In this document: piece by piece, positions 1 through 64,000 of the stretch
Position numbering within the stretch: the first letter of the stretch is position 1
How the letters are laid out: every line of letters begins with the position of its first letter
NCBI RefSeq assembly: GCF_001586255.1
Contig: NZ_CP014544.1
Location: 2,139,501-2,203,500, forward strand
Direction: 5' to 3'
Origin: Zhongshania aliphaticivorans
Lineage (GTDB): Bacteria > Pseudomonadota > Gammaproteobacteria > Pseudomonadales > Spongiibacteraceae
Length of the DNA stretch: 64,000 bases
Program-made: the position numbers and the translations under genes
The notes under the pieces: model-generated
What the model was told of the DNA's origin: nothing
Seen by the model: the letters and a program-made list of their open reading frames with translations, nothing else
Databases searched by the model: none

Positions 1-383
1 ACTTCGGATTCTTCTTCCCCAATTTTAATCTCTTCCAATACATCAATTTCTGCACTGAAATAATCTTCTTCGGCAGTAACGGCGTTGAGCACAGCTCTGT
101 AGCTGCCCTCAACTAAAACTTTCACGGTGCCGTCAGGAAGCTTCAACAACTGCAAGATATTGGCAACAGTACCAATATCGTAAAGGTCGTCGGTACCTGG
201 CTCATCTAGATCTGGATTGCGCTGTGCAGCAAGCACAATTTCCTTATTGCTTGCCATGGCCAGTTCAAGTGCGCGTATCGACTTATCGCGCCCAACGAAC
301 AGGGGGATCACCATATGGGGGTAAACCACCACATCGCGCAAAGGAAGCAGTGGCAGCTCCTGTATTTCTCGCTTATCGGCCAT
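1..383 (-). CDS. lon: ATP-dependent protease Lon, N-terminal part (cut by window start)
   Basis: The reading frame starts at the ATG at 383 and runs off the left edge, so about 127 N-terminal residues are visible. They begin MADKREIQELPLLPLRDVVV, the typical opening of the Lon N-terminal substrate-binding (LAN) domain, followed by VYPHMVIPLFVGR. The AAA+ and Ser-Lys protease domains lie outside the window. Lon is a cytosolic ATP-dependent protease that removes misfolded and regulatory proteins. The gene lies downstream of clpX on the same strand, and a sigma-32-type promoter sits about 75 bases upstream of its start, so it is probably transcribed on its own and heat-inducible. Confidence 0.95.
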   Translation of the reverse strand, partial: MADKREIQELPLLPLRDVVVYPHMVIPLFVGRDKSIRALELAMASNKEIVLAAQRNPDLDEPGTDDLYDIGTVANILQLLKLPDGTVKVLVEGSYRAVLNAVTAEEDYFSAEIDVLEEIKIGEEESE

Positions 384-459
384 TTAATCGCCTCGCATAA
401 TATTTGTACAATCCGGACACAACGGATATTTCGCCTGTAATACAGACAGCTTAAGCCTA

Positions 460-488
460 AGATGGGGACTTAGCACAGTAAAAACAAG
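460..488 (-). promoter_or_regulatory. sigma-32 (heat-shock) promoter of lon
   Basis: On the minus strand the -35 is CTTGTTT (482-488) and the -10 is CCCCATCT (460-467), separated by 14 bases. The RpoH consensus is CTTGAAA, 13-17 bases, CCCCATnT, so the -10 is perfect and the -35 matches at 5 of 7. It lies between the clpX terminator and the lon start. Confidence 0.75.
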
Positions 489-510
489 ACTTGACTAGCA
501 AAGATTGTGA

Positions 511-549
511 CAAAAAAGAGACCCGCCGCGAAAATAACTCACGCGGCGG
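511..549 (-). terminator. Rho-independent terminator after clpX
   Basis: A GC-rich stem pairs 523-530 with 542-549 (CCGCCGCG and its complement). On the minus strand a short spacer and a run of six T follow (511-518). It ends just after the clpX stop and separates clpX from the lon promoter. Confidence 0.75.
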
Positions 550-563
550 CTTTGGAGCGGGGT

Positions 564-1838
564 TTATTCTTCCGGAGCGACCTTGCGTTGCTCACTGTAA
601 ACCAAGATTGGCGCAGAATCGCCCTTGATTACCGAGCCATCTATGACAACTTTGCTGACGTTTTCCATTGAAGGCAAGTCGTACATAGTATCAAGTAGTA
701 CGGACTCTAAAATCGAACGCAGACCACGAGCACCGGTTTTGCGGGTCATTGCCTTTTCAGCAACTGAGCGCAAGCCGTCTTCCCGGAAATCAACTTCCAC
801 ACCTTCCATATCAAAAAGCTTGGAATACTGTTTGGTCAGCGCATTTTTGGGTTCAGTCAGAATGCTGACCAATGCATCGATATCAAGCTCTTCCAGCGTT
901 GCGATCACTGGCAGACGACCAACAAATTCTGGAATCAAGCCATAGCGCACCAAATCATCCGGTTCAACATCAGCCAGTATTTCACCAACATTGCGAGCTT
1001 CGCTCTTGCTCTTAACCTCTGCACTGAATCCGATACCGCCTTTTTCAGAGCGATCACGGATAACGCGATCTAGGCCAGCAAAGGCGCCACCACAGATGAA
1101 CAGGATATTCGAGGTATCGACCTGCAAAAACTCCTGCTGGGGATGCTTGCGGCCACCCTGCGGCGGCACAGATGCAACAGTGCCCTCGATTAACTTCAGC
1201 AGCGCCTGCTGCACACCCTCACCCGATACATCACGTGTAATTGATGGGTTATCCGACTTCCGCGAGATCTTATCGATTTCATCGATATAAACAATGCCCA
1301 TTTGGGCCTTTTCTACATCGTAATCGCACTTCTGAAGCAGCTTTTGAATGATGTTTTCAACATCTTCACCCACGTAACCGGCTTCGGTTAAGGTGGTTGC
1401 GTCAGCAATAGTAAAAGGCACATCAAGCAGTCGCGCCAAAGTCTCTGCCAACAAGGTCTTGCCGCTACCGGTCGGACCAATCAGCAATATATTACTCTTG
1501 CCCAGCTCGATATCGTCTTTGCCTTTTTCGCCTACACGCAAGCGCTTGTAATGGTTATAGACCGCTACTGCGAGCACCTTTTTTGCACGCACTTGGCCAA
1601 TAACATACTGATCTAACGTATGATTAATTTCTTGCGGCGTTGGTAGCTTGTCGCGACCAGCTTCGCTCGCCGCTTCCTGCACTTCTTCGCGAATAATGTC
1701 GTTACATAGGTCAACACATTCATCACAGATAAAAACAGACGGGCCAGCAATTAACTTGCGGACTTCGTGCTGGCTTTTACCACAGAAGGAACAGTACAGC
1801 AGCTTGCCGTTTTCGTCTGTGCCGTCTTTGCTACTCAT
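564..1838 (-). CDS. clpX: ATP-dependent Clp protease ATP-binding subunit ClpX
   Basis: This is a 424-residue AAA+ unfoldase, the usual ClpX length, which feeds substrates to ClpP. Visible are the N-terminal zinc-binding domain (C16, C19, C38, C41), Walker A GPTGSGKT (121-128), the pore loop GYVG (154-157), Walker B ending DEID (about 185-188), the RKH loop (230-232), the ClpP-docking IGF loop (269-271), the arginine finger in EFVGR (R308) and sensor 2 GARGLR (369-374). All key residues are intact. A good ribosome site (AAGGTGGGAATGA) precedes the ATG. It follows clpP by 119 bases, and that gap holds a candidate sigma-32 promoter and a near-palindrome. Confidence 0.98.
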
Positions 1839-1886
1839 TCATTCCCACCTTGTTCTATTTGCATGGCGATATCCACCTTAGGGTAA

Positions 1887-1915
1887 AGATGACGCCTTTT
1901 AGCTATTTTTGCAAG
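1887..1915 (-). promoter_or_regulatory. Candidate sigma-32 promoter of clpX
   Basis: The minus strand reads CTTGCAA (1909-1915), 14 bases, then CGTCATCT (1887-1894). This is one mismatch from the RpoH -35 and two from the -10, with the same spacing as the lon promoter. It would start a clpX-only transcript between clpP and clpX. Confidence 0.45.
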
Positions 1916-1936
1916 TTTGCCCACTTAAGTGCAAAC
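1915..1936. repeat. Near-palindrome between clpP and clpX
   Basis: GTTTGC (1915-1920) and GCAAAC (1931-1936) flank a core that contains the palindrome ACTTAAGT. The symmetry is broken only by two extra C bases. It abuts the candidate clpX -35 and could be an operator or an mRNA hairpin. Function is unknown. Confidence 0.4.
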
Positions 1937-1957
1937 CTGCGGCAATGTGTGGTGCGC

Positions 1958-2590
1958 TTATTTGCGGTCAGTCAAAACTTGGTCAACCAAGCCGTAATCG
2001 CAAGACTGCTGGGCGTTCATGAAGTTGTCCCGCTCAGTGTCCTTAGCAATGGTTTCATAGCTTTGGCCAGTGTGCTGAGCCATAAGATGATTCAAGCGTT
2101 CGCGGATAATCAGAATCTCCCGCGCTTGAATATCGATATCCGTTGCCTGCCCCTGAGCACCACCACTGGGCTGGTGAATCATTGTGCGAGCGTTTGGCAG
2201 AATAAAGCGTTTACCTTTTTCGCCACCGCTCAGCAAGAACGCGCCCATACTGGCCGCCTGGCCAATACACATGGTGCTCACATTGGGACGAATAAATTGC
2301 ATGGTGTCATAAATAGACAGGCCTGCCGTTACCGAACCACCTGGCGAATTTATGTATAAATGAATATCTTTATCTGGATTTTCTGATTCCAAGAACAGCA
2401 ACTGAGCCACGATTAGGTTAGCCATATGGTCTTCAACCTGACCAACACAGAAAATCACTCGCTCTTTAAGAAGACGCGAATAAATATCATAGGAGCGCTC
2501 GCCCCGCGCCGTCTGTTCGACGACCATAGGCACCAAGCCTAGATTAGTAATAGAATTATTGTTGATACCGTCAATCGAGTTGCGCGACAT
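1958..2590 (-). CDS. clpP: ATP-dependent Clp protease proteolytic subunit ClpP
   Basis: This serine peptidase forms the 14-mer proteolytic chamber used by ClpX and ClpA. From the ATG at 2590 it has 210 residues, with catalytic Ser114 ([11 protein letters not shown]), His139 (MIHQPSGG) and Asp188 (DTERD), matching the E. coli triad. An in-frame GTG nine bases upstream (2599) is possible, but GGAAGAG lies too close to it, so the ATG is preferred. The gene sits between tig and clpX on the same strand, the classic tig-clpP-clpX-lon order, with a strong terminator between tig and clpP. Confidence 0.97.
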
Positions 2591-2642
2591 AGTAAACACT
2601 CTTCCGTATCGTTAATGGGTAAGCGGATTTTTCACCTACCAG

Positions 2643-2684
2643 AAAAAAAACAAGCGACGGAACCCTAAGGCTCAGTCGCTTGTT
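2643..2684 (-). terminator. Rho-independent terminator after tig
   Basis: AACAAGCGAC (2649-2658) is perfectly complementary to 2675-2684. On the minus strand it is followed by eight T. It lies just past the tig stop and makes tig a separate unit from clpP. Confidence 0.88.
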
Positions 2685-2711
2685 CGCAGATAAGCAGAGC
2701 AATCTAGCAAA

Positions 2712-4040
2712 TTAAGACGCGTCTGCCTCTTCCGCCGGTGGCGACATAACTTCTTCGTAGCTTAAAGTTTCTTCGCTAACCTTCGATTTTTCAAGCAATT
2801 TCTCAACAACTTCCTCTTCAATGACCATACCTTCGATCTGCTGAAGCTGCTGGGGGTTACCCATGTAGTGATTGATAATCTCGTCTTTATCTTCGAAGCT
2901 AGCCGCCATCTCTTCAAGAGCAGCGCGAACCTTGTCTGCGTCGGCTTTAATACCTTCTGCGCTAATTAGCTCATTGAGTACCAAGCCTAATTTAACACGA
3001 CGCTCCGCGTTATCACGGAAAAGCTCGTCGGGAAGGATGTCTGCTGCATTAAGCTTTTCAGCCATTGCGCCAAACTGCTGCATTTGCTGTCCGCGCAAAG
3101 CCTCAATCTCTTGACTAACAAGCGCTTTAGGCACCTGCAAATCAGAATGCACCTTTAGCACACCTTCCATGACTTGGTTCTTAATGCGGGACTTAGTCGC
3201 ATTTTTCAACTCCCGAGCCATATTTTTTTCTACTTCAGCGCGAAAAGCGTCTAAACCGCCCTCTTTCACACCAAAAGCCTCAAACAATTCTTCATTGAGT
3301 TCAGGCAATTCTTTGGCGCTAACAGAGTTCAAGGTAATCTTAAACTCAACCGCAGCGCCCTTAAGGTCTTCGCTGTGGTAGTCCTCAGGAAAAGACACGG
3401 CAATAACCTTTTCTTCTCCGGCTGCCATCCCCTCGATTCCCGCTTCAAAGCCAGGAATCATACGGCCAGAACCGAGCTCTAGATCAGAACCTTCAGCCTT
3501 ACCACCTTCAAACTCTACACCATCTTTAGTGCCAAGGTAGTCGATATTAACTTTGTCGCCATCGGCTGCGGTGCGCTCAACAACACTCCAATCAGCACGC
3601 TGAGAGCGCAGATTTTCGATCATCTTATCGACATCAGCGGCAGTGATTTCGGCAACCGGCTTTTTCACCACAATCGAGCTGTAATCTTTGGCTTCGATTT
3701 CTGGGAATACTTCGAAAGTGGCAACAAACTCAATGTCTTTACCGGCTTCCAAGCTTTTTGGCTCGATTTCTGGGCGACCAGCAGGCTTTAGCTCTTGCTG
3801 CTGAATGGCTTCGTAGAAGCACTCATTCATTACTTCGCCGAGTACTTCCATGCGTACCGACTGGCCGAAACGCTGGCGAACCACGCTCATCGGCACTTTA
3901 CCGGGACGGAAGCCATCAAGCTTTACGGTTTTTGCAGCTTTTTGCAGACGGCTATCAACTGCGCCATCTACACGGGCGGCAGGAACACCTACAATCAGAC
4001 GGCGTTCTAGGCCAGAAGTCGTTTCAACGGAAACTTGCAT
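2712..4040 (-). CDS. tig: Trigger factor (ribosome-bound chaperone and prolyl isomerase)
   Basis: This 442-residue protein binds the ribosome exit tunnel at L23 and shields nascent chains. The N-terminal ribosome-binding domain has the signature GFRPGKVP (43-50). The FKBP-type isomerase domain spans roughly 160-245 (GDKVNIDYLG, MIPGFEAGIEGM). A helical C-terminal chaperone domain follows. Length is slightly above the usual 432 or so, with an acidic tail. The ATG at 4040 follows a weak AGGAT-like site. The tRNA-Leu gene lies 80 bases upstream on the same strand. Confidence 0.97.
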   Translation of the reverse strand: MQVSVETTSGLERRLIVGVPAARVDGAVDSRLQKAAKTVKLDGFRPGKVPMSVVRQRFGQSVRMEVLGEVMNECFYEAIQQQELKPAGRPEIEPKSLEAGKDIEFVATFEVFPEIEAKDYSSIVVKKPVAEITAADVDKMIENLRSQRADWSVVERTAADGDKVNIDYLGTKDGVEFEGGKAEGSDLELGSGRMIPGFEAGIEGMAAGEEKVIAVSFPEDYHSEDLKGAAVEFKITLNSVSAKELPELNEELFEAFGVKEGGLDAFRAEVEKNMARELKNATKSRIKNQVMEGVLKVHSDLQVPKALVSQEIEALRGQQMQQFGAMAEKLNAADILPDELFRDNAERRVKLGLVLNELISAEGIKADADKVRAALEEMAASFEDKDEIINHYMGNPQQLQQIEGMVIEEEVVEKLLEKSKVSEETLSYEEVMSPPAEEADAS

Positions 4041-4072
4041 CGATGATCCTCAAAACAGGTCTTATAAGCACA

Positions 4073-4102
4073 AATGGCCACTTCGGCATCGAAGCGGCCA
4101 TT
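4073..4102 (-). terminator. Strong hairpin between tRNA-Leu and tig
   Basis: AATGGCC and CTTCG arms (4073-4085) pair with 4090-4102 around a four-base GCAT loop, with one G-T pair. Only a weak T-rich tail (TTTGTG) follows on the minus strand. It may end the tRNA transcript or allow partial read-through into tig. Confidence 0.5.
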
Positions 4103-4120
4103 CATAAGAATTCTTTGAAA

Positions 4121-4205
4121 TGGTGCGGATGGAGAGACTCGAACTCTCACGCCTTGCGGCACCAGAACCTAAATCTGGCGTGTATACCAATTTCACCACA
4201 TCCGC
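4121..4205 (-). tRNA. tRNA-Leu (anticodon TAG)
   Basis: An 85-base minus-strand cloverleaf with acceptor GCGGATG/CATCCGC, an encoded CCA end (4121-4123), a long variable arm (TGCCGCAAGGCG) typical of leucine tRNA, a T loop with TTCGAGT, and anticodon stem CCAGA/TCTGG holding TTTAGGT, so the anticodon is TAG. Confidence 0.97.
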
Positions 4206-4286
4206 ACACCCGTAAACCGACTTAAGGTATTGAATTATCTCGGTTTACAAACAAAATCGCAGGACCTCAGTCCCGCGAGGAACGAG

Positions 4287-4315
4287 ATTGTGCCACAGCC
4301 CATGACCGCGATCAA
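4287..4315 (-). promoter_or_regulatory. Promoter of tRNA-Leu
   Basis: TTGATC (4310-4315), 17 bases, CACAAT (4287-4292) on the minus strand, about 80 bases upstream of the tRNA. It gives 4 of 6 matches in each sigma-70 box. Confidence 0.5.
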
Positions 4316-4339
4316 GCGAAGCTGCGACACAATTTCAGA

Positions 4340-4379
4340 CGTATTCTTAATTAATGACAATTTCACTGCTAAGAATACG
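4340..4379. repeat. Perfect 10-bp inverted repeat after fadA
   Basis: CGTATTCTTA (4340-4349) and TAAGAATACG (4370-4379) are exact complements with a 20-base spacer, 12 bases past the fadA stop. No T run follows on either strand, so it looks more like an mRNA-stabilising stem or a protein site than a standard terminator. Confidence 0.55.
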
Positions 4380-4391
4380 CCAAAGGAGCAC

Positions 4392-5585
<1,194 letters not shown>

Positions 5586-7733
5586 TTATTTAAAGAAAGT
5601 TTCGCCATTCGCCGCCATCGCCCGCAGGCTGGCAGTAGGCTGGTACAAGGGCCCGAGATCTGCATAGCGGTCAGCCATTTCGCAGAATGCTTTAGCACCC
5701 ATCTGATCGATATAGCGCAACGCGCCACCGCGGAATACAGGGAAGCCAATACCCATAACCAAGCCCATATCGGCGTCAGCTGGGTCACGCAAGATACCTT
5801 CATCAATGCAGCGCACGGTTTCGATACACATCGGTATCATCATCCGCGCCTGAATGTCGTCATCGCTCAGCTCAACACTGGCTTGCTTGGCTTTAGCTGC
5901 CATTTCCAGGGCAGTGTCGTCTTCACACTTCTTGGGCTTGCCCTTCTTGTCTTCTTCGTAGCGATAGAAGCCAATGCCGTTTTTCTGACCGTAACGCTTG
6001 GCCTCAAACATCATCTGCGAAATACCGGTAAAGTCGTGACGCATCCGATCTGGGAAACCGTCAGCCATGACTTCAGCGGCGTGGTAGCCGGTATCAATAC
6101 CCACAACGTCCATCAAATAAGCTGGACCCATTGGCATACCGAAGCCTTCCATCACCTTGTCGACTTTGCGGAAATCGGCGCCATCGCGAATCAGCATGTC
6201 GAAGCCAGCAAAATAAGGAAACAGTACGCGGTTTACATAAAAGCCCGGGCAATCGTTAACGACAATTGGGGTTTTACCCATTTGGAGTGCGTACTTAACA
6301 ACCTTAGCAACAGTCGACTCGCTGGTTTTTTCACCGCGAATAACCTCAACCAAAGGCATTGCATGCACTGGATTAAAGAAGTGCATACCACAGAAATTCT
6401 CTGGTCTTTCAAGAGCTTCCGCGAGATGTGTAATGGAAATTGTAGATGTATTCGACGCTAAAACCGCATCTTTACGGATATGTTTTTCGGTCTCAGCAAG
6501 TACTGCGCGCTTCACTTTTGGGTTTTCAACAACGGCCTCGACGATAACGTCTGCCTTGTCGAAACCGTCATAGCTCAATGATGGGCGAATGCTGTTCAAT
6601 ACCGCAGACATTTTGTCAGCGGTCATACGGCCGCGAGACACACGCTTGGCCAGCAATTTGCCCGCCTCCTTCATGCCCAGCTCAATACCCGCTTCGGCAA
6701 TATCCTTCATCAAGATTGGTGTGCCCTTATAAGCGGACTGATAGGCAATACCGCCGCCCATTATGCCCGCACCCAGCACGGCTGCTTGCTTAACATCGCC
6801 ACCGGCTTTGGCAAAACCACGCGCAGCTTTGCTCACTGCCTGCTCGCTTAAGAACAAACCAACCAGCGCTGCAGATTGTGGCGTGCGTACTAACTTAATA
6901 AAGTGATCTATCTCAACTTCAATCGCTTCTGCGCGGTTGAGACCGGCATTGCGTTCCATTGACTTAGCGGCAGTCAGGGGAGCAGGCATATGGCGACCAG
7001 CTTGCTGAGCAACCATTGCTTTACCAGTGGTAAAGGACATCATTCGCTCAATGTCATTCAACTTAACCGGCGTGGTTTTCTCTACGCGGCGCGCTTTATA
7101 GTCAAACTCACCGGCAATAGTACTTTTCAGTAAGTCTAGAGAAGCCTCTTTTAATAACTCAGGTGCGACAACGGCATCGACACCGCCATCTTTTAAAGCG
7201 GCATCTGGCTTCTGTTGGTTGCCAGTGGCTACCCACAACATCGCGTTATCGCAGCCGATGACGCGCGGCAAACGCACTGTGCCACCAAAACCAGGGTTAA
7301 TCCCTAATTTTACTTCTGGCAAGCCAACAATGGCTGCCGTTGACATAACCCGGTAATCACAGGCCAAGCACATTTCAAAACCGCCACCCAAGGCAACGCC
7401 GTTAATCGCGACAACCGTTGGTACTGGCAAATCTTCAAATGCGTTGAAGACATCATTGGCTTGCTGAGCCCAGCCGCGTAACTCGGCGTCTGGCAGCTTG
7501 AACAGCTCCGTAAATTCGGTAATATCTGCACCAACAATAAATACCGACTTTCCGCTGGTAACCAAAACCCCTTTGAGGCCCGCTTCCTCCGCAAGGGCCG
7601 TGGTGGCTTCACCCAGCTCCTGAAGCGTTACACGGTTAAATTTATTTACTGAATCGCCTTCAAGGTCGAAACAGAGCTCTGCAATCCCATCTTCTAGGTA
7701 TTTTGCAGTTAACGCCTTGCCTTGATAAATCAT
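5586..7733 (-). CDS. fadB: Fatty acid oxidation complex alpha subunit FadB
   Basis: This 715-residue multifunctional enzyme joins an N-terminal enoyl-CoA hydratase/isomerase to a C-terminal 3-hydroxyacyl-CoA dehydrogenase. The hydratase glutamates are E120 (GGGFE) and E140 (LPEVKLG). The NAD site is GAGIMGGG (321-328), and the dehydrogenase histidine is H451 in [13 protein letters not shown]. The length equals the E. coli enzyme. It is the first gene of fadBA. The 119-base upstream gap contains an ATGTTT/AAACAT inverted repeat that may be an operator. Confidence 0.97.
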
Positions 7734-7782
7734 CGTTGTTCCTCAAATTGAGTTTGTGGCGACGGCATTTACCGTACGCCCC

Positions 7783-7801
7783 ATGTTTTCCATGTAAACA
7801 T
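7783..7801. promoter_or_regulatory. Candidate operator in the fadB upstream region
   Basis: The minus strand reads ATGTTTACATGGAAAACAT, perfect 6-bp arms (ATGTTT, AAACAT) around 7 bases, with one further symmetric C/G pair. It ends 50 bases before the fadB ATG. The size and position suit a TetR-type fatty-acid regulator, but it is not the PsrA motif as I know it. Confidence 0.4.
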
Positions 7802-7852
7802 CGCGCGCTAAAACTACCTTATTACCAAAACCTTGGCAAGCTAAGCCGCTAT

Positions 7853-8914
7853 TTAATCGGTTAAACACGCCGGATCAAATCGATAGCCCTCACCTAACCA
7901 ATCACAAACTTCCTCAGCTACAGGGTGCCGCACAGCTGCGTACTCTGCAATATAGCGCTGTTTTGCATTTTCGCTGAGGCCATCTAGGCCCTGCCGCTGA
8001 AATATCGTCATATCTCGTTTCAGCAATGACGCCAATACTGCGGGTAACGGGCTAAGCACGGAATCTAACAATTGCTCAGAATCATAGCCTGCCCTGCCAG
8101 TATAGACGGCTGCCAGCGTTGGCAAGACTAGGCCCGACAAATGAAATTGATTCATTGGATTAACCATATGACCGGCGCACCATGCCGACAACTGCCAAGG
8201 TCGCCCAGTAAAGGGAGCCAAATGCAGAAAACGACTGGTTTTACGCCCGTCATTAACTGGGTAGTTGTCCCAAAGCAGGGGTTTTCGCCCGAGCAATGCT
8301 GTGGCTCGTGCCATATCCTCTTCGGAATACGCCTCGCTAATAACGCGATTCCCAGTCCACAGCAAATCGATATCGGGAGCTAAGCCAGCATCCAAATCCG
8401 CAAAGTAATTATCGGGGCAGCGACCAAACAACTCCTCAAGAATTGGATCAAAACTATAGTAGCTCGGACAAACCGCGAGCTTTACCTGGGGAAGCTGGGC
8501 GCGAATATCATTGACCACCGCCAGCTGGTTTTCAGCAAGTTGCGGATTTCCGGCGGGTAAATCGTCAAATAACACCCACAAAATATCGGGCTTTAGCTCA
8601 GCGATTGCAGCAATTTTACGCGCTAGTTTGATTTTGTCTGTCGGCGTGTAATTGGCTTGAAGGCCCGCAGGCGAAAGGCCTAGCCCCCACGAAATTCCCG
8701 AGCGACGACAGTGTTCGCCCAGTATTAATAAATTATCACGATGACTTGCGCTAAAATCCTGTGGCCATTCACTGCGTAGACTAACATCGGCCTTCGGCGC
8801 GTAAATGTAGCTACCATAACCCCATTGACGCAGCAGTCCCGGCAGTGAAAAACGCTGCGCCCACGTCCATTGGCGACCGTAGAAGCCTTCAATAAGTCCG
8901 GGCGCAAATGCCAT
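7853..8914 (-). CDS. GH84-like beta-N-acetylglucosaminidase domain protein
   Basis: A 353-residue single-domain protein resembling the NAGidase/hyaluronidase (GH84, O-GlcNAcase) catalytic barrel. It opens with GLIEGFYGRQW (6-16), the family signature, followed by YIYAPKAD (37-43) and the paired aspartates D117-D118 in LFDDLPAG, expected to act in substrate-assisted hydrolysis. The usual YAPKDD is YAPKAD here, so one conserved Asp is replaced. No signal peptide is apparent, so it is predicted cytosolic. It lies 11 bases after gcvT and is probably co-transcribed. The native substrate cannot be read from the sequence. Confidence 0.8.
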   Translation of the reverse strand: MAFAPGLIEGFYGRQWTWAQRFSLPGLLRQWGYGSYIYAPKADVSLRSEWPQDFSASHRDNLLILGEHCRRSGISWGLGLSPAGLQANYTPTDKIKLARKIAAIAELKPDILWVLFDDLPAGNPQLAENQLAVVNDIRAQLPQVKLAVCPSYYSFDPILEELFGRCPDNYFADLDAGLAPDIDLLWTGNRVISEAYSEEDMARATALLGRKPLLWDNYPVNDGRKTSRFLHLAPFTGRPWQLSAWCAGHMVNPMNQFHLSGLVLPTLAAVYTGRAGYDSEQLLDSVLSPLPAVLASLLKRDMTIFQRQGLDGLSENAKQRYIAEYAAVRHPVAEEVCDWLGEGYRFDPACLTD

Positions 8915-8925
8915 ATTAATATCCT

Positions 8926-10044
8926 TTAACCGCGATAATAACGCTGCTCAACAAAAGGGCTTTTACGTAGCGTTAGTGGCAATAATTTACCTCGAACACT
9001 GGCGTAGAGCGCCTCACCCTGACTGAGTGCTTTTGTTGCGACGTAGGCCATCACTATAGGGCGCCCGATACTCGGACCGAAACCGCCGCTACTGACTCGC
9101 CCAAGCACACTGCCCTCAGCATTGACGATCTCAACACCCTCGCGCACTGGCGCTCGCCCTTCAACGTCGAGCAAGACCCGCTTTTCTGCGGTGCCTTCAG
9201 CTAATTGTTTGGCGATAACAGCTGCGCCGGGATAATTTCCGGCCCGCGCCTCACCGGGACGCCGCACCTTGGAGATCGCCCACAGCAAATTGGCGGAGAC
9301 GGGCGAAATACTCTCATCCATGTCATGACCATAAAGGCATAGGCCCGCTTCTAGACGCAGCGAGTCTCTGGCACCGAGGCCAATAAACTCCACTTCGTCT
9401 TCGGCCAATAAAAGGCGCGCTAACTTTTCTGCGTCAGCGGCAGCAACGGATATCTCAAAACCATCTTCGCCGGTGTAACCGGAGCAACTCAGCCAGCAAT
9501 CAATGCCAGCAACTTGACAGGACAGCGTATCCATAAACACCATATTGGCAGCCGCTGGCGCCAAACGTGCCATCACCTGCCGCGCGGCTGGCCCCTGCAA
9601 TGCCAGCAAGCCCTGATCCACCAGCATTTCCATGCTGATGGATTCCGGTAAATTCTGCCGCAGCCACGCATAATCTTGGTCTTTACAGGCGGCATTCACC
9701 ACTAACATAAAACTGTCGCCGCAGTTGGCGAACATAAGATCATCGCGAATGCCGCCCTGCTCATTTGTTAACAAGCCATAGCGCTGGCGATCAAGTGGCA
9801 AACCCAACACATCTTGCGGCATCAAGGCTTCCAGCGCTTGCGCAATATTTTCTCCGCGCAAGCGAATCTGCCCCATATGCGACACATCAAATAAGCCCGC
9901 CGCATTACGCACTTGCAAATGCTCTTTCATTACACCCATGGGGTACTGCACCGGCATATCATACCCTGCAAACGGCACCATTTTTGCGCCAAGCTCGCGG
10001 TGTAATGCATTTAGGGCAGTGGTTTTTAATACTTCAACGGTCAT
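8926..10044 (-). CDS. gcvT: Glycine cleavage system aminomethyltransferase GcvT
   Basis: GcvT (T protein) transfers the methylene group from aminomethyl-H-protein to tetrahydrofolate, releasing ammonia. The 372 residues fit the family. Recognisable stretches are [40 protein letters not shown] and [15 protein letters not shown]. It has a good ribosome site (CGGAGATGTAA). gcvH and gcvP are not adjacent. The 96-base upstream gap is too short for a tandem glycine riboswitch and I see none. Confidence 0.94.
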
Positions 10045-10140
10045 TTACATCTCCGAAAGGATTTGCGACTGATAGGCTAGGCAATGGCCAACAGAACACA
10101 AATTCGCTAAATTCACTTATCAACGTCGGGGGCGGGACTA

Positions 10141-10935
10141 TCAGCGCCCCAAGGAAAACAGCTGTTCAAAATTTGCGGTGGTTTGCTGGGCAACGTCAGC
10201 AAAAGACAAGCCTTTCAATTCGGCAACACACTCGGCTACTTCAACAACGTATTTCGGTTCATTTTTTTTACCCCGGTAAGGCACCGGCGCAAGATATGGC
10301 GAATCGGTTTCAACAAGTAAGCGCGACATAGGCACCCGGCGGACAACCTCACGCAATTCCTGCGCATTCTTAAAGGTTATGATGCCTGAAAAAGAAATGT
10401 AGTAACCCATGTCGAGTGCGGCTTCAGCCATTTCCCACGACTCCGTGAAACAGTGCAGCACGCCACCCACCTCAGCCGAGCCATGTTCAGCAATCAGCTT
10501 CAACGTATCGGCACGCGCATCGCGGGTGTGCACTATTGTGGGTTTTCCGCAACTGGCCGACACCTGTAGGTGTTGGGTAAAGCTTTGTTGCTGCTCTTCT
10601 TTGCGCTCACTGCTGTAGTAATAATCCAATCCCGTCTCACCAATGGCAACAACTTTGGGATGATCTGCCAGCGCCAACAGCGTCTGCTTAGAGCAAATTT
10701 CGTCAGCGATATCCAGAGGATGAATACCTACCGAAGCGTAAATATTTGGAAATTTTTCAGCAATCGCCACCACCGCTGGCGCGTTATTAAGATCGATACC
10801 GATGCACAACATACGGTCAACCCCCCGCTCAGTGGCGGCTTTAACCGCAGCATCGAGGCTCCCGTCATAAGGGCTGAGGTCAATACGATCAAGATGACAA
10901 TGACTGTCTACAAGCATGAACTTCTCGTTTGGCAT
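10141..10935 (-). CDS. TatD family metal-dependent hydrolase (YcfH type)
   Basis: A TIM-barrel metallohydrolase (TatD/YcfH family, DNase-like). Metal-ligand motifs include DSHCHLD near the N-terminus, GETGLDYYY, IVHTRDA, VLHCFTES and VETDSPYLAPVPYRGK. The 264 residues are normal. An internal ATG (MLVDSHCHLD, six codons in) is an alternative start. It is the last gene of the pabC-mltG-tmk-holB-pilZ-tatD string, the usual neighbourhood of the YcfH subtype. Confidence 0.93.
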   Translation of the reverse strand: MPNEKFMLVDSHCHLDRIDLSPYDGSLDAAVKAATERGVDRMLCIGIDLNNAPAVVAIAEKFPNIYASVGIHPLDIADEICSKQTLLALADHPKVVAIGETGLDYYYSSERKEEQQQSFTQHLQVSASCGKPTIVHTRDARADTLKLIAEHGSAEVGGVLHCFTESWEMAEAALDMGYYISFSGIITFKNAQELREVVRRVPMSRLLVETDSPYLAPVPYRGKKNEPKYVVEVAECVAELKGLSFADVAQQTTANFEQLFSLGR

Positions 10936-10994
10936 TCTGGTTTGAGATATAACGTAGATCCGACACGTAAATAAAATCTACGCGACACGCCGAT

Positions 10995-11345
10995 TTACAT
11001 CGTGTGAGTGGGCTTGTCTGATTCAATGATACCGGCAAGATAGGATTCAATTTTTTTGTTAGCAATACCGTCCCCGCCAACAAATTGAACACCGACACCA
11101 GCCGCGCGATTGCTCTGTGCACCGCGTGGCGTTATCCACACAACTTTGCCGGCAATAGGCAATTTCTCGGGTTCATCCATTAGTGTTAACAGCATAAACA
11201 CTTCGTCGCCAACCTTGTAAGGCTTGGTTGTCGGCACAAAAAGACCGCCGTCGCGAATAAAAGGCATATACGCCGCATACAATACGGCCTTGTCACGAAT
11301 AGTCAGTGACAAAATGCCATTGCGTGCACCCTGCGCACCACTCAT
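10995..11345 (-). CDS. pilZ: Type IV pilus assembly protein PilZ
   Basis: A 116-residue protein closely resembling Pseudomonas PilZ throughout (NGILSLTIRDKAVLYAAYMPFI, DEVFMLLTLMDEPE, GKVVWITP, GVGVQF, and the C-terminal PTHTM). PilZ is needed for type IV pilus biogenesis through partners such as FimX and PilB. It lacks the RxxxR and DxSxxG motifs that bind c-di-GMP in other PilZ domains, as is known for the founder protein. It lies between holB and tatD. Confidence 0.95.
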   Translation of the reverse strand: MSGAQGARNGILSLTIRDKAVLYAAYMPFIRDGGLFVPTTKPYKVGDEVFMLLTLMDEPEKLPIAGKVVWITPRGAQSNRAAGVGVQFVGGDGIANKKIESYLAGIIESDKPTHTM

Positions 11346-11411
11346 AAATGTAAACCACCCTGCGGAATTGAAGCGTTATAACGTGTTGATATTGGCATCA
11401 TAGCAATATGT

Positions 11412-12401
11412 TTAAGCAACCGCACGACTTTGGCACAATTGCGCCCACTCGAGGAATACGCCTTCCAATATCAAGCGCTTATTCAGCGCAACGCCACGGC
11501 TAAAACTACTCCGCAGTTTCAGGGCGCGCTCTAAACTGCCGATGACACTCTTTGCTGGAAGCGATTTAAAGCGCCGCCAACTCTCGGCAGTTAAAGCTTG
11601 GTCTGCCAATTGGTAGCGAGACAGCGACAGTAAGCGCGCCACCCACCAGTCGAGCACCTGCAATATATCTGCGTCTAGCATCTCCTCCGCAAATTGCAAA
11701 GGGCTGCGCTGCCCGTCTACTAAGGCCATCAAGCCCTTGTCAAAACGCTCGCGACTTGCCAAACCATCGTCGTCAAAGACCTGCCGCGCCGCCAGAGGCC
11801 GCCCACCCGCTTCCGCTAATAGGCGTTGTGCCATGGCTTGATCGCCGACATAATCTCGCAACCATGGCTCAGTGAGCTCGGGGCTCGGAATACCAAAGCT
11901 TAATTGCAAACAGCGCGAACGTATTGTCGCTAGCAGCTGGCTGCTGCTGTGACTGACTAATATGAGTAGCGTGCCGCTGGCCGGTTCTTCAAGGGTTTTA
12001 AGCAATGCGTTGGCGGTATTCGCGTTCATCGCCTCAGCGGGGTGTATAAGCACCAGCTTCCGACCACCGTCACGATGAGCGTGTTGGGCCGAAAAATGTT
12101 GCAAGCTGCGCACTTGATCGACGCCTATTTGCCGCTTCCCTTCCTCGGGAGAAATCTCGCGAAAATCCGGATGGGAAGCATCACTTTGAAAATGACAGCT
12201 GCGACATTGTCCACAAGCTGCCAATTCTCCCGGTGATTCGCACAGCAAATAGGCCGCTAGGGCCTGGGCAAATCGCAATTTACCAATCGCACTGGGGCCA
12301 CTCAACAATAAGGCGTGGGGCAAACGCTCAGCGCGGATCTGCTTTTGCACATCTTGCCACTGCGCCATTTGCCAGGCGTAGGCATGTTGTGGCTCAGACA
12401 T
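11412..12401 (-). CDS. holB: DNA polymerase III delta' subunit HolB
   Basis: The delta' subunit of the clamp loader, 329 residues. The N-terminal AAA+ fold has a P-loop-like GPSAIGKL, the zinc module CGQCRSCHF, the region [16 protein letters not shown] and a sensor stretch ([12 protein letters not shown]). The C-terminal collar domain is less conserved. The start overlaps the end of tmk by 8 bases, which suggests translational coupling. Confidence 0.95.
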
Positions 12402-13050
12402 TTGCGGCGACCTGATACGCTGCTAGTTGCGGTTTCAGGGCGGCGGCAATGTCTCCTTGCACGCTCGCTAGGTCTGCGCTGGCATCAATTAGTTTAAACC
12501 GCTGCGGCTCGGCGGCAACCCGCGCCAAATAGCCCTCGCGCACCTTTTCAAAGAAATCGTGTTTTTCTTGTTCAAAACGGTCGAGATCACCCCGTTCGCT
12601 GGCTCTGGCCATACCCACGTCGACAGGGGCATCGAGCAGCACGGTGCAATCTGGCCTTAATACGCCCTGCACCATCGTTTCTAAGCTGGCAATAACATCG
12701 GTAGACAAGCCCCGCCCCCAACCTTGATAAGCAAAGGTAGCATCGGTAAAACGATCGCACAAAACCCATTCGCCACGTGCCAACGCAGGTACAATTACCT
12801 GATTAATGTGCTGAGCGCGGGCTGCGAATACCAAGAGTAACTCTGTGAGTTCGCACATCGTCTCTTCGCGGGGCACTACTAAGGTATTGCGAATTTCTTC
12901 TGCGAGAGGCGTACCGCCAGGCTCCCGACTAACAATATAAGGAATTCCCGCTGCGTCGAGCAGCTGGCAAATAAAAGCGATATTAGTCGATTTACCTACG
13001 CCCTCAGTGCCTTCAACAGTGATAAAGCGGCCTTTGGCTGGCGTGTTCAT
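12394..13050 (-). CDS. tmk: Thymidylate kinase
   Basis: Phosphorylates dTMP to dTDP. The 218-residue protein has the P-loop [12 protein letters not shown], the substrate/DRX motif [14 protein letters not shown] and [17 protein letters not shown]. The lid region ([12 protein letters not shown]) is typical of the E. coli-type enzyme. It starts directly after mltG ends (13051) and overlaps holB by 8 bases. Confidence 0.96.
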
Positions 13051-14106
13051 TTATTTCTCCGGAAGCGGTGGCGCCGAGCGGTAATCCGCGCGGCGCTTTT
13101 GCACTTGATAGCGTTTTACTGCGGCTTCGTGCTCTTTCAAGGTAGCCGAAAAATAATGGGTACCGTCGCCCTTAGCAACAAAAAATACCGCGTCGCCATC
13201 CGCCGGGTGCAAGGCAGCGTAAATCGCTTCTCGCCCTGCTAATGCAATGGGACTGGGAGGAAGGCCATTTTGCCGATAAGTATTATAAGTATTGCTGTCG
13301 TCCCGCAGATGCGAGCCTCGCAAATTACCCTGATAGCTGTCGCCTAAGCCGTAAATCACGGTTGGGTCGGTTTGCAGACGCATTCCTGTCTGCAGGCGCC
13401 GCACAAACACCCCGGCAATTTCTGCCCGCTCGTATGCAACGCCGGTTTCCTTTTCAATAATCGAGGCCATAATCAAGGCCTCGTAGGGGTTAGCGTAGGG
13501 TAGATTATCAGCGCGAGCCTCCCATTCGTCAGCCAGCACCCTTTGCATACGCTGGTAGGCTCGAGTCAAAATTAGGCTCACTTTGTCGCCGCGATAGTAG
13601 TCATAAGTATCGGGGAAAAACAAACCCTCGGGCTCTTGCGCCATGGGTTCGGTAATATTTAATTGCGCCCACAGGTCAGCGTTTTGACTTAGCTCTTGCT
13701 TCTCAAGTAAATCTTGCGTCTCCAAGTAACGCAGCAACTGAGCCAAGGTCCAACCTTCCACAAGCGTCAGCTGATGGCGAACCACGTCACCTAAGCGCAT
13801 CATCGCCAAACTTTCAGCGACAGTCATACCTTCCTCAAAACGATACTCACCCGCTTTTATATCGGCAGCCTGAGGGTGCAGACGACCATATATTTTCAAT
13901 ACATAAGGTTTACTTATCCAGCCGCGCTCTGCGAGTAGCGTCACCATACTCGAATACGCAGTACCCGGTGGTAAAACAAAAACTTCGGTACTTTCTGCTA
14001 GCGGTAAAGGCTTATTAAGATAAGAATTGAGATACCACACCAAGGCCAGCGCAGTGAGTATGAGAGGGAATAATAGCGCCAGCAGGGCTTTAAATACTTT
14101 AAGCAT
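13051..14106 (-). CDS. mltG: Endolytic transglycosylase MltG
   Basis: MltG (YceG) cuts nascent peptidoglycan and helps end glycan strand elongation. There is one N-terminal transmembrane segment, a LysM-like region, and the YceG catalytic core with SIIEKETG holding the catalytic Glu (E218 counted from this start) and MRLQTDPTVIYGLG. I start at the ATG at 14106 (351 residues), which overlaps the pabC stop by 8 bases. An in-frame TTG at 14121 is the alternative. Neither has a strong ribosome site, so coupling to pabC translation is likely. Confidence 0.94.
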   Translation of the reverse strand: MLKVFKALLALLFPLILTALALVWYLNSYLNKPLPLAESTEVFVLPPGTAYSSMVTLLAERGWISKPYVLKIYGRLHPQAADIKAGEYRFEEGMTVAESLAMMRLGDVVRHQLTLVEGWTLAQLLRYLETQDLLEKQELSQNADLWAQLNITEPMAQEPEGLFFPDTYDYYRGDKVSLILTRAYQRMQRVLADEWEARADNLPYANPYEALIMASIIEKETGVAYERAEIAGVFVRRLQTGMRLQTDPTVIYGLGDSYQGNLRGSHLRDDSNTYNTYRQNGLPPSPIALAGREAIYAALHPADGDAVFFVAKGDGTHYFSATLKEHEAAVKRYQVQKRRADYRSAPPLPEK

Positions 14107-14935
14107 AGAAATGTGACTCAAACTCCCGCTGTAACTGTCGACTCATCGGACCTATGGCCTTATGCATACATTCTATTTTTATTACTGGCCAAATACCGAT
14201 AACACTATTGCAAATAAATACCTCGTCGGCCTTACGTAGTGTCGACATTTCCACGGCCCCGATGACCACCCGCAGCCCTATTCGCTTAGCCGTAGAGAGG
14301 ATCTGCTGGCGCATAATGCCGTTGACACCACAATCATTCAAGCTAGGAGAAACTAAACAGCCCGCTACCACCATAAACACATTACTCCGAGTGGCTTCGA
14401 TAATTTTGCCGGCCTCATCAAGCACCAGGCCCTCATCAAATCCCCGGCGTTGCATCTCCCCCGCCGCCAGCACCTGCTCTAGACGGTTAAGGTGCTTGAT
14501 ACCGGCAAGCTGCGGTTGGCGAGCCAGCCGAGTTTGACACAAGCCAAGCGCAACGCCCTGCTGCCAATATCCCGTTGCCACTGGCGCCAAGGGAGATAGA
14601 CTAACAATCCGATGCGACGCCGCCGCTAGGGGACTATAACCCCGGTTTACGGCGCCGCGAGTCAGTACAATTTTTAAAATTGCATCGTTAGCGCCTACAT
14701 TCGCTATTAATCGCGAGCAGTCCCCGGCGAGCACATCGGTATCACAGGGAATGCTTAAGCGGCGGGCTCCTTGCGCTAAACGCTGGAGATGCTCATCCAG
14801 CCACAGCGCAGAACCATTGCGAACCAATATCGTTTCAAATAGACCGTCGCCATAGGCTAGGCCTCGATTATCGAGGCTAATACTATTGGCGAACTGGCCA
14901 TTCACCAAGCTTGCCGACGTCATTAGTTTACTCAA
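14099..14935 (-). CDS. pabC: Aminodeoxychorismate lyase PabC
   Basis: A PLP fold-type IV enzyme that converts 4-amino-4-deoxychorismate to p-aminobenzoate and pyruvate for folate synthesis. Motifs include [15 protein letters not shown] near the N-terminus, [21 protein letters not shown] and [22 protein letters not shown]. The frame opens with a TTG at 14935 that overlaps the fabF stop (TTGA). An ATG four codons later (14923) is also possible. It lies between fabF and mltG as in E. coli. Confidence 0.93.
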
Positions 14936-16176
14936 CTACTGAGTTGGCCAAACAATAAGCTGCCATTAGTGCCACCAAAACCAAAGGAATTGGACAACAC
15001 CCGCTGCAACTTGCGTGGCTGTGCCGTGTGGGGCACGTAATTTAAATTGCAGCCCTCCTCCACGTCATCGAGGTTGATCGTCGGTGGCGCAACTTGGTCA
15101 CGCAGCGCTAAAATTGAGAATATAGCCTCTACCGCGCCTGATGCCCCCAGCAAATGCCCGACCATAGACTTGGTTGAACTCACTGCAATTTTTTCGGCTG
15201 CAGGGCCCAATAGGCTTTCAATGGCGCGGCTTTCCGCAACATCTCCGGCGGGCGTAGAGGTGCCGTGGGCATTGATGTAATCGACTTGATCGGCATTTAA
15301 GCGTGCATCGTCTAAGGCGCTCTGCATTGCCGCGCGCGCGCCGCGTCCGTCTTCTGGCGGCGAGGTCATGTGAAAGGCATCGCAGCTCATACCGAAACCC
15401 AAGATCTCAGCATGAATATGCGCACCGCGGCGTTTGGCAAACTCATACTCTTCTAACATCAACATCCCAGCGCCATCGCCAAGTACAAAACCGTCACGGT
15501 TTTTATCCCATGGCCGACTTGCGCGTTCGGGATCATCATTGCGGGTCGACATGGCTCGGGCCGCCGCAAACGCACCCAAACCCACCGGGGTGGTTGCCAT
15601 TTCGGCACCACCCGCCAACATTGCGTCAGCGTCTCCGTAGGCGATCATCCGCGCCGCCATACCGATATTGTGGGTACCTGTTGTGCACGCCGTTGCGATC
15701 GCAATACTCGGCCCCTGCAGATTGTGCTTAATAGCAACAACACCAGCGATCATATTAATAATGGCGCCGGGTACCGTAAACGGCGATATCTTGCGCGGGC
15801 CGCCATTATTTAATATCTGCCTGCTGTTTTCTATCAGGCCTATGCCGCCAATGCCAGAGCCTATCGCGGTACCTATACGGTGGGCGTTCGTGTCATTGAC
15901 CTCGATACCCGAATCTTCAAGAGCCTGCTCTGCTGCCGCCACACCGTAGTGAATAAACGGGTCAAAACGTTTGGCTTCCTTGGCAGACATATAGTCATTA
16001 ATGTCGAAATTTTTTATGGCGCCCCCGATACGGGTGGCAAACTCGCTAACATCGAAGCGATCAATTGCCGCGATACCACTTTTCCCCGCAAGAATATTGC
16101 GCCAAGTTTCAGTTACTGAATTTCCAAGTGGGCTGATTATGCCCATCCCGGTGACGACAACTCTTCTCTTATCCAT
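14932..16176 (-). CDS. fabF: 3-oxoacyl-[acyl-carrier-protein] synthase II FabF
   Basis: Condensing enzyme of fatty acid elongation, 414 residues. The Cys-His-His active site is complete: C164 ([12 protein letters not shown]), H304 ([11 protein letters not shown]) and H341 ([11 protein letters not shown]). It is the KAS II type that also controls chain elongation of unsaturated acyl-ACP. It lies downstream of acpP, from which a terminator-like hairpin separates it. Confidence 0.97.
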
Positions 16177-16248
16177 AATACTCTCCCGACTCCAAGCACG
16201 TGCTGTATACGCTCTATTTTAAGACACGGATGCCACACGTTCAGACAT

Positions 16249-16286
16249 AAAAAAAGCCGTTCTACATTACATAGAGACGGCTTTTT
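16249..16286 (-). terminator. Terminator or attenuator between acpP and fabF
   Basis: AAAAAGCCGT (16251-16260) pairs with 16277-16286, extended by an inner TCTA/TAGA, and is followed by seven T on the minus strand. It should end most acpP transcripts and let only part read into fabF. Confidence 0.85.
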
Positions 16287-16309
16287 AAACGGCTAGGCCG
16301 TTATATTAC

Positions 16310-16546
16310 TTACTGAAGATTGGCTTTGATGTAATCAATGGCCAGTCTAACAGTGGTAATTTTTTCAGCTTCTTCATCAGGAATCTCAGTTTCAAATTCC
16401 TCTTCCAGAGCCATTACCAGTTCAACCGTGTCCAGCGAATCTGCGCCGAGGTCTTCTACGAATGATGCAGACTCTGACACATCTTCTTCTTTAACACCCA
16501 GTTGCTCTGCAACAATCTTCTTGACGCGTTCTTCAATGCTACTCAT
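16310..16546 (-). CDS. acpP: Acyl carrier protein AcpP
   Basis: A 78-residue acidic carrier of growing acyl chains. Ser37 in [18 protein letters not shown] is the 4'-phosphopantetheine site. The sequence is close to E. coli ACP over its whole length. The ribosome site AGGAG is strong. It has its own promoter (16675-16703) and hairpins on both sides, in line with a protein needed in large excess over its neighbours. Confidence 0.98.
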
Positions 16547-16674
16547 GGTCGTTGGTGACTCCTAATTGATATTAAAATTTTGGGCCTGCTTCCCGGTGGC
16601 CACTTAACTTGGCCACAAGCCAAAAGCATGACCACCGAAAAATTGTGTTTCATATCGCCAGCACTTCGGCGCTC

Positions 16675-16703
16675 ATTCTACCGCGACTGATGCCGCTTGT
16701 GCA
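16675..16703 (-). promoter_or_regulatory. Promoter of acpP
   Basis: TGCACA (16698-16703), 17 bases, TAGAAT (16675-16680) on the minus strand, about 125 bases upstream of the acpP ATG. It matches 4 of 6 and 5 of 6 of the sigma-70 consensus at ideal spacing. Confidence 0.65.
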
Positions 16704-16725
16704 TAGAAAAATATGAAAAATTCAC

Positions 16726-16753
16726 GCTCAGGCAAGATTTTTCCTTCCTGAGC
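16726..16753 (-). terminator. Hairpin after fabG
   Basis: GCTCAGG (16726-16732) pairs perfectly with CCTGAGC (16747-16753), just past the fabG stop. A T-rich stretch (GAATTTTTC) follows on the minus strand. It is a probable partial terminator upstream of the acpP promoter. Confidence 0.55.
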
Positions 16754-16759
16754 ATATGT

Positions 16760-17497
16760 TTACGCCATATACATGCCACCGTTAACATGGATTGTTTCAC
16801 CAGTAACATAGCCTGCAACATCGCTTACCAAGAAAGCCACTACCCCGGCAATCTCTTCCGGGCTGCCTAAGCGCTGCAGCGGTATTTGAGTTTTTAGCGC
16901 CTCGCGCTGATCGTCACCCAGCTTTTTGGTCATATCGGTGTCGATAAATCCTGGCGCCACCCCATTAACGGTGATACCTCGCGACCCGATTTCCCGCGCC
17001 AGCGCGCGAGTGAAGCCATCCATACCCGCTTTAGCCGCAGCATAATTGGTTTGCCCAGCATTACCCATTGCGCCAACCACGGAGCTAATATTAATGATGC
17101 GACCCCAGCGGGCCTTAGTCATACCGCGCAAACAGGCTTTACTTAAGCGGTAAAGCGAGTTGAGATTGGTGTCGATAACGTCATACCACTCATCGTCCTT
17201 CATGCGCAGCATTAAGTTGTCTTTGGTGATACCGGCGTTATTTACCAACACCGCTGGCGCGCCAAACTGTTCAGTAATCGCCTTCAGTGTCGCGTCTACC
17301 GACTCAGTGTTTGACACGTTCATCATCATCCCGACGCCGCTAATTCCGCTAGCCTTAAAATGTTCGGTAATTGCGTCGGCGCCACCGTCTGTTGTCGCCG
17401 TGCCAATAACCTGATAACCCATATTGCCAATCGCAATAGCGATTGCCTGACCAATACCGCGGCTTGCGCCTGTGACCAATGCTACTTTCGCTGTCAT
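16760..17497 (-). CDS. fabG: 3-oxoacyl-[acyl-carrier-protein] reductase FabG
   Basis: NADPH-dependent short-chain dehydrogenase that reduces 3-ketoacyl-ACP. The 245 residues from the ATG at 17497 give the standard start MTAKVALVTGASRGIG. The catalytic residues are S139, Y152 and K156 (SSVVGAMGNAGQTNYAAAK). The open frame extends 25 codons further (17572), but AGGAGCGGGAAA directly in front of 17497 fixes the start. It follows fabD by 25 bases. Confidence 0.97.
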   Translation of the reverse strand: MTAKVALVTGASRGIGQAIAIAIGNMGYQVIGTATTDGGADAITEHFKASGISGVGMMMNVSNTESVDATLKAITEQFGAPAVLVNNAGITKDNLMLRMKDDEWYDVIDTNLNSLYRLSKACLRGMTKARWGRIINISSVVGAMGNAGQTNYAAAKAGMDGFTRALAREIGSRGITVNGVAPGFIDTDMTKKLGDDQREALKTQIPLQRLGSPEEIAGVVAFLVSDVAGYVTGETIHVNGGMYMA

Positions 17498-17522
17498 TTT
17501 CCCGCTCCTAAATAGAATTAAT

Positions 17523-18467
17523 TTATTGGGCAACAGCTTCCAGTGCCGCAGCCAGTGTTTCGGGTGACTCAATATTCAAACAACTTAGCGATTTTTCTAT
17601 GCGCTTGTTCAAGCCGCTCAACACTTTACCCGGGCCAGCTTCTATAGTCGTCGTAATACCCGCTGCAGCCATCGCCTCAACACAAGACACCCATTTTACC
17701 GCACTGTAAATCTGCTCCACCAACAAGACCTTGATCGCCGAGGGATCGCTTTCAGTTTTGCCGTGCACATTGTGCACTACTGGGATTTTTGGTGATTGCA
17801 AACTCATAGCAGCTAAAGCTTCAGCCAATTTTTCGCCCGCTGGTCGCATCAAAGAGGTATGGAAAGGTGCGCTTACCGGCAAGGGCAGTGCGCGCTTAGC
17901 CCCTGCAGCCTTAAGTAACTCAATCGCCTTTTCGACACCCGCCACCTTACCGGCAATTACAACCTGACCCGGCGAATTGAAATTTACCGCCTCAACCACG
18001 CCCGCCGCTGACGCTTGCTGGCAAATATCAATAATTTGCGCATCATCCAAGCCCAACACGGCCGCCATCGCGCCCTCGCCCACGGGCACCGCTGTTTGCA
18101 TATACTGACCACGCGCATGCACCAAGCGCACCGCGTCAGCAAAATCAATTGCACCAGCACAAACCAAGGCAGAAAATTCACCAAGACTATGACCGGCCAT
18201 CAAAGAAGGCTGCAAGCCTCCCTGCTCACACCACAAACGCCATACCGCAACACTGGCGGTCAATAATACCGGCTGAGTAGTTTCAGTTAGATTAAGCTGG
18301 GCTTGCTCGCCATTTTGCACCAAACCCCACATATCGTAGCCCAAGGCCGCGGAGGCCTCGGCAAAAGTCGCTTTAACAGAGGGAAAAGCGGCGCCAAGCT
18401 CAGCTAGCATACCGACTTTTTGCGAGCCCTGACCGGGGAAAACCAAGGCAAGTTGCTGGGTATTCAT
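17523..18467 (-). CDS. fabD: Malonyl-CoA:ACP transacylase FabD
   Basis: Transfers malonate from CoA to ACP. The 314-residue protein shows PGQGSQKVGML (11-21) and the nucleophile S94 in GHSLGEFSAL. The acid/base histidine is in PVSAPFHTSLM and a conserved region is VHNVHG. It lies between plsX and fabG in the canonical order. Confidence 0.97.
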   Translation of the reverse strand: MNTQQLALVFPGQGSQKVGMLAELGAAFPSVKATFAEASAALGYDMWGLVQNGEQAQLNLTETTQPVLLTASVAVWRLWCEQGGLQPSLMAGHSLGEFSALVCAGAIDFADAVRLVHARGQYMQTAVPVGEGAMAAVLGLDDAQIIDICQQASAAGVVEAVNFNSPGQVVIAGKVAGVEKAIELLKAAGAKRALPLPVSAPFHTSLMRPAGEKLAEALAAMSLQSPKIPVVHNVHGKTESDPSAIKVLLVEQIYSAVKWVSCVEAMAAAGITTTIEAGPGKVLSGLNKRIEKSLSCLNIESPETLAAALEAVAQ

Positions 18468-18492
18468 TCCATGTATCCTTAATCAGTGAGTT

Positions 18493-19500
18493 TTAAGATG
18501 TTGTTTCTAATTGCTTTTCGATTTGAGCCTGCAAATCATTGCGAACCGCCCTTGCGGCCTGACGAATTGCCGACTGAAATCCTTGCGCGCCGGAACTGCC
18601 ATGGGTTTTTACGACAATGCCGTTAAGCCCAAGCAGTGCCGCGCCATTATAGCGATCGGGATTAATGTCGCGCTGGAACGCCGTGATTACAGGGCGAGCC
18701 AAAAGGCCCACGAACATACCGTATAAGTTTTTTTTGAATCGAGCTCGCAGCTGGCTCGCTATAAAACTTGCCGTACCTTCGCAGACCTTTAACGCCACAT
18801 TGCCTGCAAAACCATCACAAACAACCACATCGACGTCCGCCGAAAACAGATCGCCACCCTCAATGAAGCCGCAATAATTCAAACGAGAATCCGCACTAAT
18901 AAGTTCAGCAGCATCCCGTATGGTCGCAGTTCCCTTAGTCAGCTCAGAGCCGATATTCAATAGCCCTACGCGAGGCGACTCACTGCCATCAAGAACCCGA
19001 CACAAGGCCGAGCCCATTTGCGCAAAGTGATGCAATTGCTGGGCATCGCATTCGACGTTGGCACCAAGATCAAGCAGGAAAGTATGGCCGCTCACGGCGG
19101 GAACCGGCGCACAGATGGCCGGGCGCTTGATGCCAGGTAAACGCGTTAACACAACACAACTCATAGCAACGAGCGCGCCAGTGTTCCCAGCGCTGACCAC
19201 AGCGGAAACAATACCGTCGCGAAGCAGCTCAAGAGCAATGTACATTGAGGAATTTTTTTTGCTACGAAGTGTTCGACTGGGTTGATCATCCATGGCCACG
19301 ACATCGGGCGCATGATGAACACTTAAGCGAGTCGAATCAAATTTTTCACTGGCAAGCGCAAGCGTAATGGCAGGCTCATCGCCGACCAAGAGGATATGAA
19401 GAGCTGAATTGAGATTCAGCGCATTTACAGTGGCAGGAATAGAAGAGCGGAGACCGTGGTCTCCGCTCATTGCATCAACGGCGAGTCGCAGCGATGCCAC
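18493..19500 (-). CDS. plsX: Phosphate acyltransferase PlsX
   Basis: Makes acyl-phosphate from acyl-ACP for the first step of phospholipid synthesis. The 335-residue protein begins MASLRLAVDAMSGDHG and contains SAGNTGALVA, LDLGANVECDA, LNIGSE and VVCDGFAGNVALK, all typical. The start is a GTG at 19500, 8 bases after the rpmF stop, with no strong ribosome site, so it is probably translationally coupled to rpmF. Confidence 0.96.
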   Translation of the reverse strand: MASLRLAVDAMSGDHGLRSSIPATVNALNLNSALHILLVGDEPAITLALASEKFDSTRLSVHHAPDVVAMDDQPSRTLRSKKNSSMYIALELLRDGIVSAVVSAGNTGALVAMSCVVLTRLPGIKRPAICAPVPAVSGHTFLLDLGANVECDAQQLHHFAQMGSALCRVLDGSESPRVGLLNIGSELTKGTATIRDAAELISADSRLNYCGFIEGGDLFSADVDVVVCDGFAGNVALKVCEGTASFIASQLRARFKKNLYGMFVGLLARPVITAFQRDINPDRYNGAALLGLNGIVVKTHGSSGAQGFQSAIRQAARAVRNDLQAQIEKQLETTS

Positions 19501-19508
19501 GCAAATAC

Positions 19509-19688
19509 TTAGTCGTCTTTACCAGCGACAACTTTGCGACCACGGAAAAAGCCATCCGCAGTGATATTGTGACGGAGATGCTTCTCACCGCTGGTCTGAT
19601 CCACAGACAAAGTTGGACCAGTCAATGCGTCATGCGAACGACGCTGACCCCGACGTGAACGTGTCACTTTACTTTTTTGAACAGCCAT
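19509..19688 (-). CDS. rpmF: 50S ribosomal protein L32
   Basis: A 59-residue basic protein starting [20 protein letters not shown], the characteristic L32 N-terminus, and ending [13 protein letters not shown]. The ATG is at 19688 and the TAA at 19509-19511. It sits between yceD and plsX, as in most gammaproteobacteria, linking ribosome and lipid synthesis. No zinc-binding cysteine pairs are present, so this is the zinc-free form. Confidence 0.97.
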
Positions 19689-19714
19689 GGCCTAAAAATT
19701 CCTCATAATAGAGA

Positions 19715-20248
19715 TTAATCGCGGGGTTTTAACTGCCCCAAAATAGCAAACGGCGTATCGCCTTCCTCTGCATCGCTTATCACTTTAACTGGCTCAGGTT
19801 CTGATTCCAGTTCAAACACTTTACAAACAGCGTCATCGTGATAGCTAACAAAAGGAGTATTAATGATCAGCTCATCCTGCAGCAAATCCGCTAAAACCAA
19901 ATCTTCGTCTTCGCCTAAAATCAAAGGATCCAGTGATTTCGGCAGTGCTTTGGCTTGCTCGTCTGTCCACACAATGGCTAAATTAAATTCAGCCTCAATG
20001 CATATAGGCATTGCTTCCATGCAGCGTTGACACAGAACATCAACCTGACTGACAGCAGTACCGACTATACACTTAAACCCCTGCTCACTTCGAAAAAAGC
20101 GCAAGTCTACGTCTACCGAACCGCTAGTATTAGCGAGTCCGGCAGCAAACCGGCTGAGATCAGCGACCTGTTGCGAGGCGTGAATTTCCATGCCACCAGC
20201 AACAAATTTCCGAGCATCAACGAACTTAGGTAGGGGCTGTCTTTGCAT
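19715..20248 (-). CDS. yceD: YceD family protein (DUF177)
   Basis: A 177-residue YceD protein, upstream partner of rpmF and implicated in 23S rRNA metabolism in other bacteria. The N-terminus MQRQPLPKFVDARK resembles E. coli YceD. Diagnostic motifs are LCQRCMEAM, DLLQDELIINTPFVSYHDD with a further Cys, and the C-terminal PFAILGQLK. No ribosome site precedes the ATG: a consensus promoter ends only about 10 bases upstream, so the mRNA is probably leaderless or nearly so. Confidence 0.93.
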   Translation of the reverse strand: MQRQPLPKFVDARKFVAGGMEIHASQQVADLSRFAAGLANTSGSVDVDLRFFRSEQGFKCIVGTAVSQVDVLCQRCMEAMPICIEAEFNLAIVWTDEQAKALPKSLDPLILGEDEDLVLADLLQDELIINTPFVSYHDDAVCKVFELESEPEPVKVISDAEEGDTPFAILGQLKPRD

Positions 20249-20257
20249 AGGCGCGCA

Positions 20258-20286
20258 ATAATAGGGACTTCCCCCCCTGTTGTCAA
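20258..20286 (-). promoter_or_regulatory. Strong sigma-70 promoter of the yceD-rpmF-plsX-fab operon
   Basis: TTGACA (20281-20286), 17 bases, TATTAT (20258-20263) on the minus strand. The -35 is perfect and the -10 matches 5 of 6. Transcription would start near 20250-20252, only 2-4 bases before the yceD ATG at 20248. Confidence 0.85.
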
Positions 20287-20411
20287 AGCAAAAACACCTG
20301 CAACGAGCCTAATACCAAGTGCGATCAAGGGCTTCCGCATCAAAGCTGGCGACTGGCCACTGTAAAAGTTTAAGATTAGCAATCATACCCAGCAATAAAG
20401 AAGCACCGTAA

Positions 20412-21011
20412 ATGCCGCCAGCCACACCACAGCCACTCCCCTTGATCTTGGCATCGGGCTCCAGCTATCGACGTATACTGCTGGAAAAAATCGGACTGCA
20501 CCCCCACTGCCACGCCACCAATATCGACGAGTCACCACTACCCAACGAGACAGCGACCGCGCTGGCGAGACGACTAAGCATCAGCAAAGCACTTAGCGCA
20601 GCTGAATCGTTTCCCTGTGCACTCATCATCGCCAGCGACCAATGCGCGGAGCTAGATGGACAAATTCTCGGCAAACCCGGCACCAGGGCTCGCGCTCAAA
20701 ACCAGCTCAGCAAATGCTCTGGCCGCGAAGTACTCTTTCACACCGGAATTTGCTTACTAAACAGCCAAACCGGCAAGCAGCACATTAGCGTAGAAACGGT
20801 AACGGTGGCATTTCGCACCCTCAACTCCTTAGGAATTGAGCGTTACACCGAGAGAGAACCCGCCCTCGACTGCGCTGGCAGCTTTAAAGCAGAGGGACTC
20901 GGCATTAGCCTATTTCGGCACATCCACAGCGATGACCCAAACACCCTAATAGGCCTACCACTGATCCGGCTTATCGACTTTTTAAAAGAAGAAGACTACC
21001 CCCTACTATAA
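20412..21011 (+). CDS. Maf/YceF-type nucleoside triphosphate pyrophosphatase
   Basis: A 199-residue Maf-like protein that hydrolyses non-canonical NTPs. The YceF subgroup prefers m7GTP. The opening LILASGSSYRRILLEKIGL is the family P-loop-like signature. IIASDQCAELDGQILGKP and LDCAGSFKAEGLGI are further conserved blocks, with the Asp in ASDQ as catalytic base. It is divergent from yceD, the same neighbourhood as E. coli yceF, and convergent with the HAD gene 4 bases away. Confidence 0.93.
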   Translation: MPPATPQPLPLILASGSSYRRILLEKIGLHPHCHATNIDESPLPNETATALARRLSISKALSAAESFPCALIIASDQCAELDGQILGKPGTRARAQNQLSKCSGREVLFHTGICLLNSQTGKQHISVETVTVAFRTLNSLGIERYTEREPALDCAGSFKAEGLGISLFRHIHSDDPNTLIGLPLIRLIDFLKEEDYPLL

Positions 21012-21015
21012 ACAC

Positions 21016-21663
21016 TCAGCGAGACAGCTCACCCACAATAGGTAGCAAGCCAGAGAAGTAATCAATAACAGCCAAAGGCTGCCAACGCTGCAGCCGCGCA
21101 ACGCTATGCACGCCGTAAGAAACACCCACGCTTGGCATAGCAATACGGCTTGCCATCTCTAAGTCGTACTCGGTATCACCCACCATCAGCGCCGATGTCG
21201 GTTCGTAACCCCGCTCTGCACACAACTGCGCAAGCATCAGTGGATCGGGCTTTGACGCAGTTTCGTCAGCACAGCGACTCGCACTAAACAGCGAGCTTAT
21301 CGGTAAGCCAGCAAAAACCCGATCTAGGCCGCGACGACTCTTACCCGTTGCAACGCACAAATCATGACCAGCTGCTTTTAAAGCCCGCAAGCTCTCTTCA
21401 ACGCCAGCAAACATCTGGCAGGGCTGCTGATCTGCCAAAATAAAGCTGCGAACATAGGCCGCCCGCAACGCCTCAACCTCATCCGCGCTCAACTCTGGGT
21501 ATAAAGCAGCAATAGCAATGCTCAGCTCCAGGCCGATAATATTGCGAATGTCCTCAGCGGCGCGCTCTTCCACGCCAAACTCCCGCGCCCCAGCCTGCAT
21601 GCAGGCCACAATCTTATCGCTGGAGTCTAATATCGTGCCATCCCAATCAAAAATTATAAGCAT
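21016..21663 (-). CDS. HAD-IA family phosphatase (phosphoglycolate phosphatase-like)
   Basis: A 215-residue HAD hydrolase with all four motifs: DWDGTILDSSD (I), CVATGKSRRG (II), the lysine of SKPDPLML (III) and VGDTEYDLEMA (IV). The cap is the C1 helical type. Its ATG overlaps the rluC stop by one base (TAATG), so the two are translated in tandem, an arrangement common in pseudomonads. The substrate cannot be assigned from sequence. Confidence 0.9.
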   Translation of the reverse strand: MLIIFDWDGTILDSSDKIVACMQAGAREFGVEERAAEDIRNIIGLELSIAIAALYPELSADEVEALRAAYVRSFILADQQPCQMFAGVEESLRALKAAGHDLCVATGKSRRGLDRVFAGLPISSLFSASRCADETASKPDPLMLAQLCAERGYEPTSALMVGDTEYDLEMASRIAMPSVGVSYGVHSVARLQRWQPLAVIDYFSGLLPIVGELSR

Positions 21664-22616
21664 TACAATTCACTACCCGCATTTTCTAATACTTTCTCTA
21701 ACTCTGGAGGCAGCGGCGCCACCACCGAGATTCGCTTACCATCTAAAGTAAACGCCAAAGAATGAGCATGTAAAAACAAGCGCTTCAAACCAAGCTTGCG
21801 GAAATTCGCGTCCGCCCCGTCATCGCCGTATTTATCGTCGCCAAGAATCGGATAGCCCGCGTATTGGCAGTGCACCCGAATCTGATGAGTTCGCCCAGTG
21901 ACAGGTCGCGCCTCAATCAAACTAGCGCCAGCAACTCGGCGCAGCAGGGTATATTCGGTTACCGACTTTTTACCCTCAAGCTCAACCCGCACCATGCGCT
22001 CCCCCGACGACAGCACATTTTTCTGCAGCGGCGCATTCACCTGCTGCTTCCGAGCTGGCCACTTACCGCCAACCAGCGCCAAATAACGCTTATCGACACC
22101 TTTACGCGCTTTTAATAGCTCATGAAGCTGCTTGAGCACGCTGCGTTTTTTGGCAACCATTACGCAGCCCGACGTATCACGATCAAGACGATGCACCAAT
22201 TCCAGATGGCGCTGCTCGGGATACATTTGCCGCAGCGCTTCAATCAAACCCAAGGATATTCCGCTACCACCATGCACAGCCAAGCCCGACGGTTTGTTAA
22301 TAACCAGCAAACCAGCATCTTCATACAGGATCGCCGAGCGCAAACCGGCATCCAAGCCCAGCGGAACGGCGGACTCTTCACGCACCGCCACTCGCACCGG
22401 CGGCACCCTCACGACGTCGCCGGTTTGCAATTTGTAATCTGGTTTCGCGCGAGACTTATTCACCCGCACCTCGCCCCGCCTTAAAAGGTTATAAATCCTA
22501 GACTTAGGGACACCTTTTAACTCTCTCATTAAGAAATTATCGATACGCTGACCGACATAGTCAGCCTCGACCGCCACCAAACGAACCACGGGATTGATGA
22601 CTTTTTCGGATTCCAC
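21663..22616 (-). CDS. rluC: 23S rRNA pseudouridine(955/2504/2580) synthase RluC
   Basis: Isomerises three uridines in 23S rRNA. An N-terminal S4 RNA-binding domain (VGQRIDNFLMRELKGVPKSRIYNLLRRGEVRVN region) is followed by the RluA-type catalytic domain with HRLDRDTSG, where the catalytic Asp is D146 counted from 22616. I start at the GTG at 22616 because AGGAG sits five bases before it. The GTG two codons earlier (22622) overlaps that ribosome site. It is divergent from rne, as in E. coli. Confidence 0.95.
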   Translation of the reverse strand: MESEKVINPVVRLVAVEADYVGQRIDNFLMRELKGVPKSRIYNLLRRGEVRVNKSRAKPDYKLQTGDVVRVPPVRVAVREESAVPLGLDAGLRSAILYEDAGLLVINKPSGLAVHGGSGISLGLIEALRQMYPEQRHLELVHRLDRDTSGCVMVAKKRSVLKQLHELLKARKGVDKRYLALVGGKWPARKQQVNAPLQKNVLSSGERMVRVELEGKKSVTEYTLLRRVAGASLIEARPVTGRTHQIRVHCQYAGYPILGDDKYGDDGADANFRKLGLKRLFLHAHSLAFTLDGKRISVVAPLPPELEKVLENAGSEL

Positions 22617-22634
22617 GTACACTCCTGTAACTCA

Positions 22635-22663
22635 TTGAGTTAGTTATTGATTACTGGTATAGT
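22635..22663 (+). promoter_or_regulatory. Promoter of rne
   Basis: TTGAGT (22635-22640), 17 bases, TATAGT (22658-22663) on the plus strand: 4 of 6 and 5 of 6 matches at ideal spacing. A start near 22670 would give an rne leader of roughly 480 bases. Confidence 0.6.
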
Positions 22664-22665
22664 CG

Positions 22666-23147
22666 CCCGGTAGCAACCGGGTCCGGTTCCCACCACAGCA
22701 GGGCTGTGATGAGAGGGAAGACCGCCGGCTAATACTAAGGCAAAGATTGCGACACATTCGCATAGCCTTATTTACATAAGTGAATAGCAGTGTACCGGCG
22801 GGCATTCTACCGTAGTGTCGGTACATTAAATAATAGTGCTGCCGATATTTGTTAGCACCGCAAGTGCGATAGAACTCTGAGAAAGCGACGTAAAGAACGT
22901 TACCAATACTGGCGCCGCAAATTGCGCCCAACAGTAATAGATGAAAGACGCCCAGCGCAGAAGGCCTCAAGGCCAGAATAAGCGAACTGGAATATAACGG
23001 CCAGGCAACGCGGCCCCACTGATGTACAAGGTGCACGCAGCAATAAATCAGCAGCCTCACCAGCTAATACAGCCTACATCAGAACGCTTAAAGATGCTCA
23101 ATCGCATGAGCGGCCCGACAAATCCCGGCTTTTGGGATTTTTAGCTC
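22666..23147 (+). promoter_or_regulatory. Structured 5' leader of rne (probable autoregulatory element)
   Basis: No gene is supported between rluC and rne (about 530 bases). The first 160 bases are rich in stems: CCCGGT/ACCGGG (22666-22681); CACAGC/GCTGTG (22694-22708) inside TTCCC/GGGAA (22687-22719); CCGCCGG (22722-22728) with CCGGCGG (22795-22801), enclosing TAAGGC/GCCTTA (22736-22770) and TGCGA/TCGCA (22748-22762); and TGTACCG/CGGTACA (22791-22825), which competes with the previous stem. In E. coli a 361-base rne leader senses RNase E activity through such hairpins. I infer the same role here. Confidence 0.6.
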
Positions 23148-25997
23148 ATGAAAAGAATGCTTATTAACGCAACTCAACCAGAAGAGTTGCGCGTTGCCCT
23201 CGTCGATGGCCAACGCTTGTTTGACCTGGATATCGAAAATCGCACCCGCGTACAAAAGAAAGCCAACGTCTACAAAGGGACCATAACCCGCGTAGAACCA
23301 AGCCTTGAAGCCGCCTTTGTCGATTTTGGTGCTGAGCGCCACGGCTTTCTACCCCTCAAAGAAATCTCTAAAGAATACTTCTACCGCAACCCTGCCGATG
23401 GCAGCGGCGGTCGCGCCAAAATTAAAGATCTTGTCAAAGAAGGCACTCAGGTCATTGTTCAGGTAGAAAAGGAAGAGCGCGGCAATAAAGGCGCAGCCCT
23501 CACTACCTTTATAAGCCTCGCTGGCCGCTATATGGTCTTAATGCCCAACAACCCACGAGCCGGCGGCATCTCTCGCCGCATCGAGGGCGACGAGCGCACT
23601 GAATTACGCGACGCTTTAAACTCAATCAACATCCCCGATGCGATGGGCGTTATTGTCCGTACCGCTGGGGTTGGCCGCAGCTCAGAAGAGCTGCAGTGGG
23701 ATTTAGATTATTTGCTGCACCTCTGGTCGGCAATCAAGCAAGCATCTGAGGAGCGCAAGGCACCGATCCTGATCCTGCAAGAAAGCAACGTCATTATCCG
23801 TGCTATTCGCGACTATCTTCGCGACGATATCGACCAAGTTTTAATCGACTCAGAAGAGTCCTACAACGAAGCCATGCATTTCGTTGAGCAGGTAATGCCG
23901 CACTTTAAGAGCAAGATTCGCCTGTATAAGGATCAAGTACCCCTCTTCAACCGCTACCAAATCGAAAGCCAAATCGAATCGGCTTTCCAGCGTGAAGTGC
24001 AACTCCCCTCTGGCGGCTCGATTGTTATCGATCCTACCGAAGCATTGGTTTCTATCGATATTAACTCGGCCCGCGCTACGAAGGGCGGAGACATTGAAGA
24101 AACTGCTCTGCAAACCAATTTAGAAGCAGCTGACGAGATTGCTCGCCAGCTGCGGCTGCGCGATATCGGCGGCTTAATTGTTGTCGATTTCATCGACATG
24201 CTGGCGGCAAAAAACCAGCGGGAAGTCGAGAATCGCGTTCGCGATGCGATGGAGCCAGACCGCGCCCGCATTCAAATCGGCCGTATCTCTCGCTTTGGCT
24301 TATTAGAAATGTCTCGCCAGCGCCTGCGTCCGTCACTGGGTGAAACCAGCGCCAAAGTCTGCCCACGCTGCAGCGGTCAGGGTACTATTCGCGACACCAA
24401 CTCTCTCGCACTATCCATTCTTCGCCTCGTCGAAGAGGAAGCAAACAAAGAGAAAAGCGCTGAAATTCGCGCCATTGTGCCAGTCAATGTTGCATCGTAC
24501 TTGCTTAACGAAAAGCGCACCGCAATATACGATATCGAGCAACGCAGCGGCGTGCGGGTCATGGTTATCCCAACTCCAGCGCTCGACACCCCCCACTTTG
24601 AAGTGGTTCGCCTGCGCGAAAGCGATCTCGGTGACGAACAAGAGATCAGCTACAAGATAGTAGCCGACCTCGAAGCCGAAAAAGAAATCTCTGACGAAGT
24701 TGTTTCGACACCTGCACCCGCTGCCGCCGTCGTTCGCACCCTCGCCCCCAAGGCCCCAGCACCCGCTGCCACCGAAGCGGTAGCAGCAAAAACCCCTGCG
24801 ACACCTGCCGCAACCGGCGAAGGCTTTTTCAGCAAACTAGGCAAAAGCCTAAGCGGGCTATTTAAAACCGCCGAGCCCGAGCCAGAGCCCGAACCAGCGC
24901 CAGCACCCAAACGCCGCAACGAAGGCAACCGCAATAGCAACAACCCTCGTCAGGGAAATCGCAACAATCGTGGTGGTCGCAATCGCCGCAGCCCCGACCA
25001 GCGTCAAGCGCGCGACGATAACCGAGTAACTGATAACCGCAGCAACCGCGTCGAGGCCCAAGCAGCTAAAGTAGAGGCGCCAATCGAAGCGGCTGAAACA
25101 CCAGCGAACACCGAGAATGAAGGCCAAGCGAGACCAAAGCGCCGCCCAGGCAACCGCAGACCGCGCAATCAGCAAGAGCGTCGTCGGACCCCTGCGCCCA
25201 GCGATGACACCGCCGTCGCTACTGAGAATCAAGTAAACAACAAGGCGACGGACGCTACTGATGCCGCTATTGCGGAAAAAGCAGCAACCGCAACGCCAGA
25301 AACCAAGCCCGCAAATACCGCTCCAGCGGCAAAAAAACCCACGGCTGAAGAGAATGAGTTCACGCCGATCACCCCAACAACCACCGCTCGCTTTGTTCCA
25401 GAGCAAAACGAGACCGTAGCAACAGAGGCGCCACCAAGCCCTGCTGTTGCCGCCGAAAAGACCACAGAGAACACTGTGCAGACTGAAGCAGCTCCAATTG
25501 CAGCGCCCACCCCAGAGCCCGTCATTGCAGCGCCAGCACCAGAAGCTGTCACAATTAAGCCAGCGGAACCTGTCGCCAGCACATTTAGCGAGCCAGCTCC
25601 CGCGCCAGAAGCTACCGTAGAAACGGCAGCAGCCTCTGAGGTCGTCGCTGCACCCGAGGTCGCTACGAGCGCAGATAAAGAAATACCAGCCACGGTAGCG
25701 AGCGCGGAAATCGAGACCGAGGCAGATACGTCACCACAGGCTAAGCCAGCTGCGGAAAAAATCGCTAAACCGGTGAGTAAGCCTGTCGCAAAGACGCCTG
25801 CTAGCGAAACAGCAGCTGTCAAGCCACGGCCTGTAGGCCGCGCAAGCAATGACCCAAGAGTGGCGCCAAAACCGCTAAAAGCCCTTGAGATCGTTACATC
25901 GCAGCCGCAAGCACCGAAACTCGATCCAAGCATAATTGCTCAACCTAGCCCGAATCGCCCTGCTGCACCCCGAGCAGCAAACGATCCGCGCAATTAA
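23148..25997 (+). CDS. rne: Ribonuclease E
   Basis: The main endoribonuclease for mRNA decay and rRNA/tRNA processing, 949 residues. The S1 domain (about 37-120) and the DNase I-like catalytic domain carry metal ligands D304 ([10 protein letters not shown]) and D347 (LIVVDFIDM). The Zn-link cysteines are C405 and C408 (CPRCSGQGT). After about residue 515 the protein is a low-complexity degradosome scaffold: an amphipathic membrane-anchor segment ([15 protein letters not shown], about 558-572), an Arg/Asn-rich RNA-binding region ([14 protein letters not shown]), then a long Ala/Glu/Pro tail. ASNDPR near residue 903 and AANDPRN at the C-terminus repeat an NDPR motif. Confidence 0.97.
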
Positions 25998-26017
25998 GCA
26001 AAGCGCCTAAAACCACT

Positions 26018-26044
26018 AGCCCGGCCCTGTGCCGGGCTTTTTAT
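26018..26044 (+). terminator. Rho-independent terminator of rne
   Basis: AGCCCGGC (26018-26025) pairs with GCCGGGCT (26031-26038), followed by TTTTTATT. It starts 20 bases after the rne stop. Confidence 0.93.
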
Positions 26045-26108
26045 TGCCTAAAATTTAAGCAAATCCTAATACATCAAACTGATTTATAAGTCTTTTTCTC
26101 AATACCGC

Positions 26109-26136
26109 TTGTTTCGCCTAACAAGCTCTGTATAAT
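26109..26136 (+). promoter_or_regulatory. Promoter of tRNA-Ser
   Basis: A perfect TATAAT (26131-26136) preceded at 16 bases by TTGTTT (26109-26114), ending 13 bases before the mature tRNA. An A/T-rich stretch lies upstream. Confidence 0.75.
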
Positions 26137-26149
26137 TCGCAACTGCTGC

Positions 26150-26239
26150 GGAGGGGTGGCAGAGTGGTCGATTGCACCGGTCTTGAAAACCGGCGTTGGT
26201 TCATCCCAACCCAGGGTTCAAATCCCTGCCCCTCCGCCA
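26150..26239 (+). tRNA. tRNA-Ser (anticodon TGA)
   Basis: A 90-base cloverleaf with acceptor GGAGGGG/CCCCTCC, discriminator G and encoded CCA (26237-26239). The anticodon stem ACCGG/CCGG(C) holds CTTGAAA, giving TGA. The variable arm is long (CGTTGGTTCATCCCAACC), typical of a serine tRNA, and the T loop has TTCAAAT. No clear terminator follows. Confidence 0.97.
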
Positions 26240-26451
26240 CTTTTAGCACCTCGTTAGCCCCCTCTACGTACAAGCCCACGTTATAAACTGCAATCCAAAC
26301 CGTTAATATGCGCCAATTAATTGCGCGTCCTCGCTACGTCCGCATTAAACACTACACTCTACTCAAATGAATGTTCAGCAGACGCACTCCCTAGCCGTCT
26401 AACAGCGCGATGTATAAGCGCCGAGCAACGCAATGGGCATGAGACTTATTA

Positions 26452-27678
26452 ATGAGTGACAGCAGCACACTGCTAATGGCCCGCCAACCCATACTAGATA
26501 GGTACGGAAAAACCGTAGCCTATGAATTGCTTTGCCGCTCAGTCGAAATAGACTCACTAAAATCACAAAACGAAAATGGCACTATGGCGACGGGCGAAGT
26601 TTTAATTGGCGCCTTTCATGACCTCGGCATCGACGCCATTACCAATGGGCTCCCCGCTTTCGTTAATCTCACTGAGTCTTGGTTGTGCAACCCTCCCGCA
26701 GTGCAAGCCCAACAGCTCGTCTGTGAAGTGCTTGAATATATCTCTGCCACACCAGCCAATATTGAAGCCGTTCAGCAACTTCGTAAGCTCGGCTTTAAAG
26801 TCGCCCTAGATGACTATATTGGCGACCCCGAACAGGGCAAATGGCTCCCCTACGTTGACATCGTTAAAGTGGATATAAGTGATTTATTACCCGGCTACAG
26901 TTCTGCATCATTGCTGCAGCAACACCAGCGCGATGGCTTGATTTGGCTAGCAGAAAAGGTTGAAACCGTTAAAGAGTTTGAGCGCTGCAAAGAAGAAGGC
27001 TACAGTCTTTTTCAGGGCTTTTTCTTCAGTCGGCCAGCCCCTTTATTCGGTAAACGCAACAATGACAGCCAATTTGCGGTTATGCGCTTATTGAAAGTAT
27101 TAAGCAATGACGAAAACACGATGCTGGATATCAGCAGCGCGATTCAAAGCGACCCACAGCTAAGCTACCGCATTCTGCAGTTCATGAACTCGGCCAGCGT
27201 TGCAAAAGTGACAGAAATCACCTCGGTGCATCATGCGGCCACCATGGCTGGAGTCAATCGCATAAAGTCGTGGGCCACTATGCTGGCGCTGGGTCGCCTA
27301 GACCACAAACCCCGCGCCCTGTTAGAGCAAGCACTATCGCGCGCCTATTTGTGCCAATTGCTCGCGCAAAAACATGGCGACGCAGATCAGCACACCGCAT
27401 ACACTACTGGCATGTTTTCACTGCTAGACGCCTTTATAGACATCCCGCTGGAAGACGTTTGCTCAAAACTTGGCTTATCCGCAACCATGACGGCGGCCCT
27501 CCTCGATCACTCGGGAGCTTACGGTGAAATTCTCGACCTTGCAATTGCCCTAAGCAAGGGCAATTGGCCCCAAATTACAGCCTTATCGCCCGATATTAGC
27601 CTAGCGGACCTTGCCGATATTCAAAGTAAAGCATTTACCGAGGTTAGCCAGCAATTAAGATTAACTGGATTAAGCTAA
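26452..27678 (+). CDS. EAL-HDOD domain signalling protein (YuxH type)
   Basis: A 408-residue cytosolic protein with an N-terminal EAL-like domain (about 5-200) and a C-terminal HDOD domain (about 205-395). EAL landmarks remain: YELLCR (in place of E(A/V)LxR), FVNLTE, CEVLE, ALDDY, VKVDI, AEKVET and QGFFFSRP. The metal/loop motif DDFGTGYSS is replaced by DDYIGDPEQG, so c-di-GMP hydrolysis is uncertain. HDOD proteins usually act as protein-protein signalling modules (chemotaxis, motility, stress). It lies alone between tRNA-Ser and yccA. Confidence 0.9.
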   Translation: MSDSSTLLMARQPILDRYGKTVAYELLCRSVEIDSLKSQNENGTMATGEVLIGAFHDLGIDAITNGLPAFVNLTESWLCNPPAVQAQQLVCEVLEYISATPANIEAVQQLRKLGFKVALDDYIGDPEQGKWLPYVDIVKVDISDLLPGYSSASLLQQHQRDGLIWLAEKVETVKEFERCKEEGYSLFQGFFFSRPAPLFGKRNNDSQFAVMRLLKVLSNDENTMLDISSAIQSDPQLSYRILQFMNSASVAKVTEITSVHHAATMAGVNRIKSWATMLALGRLDHKPRALLEQALSRAYLCQLLAQKHGDADQHTAYTTGMFSLLDAFIDIPLEDVCSKLGLSATMTAALLDHSGAYGEILDLAIALSKGNWPQITALSPDISLADLADIQSKAFTEVSQQLRLTGLS

Positions 27679-27700
27679 GTTAACCTTGGCATGCATAGGC

Positions 27701-27730
27701 TTGCAGTCGTAACACCCCACGAAGTATGAT
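27701..27730 (+). promoter_or_regulatory. Promoter of the yccA-like gene
   Basis: TTGCAG (27701-27706), 18 bases, TATGAT (27725-27730), 40 bases before the ATG: 4 of 6 and 5 of 6 matches. Confidence 0.55.
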
Positions 27731-27769
27731 TGCCAAAGCTTTAACCCTTCTTTTACTACGGAGTCATCC

Positions 27770-28441
27770 ATGCAAGACAAATCGGTCTTTCAGACAGGCG
27801 CGCACGCCCAGCCCGTTCTCGAAACCAACAAGGTGCTGCGCAATACTTATATGCTGCTAGGCATGACCCTTGTCACTAGCGCACTCTGCGCTGGCCTGGC
27901 AATGGCCCTCAACATCGGCCATGGCACTGGACTAGTTTTGTCCATACTCGGCTTTGTCATGCTGTTTGTAGTCCACAAAACCGCAGATTCAAGCAAAGGC
28001 ATTATTGCCATATTTGTATTCACTGGCCTATTGGGTGCAGCCCTCGGACCAATGCTAAAAATGTACCTCTCGCTACCCAATGGCGGCGAGCTAGTAATGC
28101 AGGCTCTTGGCGGCACCGCCCTGGTGTTCTTTGGCCTTTCAGCCTATGTATTAACTACCCGTAAAGACTTCTCCTTTCTCGGCGGTTTTTTGATGATCGG
28201 TTTGCTGGTCATGGTCGTTGCCAGCATTGCGAACCTATTTTTCCAGGTGCCCGCGGCATCGCTGGCAATTTCAGCCGCAGCCGTATTTATTATGTCTGGT
28301 TTGATTTTGTTTGATACCAGCAGAATCATCCATGGCGGCGAAACAAATTATATTCGCGCGACCGTCGCCCTCTATCTGGATATTTACAATCTGTTTGTAC
28401 ACTTACTGCATTTGCTTGGCATTTTTGGTAGCGATGATTAA
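27770..28441 (+). CDS. Bax inhibitor-1/YccA family membrane protein
   Basis: A 223-residue protein with about seven hydrophobic segments from residue 25 on. LYLDIYNLFVHLLHLLGIFGSDD at the C-terminus is the family end motif, and ISAAAVFIMSGLILFDTSRII is another conserved block. E. coli YccA interacts with the FtsH protease. It precedes tusDCBE, as in Pseudomonas. A perfect hairpin lies between this gene and tusD. Confidence 0.93.
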   Translation: MQDKSVFQTGAHAQPVLETNKVLRNTYMLLGMTLVTSALCAGLAMALNIGHGTGLVLSILGFVMLFVVHKTADSSKGIIAIFVFTGLLGAALGPMLKMYLSLPNGGELVMQALGGTALVFFGLSAYVLTTRKDFSFLGGFLMIGLLVMVVASIANLFFQVPAASLAISAAAVFIMSGLILFDTSRIIHGGETNYIRATVALYLDIYNLFVHLLHLLGIFGSDD

Positions 28442-28468
28442 TCACCCCCTAAGTGCACCTGCAACTCA

Positions 28469-28492
28469 ACTGAGGCTCTCATGAGCCTCAGT
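28469..28492 (+). promoter_or_regulatory. Perfect 9-bp hairpin over the tusD ribosome site and start codon
   Basis: ACTGAGGCT (28469-28477) pairs exactly with AGCCTCAGT (28484-28492), leaving a six-base loop CTCATG whose last three bases are the tusD start codon (28481-28483). The only ribosome site, TGAGG, is in the 5' arm. TTTCGCTTT follows the stem, so it could also act as a weak terminator of yccA. Either way it should limit tusDCBE expression. Confidence 0.7.
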
Positions 28493-28888
28493 TTCGCTTT
28501 ACTCGTCAGCGGCCAACCCTGTACCGACCAATCTAGCTTAACTGCCCTACGTTTTTGCCAAGCAGCCCTCGATAGTGGTCATCAAATTTACCGGGTATTT
28601 TTCTTTAACGATGGTGTGCATTGCGCCAATCGCTTTACGACGCCTCCTCAAGATGAAATTGCGGTACCGAAGCAGTGGACAAACTTGCAGAAAACCTTTG
28701 ATTTAGATTTAGTTGTCTGTATTTCCAGTGCGCTGCGCCGCGGCATTGTGGACGCAAAAGAAGCTGCCCGCTACGAACTTGACGGCCACAACTTGGCTGA
28801 TGGCTTTAGCATTGGCGGCCTAGGTCAGTGGGTAGACGCATGCCAAAATGCTGACCGCGTCATTCGCTTTGGCGGTAATGCCCAGTGA
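28481..28888 (+). CDS. tusD: Sulfurtransferase complex subunit TusD
   Basis: The catalytic subunit of the TusBCD complex, which relays persulfide sulfur from TusA to TusE for 2-thiouridine at wobble position 34 of Lys, Glu and Gln tRNAs. In the 135 residues, the active-site Cys80 in LDLVVCISSALRRGIVD corresponds to E. coli Cys78. The stop overlaps the tusC start by 4 bases (GTGA). The start codon sits in a hairpin loop (see 28469-28492). Confidence 0.94.
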   Translation: MSLSFALLVSGQPCTDQSSLTALRFCQAALDSGHQIYRVFFFNDGVHCANRFTTPPQDEIAVPKQWTNLQKTFDLDLVVCISSALRRGIVDAKEAARYELDGHNLADGFSIGGLGQWVDACQNADRVIRFGGNAQ

Positions 28889-29238
28889 CATTTTTGTATT
28901 TGTTTACACGAGCACCCTACGGTCACAGCATTGCCCGAGAAGCATTGGATATGGCTTTGGCCAGCGCCGCATTCGATCAACACGTCAGCCTCGTTTTTGC
29001 TCAAGATGCGATTTATCAATTACTCAATACGCAAGATAAAGGCAATACCGAAAAAAAACCGCATATCGGTGTAATCAATGCTCTGCCGCTGTACGAAATT
29101 GAGAATATCTATTACCTTAGTGACGACTGCACGAGCAGAAACATATCAGCCACAAACTTGGCACCCCACGCTAAAGCCCTCTCCGCCACAGAACTCGCTG
29201 ACTTAATGCGCAGCGCCGATCGAATACAGAGTTTTTAG
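28885..29238 (+). CDS. tusC: Sulfurtransferase complex subunit TusC
   Basis: A DsrF-like subunit of TusBCD, 117 residues, with the family pattern LFTRAPYGHSIAREALDMALASAAFDQ, VSLVFAQDAIYQLL and IGVINALPLYEIENIYYLSD. It overlaps tusD by 4 bases and abuts tusB. Confidence 0.93.
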   Translation: MTFLYLFTRAPYGHSIAREALDMALASAAFDQHVSLVFAQDAIYQLLNTQDKGNTEKKPHIGVINALPLYEIENIYYLSDDCTSRNISATNLAPHAKALSATELADLMRSADRIQSF

Positions 29239-29502
29239 GTGAGCCTACATATATTAAGCAGCCCGAGCAGCCTAAACCGATGCCTTTTCAGTATGAGCGA
29301 CGGTGATGCTCTTATCCTTATCGAAGACGCCGTCGTGCTTGCCGCAACACAAATTACACTTGAGCACCGCAATATTCGTATTTCGGCATTGAGCGACGAC
29401 GTTGATCGTCGCGGAATAAGCCCAATTGCGGCGATAACGCTGGTCGACTACCCTGGCTTTGTCGCGCTCTGCGCGCAGCACCGTCACTGCTTGAGCTGGT
29501 AA
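29239..29502 (+). CDS. tusB: Sulfurtransferase complex subunit TusB
   Basis: A DsrH-like subunit of TusBCD, 87 residues, starting at a GTG (29239) directly after the tusC stop. It shows the family opening LHILSSPSSLNRC, GDALILIEDAV, and the C-terminal half VDYPGFVALCAQHRHCLSW. The order tusD-C-B-E is canonical. Confidence 0.92.
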   Translation: MSLHILSSPSSLNRCLFSMSDGDALILIEDAVVLAATQITLEHRNIRISALSDDVDRRGISPIAAITLVDYPGFVALCAQHRHCLSW

Positions 29503-29503
29503 G

Positions 29504-29839
29504 ATGGCGGCGATAATCGTAAATGGCTGCAGCATCGCCACCGACCCTGATGGCTTTCTCAAAGACCTCAAAGATTGGTCCCCCGCCGTCGCCGAGGAGC
29601 TCGCCGCGGAAGCCGACATTAAGCTTAGCGATAGCCACTGGCAATTAATCCAGCTCGTACAGCACTATTATCAGCAATTTGGCCTGTCCCCCGCGATGCG
29701 GCCACTGATAAAATACGCCAAGCTAACGCTCGGCGACGACAAGGGTAACAGCCTGTATTTTCTTAAGCACTTTCCCGGCAGCCCGGCAAAGTTACTCAGT
29801 AAAATTGCCGGGCTGCCCCGCCCCGACAACTGCCTGTAA
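29504..29839 (+). CDS. tusE: Sulfur relay protein TusE (DsrC family)
   Basis: TusE accepts persulfide from TusBCD and hands it to MnmA. The 111 residues end in PRPDNCL with the conserved penultimate Cys110. WSPAVAEELAAEADIKLSDSHW and YYQQFGLSPAMRPLIKY are diagnostic of DsrC/TusE. It starts one base after the tusB stop codon. Confidence 0.94.
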   Translation: MAAIIVNGCSIATDPDGFLKDLKDWSPAVAEELAAEADIKLSDSHWQLIQLVQHYYQQFGLSPAMRPLIKYAKLTLGDDKGNSLYFLKHFPGSPAKLLSKIAGLPRPDNCL

Positions 29840-29861
29840 ATTAATCCGAGCTAAAAACACT

Positions 29862-30866
29862 ATGATGGAACACCCTTTTGCGCAATATGTTCGCATTCTC
29901 GGTAAAGGCAAGACTGGATCGCGCTCGCTCAGTGCTGACGAAGCCTACGCCGCAATGGGCATGATTATGCGGGGCGAGGTTGAAGACGTGCAGCTAGGCG
30001 CCTTTCTTATGCTGCTGCGGGTAAAAGAAGAAAGTTGCGAAGAGCTGGCAGGGTTTGTGCGCGCAATTCGCGAAACCCTCAATGCACCCGTAATTGCGGC
30101 AGATTTAGACTGGGCAAGCTACGCCGGCAAGCGGCGCCAACAGCCCTGGTATCTCCTCGCCGCACTCGCGTTGGCCGACAGCGGTTTGCGGGTATTCATG
30201 CACGGCGCAGCAGGCCACACTGCCGACCGAGTTTATAGCGAGCAGGTGCTAAACGCCTTGGGCGAGCCCTGCGCTCAGGACTGGCAGGATGTCAGCCTAA
30301 AGCTAGACAGCCGCAACTTTGCTTACTTGCCCCTCGGGCGCTTCTCCTTGCCCCTGCAGCGCATGATCGATCTCCGCGCGCAGTTTGGCCTGCGCTCACC
30401 AGTACACACCTTATCTCGGCTGCTTAATCCACTAGCAGCGGATTACTCAATACAAAGTATTTTTCACCCTGCCTACGCTGACAACCACCAACAAGCCGCC
30501 GCTTTATTAGCGCAAGCCCACGCCGTTGTCTTTAAAGGCGAAGCGGGTGAAGCCGAGCGCAAGCCCGAGGCAACTTGCCGAGTAAAAACTGTTCACAATG
30601 GTGTATTAGCAGAATCGGAATGGCCGCGCATGATCGAGGGCCGCCAAGAAAAACTTGAGACTTTAGCCCTAAGCGATCTATTAAACGCGTGGCGTGACGA
30701 TGACGTTACCGAATATGGTCGCCTCGCCATTCAAGGCACTATCGCCATCGCTTTGCAATTACGCAATCCCGAGCTGAGTCAAACAGAATGCCTCGCGAGT
30801 GCCCAATCAATATGGCAACAGCGTAACCGCAAGCGGCTTACCGCCACAGCCACGGAATCAATATGA
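29862..30866 (+). CDS. TrpD2/YbiB family anthranilate phosphoribosyltransferase-like protein
   Basis: A 334-residue protein with the glycosyltransferase family 3 fold. It starts MMEHPFAQYVRILGKGKTGSRSLSADEAYAAMGMI and has MHGAAGHTADRVYSEQVLNALG, but lacks the phosphoribosyl-pyrophosphate motifs of true TrpD, as in YbiB, which binds nucleic acid. It is therefore probably not a tryptophan enzyme. Two adjacent ATGs (29862 and 29865) could start it, and the frame is open 19 codons further upstream. It lies between tusE and trmA and overlaps trmA by 4 bases. Confidence 0.88.
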   Translation: MMEHPFAQYVRILGKGKTGSRSLSADEAYAAMGMIMRGEVEDVQLGAFLMLLRVKEESCEELAGFVRAIRETLNAPVIAADLDWASYAGKRRQQPWYLLAALALADSGLRVFMHGAAGHTADRVYSEQVLNALGEPCAQDWQDVSLKLDSRNFAYLPLGRFSLPLQRMIDLRAQFGLRSPVHTLSRLLNPLAADYSIQSIFHPAYADNHQQAAALLAQAHAVVFKGEAGEAERKPEATCRVKTVHNGVLAESEWPRMIEGRQEKLETLALSDLLNAWRDDDVTEYGRLAIQGTIAIALQLRNPELSQTECLASAQSIWQQRNRKRLTATATESI

Positions 30867-31963
30867 GTTTTAGACCACTAGACCCTGCGAAATACCCACA
30901 ATTACTCACTGACAAAGTCGGCGCAGTAAGCGCACTCTTCGCCGACCTCCAACTGCCAGAGCCAGAAGTTTACCCATCGCCCGCCGAGCATTACCGCCTG
31001 CGCGCTGAGTTCCGCATTTGGCACGAAGGTGACAGCTTCTTTTACGCCATGTTTGATCCAGCCGAGCCGAGAGTGCCAGTGCGCATCGAGCACTTCCCCA
31101 CGGCCTCGCGCGCGATATGTGAGCTTATGGAGCCGCTGCGGCAGGCCTTAGGCGAGCAGCTAGCACTGAGTAAGCGGCTATACCAAATTGATTTTCTGAG
31201 TACGCTAAGCGGCGATACTCTGGTCACCTTAATTTACCACCGCCGCTTAGACGACGAGTGGCAAGCTGCCGCGCAAACCGTTGCAGCCAAATTCAATATT
31301 CAAATTATTGGCCGCAGTAAAAAGCAGAAGCTGGTTTTGGGGAGAGACTACGTACTCGAGCAGCTGCCTGTCGATGGCCAGCACTACGCCTACCACCAAT
31401 ACGAGGGCGGATTTACCCAGCCTAATGGCCAAGTCAATGCCAAAATGGTGAGCTGGGCCAAAGCCCGCTGTGGCCACAACCCCCAAACAGATTTACTCGA
31501 GCTGTATTGTGGCAACGGTAATTTTACAATTCCACTGGCCAGTCATTTTCGTCGGGTACTTGCCACCGAGATTTCCAAAACCTCGGTAAAGGCCGCCCAC
31601 GAGAACTTCGCCATGAACGCAGTAGAGAACGCGGTAGTGCTGCGTATGTCGAGTGAGGAGCTAACCTCGGCCCTAAACAAGGAGCGGAGCTTCCGCCGCT
31701 TGGCCAATGTTGATTTGGACAGCTACGCAATCGATACCGTGTTCGTCGATCCGCCGAGAGCCGGTCTAGATGAAGCGAGCCGAGCGTTTATTGCTCGTTT
31801 CCCCCGTATCGTTTATATCTCCTGCAACCCCGAGACCCTACACCGAGATTTGGAAATATTAACAAAATCACACGCGGTAAAGGACTTCGCGCTGTTTGAC
31901 CAGTTCCCGTACACTCACCATATGGAATGTGGTGTATTTCTTATAAAAAAGGGCGTGATATGA
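30863..31963 (+). CDS. trmA: tRNA (uracil(54)-C5)-methyltransferase TrmA
   Basis: Makes the T of the T-loop in tRNA using S-adenosylmethionine. In the 366 residues, characteristic motifs are [12 protein letters not shown], the SAM site [25 protein letters not shown], the catalytic cysteine in YISCNPETL, and HHMECGVFL at the C-terminus. It has no TRAM domain or iron-sulfur cysteines, so it is TrmA rather than RlmC/RlmD. It overlaps its neighbours by 4 bases at both ends. Confidence 0.96.
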
Positions 31964-32247
31964 CCGTTAAACTTACCGAGCAAGAAGTCAGCGATGCATT
32001 ATCAGAATTAAAAGGTTGGGAGTTGCGCGACGGAAAACTTTGCACTGATTTGGAGTTTGATAATTTCATCAGCGCCTTTGCCTTTATGACTCGGGTAGCC
32101 ATGCGCGCCGAAAAAATTGATCACCACCCGGAATGGAGCAATGTTTACAAAAAAGTTAGCATCGCTCTGACCACCCACGATGCTGGCGGTTTAAGCGCCA
32201 AAGATCTCGCCCTAGCCGAAGCCATTAAGCAGGAGCTAAGTCGCTAG
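31960..32247 (+). CDS. 4a-hydroxytetrahydrobiopterin dehydratase (PhhB/PCD)
   Basis: A pterin-4a-carbinolamine dehydratase of 95 residues, starting at the ATG at 31960 that overlaps the trmA stop (ATGA). The family motif [21 protein letters not shown] carries the paired histidines, and [20 protein letters not shown] completes it. It normally recycles pterin cofactor after phenylalanine hydroxylase. No hydroxylase gene is nearby. Confidence 0.92.
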
Positions 32248-32264
32248 TTTAGCCAAGGCGAATC

Positions 32265-33122
32265 TTAGTAAAAATCGACCCCAAGACTTTGCAGGTGACG
32301 ACTCAAATAGTCGTCTAAATTTGCCATGTCTTCGGGGTGCACGTCGACCACTGCAAAACCCAATTTTTTACACAGTTCAGCCCGACGCATGCGGGCAGAA
32401 ATAATATCAGAGTGATCATCTGCTCCCCAATACTCGATATACACGCCGCTTTGTGGCAGGTAAAAATCACTGACTAACAACTCCGCTACTGGCAAAGCAC
32501 GGTACATGGCGTAACGTAGGCCAGCCAGGTACAGCCACTGCGCAATTGCCCAGTGACCCTGGTTTTTACACGCCTTGCCATCAATACTGCGCAATTCTAG
32601 GCTCGTCGCAGCAAATAAATCACCGCCACTTGGGGCATCAGGCTTGCAGAGTGCCAAGATGCGCTTAAAGCCCCCTCGCAGCGGAATATCTTCGGGCCAC
32701 AGCACATAACTCAAACTGCTTTGCTGATTTTCAAAGACTTGCCCCCCCTCCTTAATGCCCTGCTCGGTCAACTCCCAACCCCGGTGACTGGGCTTTAGCC
32801 AGCCCAGTTCAACTAACATCCGGTTGATCTCTCGACCGCTAAACCCCTCAGCTCGCCCCAAGGCAGCGGCAGACAGGAGTTTATTGCTTTCTAAGGCTTG
32901 AAAAAGCGGGTGATCTAAGAGCGTTGACGGCCAGACAATATAGCGGCCGTAACGCTTGCTGTTGACATAGCTACCGCCCTCAAACTCACCTTTGGCGGTT
33001 AAGAACCAGCCCTCGTCCGCTTTGCGAATCCAACCGTAATCTTTAAGCACTGAAAACAGCTGTTGAACCGGTATTTCACCAAGTTTAGCGAGCGCTGAAG
33101 TAGAAACTTTATCCACAGACAT
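32265..33122 (-). CDS. Protein with duplicated winged-helix-like repeats and a PD-(D/E)XK nuclease-like domain
   Basis: 285 residues, no family name recognised. Residues about 27-65 (YGWIRKADEGWFLTAKG, EGG, YIVWP) and 104-143 (LGWLKPSHRGWELTEQG, EGG, YVLWP) are an internal repeat with the look of small DNA-binding modules. The C-terminal third has VSDFYLP (D219) and VYIEYWG (E230) followed by basic helices, as in Vsr-like/PD-(D/E)XK endonuclease domains. The usual upstream glutamate appears replaced near GHWAIAQWLY. It follows the dUTPase gene by 2 bases on the same strand, so it is co-transcribed. A DNA repair or defence role is an inference. Confidence 0.65.
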   Translation of the reverse strand: MSVDKVSTSALAKLGEIPVQQLFSVLKDYGWIRKADEGWFLTAKGEFEGGSYVNSKRYGRYIVWPSTLLDHPLFQALESNKLLSAAALGRAEGFSGREINRMLVELGWLKPSHRGWELTEQGIKEGGQVFENQQSSLSYVLWPEDIPLRGGFKRILALCKPDAPSGGDLFAATSLELRSIDGKACKNQGHWAIAQWLYLAGLRYAMYRALPVAELLVSDFYLPQSGVYIEYWGADDHSDIISARMRRAELCKKLGFAVVDVHPEDMANLDDYLSRHLQSLGVDFY

Positions 33123-33124
33123 CT

Positions 33125-33757
33125 TTAAACCACGGGGTAGCGAGCAGCTAGGCTCTGGTAGACATCGTCAGCAAATTGCGGCGATGCCATATCGGCTGTA
33201 ACCAGTATTTCCACAAGATGGACATTGTCCTCTTCACCTTGCCAGATTTTGATGTAACTACCGTCTTTATAACCGTGATCTTGGCGGAAAAAATTCAGCA
33301 CGTTTTTACCCACGTACTGTTTATAGAGCTGATCAAAGTTCAGCTCGGCCGCGGCCATAAGGTCCCAGAACAAACTCACCGAAAAGGCTTTTTCAGTTAG
33401 GCAGTAAGCTGCGAGCGACTCCGTTGCCGCCAATACATCTTTACCAGAAGCGCGGTAATTACCGAGTTCGGCGACAATTTCATCGGCTAGCTCATCAACA
33501 TCTGCGCCCACTCTGAACATAGCGCTCAAGCCGAAGTGCCAGATATCAACAATTTCTAACTGTACTTGTTGAATATCAGGCTGTTGTTTTTTCCACCATT
33601 TGTAACCGTAGTGATCCATTAATTCAGCACACTCGATCCACGCCGCGCGATACCAAGCAAAACCTTGGCTTCGCCACTCAGCGTGAACCTTGGAATTCAT
33701 ACGATCTTGCAGGCCCAGCATGGTGACAAACGCTTGGCGATTATTTATATCTGACAC
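33125..33757 (-). CDS. Dimeric dUTPase (all-alpha NTP pyrophosphatase superfamily)
   Basis: A 210-residue all-helical dUTP diphosphatase (dUTPase_2, related to MazG), which keeps uracil out of DNA. The metal-binding motifs are visible as WIECAELMDHYGYKWWKK (ExxE-type with E and D) and QLEIVDIWHFGL (ExxD). This form is common in phages and some proteobacteria and unrelated to the trimeric Dut. It is the upstream partner of the nuclease-like gene, with a 2-base gap. Confidence 0.88.
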   Translation of the reverse strand: MSDINNRQAFVTMLGLQDRMNSKVHAEWRSQGFAWYRAAWIECAELMDHYGYKWWKKQQPDIQQVQLEIVDIWHFGLSAMFRVGADVDELADEIVAELGNYRASGKDVLAATESLAAYCLTEKAFSVSLFWDLMAAAELNFDQLYKQYVGKNVLNFFRQDHGYKDGSYIKIWQGEEDNVHLVEILVTADMASPQFADDVYQSLAARYPVV

Positions 33758-33825
33758 GGGAACCCCAATAAATTAAAATCTAGGGGAACATGATAAACAA
33801 GGATGGTGGCGAACGCAGTGGAAAT

Positions 33826-34095
33826 TTACAGTTTAGCCGCTTTCACTTTCGCATCGTTTGCTTTAGTTAGGCGCTCGGACAAGCTAATAAAATAATTTAG
33901 GGTATCCGCGTCGGGAGAAAAGCGGTAGTCCTCTTGAATTCGCCCGGCAATTGACTCGGGAGTCTGCGCAGAAAAATTAGCAGAATAGCTCAGGCGCTGA
34001 CTGATCGGACACAAGCTAATCGTCGACTGAGGGCCATGCATTGAATAGCATTTCGCTTCGAGGGCACTGGATTTACTTTTCCGCCAAAAACTCAT
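33826..34095 (-). CDS. Hypothetical small protein
   Basis: 89 residues from the ATG at 34095 (MSFWRKSK...), overlapping the stop of the upstream small gene in TGATG, which signals translational coupling. A GTG three codons upstream is less likely. The N-terminal half has two Cys (KCYSMHG, LCPIS). The C-terminal half is helical (ESIAGRIQEDYRFSPDADTLNYFISLSERLTK). No membrane segment or known domain is recognised. Confidence 0.6.
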   Translation of the reverse strand: MSFWRKSKSSALEAKCYSMHGPQSTISLCPISQRLSYSANFSAQTPESIAGRIQEDYRFSPDADTLNYFISLSERLTKANDAKVKAAKL

Positions 34096-34421
34096 CAGGC
34101 ACAACGCTGCTGAGACACGGGCGCGTCGAAGGCCAAGCGCACGACCCGACCATAAGCAAAATCAATTATTTGCAAAGGCTGACCTGATAGCAAGTGACTC
34201 GCTACGGGAAGCGGGAGATTAGGTAAGCAGATAGTTTTACGGTGTTCGTCAGCCTCGGCAAACAACAAGACCAAATCGAGAATCTCCTGACCTTTTGCCG
34301 ATTCGCGCGGATAAAGGGTGTAATCAAAACTCTGCTTTACGTCTGGCAGGATATTATCGACCGCGATATGGCGTACACTTCCGTCCTCGTCATAGCCTAG
34401 CAAGTAACTTGCGATAAGCAT
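34095..34421 (-). CDS. Hypothetical protein
   Basis: 108 residues starting at an ATG (34421) behind a strong ribosome site (AGGAGTACCAC), which supports a real gene. It opens MLIASYLLGYDEDGSVRH and is a small mixed alpha/beta protein without signal peptide or recognised motif. It is followed by another orphan in TGATG overlap, so the pair form a two-gene operon divergent from the response regulator. Confidence 0.65.
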   Translation of the reverse strand: MLIASYLLGYDEDGSVRHIAVDNILPDVKQSFDYTLYPRESAKGQEILDLVLLFAEADEHRKTICLPNLPLPVASHLLSGQPLQIIDFAYGRVVRLAFDAPVSQQRCA

Positions 34422-34616
34422 GTGGTACTCCTGAGCGCATTAAATATGCAGGCAATTATGCTGCCAAGCCCCGCTACAGGGAATCCGTTCAACTACCTAT
34501 CATCAGCATACTATCGGCCCGCAAGGCGCCGACCACATACGGGAAATCCCCTACAGCTCAAGAATGCTGTCATCACTACCCTAGGCGAAGTACCCGCTTC
34601 GAATGGGAAAACCTGC

Positions 34617-35024
34617 ATGACTGAAACCCGAAGCCCGAGTTTCTGGATAGTTGATGACTCCAAGGCCGACAGAATCATTTTCAAAGAAACCCTCAGCCGC
34701 TTGGGTACACAGCTGCGGCTGCGTGAAATTGACGACGGTGAAATACTTCTCAATGAACTCGACCACAAAAAAAATGGCGAACTCCCCGATGTCATATTTC
34801 TAGACATCAGCATGCGACGAATGAATGGGAAGTCGGCTCTACAGTTCATCCGCGAAGATAAGCGCTACGATCACATTTATATCGTGATGCAAACTGTGTC
34901 CTATCGGGAGCGAAGCGAATGCATTGCCCTCGGTGCAGATGCGTTTATCAGCAAGTCCACCAATTTCAATAGCTATTTAAAAAAGCTGGCCGCGGTCATC
35001 TCTGACTGGCGGGAAGGTGCTTAA
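34617..35024 (+). CDS. Single-domain response regulator (CheY-like)
   Basis: 135 residues forming a receiver domain only. Acidic pocket D13-D14 (IVDDSK), phospho-acceptor D63 (VIFLDISM), switch Thr93 (VMQTVS) and Lys113 (FISKST) are all present. The ATG at 34617 is chosen because the domain begins there; the frame is open upstream to 34422 but that part has no domain. No kinase is adjacent, so its partner is encoded elsewhere. It ends 13 bases from queF on the other strand. Confidence 0.85.
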   Translation: MTETRSPSFWIVDDSKADRIIFKETLSRLGTQLRLREIDDGEILLNELDHKKNGELPDVIFLDISMRRMNGKSALQFIREDKRYDHIYIVMQTVSYRERSECIALGADAFISKSTNFNSYLKKLAAVISDWREGA

Positions 35025-35037
35025 GTAGCCTTAATCG

Positions 35038-35868
35038 TCATTGCCGCGCACCTCGGCGATTCTCTGGACTCGCCAAGTCATCATTGCTTCGCCAAGGATT
35101 AATATCCAAGCCACCACGCCGCAGGTAGCGAGCGTAAACCGTTAACCGCACCGGTGCGCAGTAGCGACTAATATCGCTAAAGATCTGTTCAACACACTGC
35201 TCATGAAAATCGTCATGCTCACGAAAAGACACCAAATACGCTAACAAACCCTCTTGATTTATACGCGGCCCACGGTAGCTAATTTCAATACTTGCCCAAT
35301 CGGGCTGTGAAGTCACCGGGCAGCGAGAACGCAACAAATGGCTGTACAGGGTCTCCTCGATCACATTGCCGGTATTCGCAGACAATAAGCTCGGGCTCGG
35401 TTGATAGCTATCCGGACAAATATCTAGACCGTCAATACACTCGCCGCGTGGTAGCGCAATACTGTAATTGGCGGGCCAATCTTCGGGACAATAGATTGCT
35501 ACCTGGACCTCGGCCCCGGCAGCCAGGCTCAAATCGTGGCGCAGCATTTCGGCCATGGCATCTAGACCGCTTAAACGAGTTTGATTAAACGAGTTAAGGT
35601 AAAGCTTAAAGGATTTTGACTCGATGATATTAGGTGACTGGGCCGGTACCCGAAACTCGGCACAGGCAACCAAGGGCTTGCCCTGCTCGTTTAAGCAAGA
35701 CAATTCATAGGCATTCCAAATATCCACGCCGCCAAAGGGCAACACATCACCAAGCCCTAAACCATCACGCCCCGCCTGCCTAACAATTGGATGCAAGCAG
35801 CTCGGGTCGTATTGACTGGGATAATCTACCTGCTCGCCTAGTGGCCCATGACTTAGCTGTTCACTCAT
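35038..35868 (-). CDS. queF: NADPH-dependent 7-cyano-7-deazaguanine reductase QueF
   Basis: Reduces preQ0 to preQ1 in queuosine synthesis. The 276 residues are the long bimodular (E. coli-type) form. The QueF motif ESKSFKLYLNSFNQ is at 83-96. The catalytic Cys183 and Asp190 lie in SRCPVTSQPDW. It follows the ABC permease gene by 42 bases on the same strand. No preQ1 riboswitch fits in that gap. Confidence 0.95.
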   Translation of the reverse strand: MSEQLSHGPLGEQVDYPSQYDPSCLHPIVRQAGRDGLGLGDVLPFGGVDIWNAYELSCLNEQGKPLVACAEFRVPAQSPNIIESKSFKLYLNSFNQTRLSGLDAMAEMLRHDLSLAAGAEVQVAIYCPEDWPANYSIALPRGECIDGLDICPDSYQPSPSLLSANTGNVIEETLYSHLLRSRCPVTSQPDWASIEISYRGPRINQEGLLAYLVSFREHDDFHEQCVEQIFSDISRYCAPVRLTVYARYLRRGGLDINPWRSNDDLASPENRRGARQ

Positions 35869-35910
35869 GTTTCATCCGTTTTTTTACTAAACCACTACCC
35901 CAGAGACAAT

Positions 35911-36684
35911 TCATTGACGCAGGCGAGTGCCCGTACGCAGAAGATGCATACAATATGCATATGCCGCTAAAGTAAACACTCCAACCATGATAAAGGCCGT
36001 GGTGACATTCACATCAGACACGCCCAGCACGCCATAGCGGAAGGCATTGACGATATAGAGCATAGGATTCAAGCGCGACACCCCAGCCCAAAACTCAGGG
36101 AGTAAATCGATGGAGTAAAATACACCGCCCAAATAGGTTAACGGCGTCAAAACAAAGACCGGCACAATAGAGACGTCATCAAAGTTGTTGGCGAAAACCG
36201 CATTAATAAAGCCCGCCAGCGAAAACATGATTGAGGTCATCAACACAATCGCAATCGTTACCCCAATGTGCTGGATATGCAATGTGGTGAAGAACAGCGA
36301 CAACGCTGTAACAATAATGCCGACCAGCAAACCGCGCGTCACTCCGCCAAGAACAAAGCCCCAGAGTATGGTGTTATTCGACATTGGCGACACCAAAATT
36401 TCTTCGACAAAATGTTGAAATTTTGCGCCAAAAAACGATGACACTACATTGGAGTAAGCATTGGTAATTACCGACATCATGATCAAGCCCGGCACCACAA
36501 ATTCCATGTAGCTGAAGCCGCCCATTTGCCCAATACGGGAGCCGATCAAGGCACCAAATATCACAAAGTACAGCGACATAGTGATGGCGGGCGGCAACAA
36601 GGTTTGCATCCAAATACGCAAAAAGCGTCTAATCTCTTTGCGGACGATCGTATAAAACGCGACCCACTGCTCTGCTAATGTCAT
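35911..36684 (-). CDS. yadH: ABC-2 type transporter permease (YadH family)
   Basis: A 257-residue inner-membrane protein with six predicted transmembrane segments (for example [49 protein letters not shown]). It contains the ABC-2 signature region NFDDVSIVPVFVLTPLTYLGGVFYSIDLLPEFW. It pairs with the YadG-like ATPase 32 bases upstream to form an exporter of unknown substrate, homologous to E. coli YadGH. Confidence 0.92.
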   Translation of the reverse strand: MTLAEQWVAFYTIVRKEIRRFLRIWMQTLLPPAITMSLYFVIFGALIGSRIGQMGGFSYMEFVVPGLIMMSVITNAYSNVVSSFFGAKFQHFVEEILVSPMSNNTILWGFVLGGVTRGLLVGIIVTALSLFFTTLHIQHIGVTIAIVLMTSIMFSLAGFINAVFANNFDDVSIVPVFVLTPLTYLGGVFYSIDLLPEFWAGVSRLNPMLYIVNAFRYGVLGVSDVNVTTAFIMVGVFTLAAYAYCMHLLRTGTRLRQ

Positions 36685-36716
36685 TAATATTTCATCCTTA
36701 TCAATACGTGGGCGGG

Positions 36717-37631
36717 CTACTTGGCGTTTAACAACGCCACAAACAACTCTTCAAGCCGATTCGCCTTATTGCGCATACTGCTCACCTCAATACCACTGCC
36801 ATTCAAGGCCACAAATACCTCATTGAGTGACGTCCCCTTATTCAGCACCAGCTCAAGGGTGTGCTCGTCGACCATACGCGTCTCAAAACCAGGAACGCTG
36901 ATATCGGTCTTAATGCCATCGCGAACATCGAGGATAAAGGTCTCTTTCTGCAACTGTTTAAGCAGCGCTTTCATCGTGGTGTTTTCAACGATGACGCCAG
37001 CATCAATAATCGCAATATGGCGACACAAGCTTTCCGCTTCTTCCAGGTAGTGGGTGGTCAAAATAATGGTGGTGCCGCTGCGATTAATTTCGGTGAGAAA
37101 TTCCCACATCGAGCGGCGTAGCTCTATATCTACACCCGCGGTGGGCTCGTCGAGAATTAATAGCCGGGGTTCATGCACCAAGGCCCGGGCGATCATCAAA
37201 CGCCGTTTCATGCCCCCGGACAGCATTCGCGAAGCGACCTTACGCTTATCCCACAGCCCCAGCTTTTTTAAATATTTCTCGGCGCGCTCGCCGGCCACTT
37301 TACGGTTTAAACCGTAATAGCCCGCCTGATTCACCACGATATCCCAGACTGATTCAAAACTAGAGAAATTGAACTCCTGAGGAACCAAGCCAATTTCACG
37401 TTTCGCCGCAGCCAATTCACTGTCAATTGAGTGGCCAAAGATGCGCACTTCGCCAGCGGTTTTCTTAACCAGCGACGACACAATACCAATCGTAGTCGAT
37501 TTACCTGCGCCGTTTGGCCCCAGCAGGGCGTAAAAATCGCCCTCTTTAACTTCTAAATCAATGCCTTTTAGCGCCTCAAAACCATTGTCATAAACCTTGC
37601 GTAATCCCTTAATCTCTAGGGCAATCGCCAT
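36717..37631 (-). CDS. yadG: ABC transporter ATP-binding protein (YadG family)
   Basis: The 304-residue ATPase of the YadGH exporter. Walker A GPNGAGKST is at 38-46, the signature LSGGMKRRL follows, then Walker B (LLILDEPTAGVD) and the H-loop (ILTTHYLEEAE). The start at 37631 (MAIALEIKGLRKVY) is supported by AGGA eight bases upstream. An ATG nine codons earlier (37658) is also in frame. The C-terminal about 70 residues form the usual extension of this subfamily. Confidence 0.93.
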   Translation of the reverse strand: MAIALEIKGLRKVYDNGFEALKGIDLEVKEGDFYALLGPNGAGKSTTIGIVSSLVKKTAGEVRIFGHSIDSELAAAKREIGLVPQEFNFSSFESVWDIVVNQAGYYGLNRKVAGERAEKYLKKLGLWDKRKVASRMLSGGMKRRLMIARALVHEPRLLILDEPTAGVDIELRRSMWEFLTEINRSGTTIILTTHYLEEAESLCRHIAIIDAGVIVENTTMKALLKQLQKETFILDVRDGIKTDISVPGFETRMVDEHTLELVLNKGTSLNEVFVALNGSGIEVSSMRNKANRLEELFVALLNAK

Positions 37632-37759
37632 AATGGATTTCCTAAATCTGGTTCTCATTTGATAAGCCGACTATTTTGCCACGCCAGCTCGATGGAATAC
37701 ACTAGACAGCAGAAGTCTACTCGCAGAACTGATCTGCAATAATCCGCTTTGGAGACCCC

Positions 37760-38152
37760 GTGACAAAACGAAATGAATACTATCTGCAACTCTGTAGCGA
37801 GCTGCACGCGCTCGGCGCCAAGATTCTCCCTGAGCACCCTGCGCATAGCAAAGAAAGCAATACAGAACTACTCGACAAGCTTGCTAAGCTCGAAGCCGAC
37901 TTCGCAAAAAGCGACGACTACATCAACCTCGGCCAAGACATTATAACGCACATTATCAGCCACTACCCAGACATCACCCCGCATATGCATCGCGATCTTC
38001 TGTGGTTTTTTGGCGGGGACTGCCTGCACTATCTTGGCGACGATGAGCTAGAGCGCTATCAAAACATTGAAGAGCTGTATTACGAACAGAGCGCGGAGGA
38101 TTCAAACACCTCGTATCGCAACATCCGCGCCCAGCAATTTGGCATGCATTGA
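37760..38152 (+). CDS. Conserved hypothetical protein (resembles Pseudomonas PA2817 family)
   Basis: A 130-residue soluble protein starting at a GTG (37760) behind GGAG. It is helical, with LAKLEADFAKSDDYINLGQDIITHIISHYPDITPHMHRDLLWFFGGDCLHYLGDDELERYQ as its conserved core (cited in parts: DLLWFFGGDCLHYL is most distinctive). It is divergent from yadG. From memory this resembles the PA2817 family, which lies near the same ABC genes in Pseudomonas. Function is unknown. Confidence 0.7.
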   Translation: MTKRNEYYLQLCSELHALGAKILPEHPAHSKESNTELLDKLAKLEADFAKSDDYINLGQDIITHIISHYPDITPHMHRDLLWFFGGDCLHYLGDDELERYQNIEELYYEQSAEDSNTSYRNIRAQQFGMH

Positions 38153-38226
38153 GCAACAGGAACGCACCGCTGGGACTGCTCCCTGGCGGTCATGCATGGC
38201 GCACGTTAAGCGCAAAAAGCACGGAC

Positions 38227-38258
38227 GAAAAAAAAGCGAAGCAGACGCTTCGCTTTTT
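38227..38258 (-). terminator. Terminator of tRNA-Gly
   Basis: AAAAAGCGAAGC (38231-38242) pairs with 38247-38258 around a four-base loop, with eight T following on the minus strand. Confidence 0.9.
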
Positions 38259-38264
38259 AGAATT

Positions 38265-38340
38265 TGGAGCGGGAAAGGAGGCTCGAACTCCCGACCTCAA
38301 CCTTGGCAAGGTTGCGCTCTACCAACTGAGCTATTCCCGC
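38265..38340 (-). tRNA. tRNA-Gly (anticodon GCC)
   Basis: A 76-base cloverleaf on the minus strand with acceptor GCGGGAA/TTCCCGC, discriminator T, encoded CCA, D arm AGCTCAGTTGGTAGAGC, and anticodon loop TTGCCAA (GCC). Confidence 0.97.
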
Positions 38341-38440
38341 AAATCACGACATGAGATTTAAAAGCTAGTTTAAATCAATTTCACATATGCCGTACAGCCT
38401 TGATTAAACAGTCTTTTTACGTCAAACCTAAGCGGCTCGC

Positions 38441-38469
38441 ATAATAAAAAGTTTTCATCAAACTGTCAA
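38441..38469 (-). promoter_or_regulatory. Promoter of tRNA-Gly
   Basis: A perfect TTGACA (38464-38469), 17 bases, TATTAT (38441-38446) on the minus strand. A GC-rich discriminator (GCGAGCC) follows, typical of stringently controlled stable-RNA promoters. Confidence 0.85.
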
Positions 38470-38521
38470 TTAACAGATCAACTGTAAACTGACAAATTTA
38501 CGCGCTGTGACGCAAATTAAA

Positions 38522-38597
38522 TGGCGTCCCCTAGGGGACTCGAACCCCTGTTACTGCCGTGAAAGGGCAGTGTCCTAGGCCACTAGACGAAGGGGAC
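38522..38597 (-). tRNA. tRNA-Glu (anticodon TTC), copy 1
   Basis: A 76-base minus-strand cloverleaf with acceptor GTCCCCT/AGGGGAC, discriminator G, encoded CCA and anticodon loop CTTTCAC (TTC). It is identical to the copy at 38773-38848. Confidence 0.97.
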
Positions 38598-38645
38598 GCC
38601 GCGAGCTCTTTCCAGAACAAAGCTGCTGTCCTTGAAAGAGCGCGC

Positions 38646-38674
38646 ATTCTAGTGCGCCTACCCCACCCCGTCAA
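38646..38674 (-). promoter_or_regulatory. Promoter of tRNA-Glu copy 1
   Basis: TTGACG (38669-38674), 17 bases, TAGAAT (38646-38651) on the minus strand, with GCGCGC as discriminator. It lies between the two tRNA-Glu genes, so this copy is independently transcribed. Confidence 0.85.
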
Positions 38675-38706
38675 GGATATTTTCATGCCAATTTCAAATT
38701 TTTTCC

Positions 38707-38740
38707 AAAAAAAAAGAGAAGCATTTCTGCTTCTCTTTTT
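38707..38740 (-). terminator. Terminator of tRNA-Glu copy 2
   Basis: AAAAAGAGAAGCA (38711-38723) is a perfect complement of 38728-38740 with a four-base loop. Nine T follow on the minus strand. Confidence 0.92.
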
Positions 38741-38772
38741 CGCTGTGCCGACATATCAGCAAAGCTGAATAA

Positions 38773-38848
38773 TGGCGTCCCCTAGGGGACTCGAACCCCT
38801 GTTACTGCCGTGAAAGGGCAGTGTCCTAGGCCACTAGACGAAGGGGAC
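38773..38848 (-). tRNA. tRNA-Glu (anticodon TTC), copy 2
   Basis: Base-for-base identical to copy 1 over 76 positions, 251 bases upstream in the direction of transcription. The flanks differ, apart from a few bases next to the 5' end. Confidence 0.97.
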
Positions 38849-38899
38849 GCCGCAAACCCTTCCAGACTCCGAGTCACTTGATGTCTGAAAGTGGCGCGA

Positions 38900-38928
38900 A
38901 TTCTAGAAACCTTAGGCGCCGACGTCAA
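38900..38928 (-). promoter_or_regulatory. Promoter of tRNA-Glu copy 2
   Basis: TTGACG (38923-38928), 17 bases, TAGAAT (38900-38905) on the minus strand, followed by TCGCGCC. The boxes are the same as for copy 1, but the spacer sequence differs. Confidence 0.85.
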
Positions 38929-39014
38929 GTCGCTTTTACATTTAAAGTGAAATAAATCCAATTTTGCGCCTATTTTGACCAATTAACAGCCAAACTGCGC
39001 AACAAGTAGCCAGC

Positions 39015-39407
39015 TTATTTTGATTCTAATTTCAGCGACAGCGAGTTAATACAATAGCGCTGCCCCGTTGGCGCAGGCCCATCAGGAAAAACATGCCCTA
39101 AATGCGCATCGCAGCGGGCGCAAACAACCTCTTCTCTCACCATGCCATGGCTAATGTCTCTATTAACTGCCACAACGTCCTCTTTACTTGGCTGATAAAA
39201 ACTCGGCCAACCGGAACCCGAGTCGTACTTGGTGTCTGAAGTAAATAAAGCCAAGCCGCAACAACGGCATTTATAGGTGCCCGCTGTTTTTTCATCGTTA
39301 TATTCACCCGTAAACGCGCGCTCAGTTCCTTTCTGCCGACAAACCTGAAACTCCTCATTAGAGAGAAGTTCCCGCCATTCTTGCTCAGATTTCACTATTT
39401 TTTCCAC
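39015..39407 (-). CDS. msrB: Peptide-methionine (R)-S-oxide reductase MsrB
   Basis: Repairs methionine-R-sulfoxide. The 130 residues from the GTG at 39407, chosen because GGAGAG lies eight bases before it; the frame is open 22 codons further up (39473). The zinc cysteines are in YKCRCCG and [13 protein letters not shown]. The catalytic cysteine is in RYCINSLSL near the C-terminus. The substrate pocket is [10 protein letters not shown]. Confidence 0.94.
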
Positions 39408-39602
39408 GAAAAGCTCTCCACCTTGGGCACTACAACACCGTATAATCGATGCACTCTGTTTTGGCGCTTCCATACTTCACCAGTATTAATCGCTTGAGCA
39501 AATTTAGCATTCTAGGTTAAGCACTACCAGCGCGACACCACAAGGTGTCACCGCCAACACGGACATAAAATCTGGCATAACAGCCGATTAAGAAGGCAGG
39601 AC

Positions 39603-40838
39603 ATGGCTCTTTATAGCAAGTCGAAAAAATTAAACAACGTGTGCTACGACATTCGCGGCCCAGTACTCGAACGCGCCAATGAGTTAGAAGAGGAAGGCTA
39701 CCGCATCCTCAAGCTCAATATTGGCAACCCCGCTCCCTTCGGCTTTAACGCCCCAGATGAAATCATTCAAGACGTCATCCGAATGCTGCCAGACAGCGAG
39801 GGCTACAGCGACTCCAAGGGCCTGTACAGCGCCCGCAAAGCGGTAATGCAAGAATGCCAGAAAATCGGCATTCCCGGCGTTGAAGTTGGCGACATCTACC
39901 TAGGTAACGGCGCCAGCGAACTGATTAGCTTAGCGACCCAGGCGCTGCTGAATCAAGGCGACGAAGTGCTAATTCCAGCACCGGATTACCCACTGTGGAC
40001 AGCGGTTGTTTCCCTTTCCGGGGCAACACCCGTGCACTATCTTTGCCAAGAGGAGCAAAACTGGGAGCCGTCGGTCGACGATATTCTGAGCAAGATTACG
40101 CCGAACACCAAAGCCATTGTCATCATTAACCCTAATAACCCCACCGGTGCGGTATATAGCCGTGCGCTACTTGAGCAGCTCGTCGCCATAGCCGAAGAAC
40201 ACAACCTGGTGGTGTTTGCCGACGAAATCTATAGCAAGATTCTCTACGATGAGGCGGTGCACATTCCCATTGGCAGCCTCAAAGCCGATATTTTGTGCCT
40301 GACCTTCAATGGTCTGTCTAAGGCCTATCGACTCGCTGGCTTTCGCAGCGGCTGGTTGATTGTGTCCGGTGCCAAAGACCGCGCCACCGACTATATCGAA
40401 GGCTTAAACATCCTATCGTCGATGCGCCTGTGCGCCAACGTACCCGCCCAGCATGCTATTCAAACTGCACTGGGAGGCTACCAGAGTATCAATGAGCTGA
40501 TTCTGCCAGGTGGTCGACTGCTGGAGCAGCGCGATCTCGCTCATAAGATGCTAAATGAAATTCCCGGCGTTAGCTGCACCAAACCCGAGGGCGCAATTTA
40601 TATGTTCCCACGGTTAGACCCCGAGATATATCCAATTAAAGACGATGAAAAGATGATTCTTGAATTGCTGAATCAGGAGCGGATATTACTGGTACCGGGC
40701 TCAGGCTTTAACTGGCCAGATGCGGATCATTTCCGCCTCGTATTCCTGCCCAACAAGCTGGACTTAGCTGATGCTATTGAACGCCTAGGCAACTTCCTGG
40801 CACGCTACCGCAAGCAGCTTAAAACCAAGACCGGCTGA
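39603..40838 (+). CDS. alaA: Alanine transaminase AlaA (class I/II PLP aminotransferase)
   Basis: A glutamate-pyruvate aminotransferase of 411 residues, closely resembling E. coli AlaA from its first residues (MALYSKSKKLNNVCYDIRGP). The PLP lysine is K240 in FNGLSKAYRLAGFRSGW, the same number as in E. coli. Other PLP contacts are NPNNPTGAVY (177-185) and ADEIYSK. It is divergent from msrB with a 195-base gap and ends convergent with the methyltransferase gene. Confidence 0.95.
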   Translation: MALYSKSKKLNNVCYDIRGPVLERANELEEEGYRILKLNIGNPAPFGFNAPDEIIQDVIRMLPDSEGYSDSKGLYSARKAVMQECQKIGIPGVEVGDIYLGNGASELISLATQALLNQGDEVLIPAPDYPLWTAVVSLSGATPVHYLCQEEQNWEPSVDDILSKITPNTKAIVIINPNNPTGAVYSRALLEQLVAIAEEHNLVVFADEIYSKILYDEAVHIPIGSLKADILCLTFNGLSKAYRLAGFRSGWLIVSGAKDRATDYIEGLNILSSMRLCANVPAQHAIQTALGGYQSINELILPGGRLLEQRDLAHKMLNEIPGVSCTKPEGAIYMFPRLDPEIYPIKDDEKMILELLNQERILLVPGSGFNWPDADHFRLVFLPNKLDLADAIERLGNFLARYRKQLKTKTG

Positions 40839-40866
40839 AGCGGCCGACCACATCGACTTGCGTGGC

Positions 40867-41829
40867 CTATACTTGGGGCGCGAGTCGATAGTGCAGCACT
40901 TTTAAGGCACGATCCGAATTTAATTCAGGAAAATCTTCCCGCCCAGCCAAGCGCGCGACAAACTCAGCCTCTGGGCAATGAACCGCCATTATCTCCCGCA
41001 AAAACGCTTCATCTAAATACGGCGCATTCAAGCAAGCCACAATATCACCGCCCTCGGGCAACAACTCCCTAAAGCGTCGTGCTAACTTAGGGTAATCCTT
41101 CACGGCGTCAAAGCTGCCTTTCTGCAACGACGGTGGATCGCAGATCACAATATCGTAAGGCCCAAGCTTACGCAGACGGCCCCAGGACTTAAGAATATCG
41201 TGACCCAAAAATTTGAGTTCGGCCTCCTCACCACTGGTCGTTAATCGCGCGTCATTGCGGCGGTGGTTTTCGCGACCCACTTGCAGCGCGCCCTTGCTCA
41301 TGTCGATATTCACTAGCCGCGTCGCGCCAGCCAATTCTGCGGCCACCGAAAAAGCACAGGTGTAGGCAAACAGATTTAAAATTCGCTTGCCGTCGGCCCG
41401 ATCTGCCAGCCACTCCCGTGTGGGCTGCATATCCATGAAATAGCCAATATTTTGTTTTGCCGCCAGATCAACTAGGTATTCCGCCGCCCCTTCTTTTACC
41501 GAGAAATTATTAGGTATATCTCCCCATAAACAATAGCTTGCTGGAGAGTCATGATATCGACTCTGAACTATAGCAGCGGCGCAGACCGCACCAAGCTCGG
41601 CCTTGAGTGCGCCACAAAAGGCCGCCCAAAATTCGGCTTCTGGCTCGCGATAAACAACAATCCAGAGCACTGGCTCAAAGTAGTCGACGCTGAAGTATTC
41701 AAAATCCACGAAGCATTGACCGCGCCCGTGAAACAGCCGCAGTGCATCCCCTGCCTGCTGTATTTTTTGTGGCCATTGGGCGAAATTACTTTGCTTCACA
41801 AACGCCTTAAAATCACTCACCCGATGCAC
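40867..41829 (-). CDS. Class I SAM-dependent methyltransferase (RlmI/RlmK-like catalytic domain)
   Basis: 320 residues with a Rossmann methyltransferase core: ILNLFAYTCAFSVAA (motif I), LVNIDMSKGAL, FLGHDILKSW and YDIVICDPPSLQKGSF (motif IV). Preceding GYFMDMQPTREWL is typical of the 23S rRNA cytosine methyltransferase group. It lacks an N-terminal PUA domain, so it is not RlmI itself. The GTG start (41829) overlaps the ATP-NAD kinase gene by 17 bases; another GTG three codons in (41820) is possible. Substrate is unknown, probably RNA. Confidence 0.85.
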   Translation of the reverse strand: MHRVSDFKAFVKQSNFAQWPQKIQQAGDALRLFHGRGQCFVDFEYFSVDYFEPVLWIVVYREPEAEFWAAFCGALKAELGAVCAAAIVQSRYHDSPASYCLWGDIPNNFSVKEGAAEYLVDLAAKQNIGYFMDMQPTREWLADRADGKRILNLFAYTCAFSVAAELAGATRLVNIDMSKGALQVGRENHRRNDARLTTSGEEAELKFLGHDILKSWGRLRKLGPYDIVICDPPSLQKGSFDAVKDYPKLARRFRELLPEGGDIVACLNAPYLDEAFLREIMAVHCPEAEFVARLAGREDFPELNSDRALKVLHYRLAPQV

Positions 41830-42946
41830 TCACCCTATACATTATTGCGTCGCGATAACCGGTAATCACCCGAATATAGCCCTCCCAGGATTTATCTAAA
41901 GCCAAATCATTACTGTCGACCAGCAGTGGGCGGCCAGCCAAGCCGCTTATCTTAGTTTTGGTCGCCAAGACTATAAAATTTTCCCTGCCAATCTGGCGAA
42001 TCAGCTCTGGACTTAACTGTTGATTACCTCGACCTAAGATATGACCTTGGCCACCAATAGCTGTAATCAATACTTTGACTGGGCCGCGATGATTCGACAA
42101 AGCAGCGGCGATATCCTCGGCATTGAGATCCTTAGCCAATAATTGCTGATCCTTAATTAAATCGAAACCCAGCAAGGTGTTTTCCAAGCCAAGGGCGAGC
42201 ATTACGCCCTGAGTGGTACTGCCCGGCCCAACCAAATACAAGGTATCCGCCTCCATTTCGGCAATGACTTCGTCGGCTATATCTGCGACCACCAGCTCCT
42301 CTACCTCACGCCCGCCAGCTTTCACATGTTGCAAAAACCCGCCGACCCGAGGCACTAATAATTCACCGTAATACTTAGAACGTACCTGTCCCTGCCTGAA
42401 GGCAAGTTCATCGATATCGCGCACCTCAGCAAGGTCAATATCGACCAAGCCGCCATCAAGAAGCGCCAATACGATATCCGCAGCACTTTCTGGGCTTACC
42501 GCATAAACGCCAGAATGCATTTTCACACCGGCGGGTACCCCTAAAGCAGGCAGATTAGAGCCTACTGCGGCAAAAACGTCCCGCGCGGTGCCATCGCCCC
42601 CCACAAAGAGCAGTAAATCTACCCCAACGGCCAATAAGGCCTGCGCCGCGGCCTTGGTATCATCTGCCCTAGTCTCGTCGATAGAAGCCGGGCAGCCTAC
42701 CGAGACAAAGTGAAGACCAGCCAAATCACTGTCATCATGATCACCCAAACTGGTATGGGCCGACATAGCGCCACTATAACCAAACACCGTGAGCCGCCCC
42801 TTAGCCCGAGCCGCCAGATGCGCCAAGCAACGCAGGGCACGCGCTTCCGCACGACCATCGCTGCTGCGCAAATCATCGCTTCCTTTTAAGCCAAGAGGGC
42901 CGCCCGCGCCAGCCACGGGGTTTACGATTAAGCCTAACTTAAACAT
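41813..42946 (-). CDS. ATP-NAD kinase family protein
   Basis: 377 residues, homologous to NAD kinase/diacylglycerol kinase-type enzymes, with LIVNPVAGAGG at the N-terminus and the nucleotide motif GGDGT at 116-120. It is longer than housekeeping NadK (about 290 residues) and belongs to the AcoX-like ATP-NAD kinase group, so the phosphate acceptor is uncertain. A good ribosome site (GAAGGGA) precedes the ATG. Confidence 0.85.
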   Translation of the reverse strand: MFKLGLIVNPVAGAGGPLGLKGSDDLRSSDGRAEARALRCLAHLAARAKGRLTVFGYSGAMSAHTSLGDHDDSDLAGLHFVSVGCPASIDETRADDTKAAAQALLAVGVDLLLFVGGDGTARDVFAAVGSNLPALGVPAGVKMHSGVYAVSPESAADIVLALLDGGLVDIDLAEVRDIDELAFRQGQVRSKYYGELLVPRVGGFLQHVKAGGREVEELVVADIADEVIAEMEADTLYLVGPGSTTQGVMLALGLENTLLGFDLIKDQQLLAKDLNAEDIAAALSNHRGPVKVLITAIGGQGHILGRGNQQLSPELIRQIGRENFIVLATKTKISGLAGRPLLVDSNDLALDKSWEGYIRVITGYRDAIMYRVSASGE

Positions 42947-43078
42947 GTATTCCCTTCTAAAAATGTAAAGTCGTGAACCAAAAGCGCGTAATTGCGTAAA
43001 TTACTTAGGTACATCGGCTGCATATCGTGGCCCAATAAATCCAAGTATTCATCAACTTAACACGCATAGGAGAGCAAT

Positions 43079-43231
43079 GTGGATCAGCAAGATAACTACC
43101 TCGGCGCAATTATCGACCACAATGGCCGAGAGGTGCCGATCAGCGATGCGATGATCGAAAGCGCTTTAATGGCGCTACAAGACAGTGACGCTGAGTTTAT
43201 TTGCCGCCTTGCAGAGCGTGCAGCAAATTAG
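43079..43231 (+). CDS. Small conserved protein (50 aa; resembles PA1571 family)
   Basis: A GTG at 43079 behind AGGAG opens a 50-codon frame: it begins VDQQDNYLGAIIDHNGREVP, continues ISDAMIESALMALQD, and ends FICRLAERAAN. GAIID.NGREVPI reads like a conserved small-protein family (from memory, Pseudomonas PA1571, which neighbours an ATP-NAD kinase gene). Its 3' 35 bases overlap the pdxB 3' end on the other strand. It is divergent from the ATP-NAD kinase gene. Function is unknown. Confidence 0.65.
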   Translation: MDQQDNYLGAIIDHNGREVPISDAMIESALMALQDSDAEFICRLAERAAN

Positions 43232-44312
43232 TCATTGCGGCATTCTCGGCGTGTAAATGGCAGTAGCCTAATTCTCGGCGCGGTGGATAATGTTTGCGCA
43301 ACAAATCGAATTGCTCACTGCGATCAGGTGTGTGAATGATTTCGCGAAAGCGCTGACTATCGCTAGACACGTCATACACCGCCAATACCGCCTCGCGAAT
43401 CACGCTGAGCGCGTCATCGCCAATACAGCTCACAACTAGCGCCGACGCCGCTGCCTCACTGTCATCGACATGCAATGATTGCCCAAGGAAGGCGGCCAAT
43501 TCGCTCGCAACCATCCGCAAGCCCGTTTTTTTGCCATCAAGGCTATATCCAGCGATATGCGGGGTTGAAATTGCGCAGCGCGCCGCCAATTCCGACGAAA
43601 ACGTCGGCTCCCCCTCCCAAACATCGAGCGCCAAGCGGATATCCGGCCTGCAGTCCATTAAACTAAGCAACTCGTCGGTGGCGACCACCTCCCCTCGTCC
43701 AGCACTCAAAAGCACACTACTCGCTGGCATAGCGGCTAACAACAATGCATCAAGCATATGAAAGCTCGGGAACAGTCCCGACACCGTTAAGGGCGCATGT
43801 AAACTCAGCAGCGCGCTATTTACCACTTCTTCTAGGGTTGCCAAGCAAGGATGTTGTTTTGGGTCGAGCAGCGGATCGTAGGCCAGCCAGGGAATTCCGA
43901 TAGCACTCAAGCGCTGTCCTAGCCGCTTACCTACATTGCCATAACCAACAATACCAACTCGCCCGCCCCCCAGTAGCGTTTCCAGCAATCCCTCAAGGGT
44001 GCAGATCACGCTGAGCACATAATCTACCACTGACTCAGCGTTGGAACCCGGCGCCGTGCAAAAGTGGATATTCTGCTCACGCAAATACTCGCTATCGAGA
44101 TGATCGCTGCCGATTGTGGTCGAGCCAACAAACCGCACTGGCGTACCGGCTAACAGGGCCCTATTGACCTTGGTAACTGAGCGCACGATTAATGCATCGG
44201 CATCTTGCACATCTGCCGGGCAAATCTGTCGCCCGCTGCGAGTCACTACTTCGCCAAACTGAGCAAAGCACTGCGCGGCACCGGGAATGTTTTCATCCAC
44301 TACAATTTTCAA
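43197..44312 (-). CDS. pdxB: Erythronate-4-phosphate dehydrogenase PdxB
   Basis: Second step of the DXP-dependent pyridoxal phosphate pathway. The 371 residues form a D-2-hydroxyacid dehydrogenase fold: VGSTTIGSDHLD, the NAD motif VGIVGYGNVGKRLG, and the C-terminal PdxB dimerisation domain. The start is a TTG (44312) behind AGGATAAAAGCAA, giving the standard MKIVVDENIPGA. Its 3' end overlaps the small gene at 43079-43231. Confidence 0.95.
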   Translation of the reverse strand: MKIVVDENIPGAAQCFAQFGEVVTRSGRQICPADVQDADALIVRSVTKVNRALLAGTPVRFVGSTTIGSDHLDSEYLREQNIHFCTAPGSNAESVVDYVLSVICTLEGLLETLLGGGRVGIVGYGNVGKRLGQRLSAIGIPWLAYDPLLDPKQHPCLATLEEVVNSALLSLHAPLTVSGLFPSFHMLDALLLAAMPASSVLLSAGRGEVVATDELLSLMDCRPDIRLALDVWEGEPTFSSELAARCAISTPHIAGYSLDGKKTGLRMVASELAAFLGQSLHVDDSEAAASALVVSCIGDDALSVIREAVLAVYDVSSDSQRFREIIHTPDRSEQFDLLRKHYPPRRELGYCHLHAENAAMTNLLHALQGGK

Positions 44313-44372
44313 TTGCTTTTATCCTAGAATAAATATCAAAAAATATCGTTAACCAAATGAATTTAATACATT

Positions 44373-44936
44373 TTATGCAATATATTCCAAAGGTATATTA
44401 ATCGTCGCCAGGTCGGTTTCTGAACCACTAGCGCGCGCCAGAGCCCACCGAAATTGCTCCCCGCGCCCAGGTAAACCTCGGCGCAGATAGCATTGCACCT
44501 GCTGCCAAACAGCCAATTGAAAGGGAAATGGATCGAACGAATCGCCACCGAGATTATCGATACTCACCCGAAATTGGCGACCGGCAGCCAGGCTAAACAA
44601 GCACTCCAAAGCCTGCGGCCGCGCTTCAACGCTCTCAAAAATACGCTGAGTCTCGCTATTACGACCATCCGGTTCATACCAATAGCCATAGTCTGGAAGC
44701 CGTCGCCGCGCCTCCCCTGCGATACACCAATGCGCTACCTCGTGAAGCGCGCTGGCGGCATAATCTGCGCGATAGACAATTTTATGATGGCCATCAGACT
44801 CGGTCGCAGGCTGATAAAACGGCTCTTCCCCCCCGCCGACCAACACTGTTTTGTAGCTTGTCGCAAAGCAAGTAGCAAATATCTCGCATATGCGCTCACT
44901 CCCCAGACCAACATCAGCGCCAAGGGATTCACGCAT
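44373..44936 (-). CDS. epmC: Elongation factor P hydroxylase EpmC (YfcM family)
   Basis: Hydroxylates beta-lysyl-lysine on EF-P. 187 residues from the ATG at 44936, which overlaps the upstream stop by 8 bases. A TTG eight codons earlier is an alternative. HEVAHWCIAG carries the metal-binding HExxH-like motif, and YGYWYEPDGR and PQALECLF are family blocks. epmA and epmB are not in the window. Confidence 0.9.
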   Translation of the reverse strand: MRESLGADVGLGSERICEIFATCFATSYKTVLVGGGEEPFYQPATESDGHHKIVYRADYAASALHEVAHWCIAGEARRRLPDYGYWYEPDGRNSETQRIFESVEARPQALECLFSLAAGRQFRVSIDNLGGDSFDPFPFQLAVWQQVQCYLRRGLPGRGEQFRWALARASGSETDLATINIPLEYIA

Positions 44937-45423
44937 TGTAAAGCAGGCCTTTATCACCAAGAAGCTGAACGGCTGGGCGGCAGGCCTGAGCCTGCAACAT
45001 GACTAAATATTGGGGAGACAAATGCGCTGCGCCGGCCAATAAATGGTTTAAGTAATTGCTTTCCGGCAGCAAGCCCGCTTCAACATAGGCGGGATTCGCA
45101 ACATAAATCCACGCAGATTTTGCGCCCGTCGCCGTTTGCACCGCCATTAACTCACGACTATAGCGCACTGGCGTGCCCTCAAAGCCATCCATTATGTTGA
45201 GCGCATCCGGATTTACCAGGGCATATAAAACGCCTTCTACTACGCCATAACTGCTGTGCACGACATTGGCGTAGGCCACGCCGGGCGTGCAGTGCGAGCG
45301 CTTATTAAAGGCGAGGCGGTAACCTGGCAGGCGAGCGCTTTCGGCAGCGCTAAACACCAGACCCCGCGCCTGCATTCGGGCGGGGTTCATATTAGAACCA
45401 TAGGCAAAATAGTAAAAACTCAT
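44929..45423 (-). CDS. Gamma-glutamylcyclotransferase family protein (AIG2-like)
   Basis: A 164-residue protein opening MSFYYFAYGSNMNPARMQARG, the substrate-binding YGSN motif of the GGCT fold. The catalytic Glu is expected in DGFEGTPVRYSRE. The ATG at 45423 fits the domain start; the frame is open 39 codons further upstream (45540). It is translationally coupled to epmC. The substrate is unproven, probably gamma-glutamyl dipeptides or related amides. Confidence 0.88.
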   Translation of the reverse strand: MSFYYFAYGSNMNPARMQARGLVFSAAESARLPGYRLAFNKRSHCTPGVAYANVVHSSYGVVEGVLYALVNPDALNIMDGFEGTPVRYSRELMAVQTATGAKSAWIYVANPAYVEAGLLPESNYLNHLLAGAAHLSPQYLVMLQAQACRPAVQLLGDKGLLYNA

Positions 45424-45594
45424 CTTGAAGCACTTGGCAAAACAGGAAACAGGGAGTAATTTTAACAGAAAGGGACATCCGCGCACCGTCTTTGCAACTG
45501 AGCATGGCGAGCAATGAGGTGATTCTGCACCTCTAGCCACGTGCTTCAGACCTTAGCCGCGCAATGTACCGCCCGCTACGTGAGGAATGATGTT

Positions 45595-46278
45595 ATGGCT
45601 CCACGTAACCCCTGCAAGTCTTCCTCCGCGAAGATTATCCCATTTCCTCAGCGGCCATCCCGCGTTGAGCAACATAAAATCCTCCGGGTTTCTCCCGAAT
45701 ACGAAGGCCTCTGCCTACTCTATGCCCACCACGTGCTTAGCCGCGACAAACTCTACGCGGTCAAGATCTTAGGCTGGGCGCGGCTGGCCAATGGCAAAGA
45801 TGTCGCTTTGCTACCCTGGCTTAATGGTGTTGCGCGCTGTATTGATTTGCTTGATCCCGCTTCAGGCCAGTCTCAGGGCTATTACGACCCCGCTAAAGAG
45901 CGGCGATTTAGCGAGGTGCCTCCACATCACCTAGCTGCGCTCGACGCCATGGTAAATTACCCGCTGCCAGCCGACGGCGGGTTTATACAGGAATTCCCTG
46001 ACTTTATTGGCAGTCACGCGGCCCTGCTGGGCGAAAATAAAGAATTTGAGCTGCAACCCGTCATCAGTTGGCGCTTACAGCAAAATGGCGATTTAGAAGG
46101 TATGGTGGCGAATATCAAGTTGGCCACGCATTTCCCTATTCTGATCGGCGATGCCTGTCTATTTGCCGTACAGAACGCCCCAACCTTCCGCTATTTCTTT
46201 CAATATCACATTGCCAATCAGATTAAGGCCGGCGGCCCAGTTGCTACCCGCGCCCTAAGCCAGTTACTGCAATCCTAA
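45595..46278 (+). CDS. Conserved hypothetical protein
   Basis: 227 residues from the ATG at 45595 (behind GAGGA), starting MAPRNPCKSSSAKIIPFPQR; the frame is open 18 codons further up. The body is soluble and globular (LYAVKILGWARLANGKDVALLPWLNGVARC and YHIANQIKAGG are distinctive stretches, quoted in part). No signal peptide, membrane segment or catalytic motif is recognised. It ends in a hairpin shared with tusA. Confidence 0.7.
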   Translation: MAPRNPCKSSSAKIIPFPQRPSRVEQHKILRVSPEYEGLCLLYAHHVLSRDKLYAVKILGWARLANGKDVALLPWLNGVARCIDLLDPASGQSQGYYDPAKERRFSEVPPHHLAALDAMVNYPLPADGGFIQEFPDFIGSHAALLGENKEFELQPVISWRLQQNGDLEGMVANIKLATHFPILIGDACLFAVQNAPTFRYFFQYHIANQIKAGGPVATRALSQLLQS

Positions 46279-46284
46279 ACAAGC

Positions 46285-46322
46285 AGGCCTACACAGCATT
46301 ATGTTCGCTGTTTAGGCCTTTT
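46285..46322. terminator. Bidirectional terminator between the 45595-46278 gene and tusA
   Basis: AGGCCT (46285-46290) pairs with 46314-46319 and CACAGC with GCTGT inside. Short T runs lie on both outer sides. The tusA stop codon is inside the 3' arm. Confidence 0.65.
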
Positions 46323-46545
46323 GAACAAAATAGCGATATTGTTTGTCGCTTTCTTCTTTAGCCAGCAAGGTATGGCCAAGGAAATTGCAAAATTTCGGGA
46401 TATCACGGGTCGTCGCGGGATCGGTAGCAATAATTTCCAGTACGTCGCCGGAGGCAATATCACGGATTTTATTGTGCAACATCATCACCGGTTCCGGGCA
46501 AAACAGGCCGCAGGTATCCAGTGTGTGATCTACTGCTATTGTCAT
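46312..46545 (-). CDS. tusA: Sulfurtransferase TusA
   Basis: A 77-residue sulfur carrier that takes persulfide from IscS and passes it to TusBCD. The active Cys16 is in LFCPEPVMMLH, the TusA signature. A second Cys (C12) forms a CxxxC pattern. The ATG at 46545 is chosen over an upstream TTG. It complements the tusDCBE cluster 17 kb away. Confidence 0.93.
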   Translation of the reverse strand: MTIAVDHTLDTCGLFCPEPVMMLHNKIRDIASGDVLEIIATDPATTRDIPKFCNFLGHTLLAKEESDKQYRYFVQKA

Positions 46546-46617
46546 TACTCTGTCCAAATCAATTAGTAACAGCGACGATTGCCGCTCTTAAGCTCAAAGC
46601 ACAAGGAACTTTAGGCT

Positions 46618-46842
46618 TTAGTCCTTGGCGATAACCGTCCAACTTTCACTGTCAGGGCAAAAAGCAATCGCTGCGCGCTTTTGCGTCAGAGCCTGACGCA
46701 ACTGGCTTATTTTCGCTTCGGTACTCAGCTCTTGCTCACCGTAATCGGTACCCTCGCGACTCACCAACTCTTCGAGCATACCCTGAAAGGCGTCGGGACT
46801 GAGCTTTTGCCAGGGGATTTCAACATAGTCATTATCATTCAT
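46618..46842 (-). CDS. YheU family protein (UPF0270)
   Basis: A 74-residue protein matching the YheU family: VEIPWQKLSPDAFQGMLEE, FVxREGTDYGE-like SREGTDYGEQE, and AKISQLRQAL. Function is unknown in the family. The ATG at 46842 overlaps the end of the upstream methyltransferase-like gene by 8 bases. Confidence 0.88.
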   Translation of the reverse strand: MNDNDYVEIPWQKLSPDAFQGMLEELVSREGTDYGEQELSTEAKISQLRQALTQKRAAIAFCPDSESWTVIAKD

Positions 46843-47677
46843 GTACAGGTTTACCAAATTTAAGAGTCATTCGATCACTTTCGCCAATGGCTAAGTATTT
46901 TGCTTGCTGCTTTTCGCCTAAGCGTAAGCTCGGCGGGAGCGTCCATACCCCTTCGGGGTGGTCATGACCATCTTTTGGGTTCGCGTTAACTTCACTGCTT
47001 TCCAGCAATAAAAAGCCAGCCGCTTCAGCCTGAGCAATCACCAACTGTTCGCTAACATAGCCGCTCTTTACCATCTCCGCGATGCTTGCGTCAGGATCTG
47101 CCCGATGCTCAACAACACCGAAAATGCCGCCCGGCTTCAAGGCCGTGAACGCCGCAGCAAATACCTGTTCGGAAACACCCGCCTTTAACCAGTTATGGAC
47201 ATTGCGAAAGGTCAGTACCTTATCAACACTTCCTGCCGGGGCAATGGCAAGATATTTGGGCGCTTGTAAGGTGGTCACCGATAGTTTGTCATAAACACCA
47301 GGATTCGCCGCCAATTTTAGTTCAAAGGTGCGGCGAGATTTTTGGTAGTAGCCGACATCGCTGTCTTGAGCAAAATGGGCGGTATAAAGCTTGCCGCAAT
47401 CGCGCAACATAGGTGCCAGTATCTCGGTATACCAGCCCCCTGCGCCTGGCCATAACTCAACGACTGTGTCGCAGGGCTGCACACCAAAAAACATCAAGGT
47501 TTCAACTGGGTGCCGATAAACATCTCGCGCACGATTCTCGGCGCTGCGGTGCGCGCCATCAACAACCCCTGGCCAACTAGGAGCTTCCCTAAGCGTTTCG
47601 GCTTCAGCAGCAAGCATCGCCAGCAACATAAAAAAACCAAAAAATATCCGAGCCTGTGGCAATACTTTTTTTGTCAT
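46835..47677 (-). CDS. Secreted class I SAM-dependent methyltransferase-like protein
   Basis: 280 residues from the ATG at 47677. The N-terminus is a signal peptide (KK, then ARIFFGFFMLLAMLAAEAE), so the mature protein is predicted periplasmic. A methyltransferase-like fold follows (VVELWPGAGGWYTEILAP as motif I, FTALKPGGIFGVVEHRAD, NANPKDGHDHPEGVWTLPP). A periplasmic SAM enzyme is odd because SAM is cytosolic, so catalysis is uncertain. The family is widespread in marine gammaproteobacteria. Confidence 0.85.
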   Translation of the reverse strand: MTKKVLPQARIFFGFFMLLAMLAAEAETLREAPSWPGVVDGAHRSAENRARDVYRHPVETLMFFGVQPCDTVVELWPGAGGWYTEILAPMLRDCGKLYTAHFAQDSDVGYYQKSRRTFELKLAANPGVYDKLSVTTLQAPKYLAIAPAGSVDKVLTFRNVHNWLKAGVSEQVFAAAFTALKPGGIFGVVEHRADPDASIAEMVKSGYVSEQLVIAQAEAAGFLLLESSEVNANPKDGHDHPEGVWTLPPSLRLGEKQQAKYLAIGESDRMTLKFGKPVHE

Positions 47678-47704
47678 TGCTTGATCCCTCATTTATTGCT
47701 GGGT

Positions 47705-48010
47705 TTAAGACTGCGCTAAATAGTCCCGCACATGATTAACTTTTTCGACCATAGTTTGGTCTCTATCGCTGCGCGTCGCAATTTTAAGCTGAGTCGATAT
47801 TCGCGGCGCGCCCATCTCGTGCACACGCTGATGACAGCGTTTAACCGAATCCATCACCACCTCCCACTCACCTTCTATATTAGTGCCGTAGGCATGCAGA
47901 TGATGCTCTAGACCCAAGCCGGCAATGATTTTTTGGCACTCAGCAATATAGGGGGTCAACGACAATTCCCCGCCGAGGGGAATGATGCAAAAATCCACAA
48001 TCACCTTCAT
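47705..48010 (-). CDS. MTH1187/YqgV family thiamine-binding protein
   Basis: A 101-residue ferredoxin-like-fold protein. MKVIVDFCIIPLGGELSLTPYIAECQKI and HAYGTNIEGEWEVVMDSVKRCH are the family blocks (DUF77), and homologues bind thiamine. The ATG at 48010 is preferred to a GTG four codons upstream. It lies 28 bases before the secreted methyltransferase-like gene. Confidence 0.88.
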   Translation of the reverse strand: MKVIVDFCIIPLGGELSLTPYIAECQKIIAGLGLEHHLHAYGTNIEGEWEVVMDSVKRCHQRVHEMGAPRISTQLKIATRSDRDQTMVEKVNHVRDYLAQS

Positions 48011-48021
48011 ACAAATCCCCA

Positions 48022-48051
48022 CTTACACTCGCAATCTGCCCAGACTATACT
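48022..48051 (+). promoter_or_regulatory. Promoter of gcvR
   Basis: CTTACA (48022-48027), 18 bases, TATACT (48046-48051), about 38 bases before the GTG: 4 of 6 and 5 of 6 matches. Confidence 0.45.
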
Positions 48052-48088
48052 CTAGTATCAGCACTCCAATAAAGAATAAGGGTACGCC

Positions 48089-48607
48089 GTGAACAGCTCA
48101 TTGGTTTTTACTTTTTTAGGACAAGACCGCCCCGGCCTCGTTGAACGCCTCGCAGACATTGTCGCCGACCATCAAGGTAACTGGCTGGAAAGCCGTATGA
48201 CCCAACTTGCCGGGCAGTTTGCAGGCATCGTTCGGGTGGCCGTTAATGAAACGGACATTGACGAGCTCAGCAATGCACTTTGCAGCTTAAATATAGAGGG
48301 CTTAACCATCCACATTCAGCCCGGTGTCAGCGACCCCGCACCCGGCGCGAGTGGCAAGCAATGTAAATTGCACATCTTGGGTAATGATCGTCCGGGCATT
48401 GTCCGCGAAGTTAGCCGCGCCCTTAAACAGCAACAGATTAACGTAATAGAAATGAGTTCTAACATCACCAGTGCCGCCATGAGCGGTGACGCCCTATTCG
48501 AGGCCCATGTTAGCGCACAAATGCCCGCAGGCTGTGATTTTGACGAACTGGAAGACAGCCTCGACGCAATTGCCGAGCAACTCGATGTTGATATTGTTGT
48601 AAGCTAA
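48089..48607 (+). CDS. gcvR: GcvR-like ACT-domain regulator (glycine cleavage system repressor family)
   Basis: 172 residues with two ACT domains: FTFLGQDRPGLVERLADIVADH (about 6-80) and LHILGNDRPGIVREVSRALKQQ (about 93-170). GcvR in E. coli binds GcvA and glycine to repress the gcv operon. There is no DNA-binding domain, in line with that. The start is a GTG (48089) behind AAGGG. A gcvT gene lies 38 kb away; no gcvA is in the window. Confidence 0.87.
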   Translation: MNSSLVFTFLGQDRPGLVERLADIVADHQGNWLESRMTQLAGQFAGIVRVAVNETDIDELSNALCSLNIEGLTIHIQPGVSDPAPGASGKQCKLHILGNDRPGIVREVSRALKQQQINVIEMSSNITSAAMSGDALFEAHVSAQMPAGCDFDELEDSLDAIAEQLDVDIVVS

Positions 48608-48616
48608 TTTGCAGGG

Positions 48617-48841
48617 TTAACCCCGCAACCGCTTTACGGTAAAAACCAGCGCCGCCGAGAGCAGCGCGACAACGCTAACGCCAGCGACGCAGAGCAAGAA
48701 GTAGCTAGCAATATCCTGCCAGGGCACGTCAAAGGTCCACACCGCCGAGGACACGAGCATTAGCGTTGCCAACACCGCCAACACGGGCGTGCGGTAACGC
48801 TTAAAGGTTTTTACATAATCTTGAATGACAGTGTTATCCAC
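48617..48841 (-). CDS. Small hypothetical membrane protein
   Basis: 74 residues with two transmembrane helices (PVLAVLATLMLVSSAVWTF and IASYFLLCVAGVSVVALLSAALVF region) and a basic C-terminus (KRLRG), so both ends are probably cytoplasmic. No family is recognised. It is convergent with gcvR, with a 9-base gap. Confidence 0.6.
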   Translation of the reverse strand: MDNTVIQDYVKTFKRYRTPVLAVLATLMLVSSAVWTFDVPWQDIASYFLLCVAGVSVVALLSAALVFTVKRLRG

Positions 48842-48889
48842 GCTAAACCTTTTGCTAAAAGAAAAACTCCGAGTGCCAGCACCCCTTTA

Positions 48890-49321
48890 TCAACCCAATA
48901 TATCCTCTCGCACCCACTCGCAGCGCAATTTACCCGCCCCCTGCCCCGGCGCGTGAAAATCTTCTTCCGCCTGCCATACAAAAGTATGCGTACCGTTATA
49001 AGCCGTTTGTAAGTGCACCGTAGCGCTAACCCAGTACATTTTGTGAAGCATATTTTCGAACTGCCGCAGCCACTCATCCCACTCGTGCTCAATGGCTTTA
49101 TAAGAGCTACCAAAATGAATGACGTCGGTTTGGCAGCCGCCAAAATCAATGGCGGGACGCGGCGCCGAAAACATTTCTCGGCACAAGAGTGGCCAGTCTT
49201 CAGCCGCGGGCAGCAAGGCCGTAACCAGCTGATTATTATCTCGCCGATTATCTAATGCAGCGAGATCTCGGGCGAACAGCATATCAGTAATGCAACCGTA
49301 AACGACGGATTCCTGGGCCAT
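48890..49321 (-). CDS. Conserved hypothetical protein
   Basis: A 143-residue soluble protein starting MAQESVVYGCITDMLFARDL. It contains FGSSYKAIEHEWDEWLRQFENMLHKMYW (in part) and WQAEEDFHAPGQGAGKLRCEWV, a pattern compatible with an immunity-type or SMI1-like small domain, but I cannot assign it. The composition is like its neighbours, with no sign of transfer. Confidence 0.65.
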   Translation of the reverse strand: MAQESVVYGCITDMLFARDLAALDNRRDNNQLVTALLPAAEDWPLLCREMFSAPRPAIDFGGCQTDVIHFGSSYKAIEHEWDEWLRQFENMLHKMYWVSATVHLQTAYNGTHTFVWQAEEDFHAPGQGAGKLRCEWVREDILG

Positions 49322-49387
49322 GGTGTTACCTGTTTAAAGAACTCACTGCGAGTCTACAAAAGCCTTCGCTTGGCAGCCAGTAGATTA

Positions 49388-50551
49388 TTACTCTAAAGCC
49401 GCTTCCGGCTCCGCTTTTACGTCAAACCAGAACCAGGCCACAATATAGGCAATAATTGCGGCCGCCGCAGCGGCAACAAAACATTGCTGCGCGCTAATAT
49501 CCCAGCCCCAGCCGCTTAGCAAAGCACCAGCAGCGCCCCCCAAACCAAAGCTAAGGCCGCTGTACATAGCCATACCCTGACCGTGGTGGCCGGTAAACCA
49601 GTGGCGAATAACTTCAATGCCGGCGGCATGAAAGCTGCCAAAACTGGCCGCGTGTAAGCATTGCGCCAGCACCAAAACTGCGGCGTGTTCAACAAAATAC
49701 GCTATAAGCAGCCAACGCAACGCGGACAACCCCACACTCCACAGCACAATTCCGCGCAAGCTATACCGCGCCAAGAGTCGATGCATAAACAAAAACAGCA
49801 GAACTTCAGCAATAACACCAAGCGACCACAATCTACCTATTAAGCTACGCGAATAGTCCTGCGCCTCGAGGTAGATACTGAAAAAGGTGTAGTACGGACC
49901 ATGGGATAATTGCAGAAAAAAGCTCACCGCAAAAAAAGCAATGACGGCGGGTTGTCGCAAAATACCTTTAAGCGATTGCCGCTCAGCGTCTTGGCGCAAG
50001 CCACCCGGCTTTTCTACCACCAACAAACTCGCCAGCCATATACCGCTGAGTAAAATGGTGATGAGATAAAGCAGCTGACCAATCGGGTGGTTGTCTAGCC
50101 ACCAACCGACACCAATAACGGCAACAATAAAGCCAATAGAACCCCAAACCCGAATGAGGCTGTAACGACCATAGCGACCGGCAAGATGAGATAAAGTGAG
50201 CACATCAAATTGTGCCAGCACCGCATTCCAGAAAAAGCTGTAGCTTATAATGACGCCGGCTAGCCACCAAAAGTCCGAACGTAAAAACGCGCCAGAGAAG
50301 GCCAGCATCGCCATAAACGCACCGACGCGAATAATACGGCTGCGATAGCCAAAGCTGTCAGCCAACCAACCCCATAAGCTGGGTGCAAGTATTTTGGTGA
50401 GCATCACTAAGGATGTCAGAATTCCAATTTCTTCTGAACTAAAGCCCAAGGACTTTAAGTACAGGGACCAATACGGCACCCAGGTACCTAAAAGAGCAAA
50501 ATAAAAGAAATAAAATCCCGACAAACGCCAGTACGGCAGCGCAGCAGTCAT
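49388..50551 (-). CDS. MFS transporter (HcaT/phenylpropionate permease-like)
   Basis: A 387-residue inner-membrane protein with about 12 transmembrane helices. The N-terminal FYFFYFALLGTWVPYWSLYLKSLGFSSEEIG and IRVWGSIGFIVAVIGVG are typical of the HcaT/MFS_1-like subgroup. It lies 7 bases after aroC and is likely co-transcribed, the same pairing as in Pseudomonas. The substrate is unknown. Confidence 0.9.
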   Translation of the reverse strand: MTAALPYWRLSGFYFFYFALLGTWVPYWSLYLKSLGFSSEEIGILTSLVMLTKILAPSLWGWLADSFGYRSRIIRVGAFMAMLAFSGAFLRSDFWWLAGVIISYSFFWNAVLAQFDVLTLSHLAGRYGRYSLIRVWGSIGFIVAVIGVGWWLDNHPIGQLLYLITILLSGIWLASLLVVEKPGGLRQDAERQSLKGILRQPAVIAFFAVSFFLQLSHGPYYTFFSIYLEAQDYSRSLIGRLWSLGVIAEVLLFLFMHRLLARYSLRGIVLWSVGLSALRWLLIAYFVEHAAVLVLAQCLHAASFGSFHAAGIEVIRHWFTGHHGQGMAMYSGLSFGLGGAAGALLSGWGWDISAQQCFVAAAAAAIIAYIVAWFWFDVKAEPEAALE

Positions 50552-50558
50552 ACCGGCA

Positions 50559-51659
50559 TCAAGATGCGGCGGCGGGAATTACCGGGGTAGCCGAATGCAC
50601 TCCACTATTTTGCCCACGATTGCGCAGCAAGTGATCCATTAACACAATAGCGACCATTGCCTCCGCAATAGGCACCGCGCGGATGCCGACGCATGGATCG
50701 TGACGGCCAGTTGTAATGACCTCAACGGCATTGCCGTCAATATCAACCGTTTTCCCCGGGATCAAAATGCTGGAGGTCGGCTTCAAGGCCAAATGCGCCA
50801 CCAGATCTTGACCGCTAGAAATACCGCCTAAAATGCCACCTGCGTTATTCGAGGTAAATCCCAGAGGCGTAAGCTCGTCGCGATGCTCACTACCCAGTGC
50901 ATCCACACAATCAAAACCAGCGCCAATCTCAACACCTTTCACCGCATTGATGCCCATTAACGCATGGGCAATATCGGCGTCGAGCCTATCGAATACGGGC
51001 TCGCCCAAACCCACTGGCATACCGCTAGCTACCACGGTGAGCTTAGCACCGACCGAATCACCAGCCTTACGCAGCTTCTGCATATACTCTTCCATCTGCG
51101 GCACTTTATCGGCATCTGGGCAAAAGAAGGGATTGGTTTCAACTACGCTCCAATCTACGCTATCAATTGCGATTGGACCAAGTTGAGATAAATAGCCGCG
51201 CACTTCTACACCGCAGTGGCTGGCCAAATATTTTTTGGCAACCGCACCAGCCGCCACCCGCATAGCGGTCTCACGTGCAGACGAGCGCCCACCGCCACGG
51301 TAATCACGGCTGCCGTATTTTTGCTGGTAGGTGTAATCGGCATGCATTGGCCGGAACCGGTCTTTGATTTTGCCGTAATCTTTGGAGCGCTGATCGGTGT
51401 TTTCAATTAGCAGGCCAATCGAGGTACCGGTGGTTTTGCCTTCAAACACCCCAGACAAAATCTTAACCACGTCGTCTTCACGACGCTGAGTGGTATAGCG
51501 CGAGGTACCCGGTTTGCGACGATCAAGATCGAACTGCAAATCGGCTTCACTCAATTCAAGACCCGGCGGGCAGCCATCAATAATGGCGCCCAGCGCCAAG
51601 CCGTGGCTCTCACCAAAGGTGGTGACCGAGAATAATTTACCGATGCTATTACCTGACAT
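50559..51659 (-). CDS. aroC: Chorismate synthase
   Basis: The last step of the shikimate pathway (EPSP to chorismate, needs reduced FMN). 366 residues with [18 protein letters not shown] at the N-terminus, [36 protein letters not shown] and the C-terminal [17 protein letters not shown]. All family signatures are intact. It sits between prmB and the MFS gene. Confidence 0.97.
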
Positions 51660-51764
51660 TGATTATCCCAACGCTATTCATTGACGACTTACCGCGCAGT
51701 TACTCGCGACCAGCCAAATTACTGATGGAGAATTATACGGTAAAGCTCGACCAAGGTCAGAGCT

Positions 51765-52679
51765 TCAGGCAAAACTCTCTGCATATTCAAGCAATTGCTC
51801 ACGACTCATGGCAAATACGCCGTGACCGCCATGCTCAAATTCGAGCCACATAAACGGCACTGTTGGGAACGCGTCGTCAAGCGCCACGCAGCTATTGCCC
51901 ACCTCAACAATTAAAACACCCTCCTCGTTGAGATGGTTTGCCGCCTCGCGCAGAATACGCCGGGTAATATCCAGGCCATCGGGGCCAGAGGCTAGGCCTA
52001 GCGTCGGCTCGCGGTGATATTCAGCGGGCATCGTTGCTAAGTCTTGAGCGTCGACATAGGGGGGGTTGCTGACAATGAGGTCATAGGTTTGACCGCCAAG
52101 CAGGTCAAACACATCAGACTGCACGGCACTGACCCGATCCCCCAATTCATGACGGGCAATATTAATATCGGCGACATTAAGCGCATCCAGCGAAATATCC
52201 ACTAAATCGACCATGGCCTCGTCAAATTGGTAAGCACAGGCGATACCAATGCAACCGCTGCCAGTGCACAGGTCAAGAATTCGCTGGGGGCGCGCGGACA
52301 GCCACGGTTCAAACTCTTGGGCAATAAGCTCGGCAATCGGTGAGCGTGGCACTAAAACCCGCTCGTCGACATAAAACGACAAACCTGCAAACCAGGCCTC
52401 GTTGGTGAGGTAAGCAGCAGGTAAGCGCTCTTCTACCCGGCGCTGAATAAGCGCCAGGACTTTCTGCCGTTCAACGAGTGTCAAACGGCCGTCGAGCAAG
52501 GCCGGATCCATGTCCAAAGGCAAGTGAAGTCCGTGAAATACCAGTATTCTCGCTTCGTCAAAGGCATTGTCGGTGCCGTGACCAAAAAATATGCCGGCAC
52601 GTCCAAATTCGCTAATGGCCCAGCGCAAATAATCTCGGAGAGTATGCAGCTCTCGACCTATCTCGTCGTTACTTGTCAC
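51765..52679 (-). CDS. prmB: 50S ribosomal protein L3 N5-glutamine methyltransferase PrmB
   Basis: Methylates Gln150 of L3. 304 residues with SAM motif [13 protein letters not shown] (134-145), the NPPY motif (205-208) that binds the glutamine amide, and [12 protein letters not shown] upstream. The start is a GTG (52679) behind GGGAG. It is upstream of aroC with a 105-base gap. Confidence 0.95.
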
Positions 52680-52753
52680 AAACCTACTCCCTTCAGATAA
52701 AAACCAATTTTACACTGCTCAAGCAGAATAATCCTGCACCTATTTATAACTAA

Positions 52754-52784
52754 AGACCCCTCAGCATTTGGCAGCTGAGGGTCT
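52754..52784. repeat. Stem-loop between prmB and folE
   Basis: AGACCC-TCAGC (52754-52765, one bulged C) pairs with GCTGAGGGTCT (52774-52784). It lies in the divergent region, 43 bases before the folE start. No clear T run follows on the plus strand. It may be part of the folE leader. Confidence 0.5.
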
Positions 52785-52827
52785 GTTTGTTACTATTCGT
52801 TCCCCGACAACGCGCTAAGGAAGTGAC

Positions 52828-53376
52828 GTGGAAAAAGCGTTTGCAGATATCATAAAAAAGATTGGCGAAGATCCCACCCGAGACGGTTTGCTCGACACCC
52901 CAGCTCGCGCGGCCAAAGCCTTTGAATTTTTGACCGAAGGCTATCGTCGCAGTGTAAAAGACGTTGTTAACGACGCCCTATTCGACTCTGACTGCAATGA
53001 AATGGTAGTGGTTTCGGACATTGAGCTTTACTCATTGTGTGAACACCACCTACTGCCCTTTATTGGCAAATGTCATGTAGCCTATATTCCCAGCGGCAAA
53101 GTGCTAGGTCTCTCGAAGGTGGCGCGCATTGTCGACTTGTACGCCCGCCGGCTACAGATTCAAGAGGGCCTGACAACGCAGATAGCCAAGACTATTATGG
53201 ATGTCACCGGTTCAGAGGGTGTCGGCGTTATTATCGAAGCTCGCCATATGTGCATGATGATGCGCGGCGTAGAAAAACAAAATTCGATTATGCGCACGAG
53301 TGCCATGCTAGGCGTATTTAAAGACAATAACGCAACCCGCACAGAGTTTCTGTCGCTAATTAACCGGCCTGCCTAA
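52828..53376 (+). CDS. folE: GTP cyclohydrolase I FolE
   Basis: First step of folate/pterin synthesis (GTP to dihydroneopterin triphosphate). In the 182 residues the zinc ligands are C71, H74 ([10 protein letters not shown]) and C142 ([10 protein letters not shown]). It is the single-domain bacterial type. The start is a GTG (52828) behind AAGGA. A bidirectional terminator follows. Confidence 0.96.
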
Positions 53377-53400
53377 TAAAGTCCAAGCAGCTTGGTAGCA

Positions 53401-53427
53401 AAAAAGCCCCTAAAAGGGGCTTTTTTT
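53401..53427. terminator. Bidirectional terminator between folE and the alpha/beta hydrolase gene
   Basis: AAAAAGCCCCT (53401-53411) pairs exactly with 53415-53425 around AAA. T runs occur on both outer sides, so it serves folE on the plus strand and the hydrolase gene on the minus strand. Confidence 0.93.
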
Positions 53428-53458
53428 CGTCTTAGCTCAGGGCCAGCTATTCGCAGAC

Positions 53459-54316
53459 TTAGTCGTTAGTCAGACCCAAGCCTACAAATGTCTTCACCCA
53501 CTGCGCTATTTGCCGCGCTTGCTCATCCATATGACAGTGGTGCCCACCTTCAATATGCTGAACCTCAAAGCCACTCAGCAAGGCTGGCGGCAATGTGTTT
53601 AATACACGCCCGAAACCTTGATCAGCAACGACAAGCATACTGGGCGCCACAATGGCATCCATATTGGCCTGCAACTGCGCCAAGCCAAGCTTCACTGGCG
53701 AGGCCAGTTTAAGCCGGCGATCACTGCGCCAATACACCCGCCCGTCCTCGCCACCGTAACTGCCGCGCTCAACAATTAGGCGAGCCGCCAATTCCGACAT
53801 CGGCGTTGCAGCGCGCCGGGCCGCTACCGCATCAGACAAGGCAATATAGCCTTTATCGCCACTACCAAACTGGGCAAAATCACGCACATAGCGACCGAGC
53901 TGAACAGGGAAATTAGCTGGGTCTTCTGGTGGCGGGAGAAATCCATCAAGACAGATTAAATGTGAAATCCGCTCCGGCATCGCCCCAGCCAGCAGACTAG
54001 CCATTATCGCCCCTCTCGAGTGACCGATCAGTACAAATTTCGGCCAAGCCATCTGCTCCGCAACAGCCAGAACAAAACGCAAATCATCCCAAATAGCATA
54101 ACTACCTGAGGCGGGTTTGTGGTCACTCAAACCGTGACCAGGCAAATCCAATGCTAGCAACTTGAGCTCGGGTAAGCCCTGCGCCAAGGCGTCGAAGCTG
54201 GCCGCATTATCTAGCCAGCCGTGAAGGGCAATGGCGGGGACACCACTATTCCCCCACTGCTTGGCGCTGATCGTCATTCCATCAATAAAAAACTGGCGCT
54301 CTTGCGCTATCGACAT
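53459..54316 (-). CDS. Alpha/beta hydrolase
   Basis: 285 residues with the alpha/beta hydrolase fold: HGWLDNAASFD (oxyanion region), LDLPGHGLSDHKP, nucleophile Ser in GHSRGAIMASLL, and the C-terminal histidine in EGGHHCHMDE. The family resembles the serine hydrolase-like (SERHL) group; the substrate is unknown. It follows sixA by 9 bases. Confidence 0.88.
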   Translation of the reverse strand: MSIAQERQFFIDGMTISAKQWGNSGVPAIALHGWLDNAASFDALAQGLPELKLLALDLPGHGLSDHKPASGSYAIWDDLRFVLAVAEQMAWPKFVLIGHSRGAIMASLLAGAMPERISHLICLDGFLPPPEDPANFPVQLGRYVRDFAQFGSGDKGYIALSDAVAARRAATPMSELAARLIVERGSYGGEDGRVYWRSDRRLKLASPVKLGLAQLQANMDAIVAPSMLVVADQGFGRVLNTLPPALLSGFEVQHIEGGHHCHMDEQARQIAQWVKTFVGLGLTND

Positions 54317-54325
54317 AAATCCGCC

Positions 54326-54805
54326 TTAGCGCCCATTATGGTCGTAATTGGGGAAGTGCCGCAGCCATTGCAAGCTGGCACAAGCCTGACTAAACACGTC
54401 GCCCTGCATCATGGCCATACTCGCCGTTTGCATGCCCCAGTAACTTTGCGCGTCGCCGCCGTGCCAATGATTTATTGCATTGCTCAACAAGGGATTATGG
54501 GCGACCAACATCAAACGCTCGCCACTAAATGTCGCCAACATCGCTTCTAATTCGGACAAGGGCGTCTCTGGGGTAAGCGAGGATTTTATCCGCGGCCGCA
54601 GCTGCCATTGCCGATTAAATATTTCGGCGCTCTCTACCGCTCGCTTATAAGGGCTAACCCACAGCTCCTCCGGCTGCCACTGACTGGCCGTCAACCACTC
54701 CGCCGCAGCGCAGATTTCTGTTTTACCCGCCGCAGTCAAGGTTCGTTCAATATCGGTTTGAGTGTCCCACGACGCCGCGCCGTGGCGTACTAGCAAAATT
54801 TCCAT
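54326..54805 (-). CDS. sixA: Phosphohistidine phosphatase SixA
   Basis: A small histidine phosphatase of 159 residues, with catalytic His8 in LLVRHGAASWD, the arginine of WVSPYKRAVESAEIF, and a second histidine in LVAHNPLLS. SixA dephosphorylates phosphohistidine proteins (ArcB and the nitrogen PTS in E. coli). It lies between gpsA and the hydrolase gene. Confidence 0.92.
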   Translation of the reverse strand: MEILLVRHGAASWDTQTDIERTLTAAGKTEICAAAEWLTASQWQPEELWVSPYKRAVESAEIFNRQWQLRPRIKSSLTPETPLSELEAMLATFSGERLMLVAHNPLLSNAINHWHGGDAQSYWGMQTASMAMMQGDVFSQACASLQWLRHFPNYDHNGR

Positions 54806-54841
54806 AAGCCCCTAATATAAGCTCTAAACAGTCTGTATCTG

Positions 54842-55858
54842 CTATTGCAGGGTAAATTCCACATCACGATTTTGTTCAGCGCACATCATGGTGCCAATAA
54901 CGTCACCAACCTTGCAGCCATTGTAAATAATATCGTAGAGTCCATGTACCAAAGGCATATAGATATCGAGCAACTCTGACTGCTCTTTCATTAATCGCAG
55001 CGTGTTTACGCCTTCCGCGACTTGCCCCAAACTAGCCACTACTTCATTAAGATCGCGCCCTTGCCCCAGCTCAAAACCGACACGGTAGTTGCGACTAAGC
55101 GGCGAGGTGCAGGTAACAAATAAATCACCGACCCCGGCCAAGCCCAGGAAAGTAAGTGGGTCTGCACCCTTAATAACCGCGTAGCGGCTCATTTCAGCCA
55201 AGCTGCGAGTTATCAGCATGCTAATTGTATTATGTCCGCACCCCAGTGCCGCCGCCATACCCGCGGTGATGGCGTAAACATTTTTCAAAGCACCAGCCAG
55301 CTCGACACCATACATATCACTGCCGGCGTATACCCGAAAGTAGGAACACTGCAGCAAGTCTTGAATCGTACTGGTAACACCAGGGTCTTTACTCGCCACC
55401 ACAGTGCCGGTAATCATTCGCGCCGCGAGTTCCTTTGCCAAATTCGGGCCGCTCAAAATTCCCACCCTAACCTGCGGCAATTCTTCTAGCAGGACTTCGC
55501 TCATTAACTTATTAGTTTCAAACTCAATACCTTTGGTGGTACTGATTAAAATCGTTCCGGGTGCGATACAGTCGGCCAGCTGCCGTGCTACTTCGCGACT
55601 GGACTTGCTCGGAATAGAGAAGAACACGGTATCGCAGCCAGCCACGGTTTCACGTAAATCGGCACTGGCACGCAGCGCTGGATTTAATGAAATGCCGGGT
55701 AAATAAACTTCGTTAGTATGTTGCTCATTTACTTCTTTAACCCGCTCTGGAGTTCGCATCCATTGGCAGATGTCGTGGCCATTATCGGCAATAATATTGG
55801 CAATCGCAGTACCAAAACTACCCCCGCCAATAACGGCAACCTTATGTTTTGTGGTCAT
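54842..55858 (-). CDS. gpsA: Glycerol-3-phosphate dehydrogenase [NAD(P)+] GpsA
   Basis: Makes sn-glycerol-3-phosphate from dihydroxyacetone phosphate for phospholipid synthesis. 338 residues with GGGSFGTAIANI (11-22), the catalytic lysine in ELAGALKNVYAI, and GLAGVGDLFVTCTSPLSRNYRVG. It lies downstream of htpG but behind a terminator. Confidence 0.96.
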   Translation of the reverse strand: MTTKHKVAVIGGGSFGTAIANIIADNGHDICQWMRTPERVKEVNEQHTNEVYLPGISLNPALRASADLRETVAGCDTVFFSIPSKSSREVARQLADCIAPGTILISTTKGIEFETNKLMSEVLLEELPQVRVGILSGPNLAKELAARMITGTVVASKDPGVTSTIQDLLQCSYFRVYAGSDMYGVELAGALKNVYAITAGMAAALGCGHNTISMLITRSLAEMSRYAVIKGADPLTFLGLAGVGDLFVTCTSPLSRNYRVGFELGQGRDLNEVVASLGQVAEGVNTLRLMKEQSELLDIYMPLVHGLYDIIYNGCKVGDVIGTMMCAEQNRDVEFTLQ

Positions 55859-55921
55859 AGTTTACTTCTACCCGCTAGTTATTATTAGGGAGTCTAGCAC
55901 TGCAGCAATACTCTCTAATAC

Positions 55922-55945
55922 AAAAAAGGCGGCTTTCGCCGCCTT
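55922..55945 (-). terminator. Terminator of htpG
   Basis: AAGGCGGC (55926-55933) pairs with 55938-55945 around TTTC, with six T following on the minus strand. Confidence 0.9.
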
Positions 55946-55955
55946 AATTTATAGT

Positions 55956-57860
55956 TTACGCACTTAATTCTAGCAGTAATTTATTGAGCTTATGTACATA
56001 GCCCGCTGGGTCATCCAGCTGCGCCCCCTCAGCCAAATGCGCTTGGTCAAAGAGAATGCCAACCAAATCGGCAAAGCGGTCTTCATCAGCCTCTTTGTCA
56101 AGCTTAAGCACCAGGGGATGCTCAGGATTGAGCTCAAAAACGGGCTTGCTTGGCGGCAGCGCCTGACCTGCCGCCTCTAACATTCTGCGCATTTGCGCGC
56201 CCATATCGTCTTCAGTAACCACCAAGCAGGCTGGCGACTCCGTTAAGCGGCTTGTCACTCGAACTTTCTCGACCTTATCAGTCAGTACGGTGTTTACCCG
56301 CTCAACCAAGTCCTTATGTGCCTCAGCAGATGCCTCGTGCGCCTTCTTCTCAGCTTCGTCTTCAAGGTCACCCAAGTCTAAGTCACCGCGACCGACATCG
56401 AGGAAAGCTTTGCCGTCGAACTCCGCGAGGTGGTTCATCAACCAATCATCTACTCGCTCAGACAGTAACAAGACTTCGATGCCCTTCTTGCGGAACACTT
56501 CCAGATGAGGACTACTAGAAGCGGTTTTGTGACTTTCGCCAACTACGTAATAAATCTTGGCTTGGCCTTCTTTCATCCGAGCGACATAGTCTTCCAGCGA
56601 ATGGGTTTGCTCAGCCTTATTGTCGTGGGTCGTGGCAAAGCGCAGCAATTTGGCGATTTTTTCTTTATTGCTGAAATCTTCTGCGGGGCCTTCTTTCATT
56701 ACTTGACCAAAGGCTTTCCAGAATTTCTGGTATTTCTCGACATCGCTCTTGGCGAGTTTACTTAACATATCCAGTACACGCTTGGTTAAAGCGCTTTTCA
56801 TTGCATCAACCGCTGGGTCTTGCTGCAGTATTTCGCGGGATACGTTCAAAGACAGGTCATTCGAGTCGATAACCCCTTTCACGAAACGCAGGTATAAAGG
56901 CAGGAATTGCTCAGCGTCGTCCATGATAAAGGTGCGCTGCACATAGAGTTTCAAACCCCGCGCCGCGTCGCGATTCCACAGATCCATCGGCGCTTGACCA
57001 GGAAGATACAGCAGGCTGGTATATTCCAACTTACCTTCTACCTTGTTGTGACTCCAGTGAAGGGCTGGGCTGAAATCGTGACTCACATGCTTGTAAAAGG
57101 CTTGATATTCTTCGTCAGTAACCTCGCTACGCGAACGCGTCCACAAGGCAGTGGCACTGTTTACCGCTTCAAACTCGGCCACTTTCTGCTCTTCGCCTTC
57201 TTTAGCGGCAGGGACATTTTCTAGCATTTGCACGGGAATACTGATGTGGTCTGAATATTTCTTGATAATTGAGCGCACCCGCCAATCATCGGTGAATTCA
57301 GTATCTTCTTTGCGCAAATGCAGAATTACGGTGGTTCCGCGATCGGCTTTTTCACACGATTCAATAGAGAAATCAGCTTCACCGGTAGATTCCCAACGCA
57401 CTGCGTCTGCAGCAGTTAAACCGGCGCGGCGAGTCAGCACTTCAACCCGCTCCGCAACGATAAAGGCCGAGTAGAAGCCAACACCGAATTGGCCAATCAA
57501 CTGAGAATCCTTCTTGCCATCACCGCTGAGATTTTTCAAAAACTCGGCAGTACCGGACCGGGCGATGGTGCCCAAATTATTAATCACTTCCTCGCGGGAC
57601 ATACCAATACCGTTGTCGCTCAGGGTCAGGGTATTGGCGTCTTTATCGAGGGTGATACGGATACGTAAATCGGGGTCGTTTTCGTAGAGCGCGCCATCGG
57701 CAAGCGCTTCGTAACGTAGCTTGTCTGCGGCATCGGACGCATTAGAAATCAGCTCGCGAAGAAAAATTTCTTTATTGCTATACATTGAGTGAATCATTAA
57801 CTGAAGCATTTGCTTGGCTTCAGTTTGAAAACCCAGAGTTTCTTTTTCTGCTGTTGACAT
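55956..57860 (-). CDS. htpG: Chaperone protein HtpG (Hsp90)
   Basis: The bacterial Hsp90, 634 residues from the ATG at 57860, which AAAGGTGG supports over a GTG three codons upstream. GHKL ATPase motifs are visible: [31 protein letters not shown], and [15 protein letters not shown]. The middle-domain arginine region and the C-terminal dimerisation domain follow. A textbook sigma-32 promoter lies about 62 bases upstream. Confidence 0.97.
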
Positions 57861-57921
57861 TATTTCCACCTTTTAATACTAAATTAAGTATGTCCGCCGC
57901 TTAAGACGGACAGTATTTGAA

Positions 57922-57949
57922 AGATGGGGACTTTTAGATGGTTTTCAAG
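57922..57949 (-). promoter_or_regulatory. sigma-32 (heat-shock) promoter of htpG
   Basis: The minus strand has a perfect CTTGAAA (57943-57949), 13 bases, and a perfect CCCCATCT (57922-57929), the RpoH consensus. Confidence 0.93.
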
Positions 57950-57962
57950 AGTTCAGTACCAC

Positions 57963-59642
57963 TTAATATTGCTCCGGCAGCACCCGTTCGAGTATCACTC
58001 CTAGATCAAGGCTATCGGGAAGACAGCCGTAAATGGCCTGCCGCCCCGCCAACCGCGAACGTATAAAGGCTTCTGCAACGGCAGGAGGCGCGTAGCGCAC
58101 TAATAGCGATGCTTGCATGGTCAACGCAAGTTGCTCGACTAATTGCCGCGCCTGACAGGCTGGATCTCGCAACTTTTTAAACGCGTCCTGCAACGTCTCT
58201 ACGGCACGATCCAAGTCTGGGAAAAGGCCTGCCGAGCTGGCCAGCTCCGCAAACCACTGCTCCAGCACCGCGGGCGTTTTCGCAATGGCCCGCAGTACGT
58301 CAAGTGCCTGAATATTACCCGAACCTTCCCAAATGGCATTGATCGGCGCCTCGCGGTACAGCCGCGGCATAATGCAGTTTTCAATGACACCATTACCACC
58401 CAAGCATTCCATCGCCTCGTAAGCGTGCCCGGGCGTACGCTTACAAATCCAAAACTTGCCAACTGCGGTGCCTAAGCGCATTAATAGCTGCTCAGCGGGA
58501 TCATCAGCATTGTCTAAGGCCCTTGCCATGCGCATGGTCAGCGCCAAGGAACCCTCTACTTCTAGTTGCAAATCGGCCAATACATTCTGCATTAGCGGCT
58601 GATCAATCAGTCGCGCGCCAAACGCTTGGCGATTGCGCGCGTGGTGTACGGCCTGCACCACCGCCTGACGCTGACCAGCGCTAGAGCCAACCATACAATC
58701 GAAGCGAGTTAGCGCGACCATCTCAATGATCGCGGGGACGCCCCGGCCCTCTTCGCCAACCATCCAGCCATGTGCCTGACGCAGTTCCACTTCAGAAGAG
58801 GCATTAGAAACATTACCCATTTTGCTCTTAAGTCGCTGTAAATACAGACCGTTTTTCTGACCATCCTCACGCCACCGTGGTACCAAAAAGCAGCTTAGCC
58901 CGCCGTCTGTTTTTGCCAGCATCAAAAACGCGTCACACATTGGTGCGGACAAAAACCATTTATGGCCATTTAACACATAAAGCGCGCCGCTGCCACGGCC
59001 GCTGAGTGGCGTTGCCAATGTGGTATTGGCCTGAACATCAGATCCGCCCTGCTTTTCAGTCATGCCCATGCCAATGGTCACGGCGCGCTTTTCAAAATAG
59101 GGAATATTGTCAGGCTGATAGGCGTTTTCTAGAATTTTAGGCAGCCACGTATCGGCAAGGCTCGGCGTTAATTTTAGCGTCGGCACCGAAGCGAAGGTCA
59201 TGGTTAAAGGGCAGCCGTGACCGGCATCTATTTGCGATTGCATATAACTTAGCGCGGCGCGCTGAACGTGAGCGTGTTTGGCGCCCTTCCGCCAGGGGCC
59301 AGAGTGAATCCCAGCACTTAAGGCCATATCCATTAACTGATGATAGGCGGGATGAAACCGAACTAAATCCACGCGATGACCAAAGCGGTCATGGGTGTCG
59401 AGTTGAGGCTTATTGTCGTTGGCTTCATAACCCCAGTTAATAACATCTGCGCGACCGCAGCGCTCGCCGTAGGCGCTAAGCAGGCCTTCGTCAATATCAC
59501 CATTGGCCTTGAGGGCTTGCCGCAACGGGAGATCACTGCTGTAAAGATTGTAATTTTCCAAGGCCAGTGATTGATTAAAAACCTCGTGGGTATCTGCGGG
59601 GTTTACGGTATCGGCACTCGTATTTGAGTTGATCACTGGCAT
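57963..59642 (-). CDS. AidB-like acyl-CoA dehydrogenase
   Basis: A 559-residue flavoprotein of the AidB branch of acyl-CoA dehydrogenases. GHGCPLTMTFASVPTL, IGMGMTEKQGGSDVQANTT, GHKWFLSAPMCDAFL, TRFDCMVGSSA and EGSGNIQALDVLR all parallel E. coli AidB (541 residues). AidB binds DNA and protects against alkylation; other members may oxidise branched acyl-CoA. No Ada gene is nearby. It follows a TetR gene by 22 bases and is probably controlled by it, so acyl-CoA-linked regulation is possible. Confidence 0.88.
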   Translation of the reverse strand: MPVINSNTSADTVNPADTHEVFNQSLALENYNLYSSDLPLRQALKANGDIDEGLLSAYGERCGRADVINWGYEANDNKPQLDTHDRFGHRVDLVRFHPAYHQLMDMALSAGIHSGPWRKGAKHAHVQRAALSYMQSQIDAGHGCPLTMTFASVPTLKLTPSLADTWLPKILENAYQPDNIPYFEKRAVTIGMGMTEKQGGSDVQANTTLATPLSGRGSGALYVLNGHKWFLSAPMCDAFLMLAKTDGGLSCFLVPRWREDGQKNGLYLQRLKSKMGNVSNASSEVELRQAHGWMVGEEGRGVPAIIEMVALTRFDCMVGSSAGQRQAVVQAVHHARNRQAFGARLIDQPLMQNVLADLQLEVEGSLALTMRMARALDNADDPAEQLLMRLGTAVGKFWICKRTPGHAYEAMECLGGNGVIENCIMPRLYREAPINAIWEGSGNIQALDVLRAIAKTPAVLEQWFAELASSAGLFPDLDRAVETLQDAFKKLRDPACQARQLVEQLALTMQASLLVRYAPPAVAEAFIRSRLAGRQAIYGCLPDSLDLGVILERVLPEQY

Positions 59643-59664
59643 CTCTTATTCCTCTAAAACATCA

Positions 59665-60261
59665 TCATTGCGCACCAACGGCGCGCAGACAAAATAATCG
59701 CAACGCGGCTATCGTATCCGCATCGCAAGCTCGGTTATCCAGGGGCCCCAATAAGCTTTCCGCCATAGCGCCAACCAAGGCCGCCGCAGAAAGCCCCGCG
59801 CTCTGAGGCGCAAACTCCCCATTTGCTATACCCGCCTGAACCACAGTTTCAAACAGGGCTGTGTAGGTTTTTCTATACTGTAATCTAGCGAGATCTACCG
59901 CGGGGTCTACCGGCTCTGCAATTAGCGCCCACGCCAATTTGGGTGCAGCAAAGGCACGCACGGCAAACACCTCTGCCGCAGCAGCCAAACATGCAGTCGG
60001 ACCACCACTGCCATTCAGCACCTCTCGCACGGCACTGACCTCTCGGCTCGTCGCGCGTTTAAACACTTCCGTCGCAAGCTCATCCTTACCGCTAAAATAA
60101 CGGTAAACCGTACCGACCCCGACCCCAGCACCTTCGGCGACCGCCTGAATTGTTAAGGCGCCAAAACCGCCCTTTCGCACAAGGGTTTCAGCGGTATGCA
60201 ATAAACCGGATTTTTGCGCTACTTTTCGCTGCCTAACTAAATCCGTTTCCCGATACGCCAT
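59665..60261 (-). CDS. TetR/AcrR family transcriptional regulator
   Basis: 198 residues with an N-terminal TetR helix-turn-helix (about 35-66: LTIQAVAEGAGVGVGTVYRYF) and a diverse ligand-binding C-terminal domain. It heads a two-gene operon with the AidB-like dehydrogenase. A perfect 14-bp palindrome lies 28 bases upstream of its ATG, so autoregulation is likely. The ligand is unknown, perhaps an acyl-CoA. Confidence 0.9.
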   Translation of the reverse strand: MAYRETDLVRQRKVAQKSGLLHTAETLVRKGGFGALTIQAVAEGAGVGVGTVYRYFSGKDELATEVFKRATSREVSAVREVLNGSGGPTACLAAAAEVFAVRAFAAPKLAWALIAEPVDPAVDLARLQYRKTYTALFETVVQAGIANGEFAPQSAGLSAAALVGAMAESLLGPLDNRACDADTIAALRLFCLRAVGAQ

Positions 60262-60289
60262 GCCATTTACCTACCTTACACCAAACAAG

Positions 60290-60303
60290 TGAATCATGAT
60301 TCA
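60290..60303. promoter_or_regulatory. Perfect palindromic operator of the TetR gene
   Basis: TGAATCATGATTCA is an exact 14-bp palindrome between the candidate -10 (TATTAT, minus strand, 60330-60335) and the TetR start codon. Confidence 0.7.
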
Positions 60304-60348
60304 TTTCTTTAAACAAGCGCTCTCTTTAAATAATACGCATCGTCACAA

Positions 60349-60359
60349 AGTGAATCACT
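60349..60359. promoter_or_regulatory. Second TGAATCA-type site upstream of the TetR gene
   Basis: AGTGAATCACT (60349-60359) is an 11-bp palindrome (5-1-5) that shares TGAATCA with the main site, 46 bases away. The two flank the likely promoter. Confidence 0.5.
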
Positions 60360-60366
60360 AAAACGC

Positions 60367-60393
60367 AAAAAGGCGGCCGAAGCCGCCTTTTCT
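60367..60393 (-). terminator. Terminator of sucCD
   Basis: GGCGGC (60372-60377) pairs with 60382-60387 around CGAA, with A/T runs on both sides. Five T follow on the minus strand, after the sucD stop. Confidence 0.92.
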
Positions 60394-60410
60394 AACAACG
60401 CTTTGGGAAC

Positions 60411-61283
60411 TTACCAGCCGGTAATTTCTTTCAGTGCTTTGCCGATGTCCGCCAATGAACGAACTGTTTTAACGCCTGCGTCTTGCAGGGCAGCAAACTT
60501 CTCATCAGCAGTACCTTTACCGCCAGAGATGATTGCGCCAGCGTGACCCATACGCTTACCAGCAGGTGCAGTTACACCCGCAATGTAAGATACAACAGGC
60601 TTAGTTACGTTTGCTTTGATGTAAGCAGCCGCTTCTTCTTCAGCAGAACCGCCGATCTCACCGATCATCACAATCGCTTCGGTCTTAGGGTCTTTTTCGA
60701 ATAAAGCAAGAATATCGATGAAGTTAGAGCCTGGGATCGGGTCACCACCGATACCAACACAGGTAGACTGGCCAAAACCGTAGTCAGTAGTCTGCTTAAC
60801 CGCTTCGTACGTCAGAGTACCTGAACGAGATACGATACCGACTTTACCTGGCAAATGAATGTGACCAGGCATAATGCCGATCTTGCATTCACCTGGGGTG
60901 ATAACACCTGGGCAGTTAGGTCCGATTAGGCGAACGCCCATCTCGTCACACTTCACTTTACACTCAAGCATATCCATTACTGGGATGTGCTCAGTGATGC
61001 ATACGATAAGCTTAATACCAGAAGTAGCTGCTTCAAGGATAGAATCCTTACAGAACGCTGCCGGTACATAAATAACTGATGCGTCTGCGCCAGTTGCGTC
61101 AACCGCTTCTTTAACAGTATTAAATACTGGAAGACCAAGATGTTCAGTGCCGCCTTTACCTGGCGTTACACCGCCAACCATTTGCGTACCGTAAGCAATT
61201 GCTTGCTCAGAGTGAAAAGTACCCTGACCACCAGTGAAACCTTGACAGATTACCTTGGTGTTTTTGTCGATAAGAATAGACAT
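60411..61283 (-). CDS. sucD: Succinate-CoA ligase, ADP-forming, alpha subunit SucD
   Basis: With SucC converts succinyl-CoA to succinate and generates ATP in the TCA cycle. 290 residues with [17 protein letters not shown], the CoA site, [16 protein letters not shown], and the phosphohistidine H247 in MGHAGAII. It overlaps sucC by one base (TAATG), the usual tight coupling. Confidence 0.97.
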
Positions 61284-62449
61284 TATTTGCCCCCTGCTGC
61301 TTTAACAGCTTGCTCAGCCGCGTCAGTTAGACTGGTTGCCGCGATGATATCGAGGCCAGAATCAGACAGCAGTTTAGAACCCAGCTCTGCATTATTACCT
61401 TCTAAACGAACCACAACCGGTACGGTTACGCCCACTTCTTTGACTGCACCGATAATACCTTCGGCAATCAGGTCACAACGCACGATACCACCGAAGATGT
61501 TAACCAATACCGCTTTAACATTGGTGTCTTCGAGGATGATTTTGAAGGCTTCAGTAACACGCTCTTTAGTTGCACCACCACCAACGTCAAGGAAGTTAGC
61601 AGGGAAACCACCGTGCAGAGAAACGATGTCCATGGTACCCATGGCCAGACCTGCGCCGTTTACCATGCAACCGATGTTACCGGTTAGAGCAACGTAGTTA
61701 AGATCCCATTCTGCCGCGCGCGCTTCGCGCTCGTCTTCCTGTGAAGGATCATGCATTGCCTTCAGCTCAGGGTGACGGTACATCGCGTTGGCATCAACAA
61801 CCAATTTGGCATCCAAGCAGTGCAGATTGCCTTCGCTAGTAATAACCAGTGGGTTGATTTCCATCAGGGCTAAATCTTTGTCTTGGAACAATTGTGCCAA
61901 GCCCAAGAAAATCTTAACAAACTGCTTAACCTGTGTTGGGTTTAAACCCAACTGGAAGGCCAGCTCGCGACCCTGGTATGGCTGTGCGCCAGTCATTGGG
62001 TCGATAATTGCTTTGAGAATCTTCTCTGGAGTCTCTTCTGCAACTTTCTCGATTTCAACACCACCTTCGGTAGATGCCATGAAAACGATACGGCGTGATG
62101 AACGGTCTACAACGGCACCTAAGTACAATTCTTGATCGATATCAGTGCAAGATTCAACTAGGATTTTAGACACTGGCTGACCGTGCTCATCGGTCTGATA
62201 GGTTACCAGGTTTTTGCCCAGCCACTTTTCAGCAAATGCCGCGATCTCTTCTTTGCTGCTAACCAGCTTAACGCCGCCAGCTTTGCCTCGGCCACCGGCG
62301 TGAACCTGGGCTTTAACAACCCATTTATCACCGCCAATCTTATCAGCTGCTGCGGCAGCTTCTTCCGGGGTATCACAGGCATAACCTGTAGAAACAGGTA
62401 GCCCGTATTCGGCAAACAACTGTTTGCCCTGGTACTCGTGAAGGTTCAT
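61283..62449 (-). CDS. sucC: Succinate-CoA ligase, ADP-forming, beta subunit SucC
   Basis: The nucleotide-binding subunit, 388 residues from the ATG at 62449 ([20 protein letters not shown]), the standard start; the frame is open 26 codons further up. The ATP-grasp region has [19 protein letters not shown] and [26 protein letters not shown] forms the subunit interface. A hairpin lies between lpd and this gene. Confidence 0.97.
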
Positions 62450-62540
62450 GTTGGAATTACCATCTCGGTCTGTGGAAGTGTTAAGCGAGTTAGATCCTGT
62501 CAGTGACTTGGCCCGCTCCCTCTGCACATTGCAATAACAA

Positions 62541-62576
62541 CGCGAAATCGGGATGCGTATTTTCCCGAATTTCGCG
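62541..62576 (-). terminator. Hairpin between lpd and sucC
   Basis: CGCGAAAT-CGGG (62541-62552) pairs with CCCGAATTTCGCG (62564-62576) with one unpaired base. A T-rich tail (TTGTTATTG) follows on the minus strand. It may be a partial terminator that tunes sucCD relative to the upstream operon. Confidence 0.5.
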
Positions 62577-62589
62577 CACTACCGCAAAT

Positions 62590-64000
<1,411 letters not shown>

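Follow-up and report, generated by a model that had tools for sequence, protein, structure and literature searches.

A terminator that sequesters a ribosome-binding site is already known. In the leader of cplR, which encodes an ABCF factor in C. difficile, the intrinsic terminator hairpin also sequesters the Shine-Dalgarno (SD) sequence of the open reading frame, and breaking the stem raised reporter output more than 10-fold over that of the induced wild type (accessible text of PMC10201436). Here, we investigated a hairpin that covers the start of tusD, the gene downstream of yccA, in Zhongshania aliphaticivorans and its relatives. Our literature search returned nothing on the regulation of yccA-tusD, and for a terminator placed over a start codon it returned the cplR precedent; the accessible part of PMC8297930 makes no mention of PA2604, PA2605, tusD or yccA. 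Altogether, our analysis points to an ordinary device in an unusual place and not to a new kind of switch.

The tusD hairpin resembles the cplR leader, as far as the accessible text describes it, in that one hairpin is predicted to act both as a terminator and as a cover for the downstream ribosome site, damping read-through transcripts (PMC10201436). However, cplR has an upstream open reading frame (uORF), a ribosome-stalling signal, and an alternative antiterminator, none of which we found at the tusD hairpin. Moreover, the tusD hairpin would form the 3' end of an unrelated gene upstream, and the element itself contains the start codon and the U-tract. The leader of B. subtilis vmlR is similar in layering transcription and translation attenuation before a single open reading frame, but there, in the portion of PMC9226507 available, the terminator (SL-3) and the SD-sequestering stem (SL-4) are separate, and the uORF responds to antibiotics. 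Finally, in translational coupling by RNA unfolding, as outlined in the accessible sections of PMC12548453, structure likewise covers a downstream start, and expression may depend on the upstream gene. At our locus the yccA stop codon lies 26 to 32 nt before the stem across the hairpin-bearing junctions, and thus a ribosome that terminates on yccA would probably neither reach the stem nor open it.

The stretch of DNA that we analyzed, hereafter the window, is 64,000 nucleotides long. It encodes on its plus strand yccA (27770-28441, with a TAA stop at 28439-28441), a membrane protein of the Bax inhibitor-1 family (Pfam Bax1-I, E 5.7e-53), followed after a gap of 39 nt by tusD (28481-28888; DsrE, E 1.1e-23), whose product is 99% identical to TusD of Zhongshania antarctica in the same genus. 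The three genes that follow are nearly unspaced. tusC (28885-29238; DsrE, E 1.9e-18) starts with GTG and overlaps the end of tusD, stop codon included, by 4 nt, tusB (29239-29502; DsrH, E 8.4e-16) starts with a GTG that abuts the tusC stop, and tusE (29504-29839; DsrC, E 1.7e-34) begins one base after tusB. This arrangement of GTG starts, overlap, and abutment likely gives tight translational coupling within tusDCBE.

The original prediction, made from the sequence of the window, placed the tusD start codon in the loop of a mismatch-free hairpin, and its coordinates are exact: ACTGAGGCT at 28469-28477, CTCATG at 28478-28483, and AGCCTCAGT at 28484-28492 form a perfect inverted repeat. The helix is longer than was proposed, since C28478 also pairs with G28483 and A28468 with T28493. 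The full helix thus comprises 11 perfect pairs between the 5' arm AACTGAGGCTC (28468-28478) and the 3' arm GAGCCTCAGTT (28483-28493), closed by the tetraloop TCAT (28479-28482), and it is separated from the yccA stop by a spacer of 26 nt (28442-28467). Consequently, the loop holds only the A and U of the start codon (28481-28483), whose G opens the 3' arm; this arm extends from the third base of codon 1 to the first base of codon 5. The only SD-like bases, GAGG at 28472-28475, 5 nt before the ATG, are inside the stem, as had been predicted. Downstream of the 3' arm, and overlapping its end, is the U-rich stretch TTTCGCTTTACT (28492-28503; 7 of 12 bases are T), which encodes codons 4 to 8 of tusD and resembles the tail of a terminator whose core stem is 9 bp.

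This fold is far more stable than those of shuffled sequences (z = -4.42, with none of 200 equally stable). In 464 kb of the genome, comprising the window and 20 sampled stretches, we found 20 perfect stems of at least 11 bp with loops of 3 to 8 nt, compared with 1 in a single first-order Markov copy of equal length. By rough gene calls, 18 of the 20 lie between genes, and many resemble terminators in having an A-run and a T-run. Among 389 starts called as the first ATG, some of them wrongly, the folding energy of the tusD region from -30 to +30 ranks eighth (-21.7 kcal/mol, against a mean of -9.5 with a standard deviation of 4.7). Two of the seven starts ranked above it were inspected, and both were judged to be miscalled. 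Of the candidates for further start codons within hairpins in the genome sample, the two inspected are these miscalled starts, and the one behind what we take from its sequence to be an ssb-like gene is a plain terminator. The tusD hairpin is not a repeated or mobile element, as it occurs at a single place in its own genome when up to 3 mismatches are allowed.

How widely is the hairpin distributed? yccA is followed by tusD in all 18 genomes of the genus, giving 19 junctions (20 yccA-like entries, less a 52% paralogue in genome G006 that has no tusD next to it). The hairpin covers the tusD start at 11 of the 19, and the other 8 carry a separate stem-loop 5' of tusD. All 11 hairpin junctions fall in one clade with 98/98 support in a tree of yccA DNA, the root of which is unsure because the outgroup (G018) sits on a very long branch (9.8). 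The carriers are one group of marine Zhongshania. The position of the start within the hairpin is kept in 11/11 sequences, and in G006 (L038) tusD starts with a GTG that occupies the equivalent position in the loop of the same hairpin. One genome, G003, contains two differing yccA-tusD junctions (L036 and L050); this assembly is 84% complete and 7% contaminated, and it probably combines two strains.

Alignment of the 11 sequences indicates that the hairpin has been conserved as an RNA structure. Folds of 30 nt give 10 to 11 pairs, a loop of 4 nt, and energies of -14.3 to -19.1 kcal/mol in all of them, with one mismatch in G005. When the helix is scored as 13 pairs, 93% of the cells are paired, a value reached by none of 500 shuffles, and the departures are a single A-U to G-U change in three sequences, the mismatch in G005, and fraying of the outer pairs. 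One pair has changed in a compensatory manner, being A-U in eight sequences and U-A in three, and codon 4 of TusD changes with it, from Cys in the eight to Ser in the three. The covariation score was reached by 6 of 500 shuffles. However, the bare count of pairs altered in both bases is one, which 327 of 500 shuffles also reach, and on the tree the double change arose a single time. The covariation is therefore real but thin.

The contrast in substitution rates is stronger evidence. Mean identity is 0.40 in the spacer versus 0.90 in the 5' arm and 0.95 in the 3' arm. Invariant columns number 0 of 21 gap-free columns in the spacer, 7 of 10 in the 5' arm (alignment columns 40-49), 8 of 9 in the 3' arm, and 0 of 2 at the free loop bases (columns 50-51), which are the first two bases of the tetraloop, the last two belonging to the start codon. 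Codons 2 and 3 of tusD (AGC and CTC) are fixed in all 11 sequences, while of the 67 other degenerate columns at which the amino acid is constant only 2 retain a single codon. The sister species have not conserved codons 2 and 3. Given the rate contrast and the fixed codons, the simplest reading of the alignment is that selection acts on the RNA fold, and on this comparative evidence we regard the conserved RNA hairpin at the tusD start as real. The original prediction had made its case depend on covariation and on retention of the stem in close relatives, and it came through by half: there is one compensatory event, but the sister species lack the hairpin and have a separate stem-loop in its place.

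What is this hairpin? Comparison with relatives points to the intrinsic terminator of yccA, and we think it likely that in one clade of Zhongshania this terminator sits on the tusD start and not in the gap between the genes. The original prediction had mentioned a possible yccA terminator as a secondary role of the hairpin; the junctions of relatives and the terminator scores make that role probable, and it is the comparison with relatives that makes it the primary identity. Outside the clade, 40 distinct junctions with yccA and tusD adjacent were available, 3 from sister Zhongshania and 37 from other genera (the order survey of 50 loci less 6 duplicates, 3 without yccA, and 1 in which the genes are not adjacent). 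At 29 of the 40, the gap contains a hairpin with a terminator score above 0; none of the 29 overlaps the tusD start, and the median distance from hairpin to ATG is 39 nt. The 11 remaining junctions do not score above 0, and at least one of them, L021, visibly has a bulged GCCCC/GGGGC stem followed by a T-run, which our ungapped score misses. Three of the eight sister junctions have strong stems and yet score below 0 (-19 to -30). L092, L099, and L102 were flagged as overlapping the start, but with scores of -74 to -130 they are not terminators.

Within the clade, the best-scoring hairpin of each of the 11 junctions is the one on the start codon. It has what is expected of a terminator in place and form, lying shortly after the yccA stop and consisting of a stable, G+C-rich stem with a short loop. 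Scored on ungapped stems with our own formula of the d'Aubenton-Carafa form, 10 of the 11 are above 0 (1.4 to 17.2, with 7.3 in the window and 1.4 in G015), and G005 is at -9.3. Nine are above the 99th percentile (2.1) of 300 random windows taken from the plus strand of the 64-kb window, which may themselves include real terminators. For G011, two scorings gave -19.1 and -12.2 since the scripts differ in the closing pairs that they allow. The U-tract reads TTTCGCTTTACT in the window and TTTTGCTATTCT in other hairpin sequences, and in each case it consists of codons for the hydrophobic beginning of TusD. It is weaker than its counterparts, with an nT of 2.7 to 3.7 in the 11 sequences compared with about 3.5 to 5.5 at the junctions of other genera that score above 0, and a simple terminator scan did not list the tusD-start hairpin as terminator-like. 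Taken together, the comparison shows that the stem is a conserved RNA structure and that, in the order, a terminator-like hairpin usually comes after yccA. We read the yccA terminator as having slid onto the first codons of tusD.

The hairpin also bears on translation. In 120-nt folds of the 11 sequences, the mean probability of being unpaired is 0.001 to 0.163 for the SD region and 0.67 to 0.74 for the start codon, which is mostly unpaired because two of its bases are in the loop. The ribosome site is therefore held in stable pairing, as the original prediction supposed, and no SD-like bases lie outside the stem. However, the premise that burial of an SD sequence is what matters is weakened by the relatives. 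GAGG is present in 8 of the 11 hairpin sequences, and the other 3 have GGGG, with the pair kept as G-U. A tusD SD match of at least 4 is absent from all eight sister junctions, and 9 of the 10 loci tested in other genera have no SD match, against a background of 148 matches at 323 starts in this genome. Since the sister tusD genes lack an SD sequence, the buried one appears incidental, and GAGG is probably a by-product of the stem.

We propose that some of the transcripts from yccA terminate at the U-rich stretch encoding the beginning of TusD. On the read-through mRNA, the tusD start would be shut in a stem of approximately -18 kcal/mol, which would lower its translation; partial termination together with damped translation of tusD on read-through RNA is probably the outcome. 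Output of tusDCBE would then be low relative to yccA, with the element setting the ratio and no sensor needed, and the SD-like bases would be a side effect of the stem. Since the tusDCBE genes overlap or abut, the hairpin would govern how much of the entire relay is made. If this proposal is right, an upstream gene's terminator can shift into the beginning of the coding sequence that follows, where fixed codons retain it. Moreover, predictions of terminators and of start codons that assume separate places for the two would both err at such a site.

The original prediction held that the fold should restrain the relay unless heat, a ligand, a helicase, or upstream translation opens it. A dedicated translational switch of this type, whether RNA thermometer or riboswitch, would account for a conserved stem that lies over both the start codon and the SD position in 11/11 sequences, but we consider it very unlikely. 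Calculated with ViennaRNA parameters, the unpaired fraction of bases -10 to -7, a span that takes in three of the four SD-like bases, never exceeds 0.3% between 5 and 65 °C in any of the 11 sequences. The stem thus stays shut in silico over this whole range, and neither opening by heat nor an RNA thermometer is supported. Opening by a ligand fares no better. The spacer and the first two loop bases are unconserved, so that no aptamer is apparent, none of the 11 junctions has a 7-mer antiterminator partner within 400 nt upstream, and a riboswitch with a conserved aptamer or alternative fold is accordingly unlikely. Aside from five tRNAs, the window has no Rfam match at the gathering score. GAGG is lost from three of the 11 sequences and the eight sister junctions have no SD sequence, which also counts against such a switch. 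Could initiation itself control the terminator? If a 30S subunit bound around the AUG of the nascent RNA ahead of pairing by the 3' arm, it would block the stem. Because the AUG is in the loop and the terminator tail consists of the gene's own first codons, initiation and termination would be geometrically exclusive, and the register is kept in all 11 sequences. Nevertheless, the stem should fold within microseconds once its 3' arm clears the polymerase, GAGG is lost in 3/11, and we regard an attenuator of this kind as distinctly improbable. The same low expectation applies to a self-gated start, in which initiation and termination are the two exclusive outcomes of one fold and codons 2 and 3 are kept for it; such a start would need no leader peptide, ligand, or antiterminator.

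tusD could instead be expressed from its own mRNA that starts inside or just after the 5' arm, with a very short leader or none, in which case the hairpin would be absent from tusD mRNA and would end yccA transcripts only. The absence of an SD sequence from the sister junctions and nearly all of the tested loci in other genera is consistent with such a start, and terminators often lie 11 to 40 nt before the ATG, which requires some start or some read-through in between. However, no -10-like hexamer is shared in the 60 nt before the ATG: a 4-of-6 match to the -10 occurs in 7 of the 11, its place differs among them, and the -35 matches at 3 of 6. The four promoter-like sites between 26000 and 33000 in the window are all on the minus strand. 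With no promoter or leaderless signature common to the 11, we hold a separate tusD mRNA to be unlikely. A protein dimer that represses tusD by binding the inverted repeat as a DNA operator would fit the near-perfect symmetry and the symmetric T-A/A-T swap. Against this, the A to G change in one arm of three sequences keeps the RNA pairing as G-U but breaks the symmetry of the DNA, which speaks for a transcript of this strand and against a palindrome read as DNA, and the core recurs at 12 other places in the genus, all of them T-tailed; we judge an operator highly improbable. Lastly, in favor of a chance palindrome, the element is short and one of its arms is under coding constraint. Yet the Markov copy yielded one stem of at least 11 bp in 464 kb, and the same hairpin recurs at 11 junctions with a compensatory change. 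This conservation refutes coincidence, to which we assign next to no probability. We therefore retain the yccA terminator as the preferred reading.

Outside the clade, too, tusD mostly lacks an SD sequence in the tested junctions and often lies 11 to 40 nt behind a strong terminator (for example, L017, L018, L019, and L086). How is a gene with these features, placed just behind a terminator, expressed? This question extends across the order.

The core of the hairpin has counterparts elsewhere in the genus. The exact core GAGGYTC-N4-GARCCTC is present at the tusD start in 7 of the 11 junctions, one in each of 7 genomes, and at 12 further places in the 18 genomes, all of which are hairpins with a T-run on at least one strand. 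This recurrence is a further line of evidence for the terminator reading of the tusD hairpin. Eight of the 12 follow a 5S rRNA gene, four of them at a distance of 16 nt and the rest at about 260, 260, 359, and 447 nt. Among the other four, the one in G010 is a hairpin with a T-tail in a different setting, and the remaining three have no 5S match in the stretch examined. Directly behind the 5S rRNA gene of G004, the core reads AACCCGAGGTTCATCTGAGCCTCGGGTTTTTTT. In sister Zhongshania, the rrn terminators AACCCGAGGTTC-N4-GAGCCTCGGGTTTTTT share with the tusD hairpin the GAGGYTC/GARCCTC core, the tetraloop, and a T-rich tail; those 16 nt behind the 5S gene are at L143:1498-1530, L153:1498-1530, L151:1932, and L142:1501. 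In contrast to the tusD hairpin, whose tail is codons 4 to 8, the 5S rRNA terminators lie outside coding starts and have longer T-runs. The hairpin-clade genome G000 has a different rrn terminator, as do, read by eye, the window's own three rrn operons. The likeness between the tusD core and rrn terminators might reflect either descent or convergence.

Other hairpins in the window were noted in passing. Perfect 10-bp stems are found at 27542-27566, in the final coding part of the gene that precedes yccA, and at 19445-19468 on the minus strand, within the MSGDHG region of what is presumably, judging by this motif, a plsX-like gene. Hairpins with paired A-run and T-run adjoin tRNA genes at 38231-38258 and 38711-38740, and terminators of this paired form are frequent in the portion of the genome that we sampled.
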